Shown here piece by piece: positions 1 to 64,000 of a DNA stretch of 64,000 nucleotides. The stretch lies in the NCBI GenBank assembly GCA_019695215.1, contig JAIBAK010000012.1:1-64000 (forward strand), written 5' to 3'. Source of the stretch: Bacteroidia bacterium (lineage in GTDB: Bacteria > Bacteroidota > Bacteroidia > UKL13-3). The position numbers were made by a program, and so were the translations under genes. Numbering within the stretch: position 1 is the stretch's first letter; each line of letters begins with the position of its first letter. The notes beneath the pieces are model-generated. The model was not told where the DNA came from and did not search any database. It was given only the letters and a program-made list of their open reading frames with translations.

Positions 1-151
1 GGTGCACCACCTCGGTAAGTTTAGGATGCGACAAACCCAGACTTTTACGTACAATCACGGTTACCCCTGCCACTTCTTCGCTATGCAAACAATGCGATAA
101 AATTAAACCGCCAATCATGCCGCTGGCACCGGCTATTAATATATTTTTCAT
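1..151 (-). CDS. NAD(P)-binding epimerase/SDR-like protein (5' part only)
   Basis: Only the first 50 codons lie in the window; the gene continues past base 1. The ATG is at 149-151. The reading begins MKNILIAGASGMIGG, a Rossmann-fold dinucleotide-binding start with the GxSGxIG pattern of extended or atypical short-chain dehydrogenases. It is followed by a hydrophobic strand (VTVIVRK) and the sequence LGLSHPKL, which resembles HTATIP2-like NAD(P)H-binding proteins. The fold is clear; the substrate cannot be told from this fragment. It lies on the same strand as the helicase gene, 84 bases downstream of it, and may be unrelated to it. Confidence 0.7.
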   Translation of the reverse strand, partial: MKNILIAGASGMIGGLILSHCLHSEEVAGVTVIVRKSLGLSHPKLTEVVH

Positions 152-235
152 GCAGGCAAGGTAGGGAATTGATTGTTTACTATAACCTGTAAGTGCTAAC
201 AAATTATAGATTATAAAAGACTTGGACAAAATAAA

Positions 236-3200
236 TTATTGGCTTTCCGACAGTTCAAACTGCAACTCGGGAAGAACAATCTTTACTTCTATCTTCTTAT
301 CATCATCTGTCCAATGAACAATGAAATTTACTTTGGCTTCTTTCAATTCAAAACCGCTTTTCTTTATCTCCGCTAATCGTTCAAGAAATTTCTTTGAGAA
401 CTTTAAAACCAATTCACCTTTTTCGTTTTTGCAACCTTCGTCTGAAATCGTAATAGTATCTCCACTTGTCAATTCGTTTACTCGCTTTTGAACATATTCA
501 AAGTAACCTAAGTTTAAATCTTTATGTGAAAGGTGTAAAGCCAAACCGCTTGGTGTTTGAAATGTGTTGTTGTTTTCAACCCTCTCCATTTCTCCTGTCT
601 TGTATTTATCCAGATAATTTCCATTCAAGTGAATTGTCAATTTCTGTTTTGCTCTTGTCATTGCAACATATAGGAGTCGCTTCTTTTCATATTCTCTTGC
701 ATCAAAGTTTTCAAGAAGTAGAAACACATTGTCAAACTCTTTTCCTTTTGCTTTATGAATTGTAGAAACAAAAATTGTATCTCCGTTTGTGCTGATAAAA
801 TCTTCCAGCTTTGATTCTCTGATAAAAACTTCAAAGTCAGATTTGTATTTCTTCTTCGTATTTGTTCCTTCAAAATCTTTGATAAGGTTGTTACAGATTT
901 CAAACTTTGAACTTGCCTTGTATCTGTCAATCAATTTTCTTTTTGCATTTCCCCAAACATCATCACTGATAATAAATACTTCATCATCCAATTTCAGTTC
1001 ATCCAAAAAGTAACGAACCTCTGCAAGATTATACAAGCTAAAACTGTCGTTGCTCTGAATCAACATGGCTTGGTGTCCGTGCTTTGTCAAAAGCCCTGCA
1101 ACCTGAAATGCTTCTTCATTCTTTTGTGTCAAGATGCAAGTTGTTCCTGAAAGTCCTGTTGAAAGTATATCATCAATTAACGAAGTAATAAGATTTCCGT
1201 TTTTGTAATGCACGATTTTTATTTTTCCGTTGTCGGGTTGATTTGCTTCAATCGGAATTTCTTTGAGGCGTTTACCAATCGTCTTTACAAACTGGTTAGC
1301 GAATGAAACCAAATTGCTTTTGCTCCTATAATTGGTAATGAGTTCATATTTGGTTGCTTTCTTCTCTGTAATGAAGTGCTCCAAATATTTTGCACTGGCT
1401 TTATTGAACTCAAAAATAGTTTGGTCATCGTCTCCAACTGCAATGACTCTCATTTCTTCATTCTTATCTATGAGAATCCTAATCAATTCAAATGCCTCAC
1501 CATTCATGTCTTGTGCTTCGTCTATTACCAAAACTGTTTTGGTAATGCGACTGGCTTCAACTTCATTGTTCTTTATCTTTTCTACTGCTGATTTTATAAT
1601 TGATTCGGATTTATCAATCGTGCCAACTTTTCCCAACAAGTCAAAGCAATAGGAGTGGAAGGTTTTTATATCCACAAAGTTGGCTGCATTTCCAATCAAT
1701 TCTATCAATCGCTTTTTAAATTCTGTTGCTGCTGCTCTTGAAAAGGTTACCATAAGCAATTGGTCATGCTTAACATCTTCCATCAAAAGCAATGAAGCCA
1801 ACTTGTGAACTAAAACTTTTGTCTTACCGCTTCCTGGTCCTGCGGCAACTACAATGTATTGCGATTTCTTATCATCAATAATCTCCCTTTGTTTCTGTGA
1901 TAAAGTATCAAAAAGCTGTTTGTATTTCTTTGGTGTTATGTTTCTTGTTATTTCAAACTCTCTTGCTCCTTTAAAGTATTTGCTTAGAAAAGAGGGAAAG
2001 TTCAACTGAAAATAGTCATCAACAAATTTTAATGCTCCTGTGTAATCGTCTATCATCTTCTTGGCATACTCGCCAACAATATGAATTTGCTGAACCTTAT
2101 GGTCGTAATACTGACTTAGCTTTTGATAATCCTGTTCCTTGTATTGAACTCTGTTGTTCTGTTCAATTCTGTCAATAGTAAGTTTGTTGTAAACAACCAA
2201 AAAGCCACCTTCAATTTTTATCGCTTCAATTCGTGAGAGATAAAACAAAGTATCTTCAATGTCCTCAATGGTTGCTTTAAAAACAAACAAACCTTGTGAG
2301 TGTTTTTCAAACGCTGCTTGTAACTCAAGAACAGAAAATTCAACTAACACTTCGTCTTTCTCTGTTTCACCTTCTTCAAGAATTTTGTTGCTCTTGTCAT
2401 ACATATAACCGACAACAAACTCTGCTAAAATGTGTCGCCTCTCTAACCGTTCTTTTAATTCTTCTTTTGGCTGGCAACTAATAGCCACGATATGATTCTT
2501 TGAGTAATCTTTATTGTGTCGCTTTATCCAATTCTTAATTGCCCAAAAGTTTAAAAGGGTTTTTATTTTGTTTGGCGAAACATCTTTACAACCGCTTGTC
2601 TCTGCTTGTTCGTTTAGTTCTTTAATGTGAAATGATTTTTCCTGCTCGTCAAATAATGGACAAAGAAAATTTTCAATCAGTCCATAACTTTGAGTAATTG
2701 CCAGTGAACGGTTTTTATTCTCTCCCTTTTTGATGAATGCAGTTAAATCTTTTGCATCAGCCAAAATCTTTTCATCACGCAAAAGATTGACAACTGAAAT
2801 TACATTCTTAATATCAATGCCTAAATAATCAGAGATGTAATCAACTCTTGATTCTGCTTCGTCTGATTTTGATTGCTTTCTGCTCTTACTTGAAAAAAGA
2901 TTTCTAATAATTCTTGTTGCAGTAATTTTTTGTTCCTCACTGAATTTTTGCGAACGCATAATTTTATCAATTGCTTCTTGTGCTGTCTTTGATAAAATGC
3001 TGTTGGCAAAAACTCTTGGCATGTTTTGTTTTCGTTTCACATAGCCCGCTTCTTCCAATGCTGCAATTGCAGTCGTTACTCTCGTTTCAATTTCTTTTAG
3101 GTTGTCGTCCCAACCTGCTGCTCTTGCAATTTCCAAAGCAGATTTTTGAACACTGGATTTGAATTTTGTAATGAACTTTATTGCGTTCCAAATTTGCTTT

Positions 3201-5050
3201 ATCTCATGTATGTTGATTTTAGTTTGGTTCAACAAAATGAAGTGTTTGCCAAGGTCTTCCTCGTTAAATAAAACATAACAGTCGGCTGTGATGTTTTCGT
3301 CTCGTCCTGCTCTGCCTGCTTCCTGAACATAGTTTTCAAGTGAATCGGAAATCTCATAGTGAATTACCATCCCAACATCCTTCTTGTCAACTCCCATCCC
3401 AAAAGCAGAGGTGGCAACCATTACTTGAACTTCACCCGATATAAAAGCATTTTGATTTTCCGTTTTCTCCTGACTTTCCATTTTGCCATGAAATGCTCTT
3501 GCATTAAATCCATCTTCCTTTAATCTCTCTGAAAGTTCTCTGGCTCGTCTAGTTCTTGAAACATAAATTATAGTCGGGCAATCTTTCTCCTCTATTAAAT
3601 CACGAACTGCATTGTATTTTTCTTCATCGTCTCCTTTTTCAAAAACTCTGTATTGCAGATTTGTTCGTGTGGCTTTGGAAGGAAAAATTTCCAACTTGAT
3701 TCCTAACTTCTCCTTGAAGTAAGTACAAATGTCTTCAATGACTTTTTGTTTTGCTGTTGCAGTGAAACAAGAAACTGGAATTTGTTCATCAAGGTTTTTA
3801 TTTTCTTGAAGTGATTTTATGAAATCACCGATGTATAAATAATCCACTCTGAAATCTTGTCCCCATGAAGAAAAGCAGTGGGCTTCATCAATTACAAACC
3901 GAATTATTTTTCTGCCTAAGAGTAATTTTTCAGTTGTCTTTGAACGAAGTGATTCTGGAGAAATGTAAAGGATAGATGCTCTGCCGTCTTGAATTCTTTC
4001 AATGGATTTTGCTCTTTCAATCGGGTCAAGTAAACCGTTTATTGTAACTGCTTCTGTGATTTGAATTTTTTCAAGGTTGTCAACTTGGTCTTTCATCAGC
4101 GATTGCAAAGGGGAAATTACAACTGTCAAACCTTTTGCGTTTTCACCTGCCATCAATGCAGGAACTTGAAAAGTAATTGACTTGCCACCGCCTGTCGGAA
4201 ATACTGCCAATAAAGATTTGTTGTCAACTGCTGCCTGAACTGCGTTCTCTTGTAGTGGTTCACCTGCATAAGTTCTGTAAGCATCAAAACCGAAAAATCT
4301 TTTCAAACCCTTGCGAATATCTAACGCTTGAGTGCAGTATTCACAGCCAGTCAAACAAGGATTGTTTCTAAGAAGAAACATTATCCGTTCAACCTTTGGA
4401 AAGTTTTTTAAAACCCACGGTGGAGTTATTGAATAGCGGTTGTTGCAATTTATCAGTGCTAAACAGTAAGCTAATTCAATCGGATGTTCTGAAACGATTT
4501 TTGGAAGGTCTGCATGTTCACATATTACAGAATCAAATTTTTCACGAATTAGTTTTTCGGTTTGTGTTTCGCTGCTTGTGTATGCTATGAAACGGAAAAA
4601 GGAGTGGAACTCCTTTTTGTCTTTTAATAGCAAATAGAAAATCTGTTTTAGTTTATCGTCTGCCTGATTGAAAACAGAAACCTCGTCAAAGAATAGGTCT
4701 TTGGCTTTGATGGAATCGTTAAGCGGATTGTTGGTGTCTTCGGTTTGTAACTTGTCGTCTTTGAGCAAAGCATGATATGGCTTTGTTGGAAACAAAAGAG
4801 GGGATAGAAACAAAGTGTCAATGATGTTAGCAGAATTTATTTTCGCATCAGTAACGGCTTTCTGAATGTATTGTAAGTCGTGGTTGAAAATGTTGTGTCC
4901 GCAAATGAACTCTGTGCCGTTTAGAAACTTAATAAAGTCAGTTATTGAATTTGAATGAAACCGATTGCCGTCACCCTTGACACTTCCAATGTCAAGAATC
5001 TTTCGGCTGTTCGGTTCAATTTCAGTGTCAATAAAGGCGATTGATTTCAT
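236..5050 (-). CDS. Exonuclease-RecQ helicase-UvrD helicase fusion protein
   Basis: A 1604-residue protein with three enzymatic parts. Residues 1-125 are a DEDD-type 3'-5' exonuclease: D8/E10 in FIDTE, N53/D58 in GHNIFNHD, and D112 in NNPLNDS, where the catalytic His of the DEDDh pattern reads Asn107. A CLTGCEYC cluster lies at 232-239. Residues about 265-600 are a RecQ-type SF2 core: Walker A FPTGGGKS, DEAHCFSSWGQDFR, CFTATA, and QEAGRAGRDE at about 576. The cysteine-rich zinc site that normally follows in RecQ is not seen. Residues about 1055-1480 are a UvrD/PcrA-type SF1 core: GPGSGKT near 1071, IDEAQD near 1177, GDDDQTIF, TIHKAKGKEFD and YVAMTRAKQKL near 1465. All motor motifs look intact. 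The start ATG overlaps the TGA of the HNH gene (ATGA), so the two are probably translationally coupled. Base composition is A+T-rich compared with flanking housekeeping genes. Likely role by inference: unwinding and degrading foreign or damaged DNA together with the HNH partner. Confidence 0.88.
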   Translation of the reverse strand: MKSIAFIDTEIEPNSRKILDIGSVKGDGNRFHSNSITDFIKFLNGTEFICGHNIFNHDLQYIQKAVTDAKINSANIIDTLFLSPLLFPTKPYHALLKDDKLQTEDTNNPLNDSIKAKDLFFDEVSVFNQADDKLKQIFYLLLKDKKEFHSFFRFIAYTSSETQTEKLIREKFDSVICEHADLPKIVSEHPIELAYCLALINCNNRYSITPPWVLKNFPKVERIMFLLRNNPCLTGCEYCTQALDIRKGLKRFFGFDAYRTYAGEPLQENAVQAAVDNKSLLAVFPTGGGKSITFQVPALMAGENAKGLTVVISPLQSLMKDQVDNLEKIQITEAVTINGLLDPIERAKSIERIQDGRASILYISPESLRSKTTEKLLLGRKIIRFVIDEAHCFSSWGQDFRVDYLYIGDFIKSLQENKNLDEQIPVSCFTATAKQKVIEDICTYFKEKLGIKLEIFPSKATRTNLQYRVFEKGDDEEKYNAVRDLIEEKDCPTIIYVSRTRRARELSERLKEDGFNARAFHGKMESQEKTENQNAFISGEVQVMVATSAFGMGVDKKDVGMVIHYEISDSLENYVQEAGRAGRDENITADCYVLFNEEDLGKHFILLNQTKINIHEIKQIWNAIKFITKFKSSVQKSALEIARAAGWDDNLKEIETRVTTAIAALEEAGYVKRKQNMPRVFANSILSKTAQEAIDKIMRSQKFSEEQKITATRIIRNLFSSKSRKQSKSDEAESRVDYISDYLGIDIKNVISVVNLLRDEKILADAKDLTAFIKKGENKNRSLAITQSYGLIENFLCPLFDEQEKSFHIKELNEQAETSGCKDVSPNKIKTLLNFWAIKNWIKRHNKDYSKNHIVAISCQPKEELKERLERRHILAEFVVGYMYDKSNKILEEGETEKDEVLVEFSVLELQAAFEKHSQGLFVFKATIEDIEDTLFYLSRIEAIKIEGGFLVVYNKLTIDRIEQNNRVQYKEQDYQKLSQYYDHKVQQIHIVGEYAKKMIDDYTGALKFVDDYFQLNFPSFLSKYFKGAREFEITRNITPKKYKQLFDTLSQKQREIIDDKKSQYIVVAAGPGSGKTKVLVHKLASLLLMEDVKHDQLLMVTFSRAAATEFKKRLIELIGNAANFVDIKTFHSYCFDLLGKVGTIDKSESIIKSAVEKIKNNEVEASRITKTVLVIDEAQDMNGEAFELIRILIDKNEEMRVIAVGDDDQTIFEFNKASAKYLEHFITEKKATKYELITNYRSKSNLVSFANQFVKTIGKRLKEIPIEANQPDNGKIKIVHYKNGNLITSLIDDILSTGLSGTTCILTQKNEEAFQVAGLLTKHGHQAMLIQSNDSFSLYNLAEVRYFLDELKLDDEVFIISDDVWGNAKRKLIDRYKASSKFEICNNLIKDFEGTNTKKKYKSDFEVFIRESKLEDFISTNGDTIFVSTIHKAKGKEFDNVFLLLENFDAREYEKKRLLYVAMTRAKQKLTIHLNGNYLDKYKTGEMERVENNNTFQTPSGLALHLSHKDLNLGYFEYVQKRVNELTSGDTITISDEGCKNEKGELVLKFSKKFLERLAEIKKSGFELKEAKVNFIVHWTDDDKKIEVKIVLPELQFELSESQ

Positions 5051-6021
5051 TTGAATGTGTTATTTCTATGCCACTCCAAATTCTCCCTTGATGGAATAAA
5101 TACAGGTTTCTTTGGCAAAAGTATTTTCTTTCCTGAAAAAGATTGAATTCCATAGTTGCTTTCACTCTCTCTGAAAGATTTAGAAATGACTACCCTATAT
5201 TCCTCATCAATGGTTATTAACCCGCGATCAAAAGCCCTATGCAGATTTGGACATAGGGCAATTCCATTTGTTATTGTATCATCATAACTCACGCTAAAGG
5301 GCACAATATGACACGCATCCACCATGGCTACAGGTGTGATAGCATCAACCCTCATTCCTGATATGCAACAGGTATTATTGTAAATCTTTGGAACCTCTCT
5401 TTTAAACACATTGCCACGTAGATAAATCTCTTCTTCATTTTTTTGTTCAATCAATTTCTCCATCTCCTTCCGGTATTCGAGTGCGCTCTCCTCAAAAATT
5501 TTATTTTCAATTTCACTCAGAACCTTTAGCTGTGCATTATTTGATCCTTTAAAATTAGCCTTGGTTTTAGGAAAATATTCTTCCAAAAGAAATTGCTGTA
5601 AAATGCTTCCAGTCTTTTTATTCTGCATTAATCTTGATAACTCTTCATCTAAAAGCGCATACTCAACAGCTCCATTCAGATTAGAAAAGCTTTTCATAAT
5701 AGCACCCATTTTATCAATATTCTCAAAACCGGGTTTAGGTACTAATGTCCAAAATTTTTCACTTTTCATGTAATAAAACGGGTAGGAAATTCTGCAATCA
5801 TGCTTTGTTTCTACCAGAGCTGTCCAATTTGTACGGAACAATGCAACCAATTCAGCAGTTATGTATACCCTGTTATCTTTAATTAAACTATTCTGATATG
5901 CCTGAATGACTGAAATAAGTAAGATAGGTTTGTGCGGGGCTACCCCACCATGCGACCTGTCGATTCTAAGTCTTTTAAATCGTCTTAAATATTTTTCTAA
6001 TGGTTCCAAGGTATTATTCAA
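5047..6021 (-). CDS. HNH endonuclease with ScoMcrA/SBD-like N-terminal domain
   Basis: 324 residues. The N-terminal half carries SHGGVAPHKPILL (residues 23-35) and YPFYYMKSEKFW (80-91). These match the head region and the YPF-containing pocket of type IV restriction enzymes that bind phosphorothioated DNA (ScoMcrA-type sulfur-binding domain). After a charged helical linker (about 165-200) comes an HNH_2-type nuclease: C218/C219, ACHIVPF with H238, TNGIALC with N252 and NLHRAFDRGLI with H261. The only plausible start is TTG at 6019-6021: an in-frame TGA lies five codons upstream and the first in-frame ATG falls inside the conserved domain. The gene ends in an ATGA overlap with the helicase gene, giving a two-gene operon. 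No dnd or ssp phosphorothioation genes lie in the window, so it would act on incoming modified DNA or read another mark. The nuclease call is firm; the sulfur-binding call is by motif resemblance only. Confidence 0.82.
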   Translation of the reverse strand: MNNTLEPLEKYLRRFKRLRIDRSHGGVAPHKPILLISVIQAYQNSLIKDNRVYITAELVALFRTNWTALVETKHDCRISYPFYYMKSEKFWTLVPKPGFENIDKMGAIMKSFSNLNGAVEYALLDEELSRLMQNKKTGSILQQFLLEEYFPKTKANFKGSNNAQLKVLSEIENKIFEESALEYRKEMEKLIEQKNEEEIYLRGNVFKREVPKIYNNTCCISGMRVDAITPVAMVDACHIVPFSVSYDDTITNGIALCPNLHRAFDRGLITIDEEYRVVISKSFRESESNYGIQSFSGKKILLPKKPVFIPSRENLEWHRNNTFK

Positions 6022-6133
6022 GTTCCGTTTTATTCACTTTCCTACTTAGTTTTTCAGTGGATTCGAAAAAAATTACTTCGTGAAATAACAGATTTTCTAT
6101 TTGGTTTCAAAATTTTAATTGCAATGCTTTATT

Positions 6134-7549
6134 TTAGTTGTGCCCCCCTCCCTCAAACGGCCAATTCCTTTTAAGTTTGGCCATGAGCAAATAGATGAGC
6201 ACCCCCAAGGCAATAAACACAAGGGCTGAGAGTATAAACTGCGTTTCGGACGAGAAAAAAATAAAAAGCCATACCACTATACCAAGTACCGGAGGCAAAG
6301 GAAACAACCACATGCGGTAAGGGAAATGGGTTTCCTTTTTCAGATAATGCAGGGCCATTAACCCGGCACTCTGGCTCACAAACTGTATAAGGATGCGCAT
6401 CACAATAATGGCCGTAATTACTTCCTTCATTTTAAAAAGTAAACTGAATACAAAAGCCACCCCGGCCAAAATTAACAACGATACATGCGGAAAATGTTTG
6501 GTAGGATGCACCCGCGCAAATACCGGAAAATAATTGCCATCGGCAGCAGCGGCATAGGGCACTCTGGAGTAACCAAGCATTACGGCAAATAAAGATGATA
6601 CTGCAATAAACAGCACCAGCACCGTTGCAACCCGGGCTGCTGCGGTACCGTAAATGGTTTCAAAAAAAGTGCTCACAATAAACGGAGAGTCTTTGGCCTG
6701 CTGCCAGGGTATTACACCCGATACGGCTGTTTGCATAAGCAGGTATAAAACGGTAATTCCGGCAATGGAAATAAAAATGCTGCGCGGTATGTTTTTTTGC
6801 GGATGCTCTATTTCTCCTCCCAAATGACAAACATTGTAATACCCCAGAAACGAATAAACGGTTTTAATGGATGCCTGACCCAAACCAAAGAAAAATGCGG
6901 GAGTAAAATCCATGGCATCCTGATTAAAGGTAAAGGCAAGTTGAGCATTAAAATGTGTAAGCCCCGAACCAATTAACCAAAGCAGGGTACCAATAACAAT
7001 GGCATTCATTACCACCGATATTTTTCCGATGTCTCCTATTTTACGGTACAAAAGCAACAGAATAAAAAGTACCAGAGCGCCCGATACCATTTTTTGCTCC
7101 ACCCCGCTCAACGGAATCAGGTAGGTGAGGTACTGTGCAAACCCGATAGCGCCCGAGGCAATAACCAACGGTGCCTGAAAAGTTGTTTGCCAGATATACA
7201 AAAACGACAGAAGCCGCCCCCACTTATGCTTACCATATAAATGCTGCAAAAAAGCATAACTCCCTCCGGCCTGAGGCCATTTAGCACCTAACTCGGCCCA
7301 TACAAATCCATCCATAAAAGAAAGGAGAGCGCCCAGTAACCAGGCTAAAATACATTGGGGACCGCTCATGGCCCCGATGATATAAGGAATGGTGATAAAC
7401 GGGCCGATGCCTACCATATCAATCATGTTGATGGCAACAGCCTGCCGCAATTTTAACCCGCGTACTAAATTACTCACCCAACGAATAAACAAAAAAACAT
7501 CGGGATACTGCGCTGAAATAAATTTTAATTTCCTCAAAAAGAACAACAA
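6134..7549 (-). CDS. APC superfamily amino acid permease
   Basis: A polytopic inner-membrane transporter with about 12 hydrophobic segments. The first membrane helix carries the APC signature MVGIGPFITIPYIIG, followed by LGAKWPQAGGSYAFLQ, typical of basic or neutral amino acid permeases. The substrate cannot be assigned. The longest reading starts at TTG (7547-7549), only about 15 bases past a good promoter -7 element. A GTG at 7475-7477 would give VSNLVRGLKLRQ, closer to the usual N-terminus of this family, so the true start is uncertain between the two. The gene is divergent from the XRE-regulator pair and shares its control region. Confidence 0.87.
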   Translation of the reverse strand: MLFFLRKLKFISAQYPDVFLFIRWVSNLVRGLKLRQAVAINMIDMVGIGPFITIPYIIGAMSGPQCILAWLLGALLSFMDGFVWAELGAKWPQAGGSYAFLQHLYGKHKWGRLLSFLYIWQTTFQAPLVIASGAIGFAQYLTYLIPLSGVEQKMVSGALVLFILLLLYRKIGDIGKISVVMNAIVIGTLLWLIGSGLTHFNAQLAFTFNQDAMDFTPAFFFGLGQASIKTVYSFLGYYNVCHLGGEIEHPQKNIPRSIFISIAGITVLYLLMQTAVSGVIPWQQAKDSPFIVSTFFETIYGTAAARVATVLVLFIAVSSLFAVMLGYSRVPYAAAADGNYFPVFARVHPTKHFPHVSLLILAGVAFVFSLLFKMKEVITAIIVMRILIQFVSQSAGLMALHYLKKETHFPYRMWLFPLPPVLGIVVWLFIFFSSETQFILSALVFIALGVLIYLLMAKLKRNWPFEGGGHN

Positions 7550-7563
7550 ACTATACTTTTTGT

Positions 7564-7571
7564 CAAATATA
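7564..7571 (-). promoter_or_regulatory. Promoter -7 element of the permease gene
   Basis: On the minus strand this reads TATATTTG, an exact match to the Bacteroidota primary sigma factor element TAnnTTTG. It lies just upstream of the permease reading frame. No clear TTTG -33 box is visible at the standard spacing. Confidence 0.5.
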
Positions 7572-7572
7572 C

Positions 7573-7587
7573 TTTACTTTTAGTAAA
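7573..7587. promoter_or_regulatory. Palindromic operator candidate between divergent promoters
   Basis: Perfect 6-base inverted repeat TTTACT-TTT-AGTAAA. It sits exactly between the minus-strand TATATTTG and the plus-strand TACCTTTG elements and covers the expected -33 zone of both. The XRE-type regulator encoded at 8076-8276 is the obvious candidate binder (inference). Confidence 0.45.
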
Positions 7588-7595
7588 CTATGTTT

Positions 7596-7603
7596 TACCT
7601 TTG
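7596..7603 (+). promoter_or_regulatory. Promoter -7 element of the membrane protein/XRE operon
   Basis: TACCTTTG, an exact match to TAnnTTTG, 24 bases upstream of the ATG at 7627. A weak -33 candidate (TTTA, 7573-7576) lies 19 bases upstream, inside the palindrome. Confidence 0.55.
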
Positions 7604-7626
7604 TTTCGTTATTAAACTAAAAACAT

Positions 7627-8079
7627 ATGCAAAGCATTTATTTATTTCCGCACCGGGCCAAACAAATAGGCTGGCTGTTACTGATACCCGGATTGGTATT
7701 GGGTATTCTGGTTATGTATTTTGATTTTGAAATTCCTTTTTTGCAAATTCCCATGCGCAGCAACCCTTCCCTGTTTGAAGCAAAAGACGAAAATTTTACC
7801 AATGAGCTGGCCGGTTTATTACTGATGGCCGGACTGATGCTGATGGCTTTCAGCCGCAGAAAGGAAGAAGATGAACTGACGGCACATATGCGCCTTGACG
7901 CACTGTTGTGGGCCGTATATGCCAACAGCCTTGTTTTGGTTTTATGCCTGCTGCTGGTGTATGGTACCAACTTTTTCAGTGTGCTGGTGTACAATATGTA
8001 TACAGTGCCGGTTATTTACCTGCTGCGGTTTCAGTATTTGCTTCACAGGGCATCCACACTTAATGCAACTGCCGAATGA
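7627..8079 (+). CDS. Small four-helix membrane protein paired with XRE regulator
   Basis: 150 residues with four predicted transmembrane segments at about 14-32, 61-75, 93-113 and 115-132. A short polar stretch follows the first helix and a charged RRKEEDE loop follows the second. No catalytic motif was recognised. It overlaps the downstream XRE gene by ATGA, a common arrangement in which a membrane protein is co-expressed with a small DNA-binding repressor. It might act as a membrane sensor or anti-regulator for that repressor, but this is inference from context only. Confidence 0.7.
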   Translation: MQSIYLFPHRAKQIGWLLLIPGLVLGILVMYFDFEIPFLQIPMRSNPSLFEAKDENFTNELAGLLLMAGLMLMAFSRRKEEDELTAHMRLDALLWAVYANSLVLVLCLLLVYGTNFFSVLVYNMYTVPVIYLLRFQYLLHRASTLNATAE

Positions 8080-8276
8080 AAAACACACTGAAGGTACAGC
8101 GCGCCATTAAAAATCTGACTCAGGCCGAACTGGCCGAAAAAGCGGGTGTAACGCGGCAAACCATTAACTATATTGAAATAGGAAAATACATTCCTACCAC
8201 CGTGCTTTCGCTTAAGCTGGCCAAAGTACTTGGTAAACCTGTAGAAGAACTTTTTATTTTAGAGAAAGGCGACTGA
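8076..8276 (+). CDS. XRE-family helix-turn-helix regulator
   Basis: 66 residues, almost entirely one Cro/C1-type HTH. The core is NLTQAELAEKAGVTRQTIN with the second helix QTINYIEIGKYIPTT, ending LGKPVEELFILEK. This is the short YozG-like form of the family, which usually acts as a dimeric repressor. The ATG overlaps the stop of the membrane-protein gene (ATGA), so translation is probably coupled. The palindrome at 7573-7587 is a plausible autoregulatory site. Confidence 0.9.
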   Translation: MKNTLKVQRAIKNLTQAELAEKAGVTRQTINYIEIGKYIPTTVLSLKLAKVLGKPVEELFILEKGD

Positions 8277-8362
8277 ACAAAAAACACAGCAGGAGGGAAA
8301 AAGGAAAGTCAACCGCGCATTCACCCAAACACTTTATGACCGCTCCTTCTTCCCGTTCCTTT

Positions 8363-8656
8363 CTATGCTTCACCGGCAGGTTTGTTCAACAGGTTTATAC
8401 GTTCAATATCTTCATCGGCTTCGGCAAACAAACCTAATTTGAGGTTGCAGCAGTAGCGTACAAACAGCGCATAGGTATTTGCAGGTTCCTGCTGTATTAC
8501 GGCATTTAATTCATCTAAGGCCTGCTCTAAATAGTCTGCCTGAATAAGCAGCTCGGCACGATTTAACACGGTGGCTACATCAATTTTTGCGGTTGCGGGC
8601 GGCAGCGGATTGTTTAACCATTCAATCCAGGGCTCGTTTATAATGGATAATTGCAT
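8363..8656 (-). CDS. Small TPR-like protein
   Basis: 97 residues. The central part (VLNRAELLIQADYLEQALDELNAVIQ... TYALFVRYCCNLKLG) has the spacing of about one and a half tetratricopeptide repeats, a protein-binding helical hairpin fold. No signal peptide or catalytic motif is visible. It follows the larger TPR gene on the same strand, separated by 155 bases that contain a palindromic repeat; the two may be cotranscribed. Specific function unknown. Confidence 0.6.
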   Translation of the reverse strand: MQLSIINEPWIEWLNNPLPPATAKIDVATVLNRAELLIQADYLEQALDELNAVIQQEPANTYALFVRYCCNLKLGLFAEADEDIERINLLNKPAGEA

Positions 8657-8715
8657 ATTTTCAATTTTTAAATTTCTTATACTTCGTTTGAGGAGATCGC
8701 GATGATGTGCTTGAT

Positions 8716-8799
8716 GGAGACTGCTTCGTTCCTCGCAGTGACGTTAACTGATTTAACCCGTCACTGCGAGTCCTGATACTCCGGGACGTGGCAGTCTCC
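8716..8799. repeat. Palindromic interspersed repeat (MITE/REP-like)
   Basis: A 28-base half ending CGCAGTGACG (8716-8743) is followed after 15 bases by an inverted half beginning CGTCACTGCGAG and ending GGCAGTCTCC (8759-8799). The two can fold into a long imperfect stem. The same two half-units, in the opposite order, build the tandem elements at 34599-34978. Noncoding; it sits between two TPR genes. Confidence 0.75.
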
Positions 8800-8811
8800 C
8801 ATTTGTTACCA

Positions 8812-9483
8812 TTATGACAATACCGATGCCTCTTCGTCACCCAGAGATAAGGCCTGCGAACGGTCTTCGTATGCCCCGCGCTCGTCAAGCAAATGACGCT
8901 TACACTCGCTGCGAAGCAAAAATGCTTCCTTGTAAAAGGGTTGCAGCTCAATAGCCATATCTAAATCAGTGAGCGCACCCTGATAATTTTCGCCCGCATA
9001 GGCCAGCACGGCTTTGGTATAATAAAACAGGGCATTGGCAGGTTCCAGTTCAAGGGCAGCCTGTATGAGATGAAAAGCCTCCATCGGTTTGTTTAAAGCC
9101 AGGGCATAACGACTGGCTTCGTTCATATAACCCGCCCGTTTAAAGCCCGATAAACGGATGGCCTGCCGTATATAATGATAGGCGCTTCGAAAATCCCTGC
9201 GCGAAGCATAATACGTGGCCAGCCAGGCATCGGGTTCGTGCCAGCGGGGTTCCAGGTCTATTAACAGTTTTAATTCGGCTACGGCTTCTTTTTCCATGCC
9301 GCAGTACAATTTGCACTGCGCCCATTCAAGCATCAGCCCGTGGTCGCTGGGGTTGGTTAAACAAAGCAACTGGTAGCGGTAAAACGCCTCGGAATAATTT
9401 TTTTGGTCCTTTAACTGGCGGGCTTCCTGCAGCAATGCCGGAGAAAAGCTAACGGCCGGATGAGCATAAGATGAATGTTGCAT
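8812..9483 (-). CDS. TPR repeat protein
   Basis: 223 residues from the ATG at 9481-9483; an upstream alternative reaches 9510 but would run into the divergent control region. The sequence is a series of tetratricopeptide-type helix pairs, for example YSEAFYRYQLLCLTNPSDHG, ALELEPANALFYYTKAVLAY and LTDLDMAIELQPFYKEAFLL. TPR arrays bind other proteins; no enzyme domain or export signal is seen, so a cytoplasmic scaffold is likely. It is divergent from the WYL regulator gene, which may control it. Confidence 0.7.
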   Translation of the reverse strand: MQHSSYAHPAVSFSPALLQEARQLKDQKNYSEAFYRYQLLCLTNPSDHGLMLEWAQCKLYCGMEKEAVAELKLLIDLEPRWHEPDAWLATYYASRRDFRSAYHYIRQAIRLSGFKRAGYMNEASRYALALNKPMEAFHLIQAALELEPANALFYYTKAVLAYAGENYQGALTDLDMAIELQPFYKEAFLLRSECKRHLLDERGAYEDRSQALSLGDEEASVLS

Positions 9484-9581
9484 AACTTTTAATGTTTTAT
9501 TTGATAACAAAGTTGCGGGGGCAGACCGCAGTCTATTTGTGGTTTGCTTGGCGATGCAAATTTTTTTTCAAATCTTTGAAC

Positions 9582-10583
9582 ATGCCCGAAATCAAATCTT
9601 CGTCAAGGCGTTACAAGGTGATTGATTATTGCCTGCGCAAAATGCACTACCCCACCAAAGAGCAGCTTATTCAGAAAATACGCGATATGCTGGGCGAGCG
9701 CATCTCGGAGCGCACCCTGGAAGAGGATATACGCACCCTGCGCGAAGATGACGGACTTGGGTATTATGCGCCTATTAAATATGACAAACGGCACAAAGGC
9801 TACTGTTACGAAAACCCGCATTTTTCGCTGAGTAATATTCCGCTTAAAGAAGAAGAAGTGTACTCGCTTGAATTTGCCGTAGGCGTTTTACGGCAATTTA
9901 AAGGACTGAAACCGGTGAAAGAATTTGAAGAAGCCGTTCAAAAAATAGAGCAGTACATTAACCTTTCCCTCCACTCGGGTGATGCCGAATTTGAACAATA
10001 TGTGCAGGTGGAAAAAGGCACGGGCGAAAAAGGAATAGAGTTTCTGGAGCCCTTATTTCAGTGCATACGAAAACAGCACAGCGTAAAAATGCTTTACCAT
10101 AAATTTGAAGGTGAGCAGGCCCAGGAATACCTGTTTCATCCATACATGCTTAAAGAATACCGCAACCGTTGGTATGTACTGGGGTTTTATCCAAAACGCG
10201 GGCATATCATTACCTTTGCCCTTGACCGTGTAGTGGGACTGGATGCCCTGCCCCAGCCATTTGAACGCGATAAATCGTTTCATGCCGATACCTATTTTCA
10301 ACATAGCTTTGGTATCACGGTAGTTCATAACAGCAAGCCCGAAAAAGTAGTATTGAAATTTGCTCCTTCACAAAGCAAGTTTATCAAAACACAACCCTTA
10401 CATCCGTCACAAAAAATTTTGAAAGAAACCAAAACCGAATGCCGCATTCAGCTCACGGTAATTCAAAGTCATGAATTGCTCATGCATATTTTAAGTTATG
10501 GTGCCGAAGTGGAAGTGGTGCAACCGGCATCGCTGCGCGAAGAAATAGCCGCCATGCTCAAAAAGGCCGCTTCGCAGTATTAA
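9582..10583 (+). CDS. HTH-WYL domain transcriptional regulator
   Basis: 333 residues from the ATG at 9582; the reading frame stays open upstream, but the extension is not protein-like and would overlap the divergent promoter region. The N-terminus is a DeoR-like winged helix (QLIQKIRDML, RTLEEDIRTLRED, then a short beta wing). Residues about 145-225 form the WYL ligand-sensing domain (HPYMLKEYRNRWYVLGFYPK, FALDRVVGL), with a C-terminal WCX-type extension. WYL regulators sense nucleotides or nucleic acid and often control stress or defence genes. Here the divergent TPR genes are the nearest candidate targets. Confidence 0.88.
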   Translation: MPEIKSSSRRYKVIDYCLRKMHYPTKEQLIQKIRDMLGERISERTLEEDIRTLREDDGLGYYAPIKYDKRHKGYCYENPHFSLSNIPLKEEEVYSLEFAVGVLRQFKGLKPVKEFEEAVQKIEQYINLSLHSGDAEFEQYVQVEKGTGEKGIEFLEPLFQCIRKQHSVKMLYHKFEGEQAQEYLFHPYMLKEYRNRWYVLGFYPKRGHIITFALDRVVGLDALPQPFERDKSFHADTYFQHSFGITVVHNSKPEKVVLKFAPSQSKFIKTQPLHPSQKILKETKTECRIQLTVIQSHELLMHILSYGAEVEVVQPASLREEIAAMLKKAASQY

Positions 10584-10618
10584 ACTACTTCGAAATTACA
10601 CCTAAGCCGTTGTTTTTT

Positions 10619-10634
10619 TGTAACCTTGGTTACA
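10619..10634. promoter_or_regulatory. Palindromic operator candidate upstream of the sulfur operon
   Basis: TGTAACC-TT-GGTTACA, perfect 7-base arms, between the WYL gene stop and the SQR-like gene, about 65 bases upstream of the promoter element. The symmetry fits a homodimeric regulator; which one is unknown. Confidence 0.4.
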
Positions 10635-10699
10635 TAACCCGGTGATATAATTCATCTGCGGTTTTGATTTATCTCATTCGCTCGTTTTCAGAGCCAAAC

Positions 10700-10707
10700 T
10701 ACCTTTG
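10700..10707 (+). promoter_or_regulatory. Promoter -7 element of the sulfur operon
   Basis: TACCTTTG, an exact TAnnTTTG match, 25 bases upstream of the ATG at 10733. Confidence 0.5.
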
Positions 10708-10732
10708 TCTCATCAAATAAACGATACCGCAT

Positions 10733-11965
10733 ATGAAAAAATTAGTGATACTCGGAGCCGGCACAGCAGGAACCATGATGGCCAACCACCTGAGCCGGGA
10801 ATTGGATTTAGTACTTTGGGAAATTGATGTAATAGACCACCGGCAGGAGCATTATTACCAGCCCGGTTACCTTTTTCTTCCATTTGATATTTACGAACCC
10901 GAAGATATTGTGAAACCCATAAAGGATTTTATTCCGAAAGGGGTGAATCTGATTAATGACAAAGCCGAAAAAATAGATGCCGCTGAGAAAAAAATTCTGA
11001 TGCACAACGGAGATGTGATACACTACGATGTGCTTATTGTAGCTACCGGATGCAATATTGCTCCCGAAGAGGTAAGCGGAATGAAAGGGCCCGAATGGCA
11101 TAAATCGGTATTTGATTTTTACACCTTTGAAGGGGCTCTTGCACTGCGTAACAAACTGCGCGAATGGGAAGGAGGAAAATTAGTGGTGCATATTACCGAA
11201 ATGCCCATTAAATGTCCGGTGGCTCCCTTAGAGTTTGCTTTTCTTTCCGACTCCTACTTTAAGCATAAAGACATGCGCGAAAAAGTGGAAATTACCTACG
11301 TAACTCCGTTGAGCGGGGCTTTTACCAAACCCAAAGCCACTGAAGCATTAAGCCATTTGCTCACTGAAAAAAACATCACACAGGTAAATGATTTTGGAAT
11401 TAAAACGGTAGACAATGCCAATAAAAAAATTATTGACTACGAAGGCCGTGAAGTGCCTTTTGATTTATTGGTTACCGTGCCAACCAACAAAGGAGATGCA
11501 CTGATGGAACGCTCGGGGCTGGGTGATGACTTAAATTATATTCCTACCCACAAAGCTACCCTGCAATCGGTAAAACATCCCGATATTTTTGTGCTGGGCG
11601 ATGCCACCAATATCCCCGCCTCCAAAGCCGGATCGGTAACCCATTTTGAAGCGGAAATTCTTACCGAAAATATTTTACGCCACATTCAGGGAGAGCCATT
11701 GAAAGAAGAATTTGACGGACATGCCAATTGTTTTGTTGAAACCGGCAACGGCAAAGCCTTGCTCATAGATTTTAACTACACGCACGAGCCTGTAGAGGGA
11801 ACATTTCCATTTCCGGGCGTAGGCCCGTTGCGTTTGCTCAAAGAAACCCGCATGAACCATATGGGCAAACTGGCTTTTAAATGGATTTACTGGAATATGC
11901 TTTTAAAAGGAACACATATCCCTTTTGTTTCAACAGCAATGCAAACAGAGGGAAAACATTTTTAA
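10733..11965 (+). CDS. Sulfide:quinone oxidoreductase-like flavoprotein
   Basis: 410 residues. The N-terminal FAD-binding site is VILGAGTAGTMMANHL; a second dinucleotide-fold region and the DIFVLGDATNIP flavin motif follow. Three cysteines fall where SQR-family enzymes carry redox cysteines: C107 (ATGCNIAP), C161 (IKCPVAP) and C333 (HANCFVE). The amphipathic C-terminal region (KLAFKWIYWNMLLKG) fits peripheral membrane attachment. SQRs oxidise sulfide to polysulfide sulfur and reduce membrane quinone; menaquinone genes menD/menB occur elsewhere in this window. The downstream TusE/DsrC-like and DsrE-like genes support a sulfur role. Whether sulfide is the true substrate is not proven by sequence. 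Confidence 0.85.
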   Translation: MKKLVILGAGTAGTMMANHLSRELDLVLWEIDVIDHRQEHYYQPGYLFLPFDIYEPEDIVKPIKDFIPKGVNLINDKAEKIDAAEKKILMHNGDVIHYDVLIVATGCNIAPEEVSGMKGPEWHKSVFDFYTFEGALALRNKLREWEGGKLVVHITEMPIKCPVAPLEFAFLSDSYFKHKDMREKVEITYVTPLSGAFTKPKATEALSHLLTEKNITQVNDFGIKTVDNANKKIIDYEGREVPFDLLVTVPTNKGDALMERSGLGDDLNYIPTHKATLQSVKHPDIFVLGDATNIPASKAGSVTHFEAEILTENILRHIQGEPLKEEFDGHANCFVETGNGKALLIDFNYTHEPVEGTFPFPGVGPLRLLKETRMNHMGKLAFKWIYWNMLLKGTHIPFVSTAMQTEGKHF

Positions 11966-11984
11966 TCAAATAAACAAAAACGTT

Positions 11985-12296
11985 ATGGAAAAGATGATTG
12001 CAGGTAAAAACATTCAGGTAAATGAAGAAGGTTACCTCACCGATTTTTCTCAATGGGACAAATCGGTAGCACATGAAATTGCCCATCATGAGGGCATAGG
12101 AGAATTAACTCCCCACCACTGGAAAATTATTGACTATTTACAGGATCAGCACAAGCAGGAAATTCCGCTCAGCATTCGCAAAATAGGAAAAAGCGGAGTG
12201 GTGGATATTGAACAGTTTTATTCGCTGTTCCCGCAGGGACCACTAAAAAAAGCGACAAAAATTGCAGGTATTCCCAAACCGGCCAGTTGTATTTAA
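11985..12296 (+). CDS. TusE/DsrC-family sulfur relay protein
   Basis: 103 residues from the ATG at 11985. It shows the DsrC-family pattern: GYLTDFSQWDKSVAHEIA, LTPHHWKIIDYL and the flexible C-terminal arm PKPASCI with the conserved penultimate cysteine C102. The second arm cysteine of dissimilatory DsrC, eleven residues earlier, is Thr91 here. The protein is therefore of the one-cysteine (TusE-like) class, which carries persulfide sulfur rather than forming the DsrC trisulfide. It lies 19 bases after the SQR-like gene. A tRNA-thiolation role is possible, but the SQR and DsrE neighbours favour sulfur trafficking after sulfide oxidation. Confidence 0.87.
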   Translation: MEKMIAGKNIQVNEEGYLTDFSQWDKSVAHEIAHHEGIGELTPHHWKIIDYLQDQHKQEIPLSIRKIGKSGVVDIEQFYSLFPQGPLKKATKIAGIPKPASCI

Positions 12297-12318
12297 TCAC
12301 CCTTAATCAACCCGCATT

Positions 12319-12801
12319 ATGAACGAATTTAATGGCGAAGTAAAAAAAATGATGATTATCCTTTCCAAAGCTTCATTAGAGAATGTGTATGCCGCATTTA
12401 TTCTGGCCAATGGAGCACGAATGGAAGGAATAGAAGCCGAGTTGTTTTTTACCTTTTTCGGATTGGAGGCTATTCAAAAGAAAAAACTCGAACATTTGCA
12501 TGTGGCCACCGTTGGCAATCCGGCCATGCATATTCCTACCCTTCTTGGAAGTTTACCGGGAATGGAGGCAATGGCCACCACGATGATGAAAAAAGAAATG
12601 GAAAAATTAGATATCCCCGGTGTAGAGGAATTTCTTGATATCATGAAAGCATCGGGAGTAAAACTGTGGGCCTGTAAACTGGCCATGGAAATGTTTCACC
12701 TCACTAAAGAAGATATGTATGACGGCATCGGTGGTATTATTACCGTTGGCGAGTTTTATAAAAAAGGAGCCGGTGTGGGCACACATATGTTGTTTATTTG
12801 A
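12319..12801 (+). CDS. DsrE-like (DrsE2) sulfur carrier protein
   Basis: 160 residues. The N-terminus (KKMMIILSKASLENVYAAFILANGA) and the pattern ELFFTFFGLEAI are those of the DsrE2 family of cytoplasmic persulfide carriers. The conserved cysteine is C119 in VKLWACKLAMEMF, and GIGGIITVGEFY forms the last strand and helix. Members accept and pass on sulfane sulfur. It is the third gene of the operon and is followed directly by a rho-independent terminator. Confidence 0.85.
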   Translation: MNEFNGEVKKMMIILSKASLENVYAAFILANGARMEGIEAELFFTFFGLEAIQKKKLEHLHVATVGNPAMHIPTLLGSLPGMEAMATTMMKKEMEKLDIPGVEEFLDIMKASGVKLWACKLAMEMFHLTKEDMYDGIGGIITVGEFYKKGAGVGTHMLFI

Positions 12802-12813
12802 TGGTTTATTCCC

Positions 12814-12847
12814 AAAGGAGCAGCCTTAGCTGGTTGCTCCTTTTTTT
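12814..12847 (+). terminator. Rho-independent terminator of the sulfur operon
   Basis: Stem AAAGGAGCA/TGCTCCTTT (9 bases, extendable into the loop) followed by seven T. The left part of the hairpin also encodes the stop region of the convergent GyrI-like gene. Confidence 0.8.
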
Positions 12848-13323
12848 ATTGGAATCCAGATTTCTTCTTCCGAGTCGGGATGATTGTTTTTATAGGAAGA
12901 CCCGAGTACTTCAAATTGAGGCCGCTCATCCCATTCGTACCCCGAGGACGGCAGCCATGTTTCAAAAATATAGCGAAAAGTTTGCTCTCCGGTTTGCGCA
13001 GCACCCTTGTGGATGAACACCGCATACAAACCACCTGATAAAAGAAATGTTTCCATTCCCTCAGGCACTACCTCTGTGCGACTCACTTCCACAGCCGCCC
13101 ATTTCTCGAATATAGTATCAAAGCTAAACTGTGCGGGGTTAAAACCTGAAGAATATACCTGCACCGAAAACAAATCGGTAGACACACGATGAGGAATAGT
13201 GTTTTTAACCTGCATGAATTGTCGCCATAAATAAGACGTTTTATCGGTTGCCAGACTCATGCGTAGTGGCATACCAATCAGTTTTTTCGGAACCAGTTCA
13301 GTAATTCTCGGAAGTAAAATCAT
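12826..13323 (-). CDS. GyrI-like small-molecule-binding protein
   Basis: 165 residues with the two-lobed GyrI-like/AraC effector-binding pattern: VPKKLIGMPLRMSL at the start, the central GGLYAVFIHKG, and FETWLPSSGYEWDERPQFEVL near the end, finishing with IWIPIKK. There is no DNA-binding domain, so this is a stand-alone ligand-binding or hydrolase-like version. Its gene overlaps the upstream VanW gene by ATGA and its last codons lie inside the terminator stem shared with the sulfur operon. Confidence 0.8.
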   Translation of the reverse strand: MILLPRITELVPKKLIGMPLRMSLATDKTSYLWRQFMQVKNTIPHRVSTDLFSVQVYSSGFNPAQFSFDTIFEKWAAVEVSRTEVVPEGMETFLLSGGLYAVFIHKGAAQTGEQTFRYIFETWLPSSGYEWDERPQFEVLGSSYKNNHPDSEEEIWIPIKKGATS

Positions 13324-14150
13324 TTTTGGTTATTTTTCATTTGAAGCAACGGGCTATACATCATAATCGCATTGTTTTCGGCCACCAGTTCCTCCGCACG
13401 GCTTAGGTCAGAAAGGTTTGTGATACGTTTCCAAATTTTATTGTGACGCGTATACCCTCCCCACCATTGTTGCTTAATAAGGTGATCTGTTTCAAAAACC
13501 TCATAGCGTTGTTTCAGGTCTTCATTGCAGGTTATCTCGCCATGCAGGTATTCCTCATCTATCCACAGGTGAATACAAAATGTTTTATCGGTAGCATTGA
13601 GAAGTTGCAAATCAACATAATTGTAAGAGAGAGTGGCGCCACAGGCAAACGGAATGGTTCGGTTAATATCAGGAAACACATCAAATCCATGACGCCATCG
13701 TTCTTTAATTGTGAGTGGCGTGTGCAGTGCCATCCAGTAAAGGAGGTTGCCCAACTGACACAGCCCTCCCCCTATCCCCTTAGAAATATTTCCATTGTCA
13801 AGTACCAGACCCTCTAAGTAACCTTTGGAAGCTGTTGGGCGGCCAACCATTTTCCAGACAGAAAAAGTTTCGCCCGGTCTTATTATCACTCCGTCAATGT
13901 TTCTGATGGCCAGTTTCAGGTTGACTGCTTTGTTATGCTGAAGATACATATCAACTCCCTTAAGCGGTCGCAATAAAAACGATTGATGCTTAATAAGTGA
14001 ATATGAAAACGGAGGTGCCGCATTTTGAGATGCGAAATTTTTACTCCCAAACAACCAGTTTATTTTCCGCTTCAGAATAAAATACTCTTTCCCGATTTGT
14101 TTTCTGAATGTGCTGCGAACAACAGGTTTATTCACGTTGTGGGTTACCAT
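13320..14150 (-). CDS. VanW family protein
   Basis: 276 residues. The VanW core is clear: RPGETFSVWKMVGRPTASKG, GIGGGLCQLGNLLYWMALH and RRHGFDVFPD-like spacing (here WRHGFDVFPDINRTIPFACG). VanW-type domains occur in vancomycin resistance clusters and in many other bacteria; their biochemical function is not established. No signal peptide is visible. It is translationally coupled (ATGA) to the GyrI-like gene downstream. Confidence 0.85.
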   Translation of the reverse strand: MVTHNVNKPVVRSTFRKQIGKEYFILKRKINWLFGSKNFASQNAAPPFSYSLIKHQSFLLRPLKGVDMYLQHNKAVNLKLAIRNIDGVIIRPGETFSVWKMVGRPTASKGYLEGLVLDNGNISKGIGGGLCQLGNLLYWMALHTPLTIKERWRHGFDVFPDINRTIPFACGATLSYNYVDLQLLNATDKTFCIHLWIDEEYLHGEITCNEDLKQRYEVFETDHLIKQQWWGGYTRHNKIWKRITNLSDLSRAEELVAENNAIMMYSPLLQMKNNQK

Positions 14151-14169
14151 AGGTTTTAGTCCCGAAAAT

Positions 14170-14511
14170 TTACTTCTTCCATACTGTTTTTACAAACACT
14201 GCGTTTTTGTGAAAATCAACTCCGTTAATGTAAAGATTACCTGAAAAACCTCCTAAAGAACCTAATTGGTTGCAATCGCTATCCATCACAGGTGAACTCA
14301 TATCGGCCCCGCAACTTCCCGGCTCAAACACATACACGGTTTTATTTTGAAACCAGTAAGCGTCTACGTGGGCGCTGCCGCAATGCGTATCGCGGTCGTA
14401 CACTTTTATTTGCTTTCGGATACATAATGGGGTTCCGGGTTCTATATCGAGTTTGTTGCAACTTGTATAAAACGCAATAACCGCAATCATAAAAATCCAT
14501 CTTCCGTTCAT
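14170..14511 (-). CDS. Small lipoprotein (DUF6970-like)
   Basis: 113 residues from the ATG at 14509-14511. A short hydrophobic signal is followed by a lipobox-like FYTSC with Cys18, so an exported lipoprotein is likely. The rest has CIRKQIKVYD, SAHVDAYWFQNKTVYVF and GGFSGNLYINGVDF, a pattern I associate with a small Bacteroidota lipoprotein family (DUF6970). Function unknown. It lies between the VanW gene and a terminator, on the minus strand. Confidence 0.65.
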   Translation of the reverse strand: MNGRWIFMIAVIAFYTSCNKLDIEPGTPLCIRKQIKVYDRDTHCGSAHVDAYWFQNKTVYVFEPGSCGADMSSPVMDSDCNQLGSLGGFSGNLYINGVDFHKNAVFVKTVWKK

Positions 14512-14571
14512 CAAATTAGGATTCAATTACTTTTGCTAAATTAAGTAAATTTTAAATGAGACCGTAATGGT

Positions 14572-14600
14572 CAAAAAAAAATCCCGCCTGAAGCGGGACT
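14572..14600 (-). terminator. Terminator after the acyl-CoA dehydrogenase gene
   Basis: On the minus strand TCCCGC-TTCAG-GCGGGA followed by a run of at least eight T. Confidence 0.8.
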
Positions 14601-14645
14601 TTTTGCAATTTAAATGTTCAACTACCGGTTTGCACCGGAATATTT

Positions 14646-15788
14646 TTAGCCTTTCAGTACTTCGCGTGAAATCACAATTTTCTGCACCTCGCTCGTGCCT
14701 TCATAAATCTGGGTAATTTTAGCATCACGCATCAGTCGCTCTACGTGGTATTCTTTTACGTACCCATAACCTCCATGCACCTGCACCGCTTCGGTAGTTA
14801 CATTCATAGCCGTGGTTGAGGCAAACAATTTAGCCATGGAACTGGCCAGTGCATAGTCGAGGTGCTGATCTTTTAACCAGGCCGCTTTTAAACACAACAA
14901 ACGGGCAGCTTCTATCTCAGTAGCCATATCGGCCAGCTTAAACTGAATAGCCTGATGGTTTTTAATTTCGGTACCAAACGCTTTACGTTCTTTTGAATAT
15001 TTTACAGCCAGTTCGTAGGCACCGCTGGCAATACCCAAAGCCTGTGAAGCTATACCAATGCGACCACCGGCAAGGGTTTTCATGGCAAAGGTAAATCCAA
15101 AGCCGTCATCGCCTATGCGGTTGGCTTTGGGCACCTTCACATCCTGAAACATGATGGAGTGCGTATCGCTGGCACGAATGCCCATTTTTTGTTCTTTTTT
15201 CCCAACTACTACACCCGGCCAGCTTTTCTCTACAATAAACGCATTAATGCCCTTGTGTTTTTTATCGGGATGTGTTTGTGCAATCACCAAATAGGTATCG
15301 GCTGTGTTGCCACAGGTAATCCAGTTTTTGGTTCCGTTCAGCAAATAATAATCGCCTTTATCTTCGGCAGTAGTGCGCTGTGAGGTGGCATCCGATCCGG
15401 CCTCGGGCTCGGATAATAAGAAAGCACCATGTACTTTTCCGCTGGCCAATGGCACTAAGTATTTCATTTTTTGTTCTTCGTTGCCGTAGGTTTCAAGTCC
15501 CCAGCACACTAATGAATTGTTTACCGAAACAGCCACCGAAGTAGAAGCATCTATTTTTGACAGTTCTTCCATTACCAGTACATACGATACGGTATCCATT
15601 CCTGCTCCGCCATATTTGGGGTCAACCATCATACCCATAAAACCCATTTCGCCCAATTTGCGTATTTGTTCCAAAGGGAAAATCTGGTCTTCGTCACGTT
15701 CAATTACTCCGGGTAGTAGTTCGGTTTGAGCAAAATCTCTGGCTGCCTTTTGCACCATTAAATGCTCTTCGCTTAATTCAAAATTCAT
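14646..15788 (-). CDS. Acyl-CoA dehydrogenase (short/medium chain type)
   Basis: 380 residues, the normal length. The motifs are the family signatures LLSEPEAGSDATSQRT in the FAD/substrate region, GYGYVKEYHVERLMRDAKI, and IYEGTSEVQ with the catalytic glutamate at about E363, as in butyryl-CoA-type enzymes. It catalyses FAD-dependent alpha,beta-dehydrogenation of acyl-CoA in fatty-acid or branched amino acid breakdown. The gene stands alone with its own terminator. Confidence 0.93.
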   Translation of the reverse strand: MNFELSEEHLMVQKAARDFAQTELLPGVIERDEDQIFPLEQIRKLGEMGFMGMMVDPKYGGAGMDTVSYVLVMEELSKIDASTSVAVSVNNSLVCWGLETYGNEEQKMKYLVPLASGKVHGAFLLSEPEAGSDATSQRTTAEDKGDYYLLNGTKNWITCGNTADTYLVIAQTHPDKKHKGINAFIVEKSWPGVVVGKKEQKMGIRASDTHSIMFQDVKVPKANRIGDDGFGFTFAMKTLAGGRIGIASQALGIASGAYELAVKYSKERKAFGTEIKNHQAIQFKLADMATEIEAARLLCLKAAWLKDQHLDYALASSMAKLFASTTAMNVTTEAVQVHGGYGYVKEYHVERLMRDAKITQIYEGTSEVQKIVISREVLKG

Positions 15789-15920
15789 ATTGGTTATACG
15801 GTTAATGAGGTTGCGAAGTTAAGGGTTGGACACAACCTGTACAAATGTACCGAAGGTTATCTGCAACGCGGGGCCGGGGCCACGTAACTAACTGATAGTG
15901 CGGAGGCCTTGAGCAGCCTC

Positions 15921-16370
15921 TCAGGATAATAAACTTTTCAGAATGGCCGAAATGGTTTTCCCGTCTGCTTTGCCGGCCAGTTCTTTCATGGCCACAGGCA
16001 TCACTTTTCCGGTTTCGGCAGCCGAGGTAGCACCCGTTTGAGCAATAATTTGTTTGAGCACTGCGGTAATCTCCTCCTCGCTCATTTGTTTGGGCAAAAA
16101 GCGCTCAATCACGGCAATTTCCTCCCGTTCTTTTACTGCCAGGTCTTCCCGCTTTTGCTGCTCATAAATTTCCAGACTGTCTTTGCGCTGTTTGGCTAAT
16201 TTTTGCAATATTTTCAACTCTGCATCAGCGGTGAGTGCATCGGCAGCACCTTTATCGGTTTGTGCCAGCAATATAGCCGATTTAATAGCCCTTAACCCCC
16301 GAAGGCTCGCTTCATCGCGCGCTTTCATGGCTATTATTATTTCTTTGTTTATTGTTTCTGCCAGACTCAT
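15921..16370 (-). CDS. GatB/YqeY domain-containing protein
   Basis: 149 residues, typical for YqeY. The helical N-terminus (INKEIIIAMKARDEASLRGLRAIKSA) and the C-terminal GatB-tail-like bundle (AETGKVMPVAMKELAGKADGK) are diagnostic. It resembles the tRNA-binding tail of the GatB amidotransferase subunit; the stand-alone role is unclear. Gaps of 139 bases upstream and 132 bases downstream show no clear signals. Confidence 0.9.
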   Translation of the reverse strand: MSLAETINKEIIIAMKARDEASLRGLRAIKSAILLAQTDKGAADALTADAELKILQKLAKQRKDSLEIYEQQKREDLAVKEREEIAVIERFLPKQMSEEEITAVLKQIIAQTGATSAAETGKVMPVAMKELAGKADGKTISAILKSLLS

Positions 16371-16509
16371 ATTTGTTGATTAAGAAGTCAAAGTTCAGTG
16401 TTCTTTTCTGAAAAATCAACTGTGGGAATATTTAATTGTACGCGTTAAATTCTTAATTGAATAGCCTGAGCGGTTTCAACTAAAAATTAACAATCAACCA
16501 TTCTAAATG

Positions 16510-17289
16510 TTATTCCATATTTGTTTGATCTTTATCTAGGAAAAACGAGAAGGTATCTCCCCGTAATCCCAGTCGCAGTGTTTCAAGCGGAATCATTTCG
16601 TTGGGGGCAATATTTCCGAGATTTACATTCGGGCCGATGAGTTTAATAAAATACACCTGCTGGGCTTTTTGCGGGGCTTCCCAAATAATGGTCTCCTCAG
16701 GAATTTTAGTGAGAATTTCCTGCACCAATCCTTCGCGCACTTCGCCACTCCCTCTGAAAATACCCACATTACCGGCTTCCCTTGCTTCGGCAATTACTTT
16801 CCACACACCGGCATCAATTTCTTTTTGCATCAGCTCAATCCACTTGTATGGCGGAATAATTTTTTCGGCATCTTTCGAGCCTACTTCCGACAATACGGTG
16901 AACTCCTGTGTAAGCCGTTTGATGTATTCACATTTTTTATCGTGGTTAAGGGTAACCGAACCGTCAGATACCTCCACATGCTTCAGGTTATATTTCTTAA
17001 GCAGTTTTACATAATCTTCCAGCTGATTTCTTACAATGAAGGCCTCGAACAGGGTTCCACCAAAATACACGGGCACTCCGGCTGACTGATAAGCAGCAAT
17101 CTTTTTATCGAGGTTGGCTGTTACATATGAAGTTCCAAAACCTAATTTTACCAAATCGATATGGCCTGATGAAGTAGAAAGTAAATCTTCAACTTCACGA
17201 ACACTAAGTCCTTTGTCCATCATCATGGTGATGCCTGCATTACGAGGTTTCTGCGTACGTTGCGGCAATTGTTTTAATGCAAAATTCAT
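16510..17289 (-). CDS. Phosphosulfolactate synthase (ComA-like)
   Basis: 259 residues. It has the TIM-barrel pattern of ComA: ITMMMDKGLSVREVEDLL, HIDLVKLGFGTSYV, VPVYFGGTLFEAFI, VEVSDGSVTL, VLSEVGSKD, and IWEAPQKAQQVYFIKLIGPNVNLGN. ComA adds sulfite to phosphoenolpyruvate to give phosphosulfolactate, the first step toward sulfolactate, and in archaea toward coenzyme M. No comB or comC is visible nearby. In a Bacteroidota member the product could feed sulfonate metabolites such as cysteate for sulfonolipids, but that is inference. It lies 3 bases after the TPR gene stop on the same strand. Confidence 0.85.
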   Translation of the reverse strand: MNFALKQLPQRTQKPRNAGITMMMDKGLSVREVEDLLSTSSGHIDLVKLGFGTSYVTANLDKKIAAYQSAGVPVYFGGTLFEAFIVRNQLEDYVKLLKKYNLKHVEVSDGSVTLNHDKKCEYIKRLTQEFTVLSEVGSKDAEKIIPPYKWIELMQKEIDAGVWKVIAEAREAGNVGIFRGSGEVREGLVQEILTKIPEETIIWEAPQKAQQVYFIKLIGPNVNLGNIAPNEMIPLETLRLGLRGDTFSFFLDKDQTNME

Positions 17290-17292
17290 GGA

Positions 17293-18690
17293 TTATTTAC
17301 GATACAGTTCAATTAAATCTATTATTTCTGTGGCCTTTTTAAGGTAAGGACCAAACTCAAAAAGTAAAAAATGTTCGTCAAAATTAAGGGTAAGGGCAAT
17401 TTCCAGGTAGTACTTGGCCTCACTAATTTTTCCGTCTTCGTACAGGTAGTTTACAATGCGGTAGTACAGTGCCGCAATATCGGGATTGGTTTTAATTGCC
17501 TCTTTGAGCAAATCGGCTGCTCCTTCCAAATCATCTCTTTCATAACACACAAACGACCAGTCGAGCCATGCATCTTCCAGAGTGGGGTCGAGTTCAATTA
17601 ACCGCGCATAAGCTTTCTCGGCCTCCCCGTCATTTCCGGTTTTATATTCTGCATCGGCCAGCGCCAGTAAGTATTCGGTATTATCCGGTTCCAGTTCGCA
17701 GGCACGTTTCACATAATTCAGCGCCTCGGCATACCGTCCTTCTTCGTCATAGGTAATACCAATGCCAAACCATCCTTCGGCAAAAGCCGGATTAAGTTTA
17801 ACCGATTTTTTGTAAAACTCGCGTGCCTTGTTAAACTGCAGCAGCTTTTCATAACAACCCGCAATATTGCAATAGGTAATAGGATCGGGACCCTCCAGCT
17901 CAAGTGTTTTATCATACTCCTCAATGGCCTCTTTGTACCGGTCGAGTTCCACCAGTGTATTGGCCTTGTTAAAATGTGCCGATGAAAAGCTGTCATGAAT
18001 TACAATCGCATAGTCAAATGCTTCGAGTGCCTGATCGAATAACCCGAGTTTATTATAAACAGCCCCCAGATTAAACCAGGCCGATGACGAATAAGGATTC
18101 ACATCAATTAATTGCTGATAGAAGGTTATACTTTTCAGCAGCTCATCCATCATATCATAACAGTAAGCCGTTTCATACAATGCTTCCTGATTAGTTGGGT
18201 CGTTTTGTAAAATGCGGCTCAGGTACAAAATGGCTACTTCAAACAAGTCGTTACTCTGCAAAATAAAAGCAATGCTTAGAATAAGTTCATTGGGTTCGGA
18301 AGTGCGCTCAATGGCCTTATCAAAACAGGCATAGGCCTCTTTGTTATCTTCTAGATGGAGGAAAATTTCCCCTTTCATCACAGCCACTTCTTCGTTGGCA
18401 GGCTCTAATGATTCGGCATGCTCAATAATTTCAAGGGCTTCATCAAAATGCCCTGTAATAATTTCTATCTGTGCTTTTTTTATAATAAACATCACCGAGT
18501 AGGGATGTTGTTGCGAGGCAAATTCAACTACCGAAAGTGCTTTTTTCAGTTTATCGTCAGCTATATAATATTCGATGATGTTTTCCAGCTCTTCGGGATC
18601 AAAAAACTGCCAGTTCTTATTTTTCACCATCTCCTCATACTTCGCTACCGATGAGTTGATGTCCTCATCGTGAAAGTCGTCTGCGTCCAT
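17293..18690 (-). CDS. Large TPR repeat protein
   Basis: 465 residues made almost wholly of tetratricopeptide repeats of about 34 residues, for example ALEIIEHAESLEPANEEVAV, ALEAFDYAIVIHDSFSSAHF and AEKAYARLIELDPTLEDAWL. The N-terminus is acidic (MDADDFHDEDIN); no signal peptide is seen, so the protein is likely cytoplasmic. Its role is protein binding; partners are unknown. It is the first gene of a pair with the phosphosulfolactate synthase gene (3-base gap), so the two are probably cotranscribed. Confidence 0.85.
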   Translation of the reverse strand: MDADDFHDEDINSSVAKYEEMVKNKNWQFFDPEELENIIEYYIADDKLKKALSVVEFASQQHPYSVMFIIKKAQIEIITGHFDEALEIIEHAESLEPANEEVAVMKGEIFLHLEDNKEAYACFDKAIERTSEPNELILSIAFILQSNDLFEVAILYLSRILQNDPTNQEALYETAYCYDMMDELLKSITFYQQLIDVNPYSSSAWFNLGAVYNKLGLFDQALEAFDYAIVIHDSFSSAHFNKANTLVELDRYKEAIEEYDKTLELEGPDPITYCNIAGCYEKLLQFNKAREFYKKSVKLNPAFAEGWFGIGITYDEEGRYAEALNYVKRACELEPDNTEYLLALADAEYKTGNDGEAEKAYARLIELDPTLEDAWLDWSFVCYERDDLEGAADLLKEAIKTNPDIAALYYRIVNYLYEDGKISEAKYYLEIALTLNFDEHFLLFEFGPYLKKATEIIDLIELYRK

Positions 18691-18719
18691 AGGCTACACC
18701 ATTTTAATTGTGTTCGAAA

Positions 18720-18727
18720 CAAAAGTA
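18720..18727 (-). promoter_or_regulatory. Promoter -7 element of the TPR/comA-like operon
   Basis: Reads TACTTTTG on the minus strand, an exact TAnnTTTG match, about 30 bases upstream of the ATG at 18690. No convincing -33 box. Confidence 0.45.
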
Positions 18728-18813
18728 ATGGAACAACCACACTTTTTCCCGTTATTAGCGTCATAATTTGGTCCCCTTTCTTTAAACATCTGTGTACAAA
18801 CGTTATTGATTAA

Positions 18814-21800
18814 ATGAAAAAAATCATTTTATTAACCATTCTATTCATGGCCAAAGGGCCCGTATTTGGACAGCAAAACAAACAGGCCGGCTGGCAGCAG
18901 GAAGTAGCCTATTTTATTGAAGCCAAACTGATGGATGGCGGGCATTACCTAAAGGCTTTTGAACGTATCAGCTATACCAACAATTCTCCGCAAACGCTTA
19001 CCTACCTTTACTTTCATTTGTGGCCGAATGCGTATAAAAAACACAGCGAGCCCTTTGCCAAGCAACAGTTAGAAAACGGACAAACCAATTTTTATTTTGC
19101 CGAAGCGCAGGACCACGGCATGATTGATTCGCTGGACTTTAAAATTAACGGAGAAACGGTGAAATGGGAATTGCTGAAAGATACAGGTGATGTATGTAAA
19201 ATTTATTTGAACAAACCCCTGGCTCCCGGTGCAAAAATGGAAATTACTACTCCGTTTCGCACCAAATTTCCCAAGGTGTTTTCGCGCATGGGCCATGAAG
19301 GGCAATTTTACGCAGCCACCCAGTGGTATCCCAAACCGGCAGTGTTTGATGTGAACGGGTGGAACTATATGCCTTACCTTGATCAGGGTGAATTTTATTC
19401 GGAGTTTGGAAGTTTTGAAGTGAAACTTACCCTGCCCGCCAACTATGTGGTGGCGGCAACGGGAGAGTTGCAGGAAGAAAGTGAAAAAAAATGGCTGGAT
19501 AGCCTGGCGGAAATAAAAAATACTGCATTCTCTTTTGTGCCGGACAGCCTAACTCATTTAAAAGATTTCAAATCTCTCAATAAACTCTTCCCTCCATCCT
19601 CTTCTATATGGAAAACAATCACCTTTAAACAGCAACACGTACATGATTTTGCTTGGTTTGCCGATAAACGGTTTAATGTAGCTAAGAGTGAGGTAAAATT
19701 ATCCTCAGGTAGGGTTGTTACTACTTGGGCCTATTCCGTTAAATCAAAACCTACCGAAGGAGTAGAATACGTGAATAAATCTGTGGCTTTTTACAGCAGG
19801 GAAGTAGGCGAATACCCCTACAGCATTTGCAGCGCGGTTGATGGCCCGTTAGTAGCTGGCGGGGGAATGGAATACCCAACCATTACCATTTGCTCAGGAC
19901 TTAGTGAACAGGTGGTATTACACGAAGTGGGTCACAATTGGTTCTATGGCATTCTAGGAAGTCAGGAACGTTTACATCCATGGATGGACGAAGGCATTAA
20001 TTCGTTTTACGAAAAAGATTATTATGCAGGAAAAAAATTAATAGATCCATCTCCCCTTCAGCGAATGTTTGACTTAAGTTCTTTTGAACGCAATTATGAA
20101 TCTGAAGTCCTGTATTTGTTTTCGGCTCGCAAGGGCGAAGATCAGCCCATTGAACTTCCTGCATACGCCTACACCGGCACCAACTATGCTGCGGTTGTGT
20201 ATTCAAAAACACCGCTTGCCTTTCGTTACCTGCGCGGTTATCTGGGCAAAGAACTGTTCGATTCCTGCATGCACACCTATTATCGCGAATGGCAGTTTAA
20301 ACATCCCTTGCCCGGAGATATACAGGATGTGTTTGAACGGGTAAGCAACAAAAAACTAGACTGGTTTTTTAATGACCTGATAAGTGGCACCGGAAAGGTA
20401 GACTACCAAATGCAACGCGCCACCTCAGTTAATGGTACCACCGAACTGAAAATTAAAAACAGGGGCAATCTTGCTACTCCTTTTTCCATCTCAGCCGTTA
20501 CCGATAGCACCGTAAGCAACACTCAATGGTTTGAAGGTTTTAAAGGCACAAAAGTCATTTCGTATAAAGGAGCAACAGGAAGGCACCTGGAGTTGGACGC
20601 CCTGCGCGAAATGCCCGAATTATACCGCAAAAATAATTATATCAAATCATCGGCATGGTTTAAACGATGTGCTCCGCTCCGCATTCAGTTGCTGGGAAGC
20701 CTGGAGCACCCTTATAAAAAACAGCTTTTTGTTTCACCGGCTTTTGGATGGAACACGCATAATAAATGGATGATTGGGGCCGCTTTTTACAATACCATTT
20801 TCCCCTCTAAAAAACTCGAATACCAGTTTATTCCGCTCTATGCCCCAACCACCGGAGATGTAAACGGATATGCAGGTATTCAGCGTTACTGGCACAGCAC
20901 GAATGGTTTTATTCAAACTACCGAAATTGGTTACAATATGGCACGTTTCCGTTCGGTTGATTTTGGTGAGCTGCATCAGCAATCGTATATGAAACAAAAT
21001 CCGTATGTACATATTGTTTTTCGCAAATCAAATCCCCGTTCGGCAGTGAAGCGCTCATTAAAACTACAGTACATTTCCGTTTTGGAACACAATGAAAAAG
21101 GTAAAGGCATGTATTATGACCTTACGTATTACAGCAGCCGTTTTATGAAAGCAGGATTTACCTGGGAAAAAAGTAAAAAAATTAATCCGGCCTCGCTAAC
21201 GGTGAATATGGAACAGGGCAAAGATTATTACGACCGGTTTGTAAAAGCCACTGCCGACTACCGTGCTAAATTTAATATTGGAATGCCTAAGAAAAACCTG
21301 GATGTTCGCCTTTTTGCAGGAGTAATGGACTTTGCCAGACAAACAGGCAGCCTGAGCGGAAGGTATTACCTGCAAATGACAAGCAGCACTTATCAGGATT
21401 ATACCATGGATTATGCTGTGCTTGGCAGGGGGCTGGAAAGCGGAATGCTTGGCCAGCAGGTACTGGAGCGCGAAGGCGGTTTTAAAGCAGCAACAGCGGC
21501 CTTATCAGATAAGTGGTTGTTGTCGGCCAATTTTAAATGTGATATTCCGGGAGTATTGCCCATAAGGCTCTATGCCGATTTTGGCACCTATGCCCAAATG
21601 AAAAACATAAATCCTAATTCCGGCTGGCTTATGTACAATGCAGGTGTTTTGTTTTCCTTATTCAACGGAGGACTGGAGGTATATTTTCCTGCGCTCAGCA
21701 GCAACGATATTAAAACGCTTTGGGCAAACAACTCAAAAAATTACGGACGCTACGCACAGCGCATTTCTTTTAATTTAAAATTAAACCAGTTGAATCCGTT

Positions 21801-21828
21801 TCGGGTGGCCAGGAATATTAGCTTCTGA
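18814..21828 (+). CDS. Secreted M1-family metallopeptidase
   Basis: 1004 residues with an N-terminal signal peptide (KKIILLTILFMAKGPVFG). Zinc site H370-E-V-G-H374 with the third ligand E393 in WMDEGINSFYE gives HExxH-x18-E, and AGGGMEYPTITI is the exopeptidase GxMEN-like motif just before it. This matches gluzincin aminopeptidases. The C-terminal 400 residues are a beta-rich extension, typical of Bacteroidota versions, possibly for outer-membrane association. Predicted periplasmic or surface peptide hydrolysis. It converges with the LtaS-like gene, with only 4 bases between stops and no terminator visible. Confidence 0.9.
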   Translation: MKKIILLTILFMAKGPVFGQQNKQAGWQQEVAYFIEAKLMDGGHYLKAFERISYTNNSPQTLTYLYFHLWPNAYKKHSEPFAKQQLENGQTNFYFAEAQDHGMIDSLDFKINGETVKWELLKDTGDVCKIYLNKPLAPGAKMEITTPFRTKFPKVFSRMGHEGQFYAATQWYPKPAVFDVNGWNYMPYLDQGEFYSEFGSFEVKLTLPANYVVAATGELQEESEKKWLDSLAEIKNTAFSFVPDSLTHLKDFKSLNKLFPPSSSIWKTITFKQQHVHDFAWFADKRFNVAKSEVKLSSGRVVTTWAYSVKSKPTEGVEYVNKSVAFYSREVGEYPYSICSAVDGPLVAGGGMEYPTITICSGLSEQVVLHEVGHNWFYGILGSQERLHPWMDEGINSFYEKDYYAGKKLIDPSPLQRMFDLSSFERNYESEVLYLFSARKGEDQPIELPAYAYTGTNYAAVVYSKTPLAFRYLRGYLGKELFDSCMHTYYREWQFKHPLPGDIQDVFERVSNKKLDWFFNDLISGTGKVDYQMQRATSVNGTTELKIKNRGNLATPFSISAVTDSTVSNTQWFEGFKGTKVISYKGATGRHLELDALREMPELYRKNNYIKSSAWFKRCAPLRIQLLGSLEHPYKKQLFVSPAFGWNTHNKWMIGAAFYNTIFPSKKLEYQFIPLYAPTTGDVNGYAGIQRYWHSTNGFIQTTEIGYNMARFRSVDFGELHQQSYMKQNPYVHIVFRKSNPRSAVKRSLKLQYISVLEHNEKGKGMYYDLTYYSSRFMKAGFTWEKSKKINPASLTVNMEQGKDYYDRFVKATADYRAKFNIGMPKKNLDVRLFAGVMDFARQTGSLSGRYYLQMTSSTYQDYTMDYAVLGRGLESGMLGQQVLEREGGFKAATAALSDKWLLSANFKCDIPGVLPIRLYADFGTYAQMKNINPNSGWLMYNAGVLFSLFNGGLEVYFPALSSNDIKTLWANNSKNYGRYAQRISFNLKLNQLNPFRVARNISF

Positions 21829-21832
21829 GAAT

Positions 21833-23710
21833 TTATTTTTTGAGCAGCGTATTTGCATTGAGCCGCTGATAGTAATTTTGAATATAGGCCTTCAGTTGTT
21901 GTTCGGCTTGCAGTTTTTCATTAGCCGGCCACTGACTAATTAAATTATTTCGCAACAAGGAATCTGTTTGCATGTTGTAAACCGCATTGATTTTGCTGCC
22001 GTCAAAATGCAGCACCATGTTTTCACTGATGTACTGATACAACCCGTTTTCATACTGAACCGCAAAATGCGGCACCGAATCGCTGAGTGCCGATACCCCG
22101 AAAGCAGGAAATGAATGATTATATCCTAAATACTGCAACAGGGTTGGTTCAATATCACAATGGCTGAAGGTGGCCGCTACCTTTTTTTGAATGGGTGCTG
22201 ACGGATCGAACAGCAGTGCGGGCACTGCAAATTTACCGGCCATTGTCTGGTAAAAGGGTTGTGCATTTTGTGCCGAATGGTCGGCAGTAATAAAAAATAC
22301 CGTATGCTTATACCAGGGCAAGCGCGAAGCCTGAGCAAAAAATTCACGCAGGCTGGCATCGGTGTAAGCTATGCTTTGATGAATATCGAGTGTTCCGCGC
22401 GGTAAAAATCTGTACGCTTCAGGAATGGCATAAGGATGATGAGAAGAAAGTGTAAAAACAGCTGCGCAAAACGGCTCGGTTGTATTGGTAAGTTGCGTGT
22501 TTACATAACGCAGGTAAGGTCCGTCATCAATTCCCCACGGGCCGGTTTTATCTTTTGATACATCGCCCGGATATTCATTAAGCCCGTAGTATATTCCGAA
22601 AGAAGATACCCCTACAAAACCGTCAAATCCCATCGTTCCGTTTTTGGCACCGTGATAAAAAGCTGTAGTGTACCCTTCCTGCTTCAACAATTTGCCAATA
22701 CCCGTTAATGCGTTCGACTGATAAGGTGAATTGATAAAAGGCGTTTCGAGCAATGAAGGAAGAGCCGAAAGAATGGCCGGCAATGCTTCAATTGATTTTT
22801 TTCCGCTGGCGTAGGCATTAGTAAATACGGTGCTGTACCCGCTCAGTGAATCGAGAAAGGGAGTAAACCTCGAATCGCCATTGCAATAACCAACATATTC
22901 TTTCCCGAAACTCTCCAGAATAAGAATCACCACATTTTTTTTCTGAAATGCCTGCGAAGGATATTTTCTGTATACCGGATATATTTTTTCTGATTGATTG
23001 GAATCGAAATAAGCAGGAACAGGTACAGGTTTATTTCCCACAGTACTTATAAACTGAAACGGAGTATTTAGAGTGAGCGGAATTAACTCTGCCTGAACAA
23101 ACCGCCCTGCATCAAACGGACGAATGGGTTTAAGGTAAAAACCACCCCGCGCTGCCAGTACCCAGCATGCGGCCGACAATAAAAACAAACCGCCCTGCTG
23201 CACATACTGCTTAACGGTATATTTTTGCGGAGTCACTGCATACCCTTTAGGATAAAACCTCCACATGGCGGTAACCAATGCAAAAAAAATAAGCAACAGA
23301 TACCAATAGTCAGAAATATATTGTCCGAGCAGATTTCCGATTTCATTATCGGTTTGCAGCAACTCAAGCCCGCTGCGTTTACCCGAAAACTTGATGTATT
23401 CCACATCAATCAGATTCAATAACAAGGCGACCCCGTTGGTAACTACAAAAATTACCCTCAAAACCATTTGATAAAGTCCATGTGCACGCTGATAAACGGG
23501 TATGATGCACAGCAAAAAAAACAGGAGATTTACATAAGCAATAGCGGAAACATCAAAAAGTAACCCATAGAAAAATGTGCCGATTACTTTAAAAAAACCG
23601 AACCGTGCATAAGTACCCGCATTAAAAAGAAAAAACACCAGGCGGGCGAGGGCAAAAAATAAAAGCGCATACCCAAGTCGGCTAAGTAAATTCCGGATAT
23701 GTGCCAGCAT
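21833..23710 (-). CDS. LtaS-like alkaline-phosphatase-superfamily membrane protein (1)
   Basis: 625 residues. About five N-terminal membrane helices (to residue ~190) are followed by a periplasmic sulfatase-fold domain. Metal and catalytic motifs are VVILILESFGKEYVG (metal glutamate), ASGKKSIEALPAILSALPSL (nucleophile region, Ser in place of the LtaS Thr), FYHGAKNGTMGFDGF and FITADHSAQ. Related enzymes transfer phosphoglycerol or phosphoethanolamine between envelope lipids and glycans. Gram-negative cells lack lipoteichoic acid, so a polar head-group transferase on an envelope polymer is more likely. It lies 5 bases after the GH3 gene on the same strand. Confidence 0.87.
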   Translation of the reverse strand: MLAHIRNLLSRLGYALLFFALARLVFFLFNAGTYARFGFFKVIGTFFYGLLFDVSAIAYVNLLFFLLCIIPVYQRAHGLYQMVLRVIFVVTNGVALLLNLIDVEYIKFSGKRSGLELLQTDNEIGNLLGQYISDYWYLLLIFFALVTAMWRFYPKGYAVTPQKYTVKQYVQQGGLFLLSAACWVLAARGGFYLKPIRPFDAGRFVQAELIPLTLNTPFQFISTVGNKPVPVPAYFDSNQSEKIYPVYRKYPSQAFQKKNVVILILESFGKEYVGYCNGDSRFTPFLDSLSGYSTVFTNAYASGKKSIEALPAILSALPSLLETPFINSPYQSNALTGIGKLLKQEGYTTAFYHGAKNGTMGFDGFVGVSSFGIYYGLNEYPGDVSKDKTGPWGIDDGPYLRYVNTQLTNTTEPFCAAVFTLSSHHPYAIPEAYRFLPRGTLDIHQSIAYTDASLREFFAQASRLPWYKHTVFFITADHSAQNAQPFYQTMAGKFAVPALLFDPSAPIQKKVAATFSHCDIEPTLLQYLGYNHSFPAFGVSALSDSVPHFAVQYENGLYQYISENMVLHFDGSKINAVYNMQTDSLLRNNLISQWPANEKLQAEQQLKAYIQNYYQRLNANTLLKK

Positions 23711-23715
23711 ATATC

Positions 23716-25245
23716 TTAATTTTTGTCAGCGAAACAGGCTGATACATGTGATTTCCACTCCTCACAAACCGAATTTTTTATAACCCGTGGAAATTTATTT
23801 TGTCCGCCTTCTTTGCCTTTAGCCCGCATAAAATCTAAAAACACCTGAGACGGAAGTATATCAACCACTATTTCTTTTAGTGCATGTTTTCGCTCTACGG
23901 CATAATCGTCATTCAGCTCTTTCAGTATTTCATCCAGACGTTCCTTTGCTTTACCCGCATCCACTTTTGCATCGCAGGCTAAATACCAGTGATGAGAAAA
24001 TAATCCTGCATACGATTCTCCGCAAACGGTAAATTCATTAATCGGTTCATTTAACTCAGCGGCCAGTCTGGCAACCGCCTGATTCATGTTATCAACCGAC
24101 AAATGCTCTCCGCACATACTTAAAAAATGTTTGGTGCGTCCGGTAATTTTAATTTCAAAATTTTTCCTGTTTACAAAACGGATGGTATCGCCAATCATGT
24201 ATCGCCATGCTCCGGCACAGGTGCTAATGAGTAAGGCATATTCTTCGTTCTCCTTTACCTCATTGAGCCAAACAACTTCATACCCTTCTTTCAACTCACC
24301 TTCGTCAGTAAAGTTGCGCTCGTTAAACGGAATAAATTCATAAAAAATTCCGTTCTTCAGCAATAGCCTCATCCCGTCAGCTTCATCCTTTGTTTGTAAA
24401 GCAATAAAACCTTCTGACGCGAGGTATGTCTCAAAAAAATACACCTTTTTTGAAAACAGGTTATCCAAACTTTTGCGGTAGGGGTCAATGGCAACTCCGC
24501 CATGAATATATACCCGCAGGTTGGGCCACAAATCGTGAATGCTTTTCAGGTTATATTTTTCAATAATCTGTTCGAAAATAATCTGCACCCAGGCAGGCAC
24601 ACCGGCCACCATTCCCACATCCCAGTTGGGTGCTTCGTTTACAATCTCCGTAATTTTTTCCTGCCAGTTTCTTTTCTTGCGAATATCCATATCGGGCTTG
24701 GAGAACGGCTCAAACCAAAACGGAACATTCCCGGTAGTAATGCCGCTTAAATCGCCCGAATAATTAATTCCGTTAAAGTTTAAATCAGTACTTCCGCCAA
24801 TCATCAATGAATGTTTTGCCACTGTTTCGGCCGGAACATTTTTGCAGCGGGCAATATGCCATATCTGCCTCAGGCTTGAACGAATCAGCACCTTTTTCAT
24901 TTCGAGCGATACGGGAATATATTTACTTGCCTGATCGGTGGTCCCGGAACTTAAAGCAAAGAATGGAATTTTACCCGGCCAGCAAACCGACCGCTCCCCG
25001 TCAAAACTGCGTTGCCACCACTTTTTAATGCTCAGGTAATTATGCACCGGAACTTTTTCCTGAAAAGCTTTAACTAATTCATTGCTGTTTAGTACCCCGA
25101 TAAAATCATACTCGCGTCCAAACGAAGTATTATGCGCCTTTGCAAGCAATTTTCGAAGAACCCTCAATTGCTGATTTTCAGCGCGGTTTCCTCTGCCTGC
25201 TATGGGCAATATCCTGTTAGTTACCAGTGAACGAATGATGTTCAT
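23716..25245 (-). CDS. GH3 family acyl-adenylate-forming enzyme
   Basis: 509 residues. ANL-superfamily motifs of the GH3 type: ALSSGTTDQASKYIP (phosphate loop), YIHGGVAIDPYR, FETYLASEGFIALQ, and WRYMIGDTIRF followed by KITGRTKHFLSMCGEHLS. Plant GH3 enzymes conjugate amino acids to acyl acids through an acyl-adenylate; bacterial members are largely uncharacterised. It is placed between two LtaS-like genes, suggesting a shared envelope-modifying pathway (inference). Confidence 0.88.
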   Translation of the reverse strand: MNIIRSLVTNRILPIAGRGNRAENQQLRVLRKLLAKAHNTSFGREYDFIGVLNSNELVKAFQEKVPVHNYLSIKKWWQRSFDGERSVCWPGKIPFFALSSGTTDQASKYIPVSLEMKKVLIRSSLRQIWHIARCKNVPAETVAKHSLMIGGSTDLNFNGINYSGDLSGITTGNVPFWFEPFSKPDMDIRKKRNWQEKITEIVNEAPNWDVGMVAGVPAWVQIIFEQIIEKYNLKSIHDLWPNLRVYIHGGVAIDPYRKSLDNLFSKKVYFFETYLASEGFIALQTKDEADGMRLLLKNGIFYEFIPFNERNFTDEGELKEGYEVVWLNEVKENEEYALLISTCAGAWRYMIGDTIRFVNRKNFEIKITGRTKHFLSMCGEHLSVDNMNQAVARLAAELNEPINEFTVCGESYAGLFSHHWYLACDAKVDAGKAKERLDEILKELNDDYAVERKHALKEIVVDILPSQVFLDFMRAKGKEGGQNKFPRVIKNSVCEEWKSHVSACFADKN

Positions 25246-25328
25246 TTATCTCCCTGTTTCTGTAAAAAATTTACGCAAGATAAACAAAATGAGCAAATCA
25301 GAAAGCTTAAGTTGCTGCGGCCTACTTT

Positions 25329-27632
25329 TCAGTGGTTTGTATGGTACACTGCAGCTTTAACCTGCAATTTATAATCGGCCTGTTTTTCATTAGTCAAATA
25401 ACATTTAAAAAACACCAAACTATCACCGCCCGAAACAGGTTTTATTTTTTGATGGTAGCGAAAAGTTTTTTTTTCCGCCTCTATCCCGAAAGAAACCCAT
25501 AACAGCAAACTGTCTTTTGAATTAGTGAGTTGATACACCCCGTGAAGGGGCACTTTAGCGGGTTGATTAAAAATACCAAAGAGGTCAAGCACCAGTTCTT
25601 TTGCCGGAACTCGGGTTTGGGGAATCACTTCCGAAAAACCGCCCGAAAAAACCACCGGACGCATGACTGCTGACCGGTACACCTGATAACCCAGGGAATT
25701 AAAATAGATGGAATCGGGCAAAAGGTGCTGTTCAACGGTTGCCCACATATTTGCCCGTCTGAATGCCTCAATCTGCTGCTGCATTTTTTTCTTCAGGTTT
25801 TCATTTTCTGCTGTTACCAGATTAAATTTTTCATCCACCCGGTAGAGCGCATTTTCCGAAACGAAATAATTTCCGCTATACATTTCGACAATATCCCGGT
25901 TTCCGTTCATAAACACCACCGGTTTTCTGTTGATAAAAGCAGTAGTGGTATCAAGCGAATTGCTAACCGCTGTCTGCACAGCAGGAATTTGTATCTGATA
26001 CATTTTTTGCAACCAAACCAATAAAGGTTCATAAAGATCGAGGTGGCTTCCTACACTATGAAATACGTGAGGAGCTTTGAGCAGTGGCGAATAAACTATT
26101 AATGGCACATGGTAGCGCTTTAAACTGTTTCGTGCCGGAATATCGGTCATGGGATGATCTCCCGTTATAATGAATACCGTATTCTTAAAGTCGGGGAGTT
26201 TGCTGTAAGCCGAAATATATTCTCTCAGCGCATCGTCAGTAAACATTACCGCCCTCAGGTATTTTCCATACTTTAATTCAAACTCCGATTGCTCACCCGT
26301 TTTTTTAAGAACCTGCTGTGTTACTCGTTTCTGATAAGCCTCTTCTTCCTGAATGGTAAAGGGATTGTGCATACTCCCGGTAAAAAAGATATCAAGCAGC
26401 GGACGGCTTTGCTGAACTTTGGTTAGTTCCATGGCTTTTCGCATCAAACTCCGGTCGTCATATCCCCAAAAAAAGTTGTCCTTTTCCTTTACCAGAATAC
26501 GCGGATATTTTCCTTCGAATTTTTCTTTGTCGGTAATGCGGTCAATAAAGTTTTGCTCGTAATACACGTTTTTATTGTGAAACCAGGCGCCCTGACCGTA
26601 GTAAAACGAAGTATAATATCCGTTTTGCTTTAACACATTTACCAGCGAAAAGTGATAAGGCATGCTCTCGAGCATGGTAAACCCGCTTCGCCCGTAAGGA
26701 AGCGAACCCGTAAGTGAAGGAGTAACTGCATAAGAACGCTCGCCCAGCGTTAGAAAACGATCCCAGTACAACGAGTTATTTTTTAAACTGTCGAGAAATG
26801 GCATGAGCTGAAGTCCGTGGTAGGGATGCAAAAAATCATCGGCCAAACCCTCAACCATCAAAACCACAATATTGGGTAGTTTGTCTCCCGCGTTAAACCA
26901 ACTCCCTAAAACATCCTGCTTTGTAGTTTCATGCAAAAAAGGAAATTCATTGCCAATATAATTCATCCCGGTAAAGGCTTCACGATATTGCTTCACTATT
27001 GCCCGGTAATCCCCTTCAGCGTTCGTTTCTTTTTTCGCTAAAAACCGGTAAGCTGACTGAAAGAAATAGACCGGTTTATTCAGCACATAACGGGTATCGC
27101 TTTCATTGGGAGCATAAAGGGCAAGACAAAAAATTCCGGAAAGCCAAACAAAAAGCATCGCGCGGTTCAACCATTTCACCACTCTTCCTTTAAGCATAAA
27201 CACTCCGGCTGCGGTAAGGGGAGCCAGCACCATAAAACCGATTACCTGAATGTAATTTACCTCGGTGGTTTTAACGGTAAACAAAACCTCCTGCCTTGTG
27301 TGTTCAAATAAAAATTTATCAAGCGGCTGAAGCTGGTAAATAAAATATTGAAGAATAAGGACAGCAGCAATCAGATAAAGTGAAAATAAAGTAAGCACAA
27401 TAACAACCGACCCTTTTTTAAATCGCTTGTGAAGCAAAAAATACAACAACAATCCGGCAACAAGTAACGGGGTAAGAAAAACGGCATCCTGCAATAACCC
27501 CGCAAGCTCAGGCCTGATCAAAGATAGCCCCGGATGAAACCGCGAAAGCATCAGGCACTCGTAGGCCCGCAAACTAACAAGCAATACGAAAAAAAAACGG
27601 ACAAGCCGTGTGTATGCCGGTAACTGATTCAT
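25329..27632 (-). CDS. LtaS-like alkaline-phosphatase-superfamily membrane protein (2)
   Basis: 767 residues. It has about five membrane segments within residues 10-190, then a sulfatase-fold domain with IVVLMVEGLADDF (metal glutamate), GERSYAVTPSLTGSLPYG (nucleophile loop) and VFIITGDHPMTDIP (metal Asp/His). The extra C-terminal ~170 residues are beta-rich and not seen in the first paralogue. The two LtaS-like proteins are clearly distinct in sequence. It is the likely first gene of the three-gene minus-strand cluster. The substrate is unknown. Confidence 0.87.
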   Translation of the reverse strand: MNQLPAYTRLVRFFFVLLVSLRAYECLMLSRFHPGLSLIRPELAGLLQDAVFLTPLLVAGLLLYFLLHKRFKKGSVVIVLTLFSLYLIAAVLILQYFIYQLQPLDKFLFEHTRQEVLFTVKTTEVNYIQVIGFMVLAPLTAAGVFMLKGRVVKWLNRAMLFVWLSGIFCLALYAPNESDTRYVLNKPVYFFQSAYRFLAKKETNAEGDYRAIVKQYREAFTGMNYIGNEFPFLHETTKQDVLGSWFNAGDKLPNIVVLMVEGLADDFLHPYHGLQLMPFLDSLKNNSLYWDRFLTLGERSYAVTPSLTGSLPYGRSGFTMLESMPYHFSLVNVLKQNGYYTSFYYGQGAWFHNKNVYYEQNFIDRITDKEKFEGKYPRILVKEKDNFFWGYDDRSLMRKAMELTKVQQSRPLLDIFFTGSMHNPFTIQEEEAYQKRVTQQVLKKTGEQSEFELKYGKYLRAVMFTDDALREYISAYSKLPDFKNTVFIITGDHPMTDIPARNSLKRYHVPLIVYSPLLKAPHVFHSVGSHLDLYEPLLVWLQKMYQIQIPAVQTAVSNSLDTTTAFINRKPVVFMNGNRDIVEMYSGNYFVSENALYRVDEKFNLVTAENENLKKKMQQQIEAFRRANMWATVEQHLLPDSIYFNSLGYQVYRSAVMRPVVFSGGFSEVIPQTRVPAKELVLDLFGIFNQPAKVPLHGVYQLTNSKDSLLLWVSFGIEAEKKTFRYHQKIKPVSGGDSLVFFKCYLTNEKQADYKLQVKAAVYHTNH

Positions 27633-27771
27633 GTGCGGGAGCTAAAATACGCAAATATTTGCTTGCGTGATGAAGGCTTTAATTTCATTGCGGTACCGGA
27701 GCTAATCCCCGTTTTTGACAATCAAGGCATTAGATTTGGCCTATTGTAGCACCTTAACGTGTTTAAATTTG

Positions 27772-27779
27772 TAACTTTG
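27772..27779 (+). promoter_or_regulatory. Promoter -7 element with a very short leader
   Basis: TAACTTTG, an exact TAnnTTTG match, only 10 bases before the ATG at 27790. Transcription would start almost at the start codon, giving a nearly leaderless mRNA. Confidence 0.5.
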
Positions 27780-27789
27780 GCAATTAACC

Positions 27790-28176
27790 ATGAGCGAAAC
27801 AAATACAACACTTCCGGAACCCGAAACCATTGATCAGGTTACGAAAGAGAAATATATTTTAATTACGTTTACCCTGAAAAAGCAGTTCGGGAAAAAACCG
27901 GATTTGAACGGAATTATTTTTTTAATAGGCATGCAGGAACTGGGGCAGGTAAGGGAATTTACCAAAGAAGAAAAAATTGATTTGATGCATATTGCCACCT
28001 GCAAGCTGCTAAGTTACGAAGGATACTACTCCTTTACCGGACGCGATGCGGACGGATGGCCGCAGTGGAATCTGGAAAAACCCCTGCCGCCCTACGATTT
28101 ATTCAGTCAGGAAGTACTGCTGAAAAAAAATATTGTGCGCTATTTTGAAGAAGAAAATTTACCCATGCAACCATGA
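27790..28176 (+). CDS. Conserved hypothetical protein upstream of cyclophilin
   Basis: 128 residues. No membrane segment or signal peptide. Notable stretches are NGIIFLIGMQELGQVREFTKEEKIDLMHIATCKLLSYEGYY split by a helical region, and FTGRDADGWPQWN. I do not recognise a named family. It overlaps the downstream peptidyl-prolyl isomerase gene by ATGA, so the two are co-translated, and the cluster continues into a DUF5686 gene and menD. Probably a soluble Bacteroidota-specific protein. Confidence 0.7.
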   Translation: MSETNTTLPEPETIDQVTKEKYILITFTLKKQFGKKPDLNGIIFLIGMQELGQVREFTKEEKIDLMHIATCKLLSYEGYYSFTGRDADGWPQWNLEKPLPPYDLFSQEVLLKKNIVRYFEEENLPMQP

Positions 28177-28835
28177 GATATTTAGTACTGCTTTTAGTAA
28201 GTCTGTGTTTGTTTACGCAGGTACAGGCTCAAAAAAAAGAAAAGGTAAAATATGTACGCATTATTACCGACTCGGGTGATATTAAAATTAAACTGTATAA
28301 TGAAACTCCGGCTCACCGCGATAATTTTTTATCGCTCGTAAAACAAAAATATTATGATGAGCTGCTGTTTCATTTCATCAAGCAACATTCCATTATTGAA
28401 GGAGGCGACCCCAACAGCTACAATTGCAACGACAGCACCGTGCTTGGCGAAGGAAATCCCGGATATACGCTGGCTGCCGAAATTGTGGATGGAAAGTACA
28501 TGAAACGCGGTGCGCTGGTTGCCTCGCGAAGGGGCGACAAGGTTAACCCTAACCGCGAATCAAACGGAAGCCAGTTTTTTATTGTGCAGGGACGCAAATT
28601 CAGTATGCAGGAACTGTCGCTTATTGAACGCCAGAAAAAAGACACATTTACCGATGACCAAAAAGCCGTTTACATGACCGAAGGCGGAGTGCCTGCCTGG
28701 GACGGGATGTACACCGTATTCGGAGAAATTGTAGAAGGATTTGATGTACTCGATAAGCTGATGGCTATTCCGACAAAAAGCAACGGACGTCCGGTGGTGG
28801 ACATAAAAATCTGGATGCGTATTGTGAAAAGATAG
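28173..28835 (+). CDS. Exported cyclophilin-type peptidyl-prolyl isomerase
   Basis: 220 residues with a signal peptide (MRYLVLLLVSLCLFTQVQAQ). Cyclophilin landmarks are GDIKIKLYNETPAHRDNFLSL-like strands (split by helices), NGSQFFIVQ, and VFGEIVEGFDVLDKLM. The usual FHRxI...QGGD reads LLFHFIKQHSIIEGGDP, so the catalytic arginine position is phenylalanine or isoleucine. Activity may be lowered, with the protein acting mainly as a periplasmic chaperone. It is coupled to the upstream hypothetical gene and 2 bases from the DUF5686 gene. Confidence 0.88.
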   Translation: MRYLVLLLVSLCLFTQVQAQKKEKVKYVRIITDSGDIKIKLYNETPAHRDNFLSLVKQKYYDELLFHFIKQHSIIEGGDPNSYNCNDSTVLGEGNPGYTLAAEIVDGKYMKRGALVASRRGDKVNPNRESNGSQFFIVQGRKFSMQELSLIERQKKDTFTDDQKAVYMTEGGVPAWDGMYTVFGEIVEGFDVLDKLMAIPTKSNGRPVVDIKIWMRIVKR

Positions 28836-28837
28836 AA

Positions 28838-31354
28838 GTGAAAAGTTCTTTCTTTCCTTTTCTTTTAGTTTTAATTTTTGGTGTTTCGTGCCTTCAGGTA
28901 AAGGCACAGGAGACCATTATTACCGGTAAAGTAACCGATGCAAAAACCGGTGAAGCGGTTCCGTTTGCCCGCGTTTTTTTCCCGAATACCACCACTGCCA
29001 CAGCAACCGATTTTGACGGAAATTACCGATTAAAAACAACACTTAAGGTAGATAGCATCGGAGTGCTGTTTGTTGGATACATTACCCGTATAAAACCCGT
29101 GAAGTACGGAGCCACTCAGGTAATCAATTTTCAGCTGGTGGAAAGCAATACCATGCTGCGCGAAATTGTGGTAAAGCCCGGAGAGAATCCTGCTCTTAAA
29201 ATTATGAGGCAGGTAATTGAACACAAAGAGCAAAACGACCCCGACAAATTAATGGCCTACGAATGCGAAAGTTTTAACCGCATTGATATTTCGGTCGATA
29301 ATATTTCAGACAAAATTAAGAACCGCAAAATTTTTAAAGATATCCGTGAGCTGATGGATAGCGTAATTAAACTCTCGGGCGAAGACGGGAAACCCATACT
29401 CCCCATTTTTGTCTCTGAAACGGTTTCAGATTTTTATTATACCAAAAACCCGCGAAGGGTTAAAGAACGCATACGCGCCACTAAACTTACCGGTGTGGGC
29501 ATTGAAGACGGGTCGCTGGTATCTCAACTGCTTGGCTCCACTTTTCAGCAATACAATTTTTATGAAAACTGGAACCGCATTCTGGAAAAAGATTTTGTTT
29601 CGCCTATTGCCAACAGCGGCAATATGTACTACATCTACACCCTGCGCGATACCGTGTGGATTGGCAATACGTTTTGTTACGAAATTCAGGTAAACCCCAA
29701 GCGTGCTCAGGACCTCGCTTTTACCGGCACCATCTGGATTGCCGATACTTCCTTCGCTCTGAAAAGAGTGGTGCTTGAAGTAGGAAAAGAAGCCAACCTC
29801 AATTTTATTCAGAAACTGAAAATACAACAGGAATTAGTACCCAGCGGACAGGGACCATGGGTGCAAAGCAAAGCGCGTATTTTGGTTGATGTAGCGCAAC
29901 TCACCGAAAACACCGCAGGGATGCTCGCCCGGTTTTATACCTCTAATAAAAGTTATACGTACAACAATATCCGTCCGGCTAAGTTTTATGAACAAAAAAT
30001 TGAAGTAGAAGAAGACGCCCAAAATTATACCACCGAATACTGGGACAAAGCAAGACACGACTCCCTGACTCAGGAAGAAAAATACGTGTACAGCATGGTT
30101 GACTCGGTGAAAAAAGTACCCACCCTTAAAACCCTTGCCGAACTGGCCGACATTGCAGTGAATGGATATTACACCATAGGGAAGGTTGATGCAGGTCCGT
30201 ATATTTATGCGTTAGGATACAACCGGGTGGAAGGATACCGTTTCAGGCTGGGAGGAAAAACAAATGCGCAGTTTAGCCGCAAATATGTGCTGAAAGGATA
30301 CCTTGCCTACGGAGAACGCGACCGGAAATTTAAATATTCGGCACAGGCCGAATACATCATTTCCCGCAAGCCCTGGACAAAAATTGTTTTTTACCGGAAA
30401 GAAGACATCACCCCGCTTGGCATTGTTGACCGGCCCGATGAGTCGGGAGATAATTTATTTAATGCCGTTTCTACCATTACCTCCCTTAAGCGGTTTGGCT
30501 GGTATGAAGACAACCGCATCTGGATTGAAAAAACACTTAACAAAAATTTCAGTCAGAAACTGATTATCCAAAACACCTCCTTCTCGCCACGCGGTATTTT
30601 TCCTTTTGCCTATTACAACAATCCGGAGTTACCCGCCAGCAGCACCCTTTCAAATAACTACACCTTAAACTTTGTAACCCTCGAAACCCGTTTTGCCTAC
30701 AATGAAACTTTTTTACAAAACGACAATGAGCGCATTAGTCTGGGTGCCGACAAAGGACCCGAAATTACACTTTCGGTTTCGTATGGACCTGCTGCTGCAT
30801 TTGGTGGCAGTTTCGATTTTTCGCGGGTACAATTAGATATTGAACAATACCCCAACTGGGGCGTTTTAGGAAACGGTTACTATGCGTTTCATGCAGGATA
30901 TTATTTTTCGCGATTACCCTACCCTGCTCTTGAAGTACACCGGGGAAATCAATCGTTTTTATACAATAGCCAAACGTATAACCTCATGCGTTTTTTTGAA
31001 TTTGTAAGCGACCACTACGCGGCTTTTTCCTACGAACATTACTTTGAAGGATTAATGACCAACAGAGTACCGCTTATTAAAAAATTAAAAATACGCACGT
31101 TTGCCAATACCAAATTTTTAGTGGGAGGTATCCGCAAAGAAAATATTTCCCTGCATCCCTCTACTATCCTCAACGACCCCACCCAACCGGCCTTCTACAC
31201 GCTTTCCTTTACCAAACCTTACTGGGAGGCCGGATACGGAATTGAAAATATTCTGCACCTTATCCGAATTGACTTTATTCACCGGCTCACCTACCTTCAC
31301 CACCCCGATGTAAGTTCGTTCGGAGTTAAAATTTCCATGCAGTTTAAACTTTAA
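28838..31354 (+). CDS. DUF5686 / carboxypeptidase-like regulatory domain outer-membrane protein
   Basis: 838 residues beginning with GTG two bases after the cyclophilin stop. A signal peptide (FFPFLLVLIFGVSCLQVKAQ) is followed by a CarboxypepD_reg-like beta domain (TGKVTDAKTGEAVPFARVFF ... DFDGNYRL). The remaining ~700 residues match the DUF5686 pattern, with many amphipathic beta strands ending GVKISMQFKL, a typical outer-membrane barrel C-terminus. Function unknown; likely a surface protein. It belongs to the operon 27790-33019. Confidence 0.85.
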   Translation: MKSSFFPFLLVLIFGVSCLQVKAQETIITGKVTDAKTGEAVPFARVFFPNTTTATATDFDGNYRLKTTLKVDSIGVLFVGYITRIKPVKYGATQVINFQLVESNTMLREIVVKPGENPALKIMRQVIEHKEQNDPDKLMAYECESFNRIDISVDNISDKIKNRKIFKDIRELMDSVIKLSGEDGKPILPIFVSETVSDFYYTKNPRRVKERIRATKLTGVGIEDGSLVSQLLGSTFQQYNFYENWNRILEKDFVSPIANSGNMYYIYTLRDTVWIGNTFCYEIQVNPKRAQDLAFTGTIWIADTSFALKRVVLEVGKEANLNFIQKLKIQQELVPSGQGPWVQSKARILVDVAQLTENTAGMLARFYTSNKSYTYNNIRPAKFYEQKIEVEEDAQNYTTEYWDKARHDSLTQEEKYVYSMVDSVKKVPTLKTLAELADIAVNGYYTIGKVDAGPYIYALGYNRVEGYRFRLGGKTNAQFSRKYVLKGYLAYGERDRKFKYSAQAEYIISRKPWTKIVFYRKEDITPLGIVDRPDESGDNLFNAVSTITSLKRFGWYEDNRIWIEKTLNKNFSQKLIIQNTSFSPRGIFPFAYYNNPELPASSTLSNNYTLNFVTLETRFAYNETFLQNDNERISLGADKGPEITLSVSYGPAAAFGGSFDFSRVQLDIEQYPNWGVLGNGYYAFHAGYYFSRLPYPALEVHRGNQSFLYNSQTYNLMRFFEFVSDHYAAFSYEHYFEGLMTNRVPLIKKLKIRTFANTKFLVGGIRKENISLHPSTILNDPTQPAFYTLSFTKPYWEAGYGIENILHLIRIDFIHRLTYLHHPDVSSFGVKISMQFKL

Positions 31355-31357
31355 GGC

Positions 31358-33019
31358 ATGTATCAGTCGTTCATCAATCAGCTTCCGGTTATTTGCCACC
31401 AGCAGGGTGTTGAAGACATTATTATCTCACCCGGTTCGCGTTCGGCTCCGCTTACACTTGCGTTTGCCCGGTATAAAAAATTTACTGTCCGAATGGTGGT
31501 AGATGAACGAAGCGCTGCATTTATTGCGCTGGGTATTGCGCAGCAAAAAAGAAAACCGGTAGTGCTCATTTGCACATCGGGAACGGCAGTGCTCAATTAT
31601 GCCCCCGCGGTAGCCGAAGCCTTTTTTCAAAAAATTCCGTTGCTTATTTTAACAGCCGACCGCCCTCCGGAATTAATAGGACGGCAGGACGGGCAAACGA
31701 TTTATCAGGAAAACGTATTCGGGAAACATGTAAAAGCTTTTTATCAGCTACCCGATCATTTCACAAAAGATGATAAGGAACCGGCTAACATCCTTGCGCA
31801 GGCATTGAACCGGTGTTGCCTTAACGGAGGCGGACCCGTTCATATCAATATTCCGCTGCGCGAACCCCTGTATGAACCCGAAACTCCCTACCCTGAAAAA
31901 ATAGAGACTGCTGAGGTGACGGCAGAAAAAATCCTTCCCGATTTTTCAGGGTTAACCGAAACCCTGCAGTCATATTCAAAAATACTGATTGCCGCAGCTT
32001 CTCTCCCTTTTAAAAACGGATTAGCCCAACAGGTTGAGCAATTAATTCAGAAACAAAAACTGGTTTGGCTGGCAGATATTACTTCAAACCTGCGGGGTGC
32101 ACACACTCAAAATGCCTACGATTTTTTACTGGGACAGCCCGATGAAAAAATAAAACAAACCCTGAGGCCGGAGGTACTGATTACCGTTGGCGATAACCAT
32201 GTATCAAAAAATCTGAAATTGTTTTTGAAGACGCATAAACCACTTAAACATTTTCATTTTACACTGAGCGAAACAGCCCCCGATACGTTTCAGGCAAATG
32301 TACACCACCTGCGTGCCGGAGTTGAAACGTTACTTTCCCTGCTTGATACATCCTCCATAAAAAATCAGGAAGCATATTATGCAGACTGGAATGAACTCAA
32401 TTCAAAGGCAACCTTTCAGCTTAATGAATACCTCACCGCTGCTCCCTTTGGTGAATTCAGTGCGGTAAACAGTTTGCTGCGCGAGGTTCACCCGCCCGCC
32501 CAGTGGCAATTAGCCAACAGCATGCCTGTGCGCTATGCCAATTATATTCCCATCCATTCGTTAAACAGTTTTTACAGCAACCTCGGAACAAGCGGTATTG
32601 ACGGAAGCATGTCAACCGCGGCAGGAGCTGCACTCGCGGTAACCCATCCTGTTTTTTTACTCACCGGAGATCTTTCTTTTTTATATGATGAACACGCCCT
32701 GTGGAACGATTTTGTTCCGCCCAACCTGCGCATCCTTGTAATCAATAATGGTGGTGGCGGAATTTTCAGGCTCATTGACGGCCCCCGCGATTTACCCGAA
32801 CGGGAGGAGTTGTTTTCACTTCACAACAAAAGAAGCATCAGAGAAGTGGCACATCACTACGGACTGCATTACCACCGCGCGGCTAATGCACACAGCCTTG
32901 AAGGTGTTATTGCGCAGTTTTATCACCCCACATCCAAAGCCATTATGGCCGAAATAATCACCGAACCCGAAACAGATATTCAGGTATTTCAGCAATTTAA
33001 AAAGCTAATCAGCATTTAA
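31358..33019 (+). CDS. menD: SEPHCHC synthase MenD
   Basis: 553 residues, the expected length. The thiamine-diphosphate-dependent synthase pattern is complete: GVEDIIISPGSRSAPLTLAF, DERSAAFIALGIAQ, ICTSGTAVLNYAPAVAEAF, GTSGIDGSMSTAAGAA, LTGDLSFLYDEHALW and VINNGGGGIFRLIDG. It joins isochorismate and 2-oxoglutarate in menaquinone biosynthesis. It starts 3 bases after the DUF5686 stop; menB follows after a separate promoter-like element. Confidence 0.95.
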   Translation: MYQSFINQLPVICHQQGVEDIIISPGSRSAPLTLAFARYKKFTVRMVVDERSAAFIALGIAQQKRKPVVLICTSGTAVLNYAPAVAEAFFQKIPLLILTADRPPELIGRQDGQTIYQENVFGKHVKAFYQLPDHFTKDDKEPANILAQALNRCCLNGGGPVHINIPLREPLYEPETPYPEKIETAEVTAEKILPDFSGLTETLQSYSKILIAAASLPFKNGLAQQVEQLIQKQKLVWLADITSNLRGAHTQNAYDFLLGQPDEKIKQTLRPEVLITVGDNHVSKNLKLFLKTHKPLKHFHFTLSETAPDTFQANVHHLRAGVETLLSLLDTSSIKNQEAYYADWNELNSKATFQLNEYLTAAPFGEFSAVNSLLREVHPPAQWQLANSMPVRYANYIPIHSLNSFYSNLGTSGIDGSMSTAAGAALAVTHPVFLLTGDLSFLYDEHALWNDFVPPNLRILVINNGGGGIFRLIDGPRDLPEREELFSLHNKRSIREVAHHYGLHYHRAANAHSLEGVIAQFYHPTSKAIMAEIITEPETDIQVFQQFKKLISI

Positions 33020-33043
33020 GTACTTAAGCTGTCAGTTTCTGCT

Positions 33044-33051
33044 TATTTTTG
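33044..33051 (+). promoter_or_regulatory. Promoter -7 element of menB
   Basis: TATTTTTG, an exact TAnnTTTG match, 22 bases upstream of the ATG at 33074, in the 54-base gap after menD. menB may thus be transcribed both from here and by read-through. Confidence 0.45.
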
Positions 33052-33073
33052 TGCCTCATTTTTTAAAACAAAT

Positions 33074-33898
33074 ATGACATCAACATACAACTGGACCCCC
33101 ATTAAGGAATACAAAGAAATACTGTTTTCATTTTACGAAGGCATTGCCAAAATAAGTATTAACCGCCCCGAGCGGCACAATGCCTTTACCCCCCTTACCG
33201 TAAAAGAAATGATTGATGCCATGGATATTTGCCGCGAACGAAGCGATATCTCGGTCATCATCCTCACGGGTGAAGGCGGACAGGCTTTTTGCAGCGGAGG
33301 AGACCAGAAAGTGCGCGGACACGGAGGTTATGTGGGCGATGACGGAGTGCCCCGTTTAAATGTGCTCGATTTGCAGATGCAGATACGCAGAATACCCAAA
33401 CCCGTGATTGCAATGGTAGCAGGATGGGCCATTGGTGGCGGACATGTACTGCATGTGATTTGCGATTTAAGTATTGCTGCCGAGAATGCTAAATTCGGGC
33501 AAACCGGACCCAAGGTGGGAAGTTTTGACGGTGGTTTTGGAGCCAGCTATTTAGCCCGCGTGGTTGGGCAGAAAAAAGCCCGCGAAATATGGTACCTGTG
33601 CGACCAATACAATGCACAGGACGCCCTTGATATGGGCCTCGTGAATAAAGTTGTACCGCTGGAAGCCCTGGAGCAAACCACCGTAGAATGGTGCAAAAAA
33701 ATACAGGAGAAAAGCCCGCTGGCTTTGCGTATGCTCAAAGGCGCTTTTAATGCCGAATTAGACGGACAGGCCGGACTGCAGCAATTTGCCGGTGATGCCA
33801 CCCTGTTGTATTACCTGAGCGATGAAGCCAAAGAAGGAAAAAACTCCTTCGTAGAAAAACGCAAACCCGATTTTAGCAAGTATCCGAAGTTTCCGTAG
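33074..33898 (+). CDS. menB: 1,4-dihydroxy-2-naphthoyl-CoA synthase MenB
   Basis: 274 residues. Crotonase fold with MenB-specific motifs: [35 protein letters not shown] (oxyanion hole glycines), [16 protein letters not shown] and the C-terminal [11 protein letters not shown]. It closes the second ring in menaquinone synthesis from o-succinylbenzoyl-CoA. It follows menD; menC, menE and menA are not in the window. Confidence 0.96.
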
Positions 33899-33903
33899 TA
33901 CTC

Positions 33904-34404
33904 ATGAAACTAAAATGCCTTCTGCTTAAATCATTTAAAGATAAGTTACTCTTTAATCTGATTAACGCGCTGGTAATACTATCCGGTTCTGTGACTTTAC
34001 TTATTTGTTATTTGCAAGATATTAATGATGGTTTGCTTTTGTGGTTGTCTGTGACAGCCTCACTTGTTACGGTATCTTTTGGCTACATGACCATGTTTTA
34101 CACCAATGTATCCCTATTATTTGAACAAAAACAATTAGTTGTTTCGTATAACAAAAACAAAACGGTTATTTCCTATGATAAAATTAAAGATATCACACTA
34201 ACGGAATATTCAAATAAAGCCGGACTGCATTTTTTCCCGGAATTAAAAATAAGTATTGAGGCGGGAGATTTTAGGGAAACTTACCGTTTTATCTCTGCCT
34301 GCTTTAACAAACCCGAGACCATTGCACAAAAACACCTGCTGCCTTTTTTAAAAGAGAATAAAATCCCTCATACAAAAACTTTTGAATCTTTTTTTGCCGG
34401 CTAA
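33904..34404 (+). CDS. Hypothetical two-helix membrane protein
   Basis: 166 residues with two predicted membrane helices at about 17-38 and 46-66, followed by a soluble beta-rich part (VVSYNKNKTVISYDKIKDIT, LKISIEAGDFRETYRF). This layout resembles bacterial PH-like (YcxB/YdbS type) membrane proteins, but I cannot confirm the family. It starts 5 bases after menB and is the last ordinary gene before the repeat-rich patch. Confidence 0.6.
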   Translation: MKLKCLLLKSFKDKLLFNLINALVILSGSVTLLICYLQDINDGLLLWLSVTASLVTVSFGYMTMFYTNVSLLFEQKQLVVSYNKNKTVISYDKIKDITLTEYSNKAGLHFFPELKISIEAGDFRETYRFISACFNKPETIAQKHLLPFLKENKIPHTKTFESFFAG

Positions 34405-34598
34405 TTCCCCGCCAAAGAAGGCGTATTCGCCCAGAAAATCCTAAGGATACATTCTTTTACCGTATTGTCAGTTGCTGCGTCTGACAAATAATAAGTAACA
34501 TCATTGCGAACCCTCCCCGTCATCTGCCCGTTCGTGCCCTGTCATGTTGAGCGAAGTCGAAACATATGCCCATTCGTGCCCATACCCAAAAAAAGAAA
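34405..34598. other. Gene-free stretch with partial repeat copies
   Basis: No protein-like reading. It holds a partial arm of the palindromic repeat (CATTGCGAACCC near 34503) and a separate short sequence TCATGTTGAGCGAAGTCGAA near 34542 that looks like another interspersed repeat arm. Probably decayed repeat copies upstream of the tandem array. Confidence 0.5.
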
Positions 34599-34978
34599 CG
34601 TCATTGCGAACCCGGTACTCCGGGTGTGGCAATCCTCTTGTGTGTAGCACCATCCTCCCAACAAGGGGACTGCTTCGTTCCTCGCAGTGACGGTATGTTT
34701 TGTTTTTTGTTCCCCCCTCCTCAGTAACGTCATTGCGAACCCGGTACTCCGGGTGTGGCAATCCTCTTGTGTGTAGCACCATGCTCCTTAATGGGAGACT
34801 GCTTCGTTCCTCGCAGTGACGGTATGTTTTGTTTTTTGTCCCCCCCCTCCTCAGTAACGTCATTGCGAACCCGGTACTCCGGGTGTGGCAATCCTCTTGT
34901 GTGTAGCACCATCCTCCCAACAAGGGGACTGCTTACCCGTATAAACGGGGTGTCCCACGTTTCTAATCGCAGTGACGG
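34599..34978. repeat. Three tandem copies of a ~130-bp palindromic element
   Basis: Copies start at 34599, 34728 and 34858 (periods 129 and 130). Each opens with CGTCATTGCGAACCCGG, passes GTGTGGCAATCC and closes with GACTGCTTC...CGCAGTGACG, so the ends are imperfect inverted repeats (CGTCAtTGCGA / TCGCAGTGACG). Copies 1 and 2 are followed by the same GTATGTTTTG spacer ending in a C-run. In copy 3 the right arm is interrupted after GACTGCTT by about 30 unrelated bases. The half-units also occur, in swapped order, at 8716-8799. Any reading frame across the array is a repeat artefact. Confidence 0.85.
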
Positions 34979-35066
34979 TGCATCAGGAGACTCTTACCCC
35001 CTGCCTAAAATTTATTTGCATCTGTGCCAATAACTTTTTACCTTAGCCACGTAAACCAACTCAAAC

Positions 35067-35222
35067 ATGGCTGTTAAACCTATATTTCCCTCCCGCACCC
35101 CTCTCCTTCATTACCCCGGCCGCTCGCCTAAATCAGATATGGATTTATCTCGTGCAAAGCAGGTGGATGTTATCGTTATATTTTTAGAAGAAAAGATGTC
35201 AGGAGGTACAAGTTATGCGTAA
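35067..35222 (+). CDS. Short ORF, possibly a truncated gene start
   Basis: An ATG at 35067 opens a 51-codon frame beginning MAVKPIFPSRTPLLHYPGR and ending SGGTSYA just before the PD-(D/E)XK gene. Weak promoter-like TACCTTAG lies 33 bases upstream. I recognise no family. It could be the intact first part of a chromosomal gene whose remainder was displaced by the insertion that brought in the next genes, or a chance frame. Confidence 0.25.
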   Translation: MAVKPIFPSRTPLLHYPGRSPKSDMDLSRAKQVDVIVIFLEEKMSGGTSYA

Positions 35223-35243
35223 CTCTTAGAAAGCAATTGGACA

Positions 35244-36266
35244 ATGATAGAATCACTATTTACCCGAGCTTTTTCGTATCGACAGCGTGAGAATCACAGT
35301 CCACTTGAAAACTACCTAACCGAAATATTCGCATTTTGCATTGAAGCCGACCTTCAATTCCGACATACCTTTCACAAAAAGCTGCTGAATATTTCTTTGC
35401 CCAAGAAAACATTCACAATTACAACACAGCAAAAATATGTGGGATTTGGCAGGCCAGACATTGAGATAATTTTCGACAACACTGCAATTATTATCGAAAG
35501 TAAGGTAGAGGCTGGAGAAAGATTTAATCAACTTGCTGACTACTGCGAAATTCTCAATCTGCATAAAAGTGAGGAGAACAAACATATCGTTTTACTTTCA
35601 AAATACTACGAGCACCGAGAAATTAACTCCGGTAAGGTTTCTCTACATCTTTTGCGTTGGTTTGACATTTACAACATAATAGACGATTCACACAATGAAA
35701 TTACTCGACAATTGAAAATATTCTTAAAAGAACAAGGAATGGAAAAGATAAAGAACTTCAATATTCAGGATATGCTCGCTATGAAGACAATTCCTGAGAC
35801 AATTACTAAGATGGACGAAGTGTTAGAGCAGTTCAAACCCCAATTTGAAAAGCACTTCGGTGGATTTTCTAAAGATTCCAGCCGCAGCACAAGACTACCA
35901 AGCAGTTGCTATATCAATTATGTAACATTGAATTTTGGAAAGATTCGCTATTGGTTGTTAGTCGGTTTTTTCTGGTGGTGGAATGAGGACATTGAAATAC
36001 CTCACGTAGGTTTATCTCTTGAAATCCCGAAAAAGGACTACAATGGCTCGGAGCTTGAGACTATTTTGGATAAGGAATTGGTTGAGAAAAAGCAATGGGA
36101 GCTTGATGAGTTTGAAACTATCTATTATTACTCCGCTCTTAAGCCTCTGACTGAATTTATTACTCAGGAAGAGGACAATATTCCTTCGATAAAAAAATAT
36201 ATTGACACTAACCTCAGAACTTTGTTGGACTTGCAAGCTAAATATCCTCGACTACTGAAGAAATAG
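35244..36266 (+). CDS. PD-(D/E)XK nuclease superfamily protein
   Basis: 340 residues. The nuclease core is visible: E27 in YLTEIFAF, D72 in FGRPDIEIIF and E85-S-K87 in AIIIESKVEAGE, followed by NQLADYCEIL (helix with a conserved Q). This matches the PDDEXK_4-like pattern of restriction-type folds. The C-terminal half is rich in aromatic residues (YWLLVGFFWWWNEDIE). No methyltransferase or partner gene is adjacent. The gene sits alone in a repeat-rich, A+T-rich patch, typical of horizontally acquired accessory genes; defence or DNA repair are both possible. Confidence 0.75.
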   Translation: MIESLFTRAFSYRQRENHSPLENYLTEIFAFCIEADLQFRHTFHKKLLNISLPKKTFTITTQQKYVGFGRPDIEIIFDNTAIIIESKVEAGERFNQLADYCEILNLHKSEENKHIVLLSKYYEHREINSGKVSLHLLRWFDIYNIIDDSHNEITRQLKIFLKEQGMEKIKNFNIQDMLAMKTIPETITKMDEVLEQFKPQFEKHFGGFSKDSSRSTRLPSSCYINYVTLNFGKIRYWLLVGFFWWWNEDIEIPHVGLSLEIPKKDYNGSELETILDKELVEKKQWELDEFETIYYYSALKPLTEFITQEEDNIPSIKKYIDTNLRTLLDLQAKYPRLLKK

Positions 36267-36656
36267 ATTATACGCATAACAGAGCACTGGCGAGTAAGCC
36301 GGGTTGACGTTGTAATTTGAGCTTATGAATACTATGAAACATTATCTTAGCCTGAAAAAAATCATTCTAATCCCCAACTCGCGCGCTCCCGATTACTATC
36401 GGGGTGCACGCGTGCGTTTGAGTTATCCGGCTTCACCTGTTCATCAATTCTGCCAAAAATATCTGAAACCTATTGTGAGATTGAACATGATCCATGCACG
36501 CATCCTCAGCAAAAAATCAACCACAAGAATTTGCTATTCCCGGTTTTTATCACCAATTTTACCTTACAGTGTGTGGATGTGTTTTTCACACTCTGACTTT
36601 AGCTGCAATGTATTACGACCGTTCCATATTTGACAAATAATACTAAAAACAATAGA
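36267..36656. other. Gene-free stretch with hairpin and decayed ORF remnant
   Basis: No supported gene. It holds the hairpin CCCGAT-TACT-ATCGGG (36388-36403) preceded by CCCCAACT. At about 36530-36590 there is a degraded minus-strand copy of the 45-codon ORF found at 37914-38051: the two share the run TTTTTATCACCA and CAGTGTGTGGATG with the same spacing, but this copy has stops and frameshifts. Confidence 0.55.
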
Positions 36657-37856
36657 ATGAAAATAATTACTGTACTAACTCTTCTCCTTCTTTCGATGAC
36701 AGCTTTTTGTCAATCTAAACAGGACACGACATGGAAGGCGAGACTAAACAAGGTTGAGAATCTATTGATGGACATCAAGAACAATAACTATGACAACGAG
36801 ATTATAAACCTCAAGGACAAACTGGATTTTCAACAAAAGCTAAACGAGCAAACGATAAATAGCATTTCAACTCAACTTGACTCAGCAACATACAATCTGA
36901 CAATATTTGGAATCTTGTTTGCGATCGCTGCAATTGGTCTTGGTTTATATGTTACGTACATTGAAAGAAAGATAGTCCGAATTGGTGAAGAGAATAGGAT
37001 ATTACTAACAAAAAATCAGCAAATCAAAGACGATGTTGAAGCATTAAATAAATTGATTCAAAGTGACATTTACGGACTATTTCTGAAAATCAAACGGGAA
37101 GAATCAGTTCATACAATTGAACGTTTGGTAAAAGTTCCTAAGGACATTTCAAATGTATGCGATACATTACTTTCAAGAGAGCTTCATGAGGAAGATTTTG
37201 CAAAACTTAAACAAGCATATTTAAATCTTCCTGACAAGAAGGAAGGAGATTATGGGAATTATTATTTGACTGTTTTCTTCCAGCACTTTCTTGGACAATC
37301 GTTACGAGACGAAATTTTGCGAGTGGATATTGCAGAATTCATTCAGTTAGGTATAAGTGCAGCATTTGAGAACGACATAGTCAAGTCAACTTTAGATTTT
37401 ACAGGAGCGCTAGTGGATAAGGGAATTCAAGAATTCAAATCAGAGATAAATCTATTTTTTAAAGGATTAACAAACTCAAAATACAAGAATTATCTTCCAG
37501 TATATGAAGTAATTTTTGACACCCTGAAAACAAGGAAGAATAGATTTGAAATGTTTAGTTCTATTGATTCTGTGACTGATAATCGTATGGCTAAAATTGA
37601 ATTTGGGAACATGTTGGCTAATAAATATTCTCTTGATAATCCAACTGAATCAGAGCAACTGGCATTCGCTGAATTAAAAGAGCTGACAATCGCTCAAGAA
37701 AAAACGGAAGAAGAAGCAAGACAAAAAGCCGAAGAAGAAAAGAAGAAACAAGAGGAAAGACAAAGGCAACAAGAAGAAAACAGAAAGAAAAGACAAGAAC
37801 AACAGAGAAAATTAGCTGAACAAAGGAAAATTTCTAACGATGACAAACATGCATAA
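36657..37856 (+). CDS. Coiled-coil membrane protein of unknown function
   Basis: 399 residues from the ATG at 36657. A signal-like segment (MKIITVLTLLLLSMTAFCQ) is followed by a helical region, one transmembrane helix (about 85-105, TIFGILFAIAAIGLGLYVTY), a long helical domain and a highly charged Glu/Lys/Arg/Gln tail (EEEARQKAEEEKKKQEERQR and onward) that would form a long coiled coil. No known domain was recognised. Base composition is A+T-rich like the neighbouring nuclease gene. It lies between two copies of a hairpin-associated small ORF. Confidence 0.65.
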   Translation: MKIITVLTLLLLSMTAFCQSKQDTTWKARLNKVENLLMDIKNNNYDNEIINLKDKLDFQQKLNEQTINSISTQLDSATYNLTIFGILFAIAAIGLGLYVTYIERKIVRIGEENRILLTKNQQIKDDVEALNKLIQSDIYGLFLKIKREESVHTIERLVKVPKDISNVCDTLLSRELHEEDFAKLKQAYLNLPDKKEGDYGNYYLTVFFQHFLGQSLRDEILRVDIAEFIQLGISAAFENDIVKSTLDFTGALVDKGIQEFKSEINLFFKGLTNSKYKNYLPVYEVIFDTLKTRKNRFEMFSSIDSVTDNRMAKIEFGNMLANKYSLDNPTESEQLAFAELKELTIAQEKTEEEARQKAEEEKKKQEERQRQQEENRKKRQEQQRKLAEQRKISNDDKHA

Positions 37857-37888
37857 AACTGATTTTAATTGGCATCGTTTCCCCAACT

Positions 37889-37911
37889 AATCCTCGTTTG
37901 CAACGAGGATT
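37889..37911. repeat. Perfect 10-bp hairpin next to small ORF
   Basis: AATCCTCGTT-TGC-AACGAGGATT, perfect arms, beginning 2 bases past the stop codon of the minus-strand small ORF and preceded by CCCCAACT, as at the hairpin 36388-36403. It could be a REP-type end or a transcription stop for the small ORF. Confidence 0.6.
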
Positions 37912-37913
37912 TC

Positions 37914-38051
37914 CTATTCCAGGCGTTTTAAACGCTCTCTTTGCCTTAGCGCAATCCAATCAAAATAATCAACAACAATACCTTGCTTTTTCCAATTTTT
38001 ATCACCAGTTTTACCTTGCAGTGTGTGGATGAGTTTTTTGTTATATGCCAT
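37914..38051 (-). CDS. Small 45-residue ORF, hairpin-associated
   Basis: ATG at 38049-38051, TAG at 37914-37916. The product starts MAYNKKLIHTLQGKTGDKNW and ends LRQRERLKRLE. It has natural codon structure and a basic, helical C-terminus. A decayed copy lies at about 36530-36590, and both are tied to a CCCCAACT-hairpin block, so it is probably part of a small mobile or repeat element. It may be an intact mini-gene or an N-terminal remnant of a longer one. Family unknown. Confidence 0.4.
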   Translation of the reverse strand: MAYNKKLIHTLQGKTGDKNWKKQGIVVDYFDWIALRQRERLKRLE

Positions 38052-38114
38052 TTTAGAACGACACCACAACCTTAAACCAAACAATTAAAAATCAAACGAC
38101 ACGTTAGACAAATT

Positions 38115-39410
38115 ATGATGACCAGAGCAAAAAAAATGCAATTTGTTTTATTGTCGATTTTAACTTTTGCCGTTTTACAAGATAGTATTGCTTGCAGTGG
38201 ATATAAAATAACGATAGGCAACAGAACATTTTTTGGAAGTAACCACGATGCCTGGTTTACAACACCTCATATTTGGTTTGAAAATGTAACTACTGGTAAG
38301 TATGGTGCAGCATTTACAGGAGCCAGATTTGACGGTGAAAACGGATATGCTCCGCAATCGGGAATGAATGAAACGGGTTTAGTTTTTGAAAGACTTGTTG
38401 CCTACCACCCGGCACAGGAAAATTTTACAAACAGAAAGACAATCTCCAACCCGACAAAGTACTTAAAGGACATTCTACACACTTGCAAATCGGTTGAAGA
38501 AGTTAAAGAATATGTGAGCAAATACTACCACAGTTATTTTATTGAAGACGTTTTTATTTACGTTGACAAATCGGGCAAATATCTGATTGTGGAGCCTTAC
38601 ACTTTGACCATAGGAAATGACCCGACCTATGTGATAGCAAACTTTTGTCCTTCTATAACACCGCCACAAAATGCCAATAAACTTGACAGATACCAAAAAG
38701 GAGCAGCATTTTTAAAAAATGGTATTGACACTACACTTGAGTACTGCACCGCCTTGTTGGATACCATGCACGTTTGCAGAAAAAAAATTGGTGACGGAAC
38801 TTTGCTTTCTTCTATTTGGGACCTAAATAACGGGACCGTGAACCTGTTTTTTTATCACGACTATAAGAAAACCGTTCAATTCAACCTAAATGAAGAGTTA
38901 AAAAAGGGCGACCACATGATTGCGGTAGAGACACTATTTCCGCATAACCCTGAATTTGAAAAATTACGTAATTTCAAAACCCCAAAAGACAGTAATTTAA
39001 TAGGAGTATTTATAGTTGCTTGTGCCGGATTTTTTTTACTGACTTCTGTATTTTTTCTAATCCAATATTTCAGACCAAAAGAGAATAAAAAGTATTCTTA
39101 TGTTCAATTAGTGCTGTTTCCAATGGGTTTAACCTTGTTTTATTATATGATTGTATTAAGCGGCAGTGTGAATGTTTTCTACTTTGCTGCACCTTACAAA
39201 GACCCGACAAATATTTTTGTAAGTTTGACTTCATATTTACCGTTTTTAATACTACTTCTCCTACTGCCTTTTGCTGTGATTAATTACAGATTATTAAAAG
39301 AGAATAGTTGGAGTTTCATAGCCAGGGGATTATTTACCTTAAACAATCTTACGTACATTATTCTCATTGGACTATTTGCGTATTGGAGATTTTATGACAT
39401 TCTCAACTAA
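38115..39410 (+). CDS. Linear amide C-N hydrolase (Ntn type) with C-terminal membrane domain
   Basis: 431 residues. After a signal peptide the mature protein would begin at Cys27 (SIA/CSGYKITIGN), the expected N-terminal nucleophile of choloylglycine/penicillin-acylase-V-like Ntn hydrolases. Next come FFGSNHDAWF and MNETGLVFERL, matching the family's active-site Asp and the following substrate-pocket strands. From about residue 295 there are four membrane helices (for example NLIGVFIVACAGFFLLTSVF), which is unusual for this enzyme family. Likely an exported, membrane-anchored amidase; substrate unknown. Confidence 0.78.
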   Translation: MMTRAKKMQFVLLSILTFAVLQDSIACSGYKITIGNRTFFGSNHDAWFTTPHIWFENVTTGKYGAAFTGARFDGENGYAPQSGMNETGLVFERLVAYHPAQENFTNRKTISNPTKYLKDILHTCKSVEEVKEYVSKYYHSYFIEDVFIYVDKSGKYLIVEPYTLTIGNDPTYVIANFCPSITPPQNANKLDRYQKGAAFLKNGIDTTLEYCTALLDTMHVCRKKIGDGTLLSSIWDLNNGTVNLFFYHDYKKTVQFNLNEELKKGDHMIAVETLFPHNPEFEKLRNFKTPKDSNLIGVFIVACAGFFLLTSVFFLIQYFRPKENKKYSYVQLVLFPMGLTLFYYMIVLSGSVNVFYFAAPYKDPTNIFVSLTSYLPFLILLLLLPFAVINYRLLKENSWSFIARGLFTLNNLTYIILIGLFAYWRFYDILN

Positions 39411-39481
39411 CAGACAGAGCAGAAATGAAAACGCGCTATAACCCGAGTTTGTATATCGAAATTCAATTATAAAAAGTAAAT

Positions 39482-39961
39482 ATGAATCCGACAATTTTTG
39501 TAAAAATGGTACTCGATGCCTGGCATTTGAAAATAAAAGAGGCCAATGATATTTTTAACCGGGTATCGGATGAACAGCTGCTGCAGGAAGTGGCTCCCAA
39601 CCGCAACAGGGGTATTTACCTGCTGGGGCACTATACGGCCACCCACGATGCCATGTTGCCCCTGCTTGGTTTTGGAGAGCGCATATACGCTCATTTAGAC
39701 GATGCCTTTCATGATAACCCCGACAGGGTTAAACCCATTACTGTCTCGGCACCCGATTTAAGGGCCGGCTGGAAAAACATCAATGCGGTGCTGGAAGATC
39801 ATTTTAATAAAATGTCGCCCGAAATGTGGTTTACCAAACACAAGGCCATCTCGGAGGAGGATTTTAAAAATCAGCCGCATCGCAACAAGCTGAATGTAAT
39901 CATTACCCGAACCAATCATTTAGCCTACCACAACGGACAATTAATCTTTCTTTTAAAATAA
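39482..39961 (+). CDS. DinB family protein
   Basis: 159 residues with the four-helix DinB/YfiT layout. Candidate metal ligands are the histidines in LLGHYTATHDAML and in the C-terminal TNHLAYHNGQLIFLL. Members bind divalent metal and some act as thiol-dependent transferases; the specific reaction is not predictable. Base composition returns to that of the backbone here, marking the end of the accessory patch. Confidence 0.85.
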   Translation: MNPTIFVKMVLDAWHLKIKEANDIFNRVSDEQLLQEVAPNRNRGIYLLGHYTATHDAMLPLLGFGERIYAHLDDAFHDNPDRVKPITVSAPDLRAGWKNINAVLEDHFNKMSPEMWFTKHKAISEEDFKNQPHRNKLNVIITRTNHLAYHNGQLIFLLK

Positions 39962-40082
39962 TCGGGCAGCTGTTAAAACACCGGGCAGCAGGACGTTTCA
40001 TCCTTTACTTATCACTCCCATACAATCCTGTTGTTTTCCTGATTTTATAGATTATCTTCGTTTTACTCTAATTTAATTGTTT

Positions 40083-40610
40083 ATGAAAAAAATCAACTTA
40101 TTTTTCGCTTCCCTGTTTTTGCTTTCGCTAGGTACAAAAGCGCAGGAAAAAACATTTGCCGTAAAACTAAACTACCTGAGTCCGCTGGTAAAAACCGTAA
40201 ACCTCTCGTTTGAGAAAGCGGTGAAAGAAGATGCCTCTTTTCAATTGGGTGTTTATTATACCGGATTCTCGAGTTCAGGCATTAAATACAGCGGATTGGG
40301 TCTTACGCCTGAATACAGAAAGTACCTTACAGGAGAAGCCCTTGATGGGGCCTATATTGCTCCTTTTATCCGTTACCAAAGCCTTACACTTACCGAATCA
40401 TCAACCAGCAGCAAAGGAACCATCAGTACCATAGGTGGCGGATTAATAGTTGGTCGTCAATGGATGATGAAAGGTATTTCGTTTGACCTTTTTGTAGGGC
40501 CTATTTACAATTCCGGCTCTTACTCGTCAAAAAGCGGGGCAGCCATTGATGCCGGAAGTTTTGAAGGATTTACAATACGTTTTGGCACCACTATCGGTTT
40601 AGGATTTTAA
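40083..40610 (+). CDS. Outer-membrane beta-barrel-type protein (DUF3575-like)
   Basis: 175 residues from the ATG at 40083 with signal peptide (MKKINLFFASLFLLSLGTKAQ). The rest is alternating amphipathic strands (VKLNYLSPLVKTVNLSFEKA, LGLTPEYRKYL, GGGLIVGRQWMM) ending FGTTIGLGF with a terminal Phe, typical of small 8-strand barrels and DUF3575 proteins. Function unknown. It is followed by a strong bidirectional terminator. Confidence 0.75.
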   Translation: MKKINLFFASLFLLSLGTKAQEKTFAVKLNYLSPLVKTVNLSFEKAVKEDASFQLGVYYTGFSSSGIKYSGLGLTPEYRKYLTGEALDGAYIAPFIRYQSLTLTESSTSSKGTISTIGGGLIVGRQWMMKGISFDLFVGPIYNSGSYSSKSGAAIDAGSFEGFTIRFGTTIGLGF

Positions 40611-40627
40611 TTATACAGCCGTTCAAT

Positions 40628-40666
40628 AAAAAAAGCCCGTCCCGAAAATTCGGGACGGGCTTTTTT
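40628..40666. terminator. Bidirectional rho-independent terminator
   Basis: AAAAAAAGCCCGTCCCGAA-AA-TTCGGGACGGGCTTTTTT in one hairpin with an A-run on one side and a T-run on the other. It separates the converging genes ending at 40610 and 40683. Confidence 0.93.
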
Positions 40667-40682
40667 ATGAGGTTATGTGTAC

Positions 40683-43600
40683 TTATTCTATCACAACTTT
40701 CTTCACAGTTACTGCTCCTGCTCCGTACACCCGCACAAAGTAAATACCTGCTTTTAATGCGGAAGTATTTAATTCTGCGCTGCGGGTCTGAACAGCGTTT
40801 TGTGTAATCACTATATTGCCTACCATATCGGCCACTTCTATTGACTCAATATTTTTGTCGCTCTTCACAGTCACCGTTTCTTTAGCCGGGTTTGGATACA
40901 ATACCAGCTGCAATGCATTTTGCTCTCTGATACCATTTGGATCATTGTCGGTAATCACAAGGGTGTAGGTGGTTGCCGCTGCATCAATCCATGCATTGTT
41001 GGTAGGGTTTTGCAGAGAGAGCACAATGGTATCGGGTGTTGGTTCAAACAAGGCATCGTCTATAATGGTTACGGTTATTGTTTGGTCAGCATTGCTTCCG
41101 GCCGCAAAAGTTACTACCTGGGTGGTGTAGGTATAATCAACTCCGGCTACGGCATTTCCTCCTGTTACCGCAACGGCAACAGATGTAGGGAAGAAATTGG
41201 AATTTTTAAGTTTGATGGTAACGGTTTTATTTCCGCTTCCCTCGGCCACGGTAGCACCCGAAACGGCAAACGACAGGGTGTCGCCCGGAACAATATGACT
41301 TGGGAATTGTGGTATTAACTGATAGCCCGAAGTAAACGGATTGCTGGCATCAAACTGAGTACCTAAACCAATAATGGCAAATGGTTGTTTTGGCAGCGGA
41401 GAACCATTCAGCAGACTTGTTCCGATAATGCGAATCTGGAAACTGTCGGAAGGATTTCCGTTAATATACGCATACAGATTTTTTCCGGAGCCGGTAAATG
41501 GCGCAACCGGCCATTGGGTGGTATCGGCCAGAGTAACCGATGGGAAATACACCAGATTGTTCTCGGCAGCTTCGGTAAGAGAAGTTACCTGCACAGGTGC
41601 GGCAATCGGCATTCCTGTACCGGCCGGCATAATGGTATCGAGGTTTGATAATTCGGTCAGTCCGTTAAACTGAATAACCTGTCCGTAGGCAAATACACTA
41701 TCGCCCTGATTTACGGTATAGCCAAAGTTTTTAGTAGAGTTAAACACGGTAATTCCTCCGCTGTAATCTCTGATGGTAAAACTTGTGCCGGTAGCGCGGT
41801 TATTTATTCCGTAAACCGTTCCTTTCAAAATAGCCCATCTGTTTAATGAGTCAGTAACTCCGTTGGCATCAACAGTGGTCATTGGACCAATTAAGCGTTC
41901 AGGGTATAACCAGTTGGTGATATAAACCGTGTCAACACCAATGGGTGTGACAATGGCATTGTTGGTTGGAGCAGATAAACGTACGGTAAAATATTCGGTT
42001 GACTCAAAATACTGACTTCTGTTCAAACGCACCACTATCTCTTTCATGGTATCGGCAGCCGAGGTGAACGTAAGTGACGTTGTGAGTAACGAATAGTCGG
42101 AGGTAATTACAGCTGTTCCGGCAACTGCACTCACCGTTACGGTATAAGTTCCGCTGTCGTATTTTTTCAGCTTCACCGGAATGCGAATGGTGTCTTCATT
42201 TTCGGCATGTGTTTCACCCGAAGTAAGGAAAGATATCTGCGGATTATCGTTGTCATTAATATACACCGTCATAATAGAATCTACGCCAAGCAATGCCTGA
42301 TTGGTAGGATTGCGCAGCGCTAAAATAACCGCTTCCTGCAATTCAAAGGCTGCATCGTTCACTACGGCAAATGTTACCATTTGCGGAGTTGATGAACCAC
42401 CGGGAAAAGTTACCGTTTGGGTATTGAAAACATAATCGGTTCCGGGAGTTGCAGTGCCTGCTTTTTGAACCACAGTAACCGAAGTAGGTGTGGCACTCGG
42501 ATATTGAATGCTCACCGAAAGATTTACTGTTGAAGAATCTTCTGAGACCGTTTTGTTCACCTGTGTAAAAGTAACAATTGGAGCGGTATCGTTATCATTA
42601 ATGGTTAAGGTAAATACCGAGTCGGCATCGATAGTTGCCGAATTGGTGGCGTTGCGCAAAGCGAAAATGGCTGTCTCGGCTGTTTCTACCAAAGCGTCAT
42701 TGGCAATAGCCACAGTTACATTTTGTGCAGTGGTTGAGTTGGCGGGGAAAGTGACCGTAGTGGTATTAAGGGTATAATCGGTTCCGCCCGAAGTGGCCGT
42801 TCCGCCCTTGGTTACCACAGTTACCGAAGTGGGATTTGAGTTAGGGTTTGAAATGCTCACGGCAATGTTTACTGAAGAAGAATCTTCGGTTACGGTTTTG
42901 CTTAGCTGAGCAAATTTAACCACAGGTACTATCGGATTAAGAGTTGAAGTATCTCCGGATGTGGCATTGGTGCTATTGTAATTGGCATCAACTCCGTTTC
43001 CGTTAAATGCAAACACTTTGAAATAGTAACGTGTATTGTTGTTGAGCCCGGTTACCGTTACGCTGGTATCGTGACCCGAATAAACAACCATTCCTGTTCC
43101 TTTAGTTAAAGCCGATGCCGAAGTAATCACCGTATCGGCCTGTGTGTAATTATTTATATTGCGGTAGGTAAAACTATCGGCCGGACTGCTGATGGAAGAA
43201 GATGTGTGTGCTACCACAACATAGCGCTGCGGATTTGAAGAAGCTTTGGTCCAGTTCAGATTTAACGAACTTAAAGCAATATTGGAAAACGTAAGTGCCG
43301 CTGACTGATTTGCGGGTTCATCAAACAATGCATTTACCGGAACAAAGTCACTGGCAAATCGGGTTGAACTGGTATCCCAGTTAGAAGCAGCAATCATGCT
43401 GTCGCGAAGCAGTGTGGCAACACCCGAAACCGGGCCTCTGAAACGGGCATTGAGTTTTGGTCCTGCATGAAAATCGGCAAGAGTTCCGGGAGCCTTTGAA
43501 GTTGACGTGCTGGTAGAGCCCGAAGTCCAGCCGCTGTTTCCGCAATTAATTCCGGCTGCATATAAATTAAATCCGGTGTAGGCTATCATCTGGTCTCCAC

Positions 43601-45449
43601 TTGACGATAAGTTAGGAGCTGATGCATAAAAAGTCATTACGCCATCTTCCCACAAGGTATCATTGGTGCCGGTGTTTATTATAAACCGTACTACCGTTCC
43701 TGCAGGTACATCGTTTAGGTAACCGGATGTAGGGAGCGAATAAGTTCCTTCGTTTGTTGTTAGTGTATTATCAGCCAAAACTCCGTTGTCTGTTACCTTC
43801 AGATTTCGCAAGTCAAGGCGTTTTAAGGTAATAAACTCGGCATTATCATAAGTAACGGGTGCCGATGTAGAACTGGTGGCTTCAATTTGCGTAAATACAA
43901 TATCCCCGCTGCCCGGACTTAATATCCCGTCATTGTCTCTTATAGTAAAATTAAAAACCGAATCAACGGTAATAAGTGTTGCTGCGCCTCCGCTTGCATT
44001 GCGCAAACTAAACTGCAGCGTTTCGTCCCACTCGTCCGAGGCATCGTTGGTTATACCAAAAGAAACCGTTTGAGCAGCTGTTGAGTTTCCGGGGAATTTT
44101 AAGGTTACGGTGTTGAATGTGGTGGCTAGGTCAACTCCGTTGGTGGCATCGCCACCGCTCAGCACCAGATTTACAAATGTGGTATCGGTGGTTTGTGTTC
44201 CGGGATTTAAAATAGAAACACTGATGGTATTTGAAACAGCTCCCTCAATGGCCGAGCCAAATTTATTGGTAAAATAAACCTGTGTACGCGGCTGGGTGGC
44301 ATTTGCGGTAAGCGCACTTGAATAAATATTGGTACTGTTTGCTGTATCTACAACAAGCACCAGCGTATAGTAAGTAACTCCTGCGGCCAGTCCGCTTACC
44401 AATACCGAGTCGCCATCGCCTTTGTAAATACATTTAGCTTCGGCATCGTTTACCCAGGTGGAGCCTGAGCCTGTAAAGTTGCTGTCGGCAGTAATTCCTG
44501 TAAGCGCACCCGAGGCAGTTCCCGCAGTGATAGCCGATGTATCTTTCATATACACCAGTACGGTTTGGTTGGCGGCATTGTAAGTTCCGGGTTTGGTCCA
44601 GCGCACACGTGCCGTAGTAAAATTAATCGGAGAAACTGAAGTAGCTGTTACAGCCGCAGGGCCTCCGCCCACACCGCTGATATCAGACCAGGCAGTTCCA
44701 ACACGTATGCCATCGATGGTCGCATTGGGAGTATTTGTTCCCTGACGGATTGCAATGCGGGCAATATCAGCTGGGTCGCTGCCACCAATAATTGACTGGG
44801 CTGCTGCAGCCGCTGGGGTAGGAGGTGTAGAACTTGAAAGGCTCGGGTTTACCCATAGGTAAGAAGAGTCGTTGGATGTACCGCTGATAAAGTTATGTGA
44901 CATCACCACCAGGTAGGTAGTTCCTGGCGTATAGCTGGCGGTACTCCAAGCAGTGCTTGCACCAGGGGTGCTGGAGTTTCGGATGCCTAGGTTAAAAGTA
45001 TTGCCCGTACCTCTGCGAATGGAAAGGCGTGAAAAAAAAGCTGAGGTGCTGCTTGAAGGTAAATAGGTCGCAAAATAATCACCTGTAACATTTGAACTGT
45101 CAAGCAGGCGAGCTGTGTCTGTAATATTTAGTAAAAACGAAGCATACACCGTTCCGCTTGTTTGGGTAGCAAATTGCCGGTAAGCATCTTCGGCACTGGC
45201 ACTGGTGGCAATTGTAGATAATTGGTTACCGGTACCCGATGAGGCGTACCCGGAATAGGTAATAGTACCGGTTGTAACCATTAACGGATTGGCCGTTCCG
45301 GAGAAATTGACCCAGTTTCCTCCGCTTACATTTGCTCCTGCGCTAAGGCTTGTTAACTGACCCGTGCTGTAGGAAAAATTTTCATTCAATATCTGGGCAT
45401 ACACATTTGCCCCGATGAATGACATGATGATGAGTAGAATTTTCTTCAT
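40683..45449 (-). CDS. T9SS type A-sorted, Calx-beta repeat surface protein
   Basis: 1588 residues from the ATG at 45447-45449 (signal MKKILLIIMSFIGANVYAQ). In order: an N-terminal LamG-like region, a fibronectin-III-like domain (~265-370), a Calx-beta domain, a lamin-tail-like segment (~505-620), another Fn3, three further Calx-beta domains (for example KTVTEDSSSVNIAVSIS and TLTINDND), an OB-fold-like part (NRWAILKGTVYGIN), a last Calx-beta domain, and a type A sorting domain (LYPNPAKETVTVKSD ... GIYFVRVYGAG). The last directs export through the type IX system. Probably a cell-surface or secreted adhesin-like protein; no hydrolase domain was recognised. Confidence 0.88.
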   Translation of the reverse strand: MKKILLIIMSFIGANVYAQILNENFSYSTGQLTSLSAGANVSGGNWVNFSGTANPLMVTTGTITYSGYASSGTGNQLSTIATSASAEDAYRQFATQTSGTVYASFLLNITDTARLLDSSNVTGDYFATYLPSSSTSAFFSRLSIRRGTGNTFNLGIRNSSTPGASTAWSTASYTPGTTYLVVMSHNFISGTSNDSSYLWVNPSLSSSTPPTPAAAAAQSIIGGSDPADIARIAIRQGTNTPNATIDGIRVGTAWSDISGVGGGPAAVTATSVSPINFTTARVRWTKPGTYNAANQTVLVYMKDTSAITAGTASGALTGITADSNFTGSGSTWVNDAEAKCIYKGDGDSVLVSGLAAGVTYYTLVLVVDTANSTNIYSSALTANATQPRTQVYFTNKFGSAIEGAVSNTISVSILNPGTQTTDTTFVNLVLSGGDATNGVDLATTFNTVTLKFPGNSTAAQTVSFGITNDASDEWDETLQFSLRNASGGAATLITVDSVFNFTIRDNDGILSPGSGDIVFTQIEATSSTSAPVTYDNAEFITLKRLDLRNLKVTDNGVLADNTLTTNEGTYSLPTSGYLNDVPAGTVVRFIINTGTNDTLWEDGVMTFYASAPNLSSSGDQMIAYTGFNLYAAGINCGNSGWTSGSTSTSTSKAPGTLADFHAGPKLNARFRGPVSGVATLLRDSMIAASNWDTSSTRFASDFVPVNALFDEPANQSAALTFSNIALSSLNLNWTKASSNPQRYVVVAHTSSSISSPADSFTYRNINNYTQADTVITSASALTKGTGMVVYSGHDTSVTVTGLNNNTRYYFKVFAFNGNGVDANYNSTNATSGDTSTLNPIVPVVKFAQLSKTVTEDSSSVNIAVSISNPNSNPTSVTVVTKGGTATSGGTDYTLNTTTVTFPANSTTAQNVTVAIANDALVETAETAIFALRNATNSATIDADSVFTLTINDNDTAPIVTFTQVNKTVSEDSSTVNLSVSIQYPSATPTSVTVVQKAGTATPGTDYVFNTQTVTFPGGSSTPQMVTFAVVNDAAFELQEAVILALRNPTNQALLGVDSIMTVYINDNDNPQISFLTSGETHAENEDTIRIPVKLKKYDSGTYTVTVSAVAGTAVITSDYSLLTTSLTFTSAADTMKEIVVRLNRSQYFESTEYFTVRLSAPTNNAIVTPIGVDTVYITNWLYPERLIGPMTTVDANGVTDSLNRWAILKGTVYGINNRATGTSFTIRDYSGGITVFNSTKNFGYTVNQGDSVFAYGQVIQFNGLTELSNLDTIMPAGTGMPIAAPVQVTSLTEAAENNLVYFPSVTLADTTQWPVAPFTGSGKNLYAYINGNPSDSFQIRIIGTSLLNGSPLPKQPFAIIGLGTQFDASNPFTSGYQLIPQFPSHIVPGDTLSFAVSGATVAEGSGNKTVTIKLKNSNFFPTSVAVAVTGGNAVAGVDYTYTTQVVTFAAGSNADQTITVTIIDDALFEPTPDTIVLSLQNPTNNAWIDAAATTYTLVITDNDPNGIREQNALQLVLYPNPAKETVTVKSDKNIESIEVADMVGNIVITQNAVQTRSAELNTSALKAGIYFVRVYGAGAVTVKKVVIE

Positions 45450-45586
45450 ATATACTGTTATTGTTTTTTCTAAATGAGCAATCAAAGGTAACAACCCAAA
45501 ACTACTACTGTTTTAAGGAACTGTTAAAAAACGCTCAAAGGTAAAATTGTTCGGGCAACCTTAAGGTGGTTGTGGAAAACAAAGAA

Positions 45587-48457
45587 TTAAAACTGCACGG
45601 TAAACCCAATCATAAAATGCCTTTGCTGCAAAAACCTCGATGGGTCGTTGGGCGGTGTACCCGATGAACGCGGGTCGCGGGGGTCGTTGTAACGGGGGTC
45701 GCGCCACTCGGTGGGCACATCATCTCCTGCCTGATACGCGCGGCCTGTTACCGGATTGATGATGGAAGAGTTTTTATTGTTTAAGATATTGGTAATTTCA
45801 ATAGTCCACGCCATTTTTACTTTATTAATGGTGTACCATTTTCTGAAATTCACATCCAGCCAAAACCAGTTTTTACCGATTTTGCTCCATTTTTTTGCCG
45901 GGTCATTGTCGAGCACCCAAATAGGCCGACCGGTAAAAGGCTCATAGCCCTCCAATTTGTAGGGAGTGTACCTGCGGCCGGCACGCCAAACGTTTTCCAT
46001 ATAAAATGAGCAGTGGTTTAACCATTTTTGTCCGAATAATCCCTCCTTTGTATCAAGTTTAAAAAGCGCATTGCCTTTAATATCGAAGCGGGTGTCCCAG
46101 GGCATGTAAAATTCACGGGTATCCTCGGCCGCTCCGGTATTCAGCAACTCCTTCAGCGTTTCGGAAGCCGAAGCACTTTGCCCGGTAGCTACCATGTAGG
46201 TGGCCGATGCCTGACCGATAAACCATTTTTTTATACGGTGCATATAACTCAGCTCAATGCCTCTTTTGCGCGAGTAATCCGAATTAATGGCCATGGTTCG
46301 CTGCACTTCCCTTCCGGTAATGTCTTTTACCAGTATGGGTACCCGCAAAATAAAATCGTAATTATCCACCCAGAAAGCCGAGAAACTGATAGCATCATTG
46401 GCTGTTATCTGCGAGCGATAACCTAATTCATAAGAAATGGCAACTTCCGGATTGAGGTTTGGATTACCCAGCACCGATGCCGTTGACCTGTCGGTATACA
46501 ACGGATTTAAACCGGCATAGATAAATGACGGATGGGGCATTTTAGTGGTGTGGCCATAATTAAAAAACAGCATCTGATTTTCCTTAATCGGGAAACTGGC
46601 CGACAGCCTTGGTAAAAATCTGAATTTATGCCGTATTCCAAACACATTTACCGTACTGCTTTTATACTCCTGTCGTATTTCATCCCTGATGGGTGAACGC
46701 GGGTCATTCACGGCTTCGTCAACAAACCTTCCCGGAGCCCAGTATTCAAATCGTCCGCCTACGTTGGCCACCAACCCCCGGTATTTAATCTGGTCGGTAA
46801 CAAACACAGCTCCTTTATGAGGTTTTACTTTCCATAAATCGCTGTAGTCTCCCAGCCTGAATGATTGCGAATATGTTCCATCGGGCAACGGAATAGGTGC
46901 TCCCACCCATGGACGTTTAATATCTATCCATTGCATATCCTGCTGCACATGTTCTATTCCGAACACCAGCTTATTAAAGGTGTTACGCGAATAAAGAGTT
47001 CCGGTAATGTTCAGCGTGTATTCTTCCACATAGTGGTCGTGCCACAGGGTAGCAATGCCTCCGTTATTATAAAAACCCGATGGTGCATTTACAAAAACGG
47101 CACTGTCACCGGGATTAAACGGAACTACCGGAAACGTAACAATAGAGTTGGGGTCAAATTCAGAACTCACTTTTTCGGGTCTCCACGAGCGGCCGTTGGC
47201 ATCGGTGCGTTGTTTCACAAAAAAACGTGATAACTTGGCTTTGTATGAAAACCGTTTGTTTACATATTGCGTATAGGTAAAACTCATCAAATGCCCGCTA
47301 TTGGTGTAAGTGTTGGCGTTATCCATTTGCTGACTGAACAAAAACGGATAACCCGGCAAATACGGCACATCGTTTCCGGTAATGCGCAGGTTGTTCATGT
47401 CCTGATTGACCGAGATGGTGCGTATGTAAGAAAATGATAACCGCTTCGACTCGTTTATTTCGTAGTTCAGGTTGAGGGTAGACGACCAGCGGTTGTCCTG
47501 AAAAGGAGCAAAAAATTCGGGGTTTTTAAAAATGGATGAATGCAGCTGATTAGCCGGATTTTTATAATAGTCATCGGTTAAATACACGCGACCGGTGTAA
47601 TAATATTTGAGTTTATTTTTTAATCTTTTTCCCAATAGCGGACCTCCGGCACCCACTTCAAAAACATGTGTATTGAACGAAGATCTCCACGCACTGTTGA
47701 ACCCCAGATTATCGGTTTTATACAGAAACGAAAACTCCTGTTTATCTCCTCCCGTTCTGGTTCGTGCATTAATTACACCCGAAGTGGCATTGCCAAACTC
47801 AGCTCCTATTCCTCCGGTAAACACATCAATGGTAGAAAGCGAATTACTTCCTAAATCAAGACCGAAACCTGTACCCGAAAGCGGATCCTGCACCGAAACG
47901 CCATCCACATAAAATCCGGTTTCATAGGTTCGGCCGCCTCTAATGTTTACACCCGATGGCGTATTCACCACACCCGGTTGCGAATTGATAATTTGCTGCA
48001 GCTGCCTCACAGGTGCCGATTCTATTTGTTCCTGCTGAATGGTACTTCCGCTTTGCGGTTTTTCTATATCAATAATAGGGCGCTCACCAATAACAACCAC
48101 GTTCTGGTCGAGCATAATGGATGAGGCTCCCATTTGAATGTTTAGCGTAGTGGTTTCTCCGGCTTTTACCTTAACGGCCGTGACTACAATTTTTTCAAAG
48201 CCGATAAAACTAAACTCGATGGTGTATTCGCCTGCCGGAACATTTTTGAGCACATACTTTCCGTTAAGGTCGGTTTGCACCATAAGCTTGGTTCCTTTAA
48301 TCACTACGTTTACTGCCGGAATTTCTGATTTGTCTTTTTTATCGGTAACCACACCGGTTACTGTACCGCTTTTATCCTGCGCCAAAGCAGAAAAACAGAC
48401 CAATTGAATTGCGGCAAATACAAGAATAAAGAATGTGCGGGAAGGGGTAAAAATCAC
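45587..48457 (-). CDS. TonB-dependent receptor with CarboxypepD_reg-like domain
   Basis: 956 residues. The only good start is GTG at 48455-48457. Signal peptide (FILVFAAIQLVCFSALAQ), then a CarboxypepD_reg-like domain (GVVTDKKDKSEIPAVNVVIK ... DLNGKYVL), a plug domain (QQIINSQPGVVNTPSGVNIR, YVDGVSVQDPLSG, GGIGAEFGNATSGVIN) and a 22-strand-type barrel ending MIGFTVQF with terminal Phe. It imports an unknown ligand across the outer membrane with TonB energy. No SusD-like partner is adjacent, so it is not a polysaccharide-utilisation pair. Confidence 0.92.
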   Translation of the reverse strand: MIFTPSRTFFILVFAAIQLVCFSALAQDKSGTVTGVVTDKKDKSEIPAVNVVIKGTKLMVQTDLNGKYVLKNVPAGEYTIEFSFIGFEKIVVTAVKVKAGETTTLNIQMGASSIMLDQNVVVIGERPIIDIEKPQSGSTIQQEQIESAPVRQLQQIINSQPGVVNTPSGVNIRGGRTYETGFYVDGVSVQDPLSGTGFGLDLGSNSLSTIDVFTGGIGAEFGNATSGVINARTRTGGDKQEFSFLYKTDNLGFNSAWRSSFNTHVFEVGAGGPLLGKRLKNKLKYYYTGRVYLTDDYYKNPANQLHSSIFKNPEFFAPFQDNRWSSTLNLNYEINESKRLSFSYIRTISVNQDMNNLRITGNDVPYLPGYPFLFSQQMDNANTYTNSGHLMSFTYTQYVNKRFSYKAKLSRFFVKQRTDANGRSWRPEKVSSEFDPNSIVTFPVVPFNPGDSAVFVNAPSGFYNNGGIATLWHDHYVEEYTLNITGTLYSRNTFNKLVFGIEHVQQDMQWIDIKRPWVGAPIPLPDGTYSQSFRLGDYSDLWKVKPHKGAVFVTDQIKYRGLVANVGGRFEYWAPGRFVDEAVNDPRSPIRDEIRQEYKSSTVNVFGIRHKFRFLPRLSASFPIKENQMLFFNYGHTTKMPHPSFIYAGLNPLYTDRSTASVLGNPNLNPEVAISYELGYRSQITANDAISFSAFWVDNYDFILRVPILVKDITGREVQRTMAINSDYSRKRGIELSYMHRIKKWFIGQASATYMVATGQSASASETLKELLNTGAAEDTREFYMPWDTRFDIKGNALFKLDTKEGLFGQKWLNHCSFYMENVWRAGRRYTPYKLEGYEPFTGRPIWVLDNDPAKKWSKIGKNWFWLDVNFRKWYTINKVKMAWTIEITNILNNKNSSIINPVTGRAYQAGDDVPTEWRDPRYNDPRDPRSSGTPPNDPSRFLQQRHFMIGFTVQF

Positions 48458-48512
48458 GGGGCTAAAATACAGCGCGCATTCCTGATTTTAAATTTAATTT
48501 TTTCTTAAATTT

Positions 48513-49193
48513 TCACAAAGCGGCTGCTATGGTGGCTACACTTACCTTACATAAATTATCGCGGTGGAGTACATTTACGCATGCCTCAAGGGTAGAGCCC
48601 GTAGTTACCACATCGTCAACCAGCAATACATGTTTCCCTGCAATTTTATCAGGCTCATGCACCGCAAAAACCTCCTTGGTATTGAGGTAGCGGGCAAACC
48701 TGCTTTTTTTAGTCTGGGTTTCGGTTGCTGTTTCCCTCAGCAAACTTACGGTATTCACCTCTCGTCCCAGGCCGGTAGCTAAACCGCTGGCAAACAATTC
48801 GCTTTGGTTATACCCTCTTAGTTTTTCCTTATTTTTATGCAACGGTACCGGTATGATCACGTCTATTGGAGCAAAGCAGCTTTGTCGCTCTAATTGAAAA
48901 GCATAAAGCTGCCCCAGTCGTTCTCCAATTTCAGGGCAATTATTATACTTAAGCTGATGCAGTAACTGTTGTACCCGTCCTCCTTTGCGAAAATGCAAAA
49001 AGGCGGCTGCGAAAAGAATATTGGTTCTGCCCCAGAATAATTTGTAAACAGGATTATCGGGGCTGGTATGGTAACCGGTATGCGGCAAATGGTAATGACA
49101 ATGCGTGCAGATAACCTGTTCGTTTTTTAGCAAAGGCTTACCACAGGCTTTGCATAGAGAAGGATAAAACAAGTTGAGAAAATCAGATAGCAT
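48513..49193 (-). CDS. comF: ComF family phosphoribosyltransferase-like protein
   Basis: 226 residues, normal length. N-terminal zinc ribbon C14/C17 and C29/C32 (CKACGK, CTHCHY). A type I phosphoribosyltransferase fold follows, with the PRPP loop HVLLVDDVVTTGSTLEAC at about 188-205 and RGYNQSELFASGLA. ComF proteins take part in natural DNA uptake in competent bacteria; the enzymatic activity is unproven. No other competence gene lies nearby. Confidence 0.92.
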   Translation of the reverse strand: MLSDFLNLFYPSLCKACGKPLLKNEQVICTHCHYHLPHTGYHTSPDNPVYKLFWGRTNILFAAAFLHFRKGGRVQQLLHQLKYNNCPEIGERLGQLYAFQLERQSCFAPIDVIIPVPLHKNKEKLRGYNQSELFASGLATGLGREVNTVSLLRETATETQTKKSRFARYLNTKEVFAVHEPDKIAGKHVLLVDDVVTTGSTLEACVNVLHRDNLCKVSVATIAAAL

Positions 49194-49319
49194 AAAAAGG
49201 CAATTTGGTCTTCTGTACTCAAAATAAGTAAATAAAACCCTGAATTAAAAACTTACTTCAACAAAAATTAATTGTTATCAAAATAAAACACTAACTTGTA
49301 CAATCATTTGCAGCCCCGC

Positions 49320-52300
49320 ATGAGAAAGGTTTATATACTCTTTCTGGTTTTGTTAAATTTTTTGTGGTTAAATCCGATAAAGGCTACCCACATTGCCGGA
49401 AGTGATATGGAATTTCAGTGTTTGGGCAACGATAGTTTTAAAATTACCTTTCGCATTTACAGAGATTGTTCACCTGGAAATGCGGCTTTGGGAAGTTCCA
49501 TCCCTGTAAGTTTTTCTCCGGTATCATGTAACCTGTCGCAGGTAACAACTAATTTCAACAGAACCTCTGTTACCCCAATTCGTTTTAAATGCAATGGCCG
49601 CGAATGGGCAAGCATTTGCGAAGGCGGAACTTTTCCATTTGGAATTGAAGAGCATGTGTATACACAAACCGTTTACCTGAAACAGCTTTTTCCTTCAATT
49701 GATTCTAATTGCTGCCTGATAAAAGTGGGCTGGACAAGCTGCTGCCGAAACGGAGCCATCACCAATTTGGTTGCTCCGCTTACGCAGGGATTCACCAACG
49801 AAGGGGTAATAAACCGCTGCATTACTCCATGCAACAGCTCTCCGCAATTTACCAATAAACCCATAGTGGCTATTTGTGCCGGACAACCCTATTGTTATAA
49901 TATGGGTGTGGTAGATACAATTGATTTTGATTCCCTCGCTTTTGAATTTGCCGACCCCCTTGGAACAGGCGGAGTACCGGTACCTTTTGCAAACGGATTC
50001 AGCAAAAATCAACCGTTAAATTATTTAGGATTTGGTTTCCCCAATCTGCCTTTTCCAAGCGGATTGCATTTAGACCCTCAAAGCGGTGATTTATGTTTCA
50101 CTCCCATGGGGCAGCAACAGCCCGTTTTAGCAATTAAAATAACCGAATGGAGAAAGATAAACGGGCAGTATGTAAAAATTGGAGAAACCCGCAGAGATGC
50201 CCAGTTTTATACCTGGCAATGCCCTCCGAACAATCCTCCCGAAATTGAAGTGAACGGAAACAGGACCGGCAACTGGAAGTTTGAGGTTTGTGCCGGCAGT
50301 TCGTTGTGTTTATCCATTATTGCACGCGATAAAGACAGCATTCCTCCTGCCATAGACACTACTACCCTTTCCTGGAACAGAGGTATTCCCGGAGCCACAT
50401 TTACCAATGTGAATGCACACCAAAAACTAATTCGCGAAGATGAAGCGGTTTTTTGCTGGAGCCCTACCGATAATCAGGTAAGTTCGCTTCCATACTACTT
50501 TACCACCACTGCCGAAGATATGGCCTGCCCTGCTGCCAACCGCACCAAAGCCATTGCTATCCTGGTAAGGCCACGGCCATTGGGCAGTCATCGGGTTTAT
50601 CGCATCAACTGCTCTAACTACGCAATGCAAATGCAACTTACCAACGGGCAAAATATTGACAGCACCCGGGTGTCGTATCAATGGGACGTTTCCTCTTTAA
50701 ATACAGGTGTGTTTTCCATTTTGAACGCCAAAGTTTATTTGGGAAAAACAGCAGAACATACTTTTACCAGCGAAGGAACCTATGTAATAAGAGCTACCAT
50801 GGCTACTCCGCAGTGCTCCACTTATTACTACGACACCGTTTATGTTGATCCGCCACTTAAAGCCATAGCTCCAGCCGATACCTTTGTGTGTAAAGGTGCT
50901 TCTATTACACTTTCGGGTCAGGCATTAAACGGTGCACAGCCCTATGTATTTTTATGGGAAAATTACAGCACAAACAAAACGCTCCAAATTACTCCCGATA
51001 CTTCTATCAAACATATTCTTATTGTTACCGATTCGGCCGGGTGTAAAGGCTTTGATACAGTTGAAGTACGTGTAAAATCATTACCTGTAGTTAATCTGGG
51101 CCCTGATAAACGCTTCTGTGATGGAGACAGTATTCGGTTTGAACCGGGAGACAATAACGGAAACGGTTTAATAGCCTGTCTGTGGCAAATGCAGGGAAAA
51201 AGCGACAACAAATGGTATACCTACGCAAAAGACTCCGGACAACTTATTGCATTGGTAACCGACAGTTTTTTCTGTAAGCAATCGGATACGGTTAATCTTT
51301 TTGTAAATCGTCCGCTCAAACCGCAACTTGGGCTCGATGACTCCCTTTGTGTTTTTGATACCATAACACTGAAATCCGGCTTTACTCATCAAAAATACGA
51401 ATGGACAAAAGCCGGAAGTACTGTAGTTATTTCTGCCTCGCCTGCATTAACCGTTTCTCCTTCGGCAGAAGGAATGGTTACCTATATTCTTAAAACAGAA
51501 GAAACGTACAGGCAGGTTACCTGTCCGCAATACGACACAATAAATATTATAGCCCTGCCTCTTCCTGCAATCAGCTTCGCAAACGATTTAATTAAAAACT
51601 GCATTTCGGGTAGCTGGATAGATTTTGATTTTAAAACCAACCCTAAACCCGCTGGCGGAATATGGCTGTTTAATGACACCCTTCTTAACCGCTGCCTGAA
51701 CACCAACACCCTTTCTGAAAATTACGGAAGAGCTTTTGACTCGTGCATAGGAGCCGTGGAAAATGAAAAAATAACCTATTACTACAAAGATAAATTTGGT
51801 TGTAAAAATCACAAGTCGGCAAAGCTGACCCTGCTGCCGGGCCCTACGGTGCTTGCCGGCCCCGACAGTTCTTTTTGCAACAACAACAATCCTGTTTCCA
51901 TCAATCCTTTCCCAAACACCGGTGTGGGTACCACATGGAGCCTCCCTCCGTCCGATTCAATTCTTTGTGACAACTGTATAGAGTCGGTAGTAAGAAAGCA
52001 CACGTTCTATCCTGCTAAAACTAAACCCGGATTAATTCATTTGATTTACCGTGCAGTGGCTCAAAACGGATGCAGCAATACCGATACTTTGATTTATTGG
52101 ATTAAACCGGTACCGGAAGTAAATGCAGGATACATGCCGCCTATGTGCGAAAATCTGTCTCCTGTAGAATTAAACGCGCTGGACGGAATTACTCCTCCAT
52201 CAGGAACCTGGAGCGGACCTGGAGTTAATCAAACAAATCATACCTTTTCGCCCAACGAAAACAATGTAGTAAAGTATCCGGCCTTCAATATCCTGCGCTA

Positions 52301-53732
52301 TTCATTCACTAATTCGGTCGGTTGCTCGGCTTCCGATACACTTAAAGCAATTGTGTATGCATTGCCTCAGGTAAAAATAAACAGTTTGCCGGATAAAATT
52401 TGTGAAACCAACCCGCCTGTTTCCATTAATGCAACTCCAAAAGGCTCTTCCGGATTTTATTTTTTGAATCAAAACAAATTAACCTCCGGTATTTTTTCTC
52501 CGTCAAGAAACAATCCGCTGGTGAAGGAAGGTAAAAATGAAATTGTATACACCTATAAAGATGCAGCAACCGGATGCAGTAATGCCGACACAGTTGATTT
52601 AACCATACAATTCGTTCCCGAGATTACCGCAACACACGCCAATGCGCTTTGTGAAGGAACTCCGCTTGCAATGAGTGCCTCTGCGAAACGGGCGACCAAA
52701 TTGATGTGGACCACAAATGGTGACGGCCTCTTCGGCACACAAAATTTTTCGGTTGACTCGAATGTAATTTACCATGCAGGGATAAATGAAATATCAAATC
52801 TGCAGGTGAGTATTGTGGTAATAACCACCGACAGCGGGGTATGCCCTGCTGCACGCAAAAACATTCAGCTATCAATTAACCCGAAACCAACAGGAGATTT
52901 TACCTCCGAGCGAAAAGGATGCGAACCGTTTCAGGTATTATTTAAAGGAAACTTCAGCGAAGCTTCTTCCTTTGTGTGGAATTTTGGAGATTCGGGCATC
53001 TCGAAACCCGATGACCCTGCATACCATATTGGATATGGTAAAAACAACCTGCACAACTACCTTAAAGACGGGGTTTATTCGGTAAAAGTACTTTTACGGT
53101 CTGACGAAGGGTGCGAAAATCTTATTTCCAAGCCACAGTGGGTTGAAGTATTTAATACTCCTGCAGCCGATTTCAGCAGTGATAAAGAATGGACCACGGT
53201 AGCTTTGCCCAGATTCAGCTTTACTGATAAAAGTACCGGATTTACCATAGCCGATAAACTCAAATACTATTGGAACTTTGGCGACCCGCTCACTTCGGGC
53301 GATACTTCGGGGGCACAAAACCCCACCTACACTTACTCGCCCGATACCGGAACTTTCCGTGTGGTGCTTACCGTTAAAACCGTTCATGGTTGTGAATCGG
53401 AAAGTGAAAAAATGGTAAATATCCGCCCCGATATTACCGTATCCGCTCCTACTGCGTTCAGACCTGGAAGTAACGAAAAGGGCAAACCTCTTTGTGCCGA
53501 ATGTCAGAATGATAAATTTTATATTGTGGTTGACGGGCAACGCACATTTCAATTAACCATTTTTAACCGCTGGGGAGAAAAGGTATTTAGCACAAACAAT
53601 CCCAATGAAGGATGGGATGGAAAATATAATAACCGCGAATGCCAGCAGGATGTGTACGCATGGGAACTATCCCTAACCAGTTTTAATGGTTCGCCTTATA
53701 AGTATTCGGGAACGGTAACCTTAGTGAGGTGA
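49320..53732 (+). CDS. Large T9SS type B-sorted (gliding motility-associated C-terminal) protein
   Basis: 1470 residues from the ATG at 49320 (signal MRKVYILFLVLLNFLWLNPI). The N-terminal ~400 residues begin THIAGSDMEFQCLGNDSFKI, a pattern common in Bacteroidota surface proteins; many cysteine-bearing PKD/Ig-like repeats follow (DTVEVRVKSLPVVNLGPDKR; FVWNFGDSG; YYWNFGDPLTSG). The end is the gliding-motility C-terminal/type B sorting domain (FQLTIFNRWGEKVF, GWDGKYNNRECQQDVYAWEL). It is exported by the type IX system and likely forms surface adhesin fibres. No enzyme motif was seen. Confidence 0.9.
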   Translation: MRKVYILFLVLLNFLWLNPIKATHIAGSDMEFQCLGNDSFKITFRIYRDCSPGNAALGSSIPVSFSPVSCNLSQVTTNFNRTSVTPIRFKCNGREWASICEGGTFPFGIEEHVYTQTVYLKQLFPSIDSNCCLIKVGWTSCCRNGAITNLVAPLTQGFTNEGVINRCITPCNSSPQFTNKPIVAICAGQPYCYNMGVVDTIDFDSLAFEFADPLGTGGVPVPFANGFSKNQPLNYLGFGFPNLPFPSGLHLDPQSGDLCFTPMGQQQPVLAIKITEWRKINGQYVKIGETRRDAQFYTWQCPPNNPPEIEVNGNRTGNWKFEVCAGSSLCLSIIARDKDSIPPAIDTTTLSWNRGIPGATFTNVNAHQKLIREDEAVFCWSPTDNQVSSLPYYFTTTAEDMACPAANRTKAIAILVRPRPLGSHRVYRINCSNYAMQMQLTNGQNIDSTRVSYQWDVSSLNTGVFSILNAKVYLGKTAEHTFTSEGTYVIRATMATPQCSTYYYDTVYVDPPLKAIAPADTFVCKGASITLSGQALNGAQPYVFLWENYSTNKTLQITPDTSIKHILIVTDSAGCKGFDTVEVRVKSLPVVNLGPDKRFCDGDSIRFEPGDNNGNGLIACLWQMQGKSDNKWYTYAKDSGQLIALVTDSFFCKQSDTVNLFVNRPLKPQLGLDDSLCVFDTITLKSGFTHQKYEWTKAGSTVVISASPALTVSPSAEGMVTYILKTEETYRQVTCPQYDTINIIALPLPAISFANDLIKNCISGSWIDFDFKTNPKPAGGIWLFNDTLLNRCLNTNTLSENYGRAFDSCIGAVENEKITYYYKDKFGCKNHKSAKLTLLPGPTVLAGPDSSFCNNNNPVSINPFPNTGVGTTWSLPPSDSILCDNCIESVVRKHTFYPAKTKPGLIHLIYRAVAQNGCSNTDTLIYWIKPVPEVNAGYMPPMCENLSPVELNALDGITPPSGTWSGPGVNQTNHTFSPNENNVVKYPAFNILRYSFTNSVGCSASDTLKAIVYALPQVKINSLPDKICETNPPVSINATPKGSSGFYFLNQNKLTSGIFSPSRNNPLVKEGKNEIVYTYKDAATGCSNADTVDLTIQFVPEITATHANALCEGTPLAMSASAKRATKLMWTTNGDGLFGTQNFSVDSNVIYHAGINEISNLQVSIVVITTDSGVCPAARKNIQLSINPKPTGDFTSERKGCEPFQVLFKGNFSEASSFVWNFGDSGISKPDDPAYHIGYGKNNLHNYLKDGVYSVKVLLRSDEGCENLISKPQWVEVFNTPAADFSSDKEWTTVALPRFSFTDKSTGFTIADKLKYYWNFGDPLTSGDTSGAQNPTYTYSPDTGTFRVVLTVKTVHGCESESEKMVNIRPDITVSAPTAFRPGSNEKGKPLCAECQNDKFYIVVDGQRTFQLTIFNRWGEKVFSTNNPNEGWDGKYNNRECQQDVYAWELSLTSFNGSPYKYSGTVTLVR

Positions 53733-53742
53733 TACCTTATAA

Positions 53743-54168
53743 TTAGTGAGCAGGAGGAATGGCAGGCTTTATCACATTGCCCGTGATCACAATTATTTTT
53801 ACATTTGCATTTTTTGCGTTTGATCTTACGCCAATTTTTTTCATGAACACCCCCGGTCGAAATTGCGAATCATAGGCAACTTTTATGCTTCCTGTTCCAC
53901 CCGCAGGTATGGCTTCTTTTGGCCAAACAGCATTGGTACACCCGCAGGTTGTAATTACTTCAGTTAGCATCAGAGGCTGGCTCCCTTCATTTTTAAACTT
54001 AAACTCGGCTTCGGCTTTTTCTCCCTCCCAAATTTCTCCGAAATCAATAGTGTCGGTTTCAAAAACAATAACCGCACCCCGCATTTTTTTATGCTTAAGA
54101 GGCTTAGCCGTTTGGGCAAAAACTGCTGAAACATTAAAGACAAAAAACAAAATAAAGATTGCTCTCAT
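53743..54168 (-). CDS. DUF1573 protein (paralogue 3)
   Basis: 141 residues from the ATG at 54166-54168 (a TTG 12 bases upstream overlaps the previous stop but is less likely). Signal peptide (MRAIFILFFVFNVSAVFAQ), then the DUF1573 Ig-like domain: IDFGEIWEGEKAEAEFKFKN, the hallmark TTCGCTNAVWPKEAIPAGG and a final strand VKIIVITGNV. These are periplasmic or surface Ig-like proteins of unknown role. It is third in a tandem set. Confidence 0.88.
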   Translation of the reverse strand: MRAIFILFFVFNVSAVFAQTAKPLKHKKMRGAVIVFETDTIDFGEIWEGEKAEAEFKFKNEGSQPLMLTEVITTCGCTNAVWPKEAIPAGGTGSIKVAYDSQFRPGVFMKKIGVRSNAKNANVKIIVITGNVIKPAIPPAH

Positions 54169-54176
54169 CCGAAAAA

Positions 54177-54611
54177 TCAATGTTGAGGTATTTCTATTTT
54201 TTGCTCGGGTTGCGGTGGCATTTCAACCGTTCCTTTAATAATAAGTATGATAGGTGGTCCCGGAACATTGGTGTAAACAAATACCGCTTTTGTAAAATCA
54301 CCTATTCGTCCTTTGGTATCGTATTCAACCCGTATTTTCCCGGTTGCTCCGGGCTTTATCGGTTCGGTGGGCCACTGGGGGGTTGTACACCCGCACGACT
54401 TATCTACCTTTACAATAATGAGCGGTGCATTACCTGTATTTTTAAAAGTAAAAAAGTGAACAGCCGGTTCGCTTTCTTTAAGGCTTCCATAATCAAATGT
54501 GTCAGACTCAAATTTAATCTGAGGTTTCAGATTAACGGGCTTGGCCGGTTTTTGAGCAAAAACACAAAAACCAATTGCCATGGCGAAAACAAAACTTATT
54601 GCTTTTTTCAT
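54177..54611 (-). CDS. DUF1573 protein (paralogue 2)
   Basis: 144 residues with signal peptide (MKKAISFVFAMAIGFCVFAQ) and DUF1573 core: FDYGSLKESEPAVHFFTFKN, KSCGCTTPQWPTEPIKPGA and ILIIKGTVEM. Eight bases separate its stop from the ATG of paralogue 3. It ends in a proline-rich tail (PPQPEQKIEIPQH) like paralogue 1, suggesting recent duplication. Confidence 0.88.
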   Translation of the reverse strand: MKKAISFVFAMAIGFCVFAQKPAKPVNLKPQIKFESDTFDYGSLKESEPAVHFFTFKNTGNAPLIIVKVDKSCGCTTPQWPTEPIKPGATGKIRVEYDTKGRIGDFTKAVFVYTNVPGPPIILIIKGTVEMPPQPEQKIEIPQH

Positions 54612-54643
54612 AACCTAATATTGTTGGTAGCGGTGCATTGTGC

Positions 54644-54678
54644 AAATAAAAAAGGCCTTCTGTTTAGAGAAGGCCTTT
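54644..54678 (-). terminator. Terminator between DUF1573 paralogues 1 and 2
   Basis: Arms AAAGGCCTTCT/AGAAGGCCTTT (11 bases, 6-base loop) followed on the minus strand by a T-rich run. It suggests paralogue 1 is transcribed separately, with some read-through possible. Confidence 0.8.
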
Positions 54679-54704
54679 AAAAATTTTGTTAATACACCTA
54701 TTGA

Positions 54705-55148
54705 TTAATGTTGCGGAACTACAACCGGTGAGGCTGGCTGTTGGTTTGCCGGCTCCACATTTCCGGTAATGGTTAACATAACCATTGAAGTTTTGGCATT
54801 TGAGTTAACCGTAACTGTTTTGGTAAATGCTCCCGGACGTCCCTGAGTGTTATAAACAACTTTAATTACAGCTGTTGCACCCGGCTTAATTGGTTCTTTA
54901 GGCCATTCAGGAGTGGTGCATCCGCATGAAGCGGAAACATTAGTTAAAATCAAAGGCTCTTTTCCGGTATTTTTAAATTTGAAAAGATGGGTGGCAAGCT
55001 CCCCTTCTTTTACATTACCAAAGTCGTATTTTTCTTCTTCAAACTTAATGTCAGCCTGATTTTTATTTTCAACCTGTGGCTGTGTTTGCGCATTTGCAGC
55101 AAAGGTGGCTGCTAAAGCAAAAAATGTGTAAAGGATTAATTTTTTCAT
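54705..55148 (-). CDS. DUF1573 protein (paralogue 1)
   Basis: 147 residues with signal peptide (MKKLILYTFFALAATFAANA) and DUF1573 domain: YDFGNVKEGELATHLFKFKN, SASCGCTTPEWPKEPIKPGA and VMLTITGNVEP, ending PASPVVVPQH. First gene of the three-paralogue set on the minus strand, divergent from the fused E1 gene. Confidence 0.88.
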   Translation of the reverse strand: MKKLILYTFFALAATFAANAQTQPQVENKNQADIKFEEEKYDFGNVKEGELATHLFKFKNTGKEPLILTNVSASCGCTTPEWPKEPIKPGATAVIKVVYNTQGRPGAFTKTVTVNSNAKTSMVMLTITGNVEPANQQPASPVVVPQH

Positions 55149-55310
55149 CTTTATTCGTATTCTTTTTGGGTGGTAAATTTACAATAACTATTCCAAATAT
55201 TGAACAGTGTCAAATTAAAGCGGGATTGAGGGAAAAAACAAGCAGCCGTAAATTTCATTTTTTCGCATCGCCTTTGCACCTTATTTTTGAATTTTAAAAT
55301 CAGCAACCGA

Positions 55311-57719
55311 ATGAACGCAACCGAATCACAATCTTTAACACTGGAGCAATTCAAACACGTGGTAATGAACGACTACAAGGTTTGTTTTGAAAGCAGACAA
55401 GCCAGTTTATTAGGCCGAAAAGAGGTTTTAACCGGTAAGGCTAAATTTGGGATTTTTGGCGATGGCAAGGAATTGCCGCAGGTGGCAATGGCAAAAGCCT
55501 TTCAGGAGGGCGACTTCAGGTCGGGTTATTACCGCGATCAAACATTTATGATGGCCAGCGGATTACACACTGTTCAGGAGTTTTTTGCTCAGCTATACGC
55601 CAATACCAGCGTAGAGGCAGAACCAGCCTCGGCCGGAAGAATGATGAACGGACACTTTGCTACCCGAACCCTTAACGAAGATGGCACGTGGAAAGAGTTG
55701 AAAAAATTAAAAAACTCCTCGGCCGATATTTCACCTACAGCCGGGCAAATGCTGCGGTTAGTTGGATTGGCACATGCTTCCAAATATTATCGCGATAACA
55801 AGGAGCTGATTGGAGAAAATCAGTTTTCGGAAAACGGTAATGAAATTGCCTGGGGAACCATTGGCAACGCCTCTACTTCGGAAGGACATTTTTTTGAAGC
55901 CATTAATGCCGCAGGTGTGCTCAAAGTTCCTATGATTATTTCGGTGTGGGACGATGAATACGGAATTTCGGTTCATGCTAAATACCAAACCACCAAACAA
56001 AACATTTCGGAGATTTTAAAAGGATTTGAATTAAATGATAAAGGAGAAGGTTTTAATATCTACCGCGTAAACGGATGGGACTATCCCGAGTTAGTTCGCG
56101 TGTATGAAACCGCAGCCAAAGAGGCGCGTGAAAAACATATCCCGGCCATTGTGCATGTAAAAGAACTAACCCAGCCTCAGGGTCATTCAACTTCCGGTTC
56201 GCACGAACGCTACAAAAGTAAGGAACGGTTGCAATGGGAACTTGAGAACGATTGCGTACTTAAATTCAGGCAATGGATTTTAAGCAGCGGCCTGAGCACC
56301 GAGCAGGAACTGACCCGTTTGGAAGAGGATGCCAAAATTTTTGTGAACGTAGCCAAAAAATCGGCATGGGAAAATTATCTGGCTCCCATAAAAAAAGATA
56401 TTGCCGAAGCCTGTGTGATGATGGAGCAGCTGGCATCGGTAAATGCAAACGGAGAAAATATTCGCAAACTTGCTGCCGACCTCAGAAAAATTACCGAGCC
56501 GGTGCGCAAAGATATGATGGTGGCTATGAATAAAGCTCTGCGCATTTCGTATGGCGAAAACCATGCTTACCGAAATGAACTGATAGAGTTTCGTCAGCAG
56601 CAAATTGAAACCAATAAAGAGCGCTACAGCTCTTATTTATACAGCAGTTCTGCAGCATCGGCCATTAAAGTAACCGAAGTAAATCCGGAGTACTCGAAAG
56701 AAAGTAAAACTGTTGACGGACGTGAAATAATGCAGGCGTTCTTTGATAAAGTTTTAGAAAAAGACCCCCGTGTATTTGCCTTTGGCGAAGATGTAGGAAA
56801 AATTGGTGACGTGAATCAGGGCTTTGCCGGTTTACAGGAAAAATTCGGAGAAACGCGTGTGTTCGATACCGGAATCAGAGAGCTTACCATTATCGGACAG
56901 GGATTGGGTGCTGCCATGCGCGGCCTTCGCCCCATTGCCGAAATTCAATACTTAGATTATTTACTTTATGCATTGCAACCATTAAGCGATGACTTAGCCA
57001 CACTGCAGTACCGGACAAAGGGCGGACAAAAAGCACCGCTTATTGTGCGCACCAGAGGCCACCGCTTAGAGGGAATATGGCACTCGGGTTCTCCCATGGG
57101 AATGATTTTAAATTCTCTTCGCGGCATGTACATACTCACCCCGCGCAACATGACACAGGCGGCAGGTTTTTACAATACCATGCTTAAAAGCGATGAGCCG
57201 GCTTTAATTATTGAATGCCTCAACGGATATCGTCTCAAAGAAAAAATGCCTGATAACCTGGGAGAGTACACCGTTATACCCGGCAAACCGGAAGTGCTGC
57301 GAAACGGAACCGATGTTACCATTATTACCTACGGCTCCAGTTGCCGCATTGCCGAAGAGGCCGCTCTGCATCTGGCAGAAATGAATGTGCATTGCGAACT
57401 GATAGATGTACAAAGTTTACTTCCGTTTGATACCGGCCACTCTATTGTTGAATCACTAAAGAAAACCAACAAGGTGATATTTCTTGATGAAGACGTACAG
57501 GGTGGTGCCAGCGCATTTATGATGCAGCAGGTACTCGAAATTCAAAACGGATACAAGTGGCTTGATTGCGCCCCTCGCACACTCACGGCAAAAGACCATC
57601 GTCCGGCTTATGCAACTGACGGAGATTATTTCTCTAAATCAAATGCCGAGCAATTAGTAGAACTGGTGATGGAAATGATGCACGAACAAAACCCGTTGCA
57701 GTTTCCGCGATTTATTTAA
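55311..57719 (+). CDS. Fused alpha/beta 2-oxo acid dehydrogenase E1 component
   Basis: 802 residues from the ATG at 55311 (an in-frame TTG lies 24 bases upstream). Residues ~1-430 are the E1 alpha part (FRSGYYRDQTFMMASG, TSEGHFFEAINAAGV, PMIISVWDDEYGIS). In the thiamine-diphosphate motif the usual GDG reads GNA. Residues ~460-802 are the E1 beta part (VFAFGEDVGKIGDVNQGF, RVFDTGIRELTIIGQGLG, GTDVTIITYGSSCRIAEEAA). The fusion is a known layout in Bacteroidota for branched-chain or pyruvate-type complexes. E2 and E3 genes are not nearby. Substrate class uncertain. Confidence 0.9.
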   Translation: MNATESQSLTLEQFKHVVMNDYKVCFESRQASLLGRKEVLTGKAKFGIFGDGKELPQVAMAKAFQEGDFRSGYYRDQTFMMASGLHTVQEFFAQLYANTSVEAEPASAGRMMNGHFATRTLNEDGTWKELKKLKNSSADISPTAGQMLRLVGLAHASKYYRDNKELIGENQFSENGNEIAWGTIGNASTSEGHFFEAINAAGVLKVPMIISVWDDEYGISVHAKYQTTKQNISEILKGFELNDKGEGFNIYRVNGWDYPELVRVYETAAKEAREKHIPAIVHVKELTQPQGHSTSGSHERYKSKERLQWELENDCVLKFRQWILSSGLSTEQELTRLEEDAKIFVNVAKKSAWENYLAPIKKDIAEACVMMEQLASVNANGENIRKLAADLRKITEPVRKDMMVAMNKALRISYGENHAYRNELIEFRQQQIETNKERYSSYLYSSSAASAIKVTEVNPEYSKESKTVDGREIMQAFFDKVLEKDPRVFAFGEDVGKIGDVNQGFAGLQEKFGETRVFDTGIRELTIIGQGLGAAMRGLRPIAEIQYLDYLLYALQPLSDDLATLQYRTKGGQKAPLIVRTRGHRLEGIWHSGSPMGMILNSLRGMYILTPRNMTQAAGFYNTMLKSDEPALIIECLNGYRLKEKMPDNLGEYTVIPGKPEVLRNGTDVTIITYGSSCRIAEEAALHLAEMNVHCELIDVQSLLPFDTGHSIVESLKKTNKVIFLDEDVQGGASAFMMQQVLEIQNGYKWLDCAPRTLTAKDHRPAYATDGDYFSKSNAEQLVELVMEMMHEQNPLQFPRFI

Positions 57720-57727
57720 AAAGAAAA

Positions 57728-57743
57728 GGGAGCAAATGCTCCC
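57728..57743 (-). terminator. Terminator between converging genes
   Basis: GGGAGCA-AA-TGCTCCC; on the minus strand it is followed by TTTTCTTTTT, so it mainly serves the outer-membrane gene ending at 57771. Confidence 0.75.
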
Positions 57744-57770
57744 TCTCTACTTTACACTATGTATAATGCA

Positions 57771-58784
57771 TCAGAAAGGAAGTTTGACTCCGATAGTAGG
57801 TATGCCATGTTGTTTGCTGTAATGAATAAATCCAAATGAGTACTGAAATCCTTTATACTCTAACAAAAAACCAAAATGACCCGGATTCCCTGTAAACACT
57901 CCATCCGATTTAGGGGATTTTGCGATAAACCCTCCCTCCAGTCCGTAGGAGAACGAGTTTTTTGATCTTGGATTGGAATTAACCAGAAAGAATAAATCAT
58001 AGCCTGTATTTGAATATACTTTATTAAACTTCCCCCCGCTGAAATCGGTGAAAAAATATCCGCTCATTTTTATTCCCGTTTTAAAAACATCCTGATTATA
58101 CTTATTTCGGTAGTTATAATGCAGCGATGCTCCCACAATGGGTGTCGGCACATTGCCAACCAAAGTTATGCCTGCCACGGGAGTCATTTCAATAGTTTCA
58201 TAGCGGGTTCGATATTTTTTTACTTCCGTAAAGCCATCTAATCGCTGTACCATATCGTAACGGTAGTTTCTTTTAACCTCCTTTTTATTGGCCAGCGCAA
58301 AATTGATTGCTGCCAACAAATTCAGGTCAGCAATTTCCTTCAGATCCGTAGTATCGTTCACATAAAACTGCATCAGTATTCCGGAGTGCAAATCAAAAAG
58401 ATTCAGCTCATGTTTTGGCAGGTTTTCGGTTATGGAATATACCTCTTTGCCCAGTTCAAATGCTTCGTCTGCATATTCTTCCTGTTTCATTTTTAGCCTG
58501 CGGTTTCCATTGGGATGAATCAGGTAAAATACTTTAACCGGAAGTTGTTTGTTTTCTGATTTGCTCAAAGCTGCATTAAAGTCGTTAATAAAAACGTTTT
58601 TTAACGAATCGGCCCGTGTATAGGAAATAATTTTCAGCATTGATTCGCCTATAACACGCACTTGTGTCTGACCTGTTAGTTTCACAACCAGTGTGTCGTT
58701 GAGAGTTAAGTGGTCGTCATTTTGAGCCGCAGAGGTAAACGGAAGGGCAATACCTACCCAGCACATAAAAAGTATATGTTTCAT
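57771..58784 (-). CDS. Exported hypothetical protein, possible beta-barrel, of ECF operon 1
   Basis: 337 residues with a signal peptide (MKHILFMCWVGIALPFTSAAQ). A mixed N-terminal half (VVKLTGQTQVRVIGESMLKI) precedes a C-terminal region of alternating strands (PVAGITLVGNVPTPIVGASL, KTGIKMSGYFFTDFSG) ending IPTIGVKLPF with terminal Phe, as in outer-membrane barrels. No known family recognised. It is the last gene of the sigma/anti-sigma operon, 20 bases after the anti-sigma-like gene, so it may be the stress target. Confidence 0.65.
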   Translation of the reverse strand: MKHILFMCWVGIALPFTSAAQNDDHLTLNDTLVVKLTGQTQVRVIGESMLKIISYTRADSLKNVFINDFNAALSKSENKQLPVKVFYLIHPNGNRRLKMKQEEYADEAFELGKEVYSITENLPKHELNLFDLHSGILMQFYVNDTTDLKEIADLNLLAAINFALANKKEVKRNYRYDMVQRLDGFTEVKKYRTRYETIEMTPVAGITLVGNVPTPIVGASLHYNYRNKYNQDVFKTGIKMSGYFFTDFSGGKFNKVYSNTGYDLFFLVNSNPRSKNSFSYGLEGGFIAKSPKSDGVFTGNPGHFGFLLEYKGFQYSFGFIHYSKQHGIPTIGVKLPF

Positions 58785-58804
58785 ATAATTAAAAATTTAG
58801 TTGT

Positions 58805-59440
58805 TTAAAAATTCGTGTGCAGTTTCAGCGGAGAATCGAAACTGTTTTTGTTTTTTGCGCTTTTTGCCAGAGAGCCAATGGTAAATCGGAATTTGGGTTT
58901 TGCTGAATTTGTTACAGCTACCCATTCCTGTGGTTTTATGCTGTCGGTAAAATCAACAACCTGTAAAGCCGGTTTTGTTTTTTGCACTTTTGCCACCAGT
59001 GGTTTTTCCTGTATATCCGCCACCGGAATAACCGAATCAGTGGATACCGCGACTATTAGAATTTTATCATCGGCCACCGGTGTTACCACTGGTTTTTTAT
59101 TCACTCCTTTATGTTTTGACCGTTTTTTTTCTTTCTTTTCAATAACCATTTCGGTGAGTTGCTTTTCTGTTTTTGCCACTACAGGTTTGTTTTTGATTTG
59201 CTTCACCTGCTGCACCGCGTTTAGGGGTTGTTCGGATTTTATATTCAGCCAAAAAACTCCGGCAACCATAAGTATGACAGCTGCACTGCTCCAATACCAT
59301 AAAGGTCTTTTATTTTTCCTGCCTTCAAGAGAAGCTTCAATCAGCTCCCACTTACCGGCCAGCGAGGTTTGGTACCCTTCAGGCAGGCTGTCAAGTGAAT
59401 TTATTTTTTCCTGTATAATTTTATTCTCCAAGTTTTCCAT
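58805..59440 (-). CDS. Anti-sigma factor-like single-pass membrane protein
   Basis: 211 residues from the ATG at 59438-59440. A cytoplasmic helical N-terminus (ENKIIQEKINSLDSLPEGYQ) is followed by one membrane helix (about 55-72, YWSSAAVILMVAGVFWLNI) and a long, Lys/Val-rich low-complexity periplasmic part. Position directly after the ECF sigma gene (20-base overlap) and this topology are those of anti-sigma factors, although no zinc-binding HxxxCxxC motif is present. It probably sequesters the sigma factor. Confidence 0.7.
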   Translation of the reverse strand: MENLENKIIQEKINSLDSLPEGYQTSLAGKWELIEASLEGRKNKRPLWYWSSAAVILMVAGVFWLNIKSEQPLNAVQQVKQIKNKPVVAKTEKQLTEMVIEKKEKKRSKHKGVNKKPVVTPVADDKILIVAVSTDSVIPVADIQEKPLVAKVQKTKPALQVVDFTDSIKPQEWVAVTNSAKPKFRFTIGSLAKSAKNKNSFDSPLKLHTNF

Positions 59441-59981
59441 AACTCCTCCATCCGTGTTGTTCAACCATTTTTTTCAGTCGTGCTCTTGCTTTTTGATATT
59501 GTGTTTTGCTGGTGCTTTCTGTTATACCCAGCATTTCGGCAATCTCTTTGTGTGCGTACCCTTCCACTACAAAAAGGTTCAGAACGGTTCGGTAACCTGT
59601 GGGCAGTTGGGTAATAAGCTCAACCAATTCTTCGGCATGCATTTGCTGCAATACATCGCTCTGATCCGGAATCTCTGCAATGGTTTCCTCCGCCATCAGG
59701 TAAAAACTGTTTTTCTTACGCAACTCCATTAACGCCTCATTCACCACCATTTTTCTCACCCACATAAATAAACTGTGCTCTCCTGTAAATTCAAATTCCG
59801 ACAAGCGCTGAAACATTCGCATCAGTGCACGCATGGTGCAATCCTCGGCTTCGGTATGTTGCGGAATATAGCGCTGGCTTACTCTGAACATGGAAGCATA
59901 CATCGTTTCAAAAAGTTCCCGCTGGGCCGTGCGGTCGCCTTTCTTACATAATTTCACAAATGATGCTGTAAAATGTTTCAT
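59421..59981 (-). CDS. ECF-type RNA polymerase sigma factor (1)
   Basis: 186 residues from the ATG at 59979-59981 (a TTG lies three codons earlier). Region 2: YIPQHTEAEDCTMRALMRMF with MWVRKMVVNEAL. Region 4: LPTGYRTVLNLFVVEGYAHK and IAEMLGITESTSKTQYQKAR. Group 4 sigma factors redirect RNA polymerase to a small envelope-stress regulon. It heads the three-gene operon 57771-59981. It is closely related in the region 4 motifs to the second sigma factor at 62999. Confidence 0.92.
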   Translation of the reverse strand: MKHFTASFVKLCKKGDRTAQRELFETMYASMFRVSQRYIPQHTEAEDCTMRALMRMFQRLSEFEFTGEHSLFMWVRKMVVNEALMELRKKNSFYLMAEETIAEIPDQSDVLQQMHAEELVELITQLPTGYRTVLNLFVVEGYAHKEIAEMLGITESTSKTQYQKARARLKKMVEQHGWRSYGKLGE

Positions 59982-60074
59982 GTGCTTCAACTGCTAAAAT
60001 GCAGCCCGGGCATTAAAAGTTGCCTAAGGTAGAAAGAAAATCGAAAAATAATTCTAATTCGCTGAAAAACAGGG

Positions 60075-61436
60075 TTAGGTTTTAACCCAAAGATGATCAT
60101 GCGCTTCGGGTAAAAAATGGTGGAAGCAGAATTTTTCCAATTCAGCCAACTCCTGTTGAGCCTCGTAATCGAAACTGCTTTTTTGTGCGAGCGCCTTTTG
60201 GAGCGGTATAAACCGAAGAGATTTTCCCGCAGGATTATAATGCATATAAAGCGGTAGTACTTTTACCCCGCTAATCATTTTATGAGGTTTGCCATGTTTT
60301 GTTCCCTTACTAAAAGTTACTTCGAGCATCACGGGCATGTGGCACCAGGTAAAAATATCATAGGCCACAAAATCGGCTAACGAGTAGATGGCAAAACCTT
60401 TTTTGTTTTCACCGGTGTGCGGGTCGTTAAACGTTACCACCTCCATAGGTTGTGCATTGTGCGGATGACCTCCAAGAATAATATCGGCTCCGCATTCATT
60501 AAATACCCGGTGAAACAACTCAACGGTGTGGGCCGATGGATAGGCCTGATACGCATTGCCTGCATGCAGGGAGAGTACAATAAAATCAGCGCCTCGTTTT
60601 CGTGCCGCAGCACATTGCTTTTTTATAAACCACAGGTCGCACCCGGGTACATTAAGCGGAAAATGATTCACCAGCCAGGGTTTTCCAGCGGGAGTGGCGA
60701 GTTTATTTAGTGAATAGGTTGCGGCTATAAATGCGGTTTTAATTCCGTTACGTTCCATTACAGGAAAATCATCAACGGCATGTTCATTCATAGCTGCACC
60801 GCACCAGGCAATTTTATTTTCTTTTAAAAATTCCAGCGTTTGAAAAAGTCCTTTTTTGCCCATATCCATTGAGTGGTTATTGGCCACACTCAACACATCG
60901 TATCCTTTGAACTTTCCGTTTCCGTTAAAAATGCTGAACATTTCGGATGAGCAGTTAAAATACATATCGTTCAGCATCACCTCGGGCACCAATTGCGCTT
61001 TTTTCGATTGTTTAAATGGTGTTTCCAGATTGGCAAAAACCAAATCGGCATTAAAAAACCAATCTCCTGTTTCATCCCACAAATGCGCAGCCGATTGTTT
61101 ATTCACAAGCCGGTAAGGCATCAGGTCGCCTCCTGCGTGCATGGTACACGAAGTATTCTCAATAAAACCGGAGTCGGTGAAATCTATTTTTTGCGAACGG
61201 AAATAGGTTTCGAGTCCTGAATTTTCCGTAGCTTCGGTATGTGGCTTTAAATAGTATTTATACCCCAGATAAATAGCACCGGCCTCGCCCATAGTGAATG
61301 GATTTTCTTCAAAATTTACCAATGGAAAACGCCAGCCTTTTTTTCTAAACAAATGCACCAGCCCAAATACTCCTTTGAGCAGCAGCACCAGCCATTTTCC
61401 TTTACGGGTGAGGGTTCTTACCGGAAAAATGCCCAT
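60075..61436 (-). CDS. CapA-family (poly-gamma-glutamate synthesis-like) phosphoesterase
   Basis: 453 residues from the ATG at 61434-61436. Metallophosphoesterase pattern of the PGA_cap family: HAGGDLMPYR, FANLETPFK, LSVANNHSMDMGKKG, VLSLHAGNAYQAYPS and ADIILGGHPHNAQPME. The N-terminal ~30 residues are hydrophobic and basic (KGKWLVLLLKGVFGLVHLF), so membrane association is likely. The upstream symporter gene overlaps its start by 35 bases, indicating an operon. CapA-type proteins assist export or processing of gamma-glutamyl polymers; no pgsBC genes are seen, so the role here is open. Confidence 0.87.
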   Translation of the reverse strand: MGIFPVRTLTRKGKWLVLLLKGVFGLVHLFRKKGWRFPLVNFEENPFTMGEAGAIYLGYKYYLKPHTEATENSGLETYFRSQKIDFTDSGFIENTSCTMHAGGDLMPYRLVNKQSAAHLWDETGDWFFNADLVFANLETPFKQSKKAQLVPEVMLNDMYFNCSSEMFSIFNGNGKFKGYDVLSVANNHSMDMGKKGLFQTLEFLKENKIAWCGAAMNEHAVDDFPVMERNGIKTAFIAATYSLNKLATPAGKPWLVNHFPLNVPGCDLWFIKKQCAAARKRGADFIVLSLHAGNAYQAYPSAHTVELFHRVFNECGADIILGGHPHNAQPMEVVTFNDPHTGENKKGFAIYSLADFVAYDIFTWCHMPVMLEVTFSKGTKHGKPHKMISGVKVLPLYMHYNPAGKSLRFIPLQKALAQKSSFDYEAQQELAELEKFCFHHFLPEAHDHLWVKT

Positions 61437-62823
61437 GACGAACAAATGCTAAAATCACCAGATGAAACAACAGTGCAAAACATACCCCAAAATACACCTC
61501 GTTTACTTCTTCCCAAAGTCCACTTTTACCCGCCCTGTATAATTTTATGGAATAAGTAAACGACACACTCAACAGCATTTGCCAAAACACCAATGAAGGC
61601 GCAATCTTAAAACGGGTATATGAAAACAAAACCGGTATCAGCAGTCCGGCACATACATAAGGAGTAAAATCAAAAAAAATGGCAACTACCGAACTGTCTT
61701 TGTACAACACACAAAGCAGCGCATTGGCCACACCCACCGCCATTAGGGTAAAGCGCGTGAGTTGTTCTATACTCAACGACAGATATTTTTTATTGGCATG
61801 CAATAAATCTTTTGAAATACTGATAGCCGAGGTAAACAAAAAACTGTTGCCCGTTGAAACAATGGTGGCCAACAATCCGGTAAAAAAAAGGCCCATGGGT
61901 ACAGGAGACAAAAACTGCTGCCCAGCTATAAGGTAAAGTTGATATGACGGAAACAGCGAACCCGAATGCTGTAACAAACTTAAAGCATAAAGGGCTGCAG
62001 TGGCTGCGAGGAAATCAAATAATGTCCAGCAAAGTACGCTTATCACTAATCCCTTTTGCGCGGTGGCTGGTTTGTTAACGGAATAAATACGCTGATGGTA
62101 ATTGGGGTCGACCAATACGACTGCGGCAAATAAAAACCAGGAGCCAATATACCAATACGACTGTGGTAAATGAAAGCGAAGTAAATCTGGATTAATGGTT
62201 TGAAGCGGAGAAAGCCCGTAGACAACAAACAGGCTGATGACAATGGTTGCAAATCCTGCAAACATAAAAATGAACTGAAGTAAATCTGTTTTCACTACGG
62301 TTTTAAATCCGCCCTTTAAAATATACCCACCCGAAAAAAGAGTGGCGAGCCCAATACACCACACCATATTCCAGCCCCAGATAAAATGTAATACCTGAGC
62401 TGTCATGAGCAGATACATGGCAGGAGCCGTAAGAAGTAAAATAAGCATTGTTCCAATGGTTGCCACCCTGTTTCCGTAATGGTGTCTGAGTAAATCCGAA
62501 AGGGTTGTAAATTTTCCTTCCCTTGCTTTTTTGGCATAAAACAAGGCAAACACCAGTGAAAACAACGAATACGGAAGACTTAAAAACAGCCATGCCGAAA
62601 CACCGTGTTGTGCATACAGTTCACCTATTCCCAGCACCCAGCCATACATGGTTGATACAAGAGTAGCCACAAACGGAAAGAGCGTAACCCTGCGACCGGC
62701 AAGAATGAAGTCGGACGATGAATCGGGAGTTTTCTTTCGTACAAAGGCTATTAAAACCAGTACTAAAAAATAACCCGCAATAATTAACTGGGCTGATGCA
62801 GGCACGGGTACAAATAAAAGCAT
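61402..62823 (-). CDS. Sodium:solute symporter (SSF family)
   Basis: 473 residues, about 12-13 membrane helices. SSF signatures: FILAGRRVTLFPFVATLVST at the N-terminus, VLGIGELYAQHGVSAWLFLS, a central FMFAGFATIVISLFVVYGL and GLLATIVSTGNSFLFTSAISISKDL, the typical helix with the Na+-site serines. The solute cannot be predicted. It overlaps the CapA-like gene downstream by 35 bases and is divergent from sigma factor 2. Confidence 0.9.
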   Translation of the reverse strand: MLLFVPVPASAQLIIAGYFLVLVLIAFVRKKTPDSSSDFILAGRRVTLFPFVATLVSTMYGWVLGIGELYAQHGVSAWLFLSLPYSLFSLVFALFYAKKAREGKFTTLSDLLRHHYGNRVATIGTMLILLLTAPAMYLLMTAQVLHFIWGWNMVWCIGLATLFSGGYILKGGFKTVVKTDLLQFIFMFAGFATIVISLFVVYGLSPLQTINPDLLRFHLPQSYWYIGSWFLFAAVVLVDPNYHQRIYSVNKPATAQKGLVISVLCWTLFDFLAATAALYALSLLQHSGSLFPSYQLYLIAGQQFLSPVPMGLFFTGLLATIVSTGNSFLFTSAISISKDLLHANKKYLSLSIEQLTRFTLMAVGVANALLCVLYKDSSVVAIFFDFTPYVCAGLLIPVLFSYTRFKIAPSLVFWQMLLSVSFTYSIKLYRAGKSGLWEEVNEVYFGVCFALLFHLVILAFVRHGHFSGKNPHP

Positions 62824-62998
62824 CGATTGTGTTATTTATTAGTAAAAGTTTAGCCCAACGCAAAATTGATCCCAAGAGCAGGGCAAATTGTTCGTTTGAT
62901 TTATAGCGCCTTACGAATTAAGGAGGGAAAATAATGTCTCGGCATACAACCCCAGCACTCGTCCTGTGGTCTTTATCAGTAATTAACCTCACTTCATA

Positions 62999-63559
62999 TT
63001 GAGTACCCGCGGTCAAACTTTAAGTGATGAGGAGTTGATTGTTCTTTGCCGGAACAATCAGGTTTCTGCACAAAACGAACTTTACAAACGTTTTGCCAGA
63101 AGGGTAATGGGTATTGCCATGCGCTACAGCCGCAACCGCGAGGATGCTCAGGACATTGTTCAGGATAGTTTTGTGAAAATTTTTCTTGGCCTTAAAAATT
63201 TTAAGGGCGATGGGTCTTTTGAAGGATGGATAAAACGCATTGCAGTAAACACAGCCATCAACCATATTCAGAAACAGCTGAAGTTTACCAACGAAACAGA
63301 TATTGATGCTGCTTCTGAACTGATATACGATAACCAGATTATTAAAAACATATCGGCCAACGAACTCATTGGTTTGGTACAAGCCATGCCCGATGGATTT
63401 CGTACCGTATTTAACCTGTTCGTCATTGAGGGTTACCCTCATCAGGAAATAGGCGAAATGCTGGGTATTTCAGAAGGAACATCCAAATCGCAATTAGCCA
63501 GAGCCCGCCAGCATCTGGCCAATAAAATTAAATCGAAAAAGTTAGATTATAATGAATAG
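62999..63559 (+). CDS. ECF-type RNA polymerase sigma factor (2)
   Basis: 186 residues. The start is TTG at 62999-63001: an in-frame TAA lies five codons upstream and the first ATG inside would remove region 2. Region 2: RVMGIAMRYSRNREDAQDIV, QDSFVKIF, FEGWIKRIAVNTAINH. Region 4: MPDGFRTVFNLFVIEGYPHQ and IGEMLGISEGTSKSQLARAR. It overlaps the downstream anti-sigma-like gene by 8 bases. Confidence 0.93.
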   Translation: MSTRGQTLSDEELIVLCRNNQVSAQNELYKRFARRVMGIAMRYSRNREDAQDIVQDSFVKIFLGLKNFKGDGSFEGWIKRIAVNTAINHIQKQLKFTNETDIDAASELIYDNQIIKNISANELIGLVQAMPDGFRTVFNLFVIEGYPHQEIGEMLGISEGTSKSQLARARQHLANKIKSKKLDYNE

Positions 63560-64000
63560 TAATATGCAAAATCAGTTTGATGAACTCCTTCATCAGAAGT
63601 TGTACGACTTCTGTGATGATCCTGATGAAGGGCTGATTGATAAAATACATCAGAAAAAAGACCGGGTCATCCGCCTGTACCGATTAATCCCAATTATTTT
63701 GTCGGTAGTAGCCATTACTCTGGCCGGCATTTGGTTTTTCTCTTCTGAAAACGACCGGAAAAATTTAATGCCTGCTTTTGAAAGCAAACCCGCCCTTGTG
63801 CCCGAATCTTCCGTTTCTTCGGCCACACCTGCTTCCCGTTATGGTGCCCGCTTCACAGCCAGCGGCAATGCTACTGCTTCTGTTTCCTCATCACAAACGG
63901 CAGCCGTTACCCATAACAACAATCGTGTTATTCTAATGGAAGAGGCAATGCCTGCCGCCACACAAAACAGCCCGATACCCGCTCTTGTTTCTTCTTCAGA
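63552..64000 (+). CDS. Anti-sigma factor-like membrane protein, cut by window end
   Basis: 149 codons are visible from the ATG at 63552, which lies 8 bases inside the sigma gene; a second ATG at 63564 is possible. The first ~35 residues are polar (FDELLHQKLYDFCDDPDEG), followed by one membrane helix (about 45-65, LIPIILSVVAITLAGIWFF) and a Ser/Ala/Pro-rich periplasmic stretch. Same topology and position as the anti-sigma-like protein of operon 1. The 3' part is outside the window. Confidence 0.7.
   Translation, partial: MNSNMQNQFDELLHQKLYDFCDDPDEGLIDKIHQKKDRVIRLYRLIPIILSVVAITLAGIWFFSSENDRKNLMPAFESKPALVPESSVSSATPASRYGARFTASGNATASVSSSQTAAVTHNNNRVILMEEAMPAATQNSPIPALVSSS

What the first reader, a model, noticed from the sequence alone, without database searches (positions are those of the whole stretch)
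236..6021. Two-gene module: SBD-like HNH endonuclease coupled to exonuclease-RecQ-UvrD helicase
The ATGA overlap at 5047-5050 makes these two genes one translational unit. Together they would supply DNA recognition and cutting (HNH), two opposite helicase superfamilies and an exonuclease. That combination fits a restriction-and-degradation defence against modified foreign DNA. The block is A+T-rich relative to its flanks: by hand count 661-720 is 20/60 G+C and 9841-9900 is 25/60 (two lines only). I do not know a named defence system with exactly this pair, but cannot rule out that one is described.
Basis: partly seen in the sequence, partly recalled or inferred. Interest (0 to 1): 0.85.

Follow-up and report, generated by a model that had tools for sequence, protein, structure and literature searches.

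The report
Sulfur-DNA-cutting enzyme coupled to helicase
Two overlapping bacterial genes encode a predicted cutter of sulfur-marked (phosphorothioate) foreign DNA and a very large DNA-unwinding, probably DNA-degrading enzyme; the same overlapping pair turns up in at least nine genomes, and the cutter's relatives often sit in the wreckage of the genes that make the sulfur mark, which suggests that bacteria switch from wearing the mark to attacking it.

Summary
The two genes are real. HNH is 5047-6021 (-), 324 aa; helicase is 236-5050 (-), 1604 aa, with an ATGA overlap and low G+C. The HNH protein folds as an N-terminal sulfur-binding domain (best PDB match: SBD of Hga on phosphorothioate DNA) plus a C-terminal HNH domain with invariant catalytic residues, so it is very probably a phosphorothioate(PT)-dependent type IV restriction enzyme. 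The helicase is RecQ + UvrD with a motif-level DEDD exonuclease and no matching PADLOC system. The overlapping pair occurs in nine loci, but each gene usually occurs without the other (helicase alone in 17 of 19 Bacteroidota genomes). The slot after SBD-HNH elsewhere holds Wadjet, Hachiman or a SauUSI-like enzyme, so the helicase is best read as an exchangeable, probably autonomous second defence gene; one joint machine is possible but unproven. About a quarter of SBD-HNH relatives, two helicase pairs included, sit directly after dndC or its remnant with dndD gone or truncated: cutter genes have replaced PT-modification genes in place. No intact dndC was found in the nine pair genomes. I found neither the pair nor this replacement described.

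The parts
5047..6021 (-). SBD-HNH gene, 324 aa, TTG start: N-terminal sulfur-binding domain (aa ~5-160), C-terminal HNH (aa ~200-280)
236..5050 (-). 1604-aa helicase: probable DEDD exonuclease (aa 1-125), RecQ helicase (aa ~245-620), UvrD-type helicase (aa ~1045-1480), C-terminal extension
   Evidence: exonuclease by motifs only
5047..5050 (-). ATGA stop/start overlap of the two genes; the same 4-nt overlap in other pairs (about 13 nt in L081)
6022..6133 (-). intergenic stretch upstream of the HNH gene; no dndC remnant recognisable here, unlike in pair loci L081 and L199

Best explanation
This is a two-gene defence operon. Gene 1 is a type IV restriction endonuclease: its sulfur-binding domain docks on a phosphorothioate linkage in incoming DNA and its HNH domain cuts nearby; the host lacks the dnd genes and so carries no such mark. 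Gene 2 is a large DNA-unwinding enzyme (RecQ + UvrD, with a probable 3'-5' exonuclease) that most likely is a stand-alone DNA-degrading defence enzyme, placed behind gene 1 and made from the same message; it may also unwind and digest the ends that gene 1 creates. Shown: gene structure, domains, recurrence, invariant active-site residues, host context. Inferred: PT-dependent cutting, degradation, defence, cooperation. Related SBD-HNH genes recurrently replaced dndD in PT-modification operons, often bringing or acquiring a second defence cassette.
For: HNH protein: SBD fold (model pLDDT 94.7; 8h0l TM 0.87, SprMcrA and ScoMcrA SBDs also hit). Pocket residues H30-K31 and P81 and the HNH residues H238, N252, H261 are invariant in 61 homologues, matching the published 'HK/HR and YP' pocket motif (PMC7461809; PMC7470945). 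No dndC or dndD in the own genome or G016. Pair: nine loci with overlapping genes, eight by 4 nt. The pair state needs at least 5 changes in both the HNH and the helicase tree. Slot evidence: Wadjet JetABCD directly after HNH in L116 and L098, Hachiman HamAB in L093, SauUSI-like in L097; PDC-S41 directly after the pair in L090 and directly before HNH in L083. Helicase alone in 17 of 19 genomes, on plasmids and on contigs in a viral collection. Dnd scars.
Against: No biochemistry or phage test. The HNH protein scores 109.7 against a cut-off of 180 for the NCBIfam PT-restriction model. The exonuclease lacks a significant profile match. Solo helicases are not always beside defence genes, so a repair role is open. 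Genome-level avoidance of dnd by SBD-HNH is not significant in an even sample (17 and 26 of 395, one shared; about 1.1 expected). One solo-helicase genome (G019) has intact dndC and dndD.
Confidence: 0.62

Rival explanations
1. One machine: HNH and helicase form a complex or obligate relay in which HNH marks or cuts PT DNA and the exonuclease-RecQ-UvrD protein degrades it.
For: Conserved translational overlap in nine loci of several families; complementary activities; repeated association in both trees.
Against: Seven of 80 SBD-HNH loci have the helicase next door and 17 of 19 helicases lack HNH; the same slot holds autonomous systems.
Confidence: 0.25
2. The helicase is a repair enzyme (WRN-like) that mends host breaks or limits HNH damage, not a defence enzyme.
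For: RecQ and UvrD are classical repair helicases; the helicase occurs alone in varied neighbourhoods.
Against: Patchy distribution (5 of 64 in the family, 15 of 395 in the phylum), plasmid carriage and presence in the slot used by Wadjet and Hachiman.
Confidence: 0.13
3. Fortuitous neighbours: HNH is a PT restriction enzyme and the helicase only happens to lie downstream.
For: Both genes are usually apart; both trees show mixing.
Against: Same order, strand and overlap in nine loci is not expected by chance.
Confidence: 0.1

Closest known systems
SBD-HNH PT-dependent type IV restriction enzymes (EcoWI, SprMcrA; ScoMcrA with an extra SRA)
   Same: SBD with the sulfur pocket, C-terminal HNH, host without dnd modification
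   Different: Here co-translated with an exonuclease-RecQ-UvrD helicase; below the NCBIfam NF045808 cut-off, so a different branch
RecQ/WRN-type helicases
   Same: RecQ helicase core over family cut-off, with an exonuclease-like N-terminus
   Different: Also carries a complete UvrD-type SF1 helicase; 1600 aa; four invariant Cys between exonuclease and RecQ
IscS-DndBCDE-DndI and SspABCD-SspE
   Same: HNH nuclease linked to DNA phosphorothioation
   Different: Those have a DUF262 PT sensor, need a PT-modified host and attack unmodified phage DNA; here SBD, host without dnd genes, target expected to be PT-modified DNA
DpnI/DpnII exchangeable cassettes (from general knowledge)
   Same: A modifying system and an anti-modification nuclease exchanged at one locus, as seen for SBD-HNH in place of dndD
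   Different: Backbone sulfur instead of adenine methylation; deletions and remnants instead of clean cassettes

Membership tests
SBD-HNH PT-dependent type IV restriction enzyme | Sulfur-binding domain fold with pocket residues (HK/HR, YP) | tested here: met
   8h0l E=2.7e-14 and TM 0.87; H30, K31, P81 invariant
SBD-HNH PT-dependent type IV restriction enzyme | C-terminal HNH domain with intact catalytic residues | tested here: met
   HNH_2 over cut-off; H238, N252, H261 invariant
SBD-HNH PT-dependent type IV restriction enzyme | Host without PT modification genes | tested here: met
   No DndC or DndD match in G000; genome 90% complete; Ssp genes not searched separately
SBD-HNH PT-dependent type IV restriction enzyme | PT-dependent DNA cleavage | not testable with these tools
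   needs enzyme assay
NCBIfam NF045808 (PT-DNA_restrict, subgroup model) | Score at least 180 bits | tested here: not met
   109.7 bits over the whole length; not filed under this model
RecQ family helicase | TIGR00614 over cut-off | tested here: met
   271.3 against 219.8 bits
UvrD-type helicase | Pfam UvrD N and C domains over cut-off | tested here: met
   110.5 and 79.3 bits
DEDD exonuclease | DEDD motifs and significant family match | tested here: inconclusive
   motifs invariant; best profile matches are weak (exonuclease chains E=0.21; DNA_pol_B_exo1 E=0.012)
Defence systems of PADLOC 2.0 (Dpd, Gabija, PsyrTA) | Match over most of the protein to one system's model | tested here: not met
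   among the 25 best hits, only RecQ or UvrD domain stretches match
DndI/SspE | N-terminal DUF262 | tested here: not met
   no DUF262 match; definition from PMC11662687

The most novel reading that the evidence does not exclude
SBD-HNH genes are mobile anti-phosphorothioation cassettes that land in dnd operons, remove dndD and so convert a PT-marking cell into a PT-attacking one at the same locus. They carry or attract a swappable second defence system, of which exonuclease-RecQ-UvrD is an undescribed autonomous member.
Probability: 0.42. Interest if true: 0.76.

Novelty: new variant of a known kind. Interest (0 to 1): 0.58.

Why it matters
It couples a known sulfur-reading nuclease to a new kind of triple-activity helicase and points to a candidate stand-alone defence enzyme. 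The in-place replacement of dndD by sulfur-reading nucleases offers a concrete, testable route for loss of DNA phosphorothioation, whose patchy distribution has been called an ecological paradox (PMC8569181), and it shows one docking slot used by Wadjet, Hachiman and this helicase.

Tried and rejected
DndI/SspE-like PT-protected restriction: rejected, no DUF262 and no dnd genes in the host. Known PADLOC system: only partial domain hits among those shown. Obligate pair: rejected by solo helicases and solo HNH genes. HNH remnants upstream of solo helicases, as a sign of lost pairs: none found. A dndC remnant upstream of the window's HNH: none recognisable. Genome-level avoidance between dndC and SBD-HNH: not supported in an even sample. 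Literature searches for the pair, for RecQ+UvrD defence fusions and for SBD with Wadjet gave nothing relevant; subscription papers and preprints are not covered. Exonuclease by profile: inconclusive. Supplementary files and DefenseFinder were not available.

Full report
Observation. The two ORFs, their strand and the ATGA overlap are as described. The block is A+T-rich (34-38% G+C against 42-47% in the 5 kb beyond). The window starts at the end of a contig (G000:C59), 235 bases after the helicase stop, so the operon could continue beyond what is known.

What the HNH protein is. Pfam finds HNH_2. The best solved relative by sequence is the sulfur-binding domain SBD-Hga. A model built on 61 homologues has mean pLDDT 94.7; its best PDB matches are SBD-Hga on phosphorothioate DNA (TM 0.87 by target length), the modification-dependent HNH enzymes VcaM4I and TagI, and the SBDs of SprMcrA and ScoMcrA. 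The pocket residues H30-K31 and P81, and H238, N252 and H261 of the HNH motif, are invariant. The literature gives HK/HR and YP as the sulfur-recognition motifs, and EcoWI as an SBD-HNH enzyme that restricts PT plasmids in vivo (PMC7461809; PMC7470945). The protein stays below the cut-off of NCBIfam's EcoWI-type model, so it is a separate branch.

What the helicase is. RecQ core and UvrD helicase are over curated cut-offs, and the fold of aa 1-1045 matches RecQ structures (modest confidence, mean pLDDT 74). The N-terminus carries invariant D8/E10, GHNxxxHD58 and further acidic motifs of DEDD exonucleases in 25 homologues, and four invariant cysteines (C177, C232, C236, C239) lie before the RecQ core. 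Profile searches give only weak exonuclease matches, so the exonuclease is probable, not shown. Among the PADLOC hits shown, none covers the whole protein.

Is the pair real elsewhere? Among 80 relatives of the HNH gene, seven are followed by the helicase in overlapping genes (L081, L082, L086, L090, L104, L107, L108). With the window and G739 (L199) there are nine loci, from Flavobacterium, Taibaiella, Chitinophagaceae, Marinoscillum, Roseivirga and unnamed Bacteroidota. L107 is the same locus as L037 (G016). In L081 and L082 the contig ends inside the helicase. The overlap is 4 nt in all but L081 (about 13 nt). In both gene trees the paired state is scattered and needs at least five changes. 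No HNH remnant precedes solo helicases.

But the partners are not bound to each other. Of 19 Bacteroidota genomes with the helicase, 17 have it alone. It also occurs alone on Bacteroides and Aliarcobacter plasmids and on contigs of a viral collection. The slot directly after SBD-HNH holds Wadjet JetABCD in L116 (4-nt overlap) and L098, Hachiman HamA-HamB in L093 and a SauUSI-like type IV enzyme in L097. The candidate defence gene PDC-S41 follows the pair in L090 and precedes HNH in L083. The parsimonious reading is that exonuclease-RecQ-UvrD is itself a defence enzyme that uses the same slot, although cooperation with HNH remains possible.

The dnd scars. Intact dnd genes from a relative (G019: dndC-dndD-dndE) were compared with all HNH loci. 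In 19 of the 80 loci a dndC or part of one lies directly upstream of HNH on the same strand. L080 (a 17-codon remnant), L036 and L199 add three more by inspection. The dndC remainder ranges from full length to about 17 codons. No intact dndD lies beside them. Only dndD C-terminal pieces remain in L126, L128, L144 and L153 (confirmed by TIGR03185 for three of them), followed by dndE. In L092, L106 and L134 HNH sits between dndC and dndA with dndD and dndE gone. L123 ends too soon to tell. Two helicase pairs, L081 and L199, follow the first 50-60 codons of dndC. In SBD-HNH genomes from the 80-locus set, nearly all dndC genes over the family cut-off are those next to HNH; exceptions are L118 (neighbouring cluster on the other strand), L137 and L130. 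None of the nine pair genomes has an intact dndC (L081 and L199 only fragments), and no dndD was found in the seven of them searched (weak matches only). Because dndD is needed for PT modification (PMC8569181), these loci should be PT-negative, as expected if HNH attacks PT DNA. A previous survey noted that fewer than 3.6% of such enzymes lie near dnd genes and suggested mutated clusters as one explanation (PMC7461809); I found no report of recurrent replacement of dndD. Another survey describes HNH enzymes with a wHTH/SBD and SRA domain downstream of dnd modification genes (PMC10853773), which is a different architecture.

Limits. In an even sample of 395 genomes dndC (17) and SBD-HNH (26) share one genome, about what chance gives, so avoidance at genome level is not shown. 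Whether SBD-HNH inserted repeatedly, or an ancient dnd-linked state was eroded repeatedly, cannot be told from the tree. The window itself has no visible dnd remnant.

Verdict. An ordinary-looking pair turns out to be a recurrent operon of a phosphorothioate-dependent type IV restriction enzyme and a new candidate defence helicase: a new variant of a known kind.

Noticed in passing
L036, L078, L080, L081, L092, L098, L101, L106, L112, L115, L117, L120, L123, L126, L128, L132, L134, L141, L144, L152, L153, L199: SBD-HNH gene directly after dndC or a dndC remnant, with dndD missing or truncated: apparent in-place replacement of phosphorothioation genes.
   Followed up: yes
L116:3939-11463; L098:9989-17581: SBD-HNH directly followed by a complete Wadjet JetABCD operon, with a 4-nt overlap in L116.
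   Followed up: partly
L093:8838-13300: SBD-HNH directly followed by Hachiman HamA and HamB.
   Followed up: partly
L036:9470-16764: SBD-HNH followed by a four-gene operon with a 1235-aa SMC-like protein that only weakly matches Wadjet models.
   Followed up: no
window 236-5050, helicase residues C177, C232, C236, C239: Four cysteines invariant in 25 homologues between the exonuclease and RecQ parts: possible zinc or iron-sulfur site.
   Followed up: no
L080:11175-13829, L086:6242-8586, L036:16885-20000: Right flank of several SBD-HNH loci carries Bro-N, RmuC and in some a 102-aa gene, in some near dndA: a shared hotspot.
   Followed up: no
35000-40000, ORF 35244-36266 (+): Second A+T-rich block of the window with a PDDEXK_4 nuclease ORF: possible other defence gene.
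   Followed up: partly
34501-34923 and 8661-8951: Spurious-looking ORFs; the first is made of a repeated peptide (HCEERSS...GLPHPEYRVRNDV): probably a dispersed DNA repeat.
   Followed up: no
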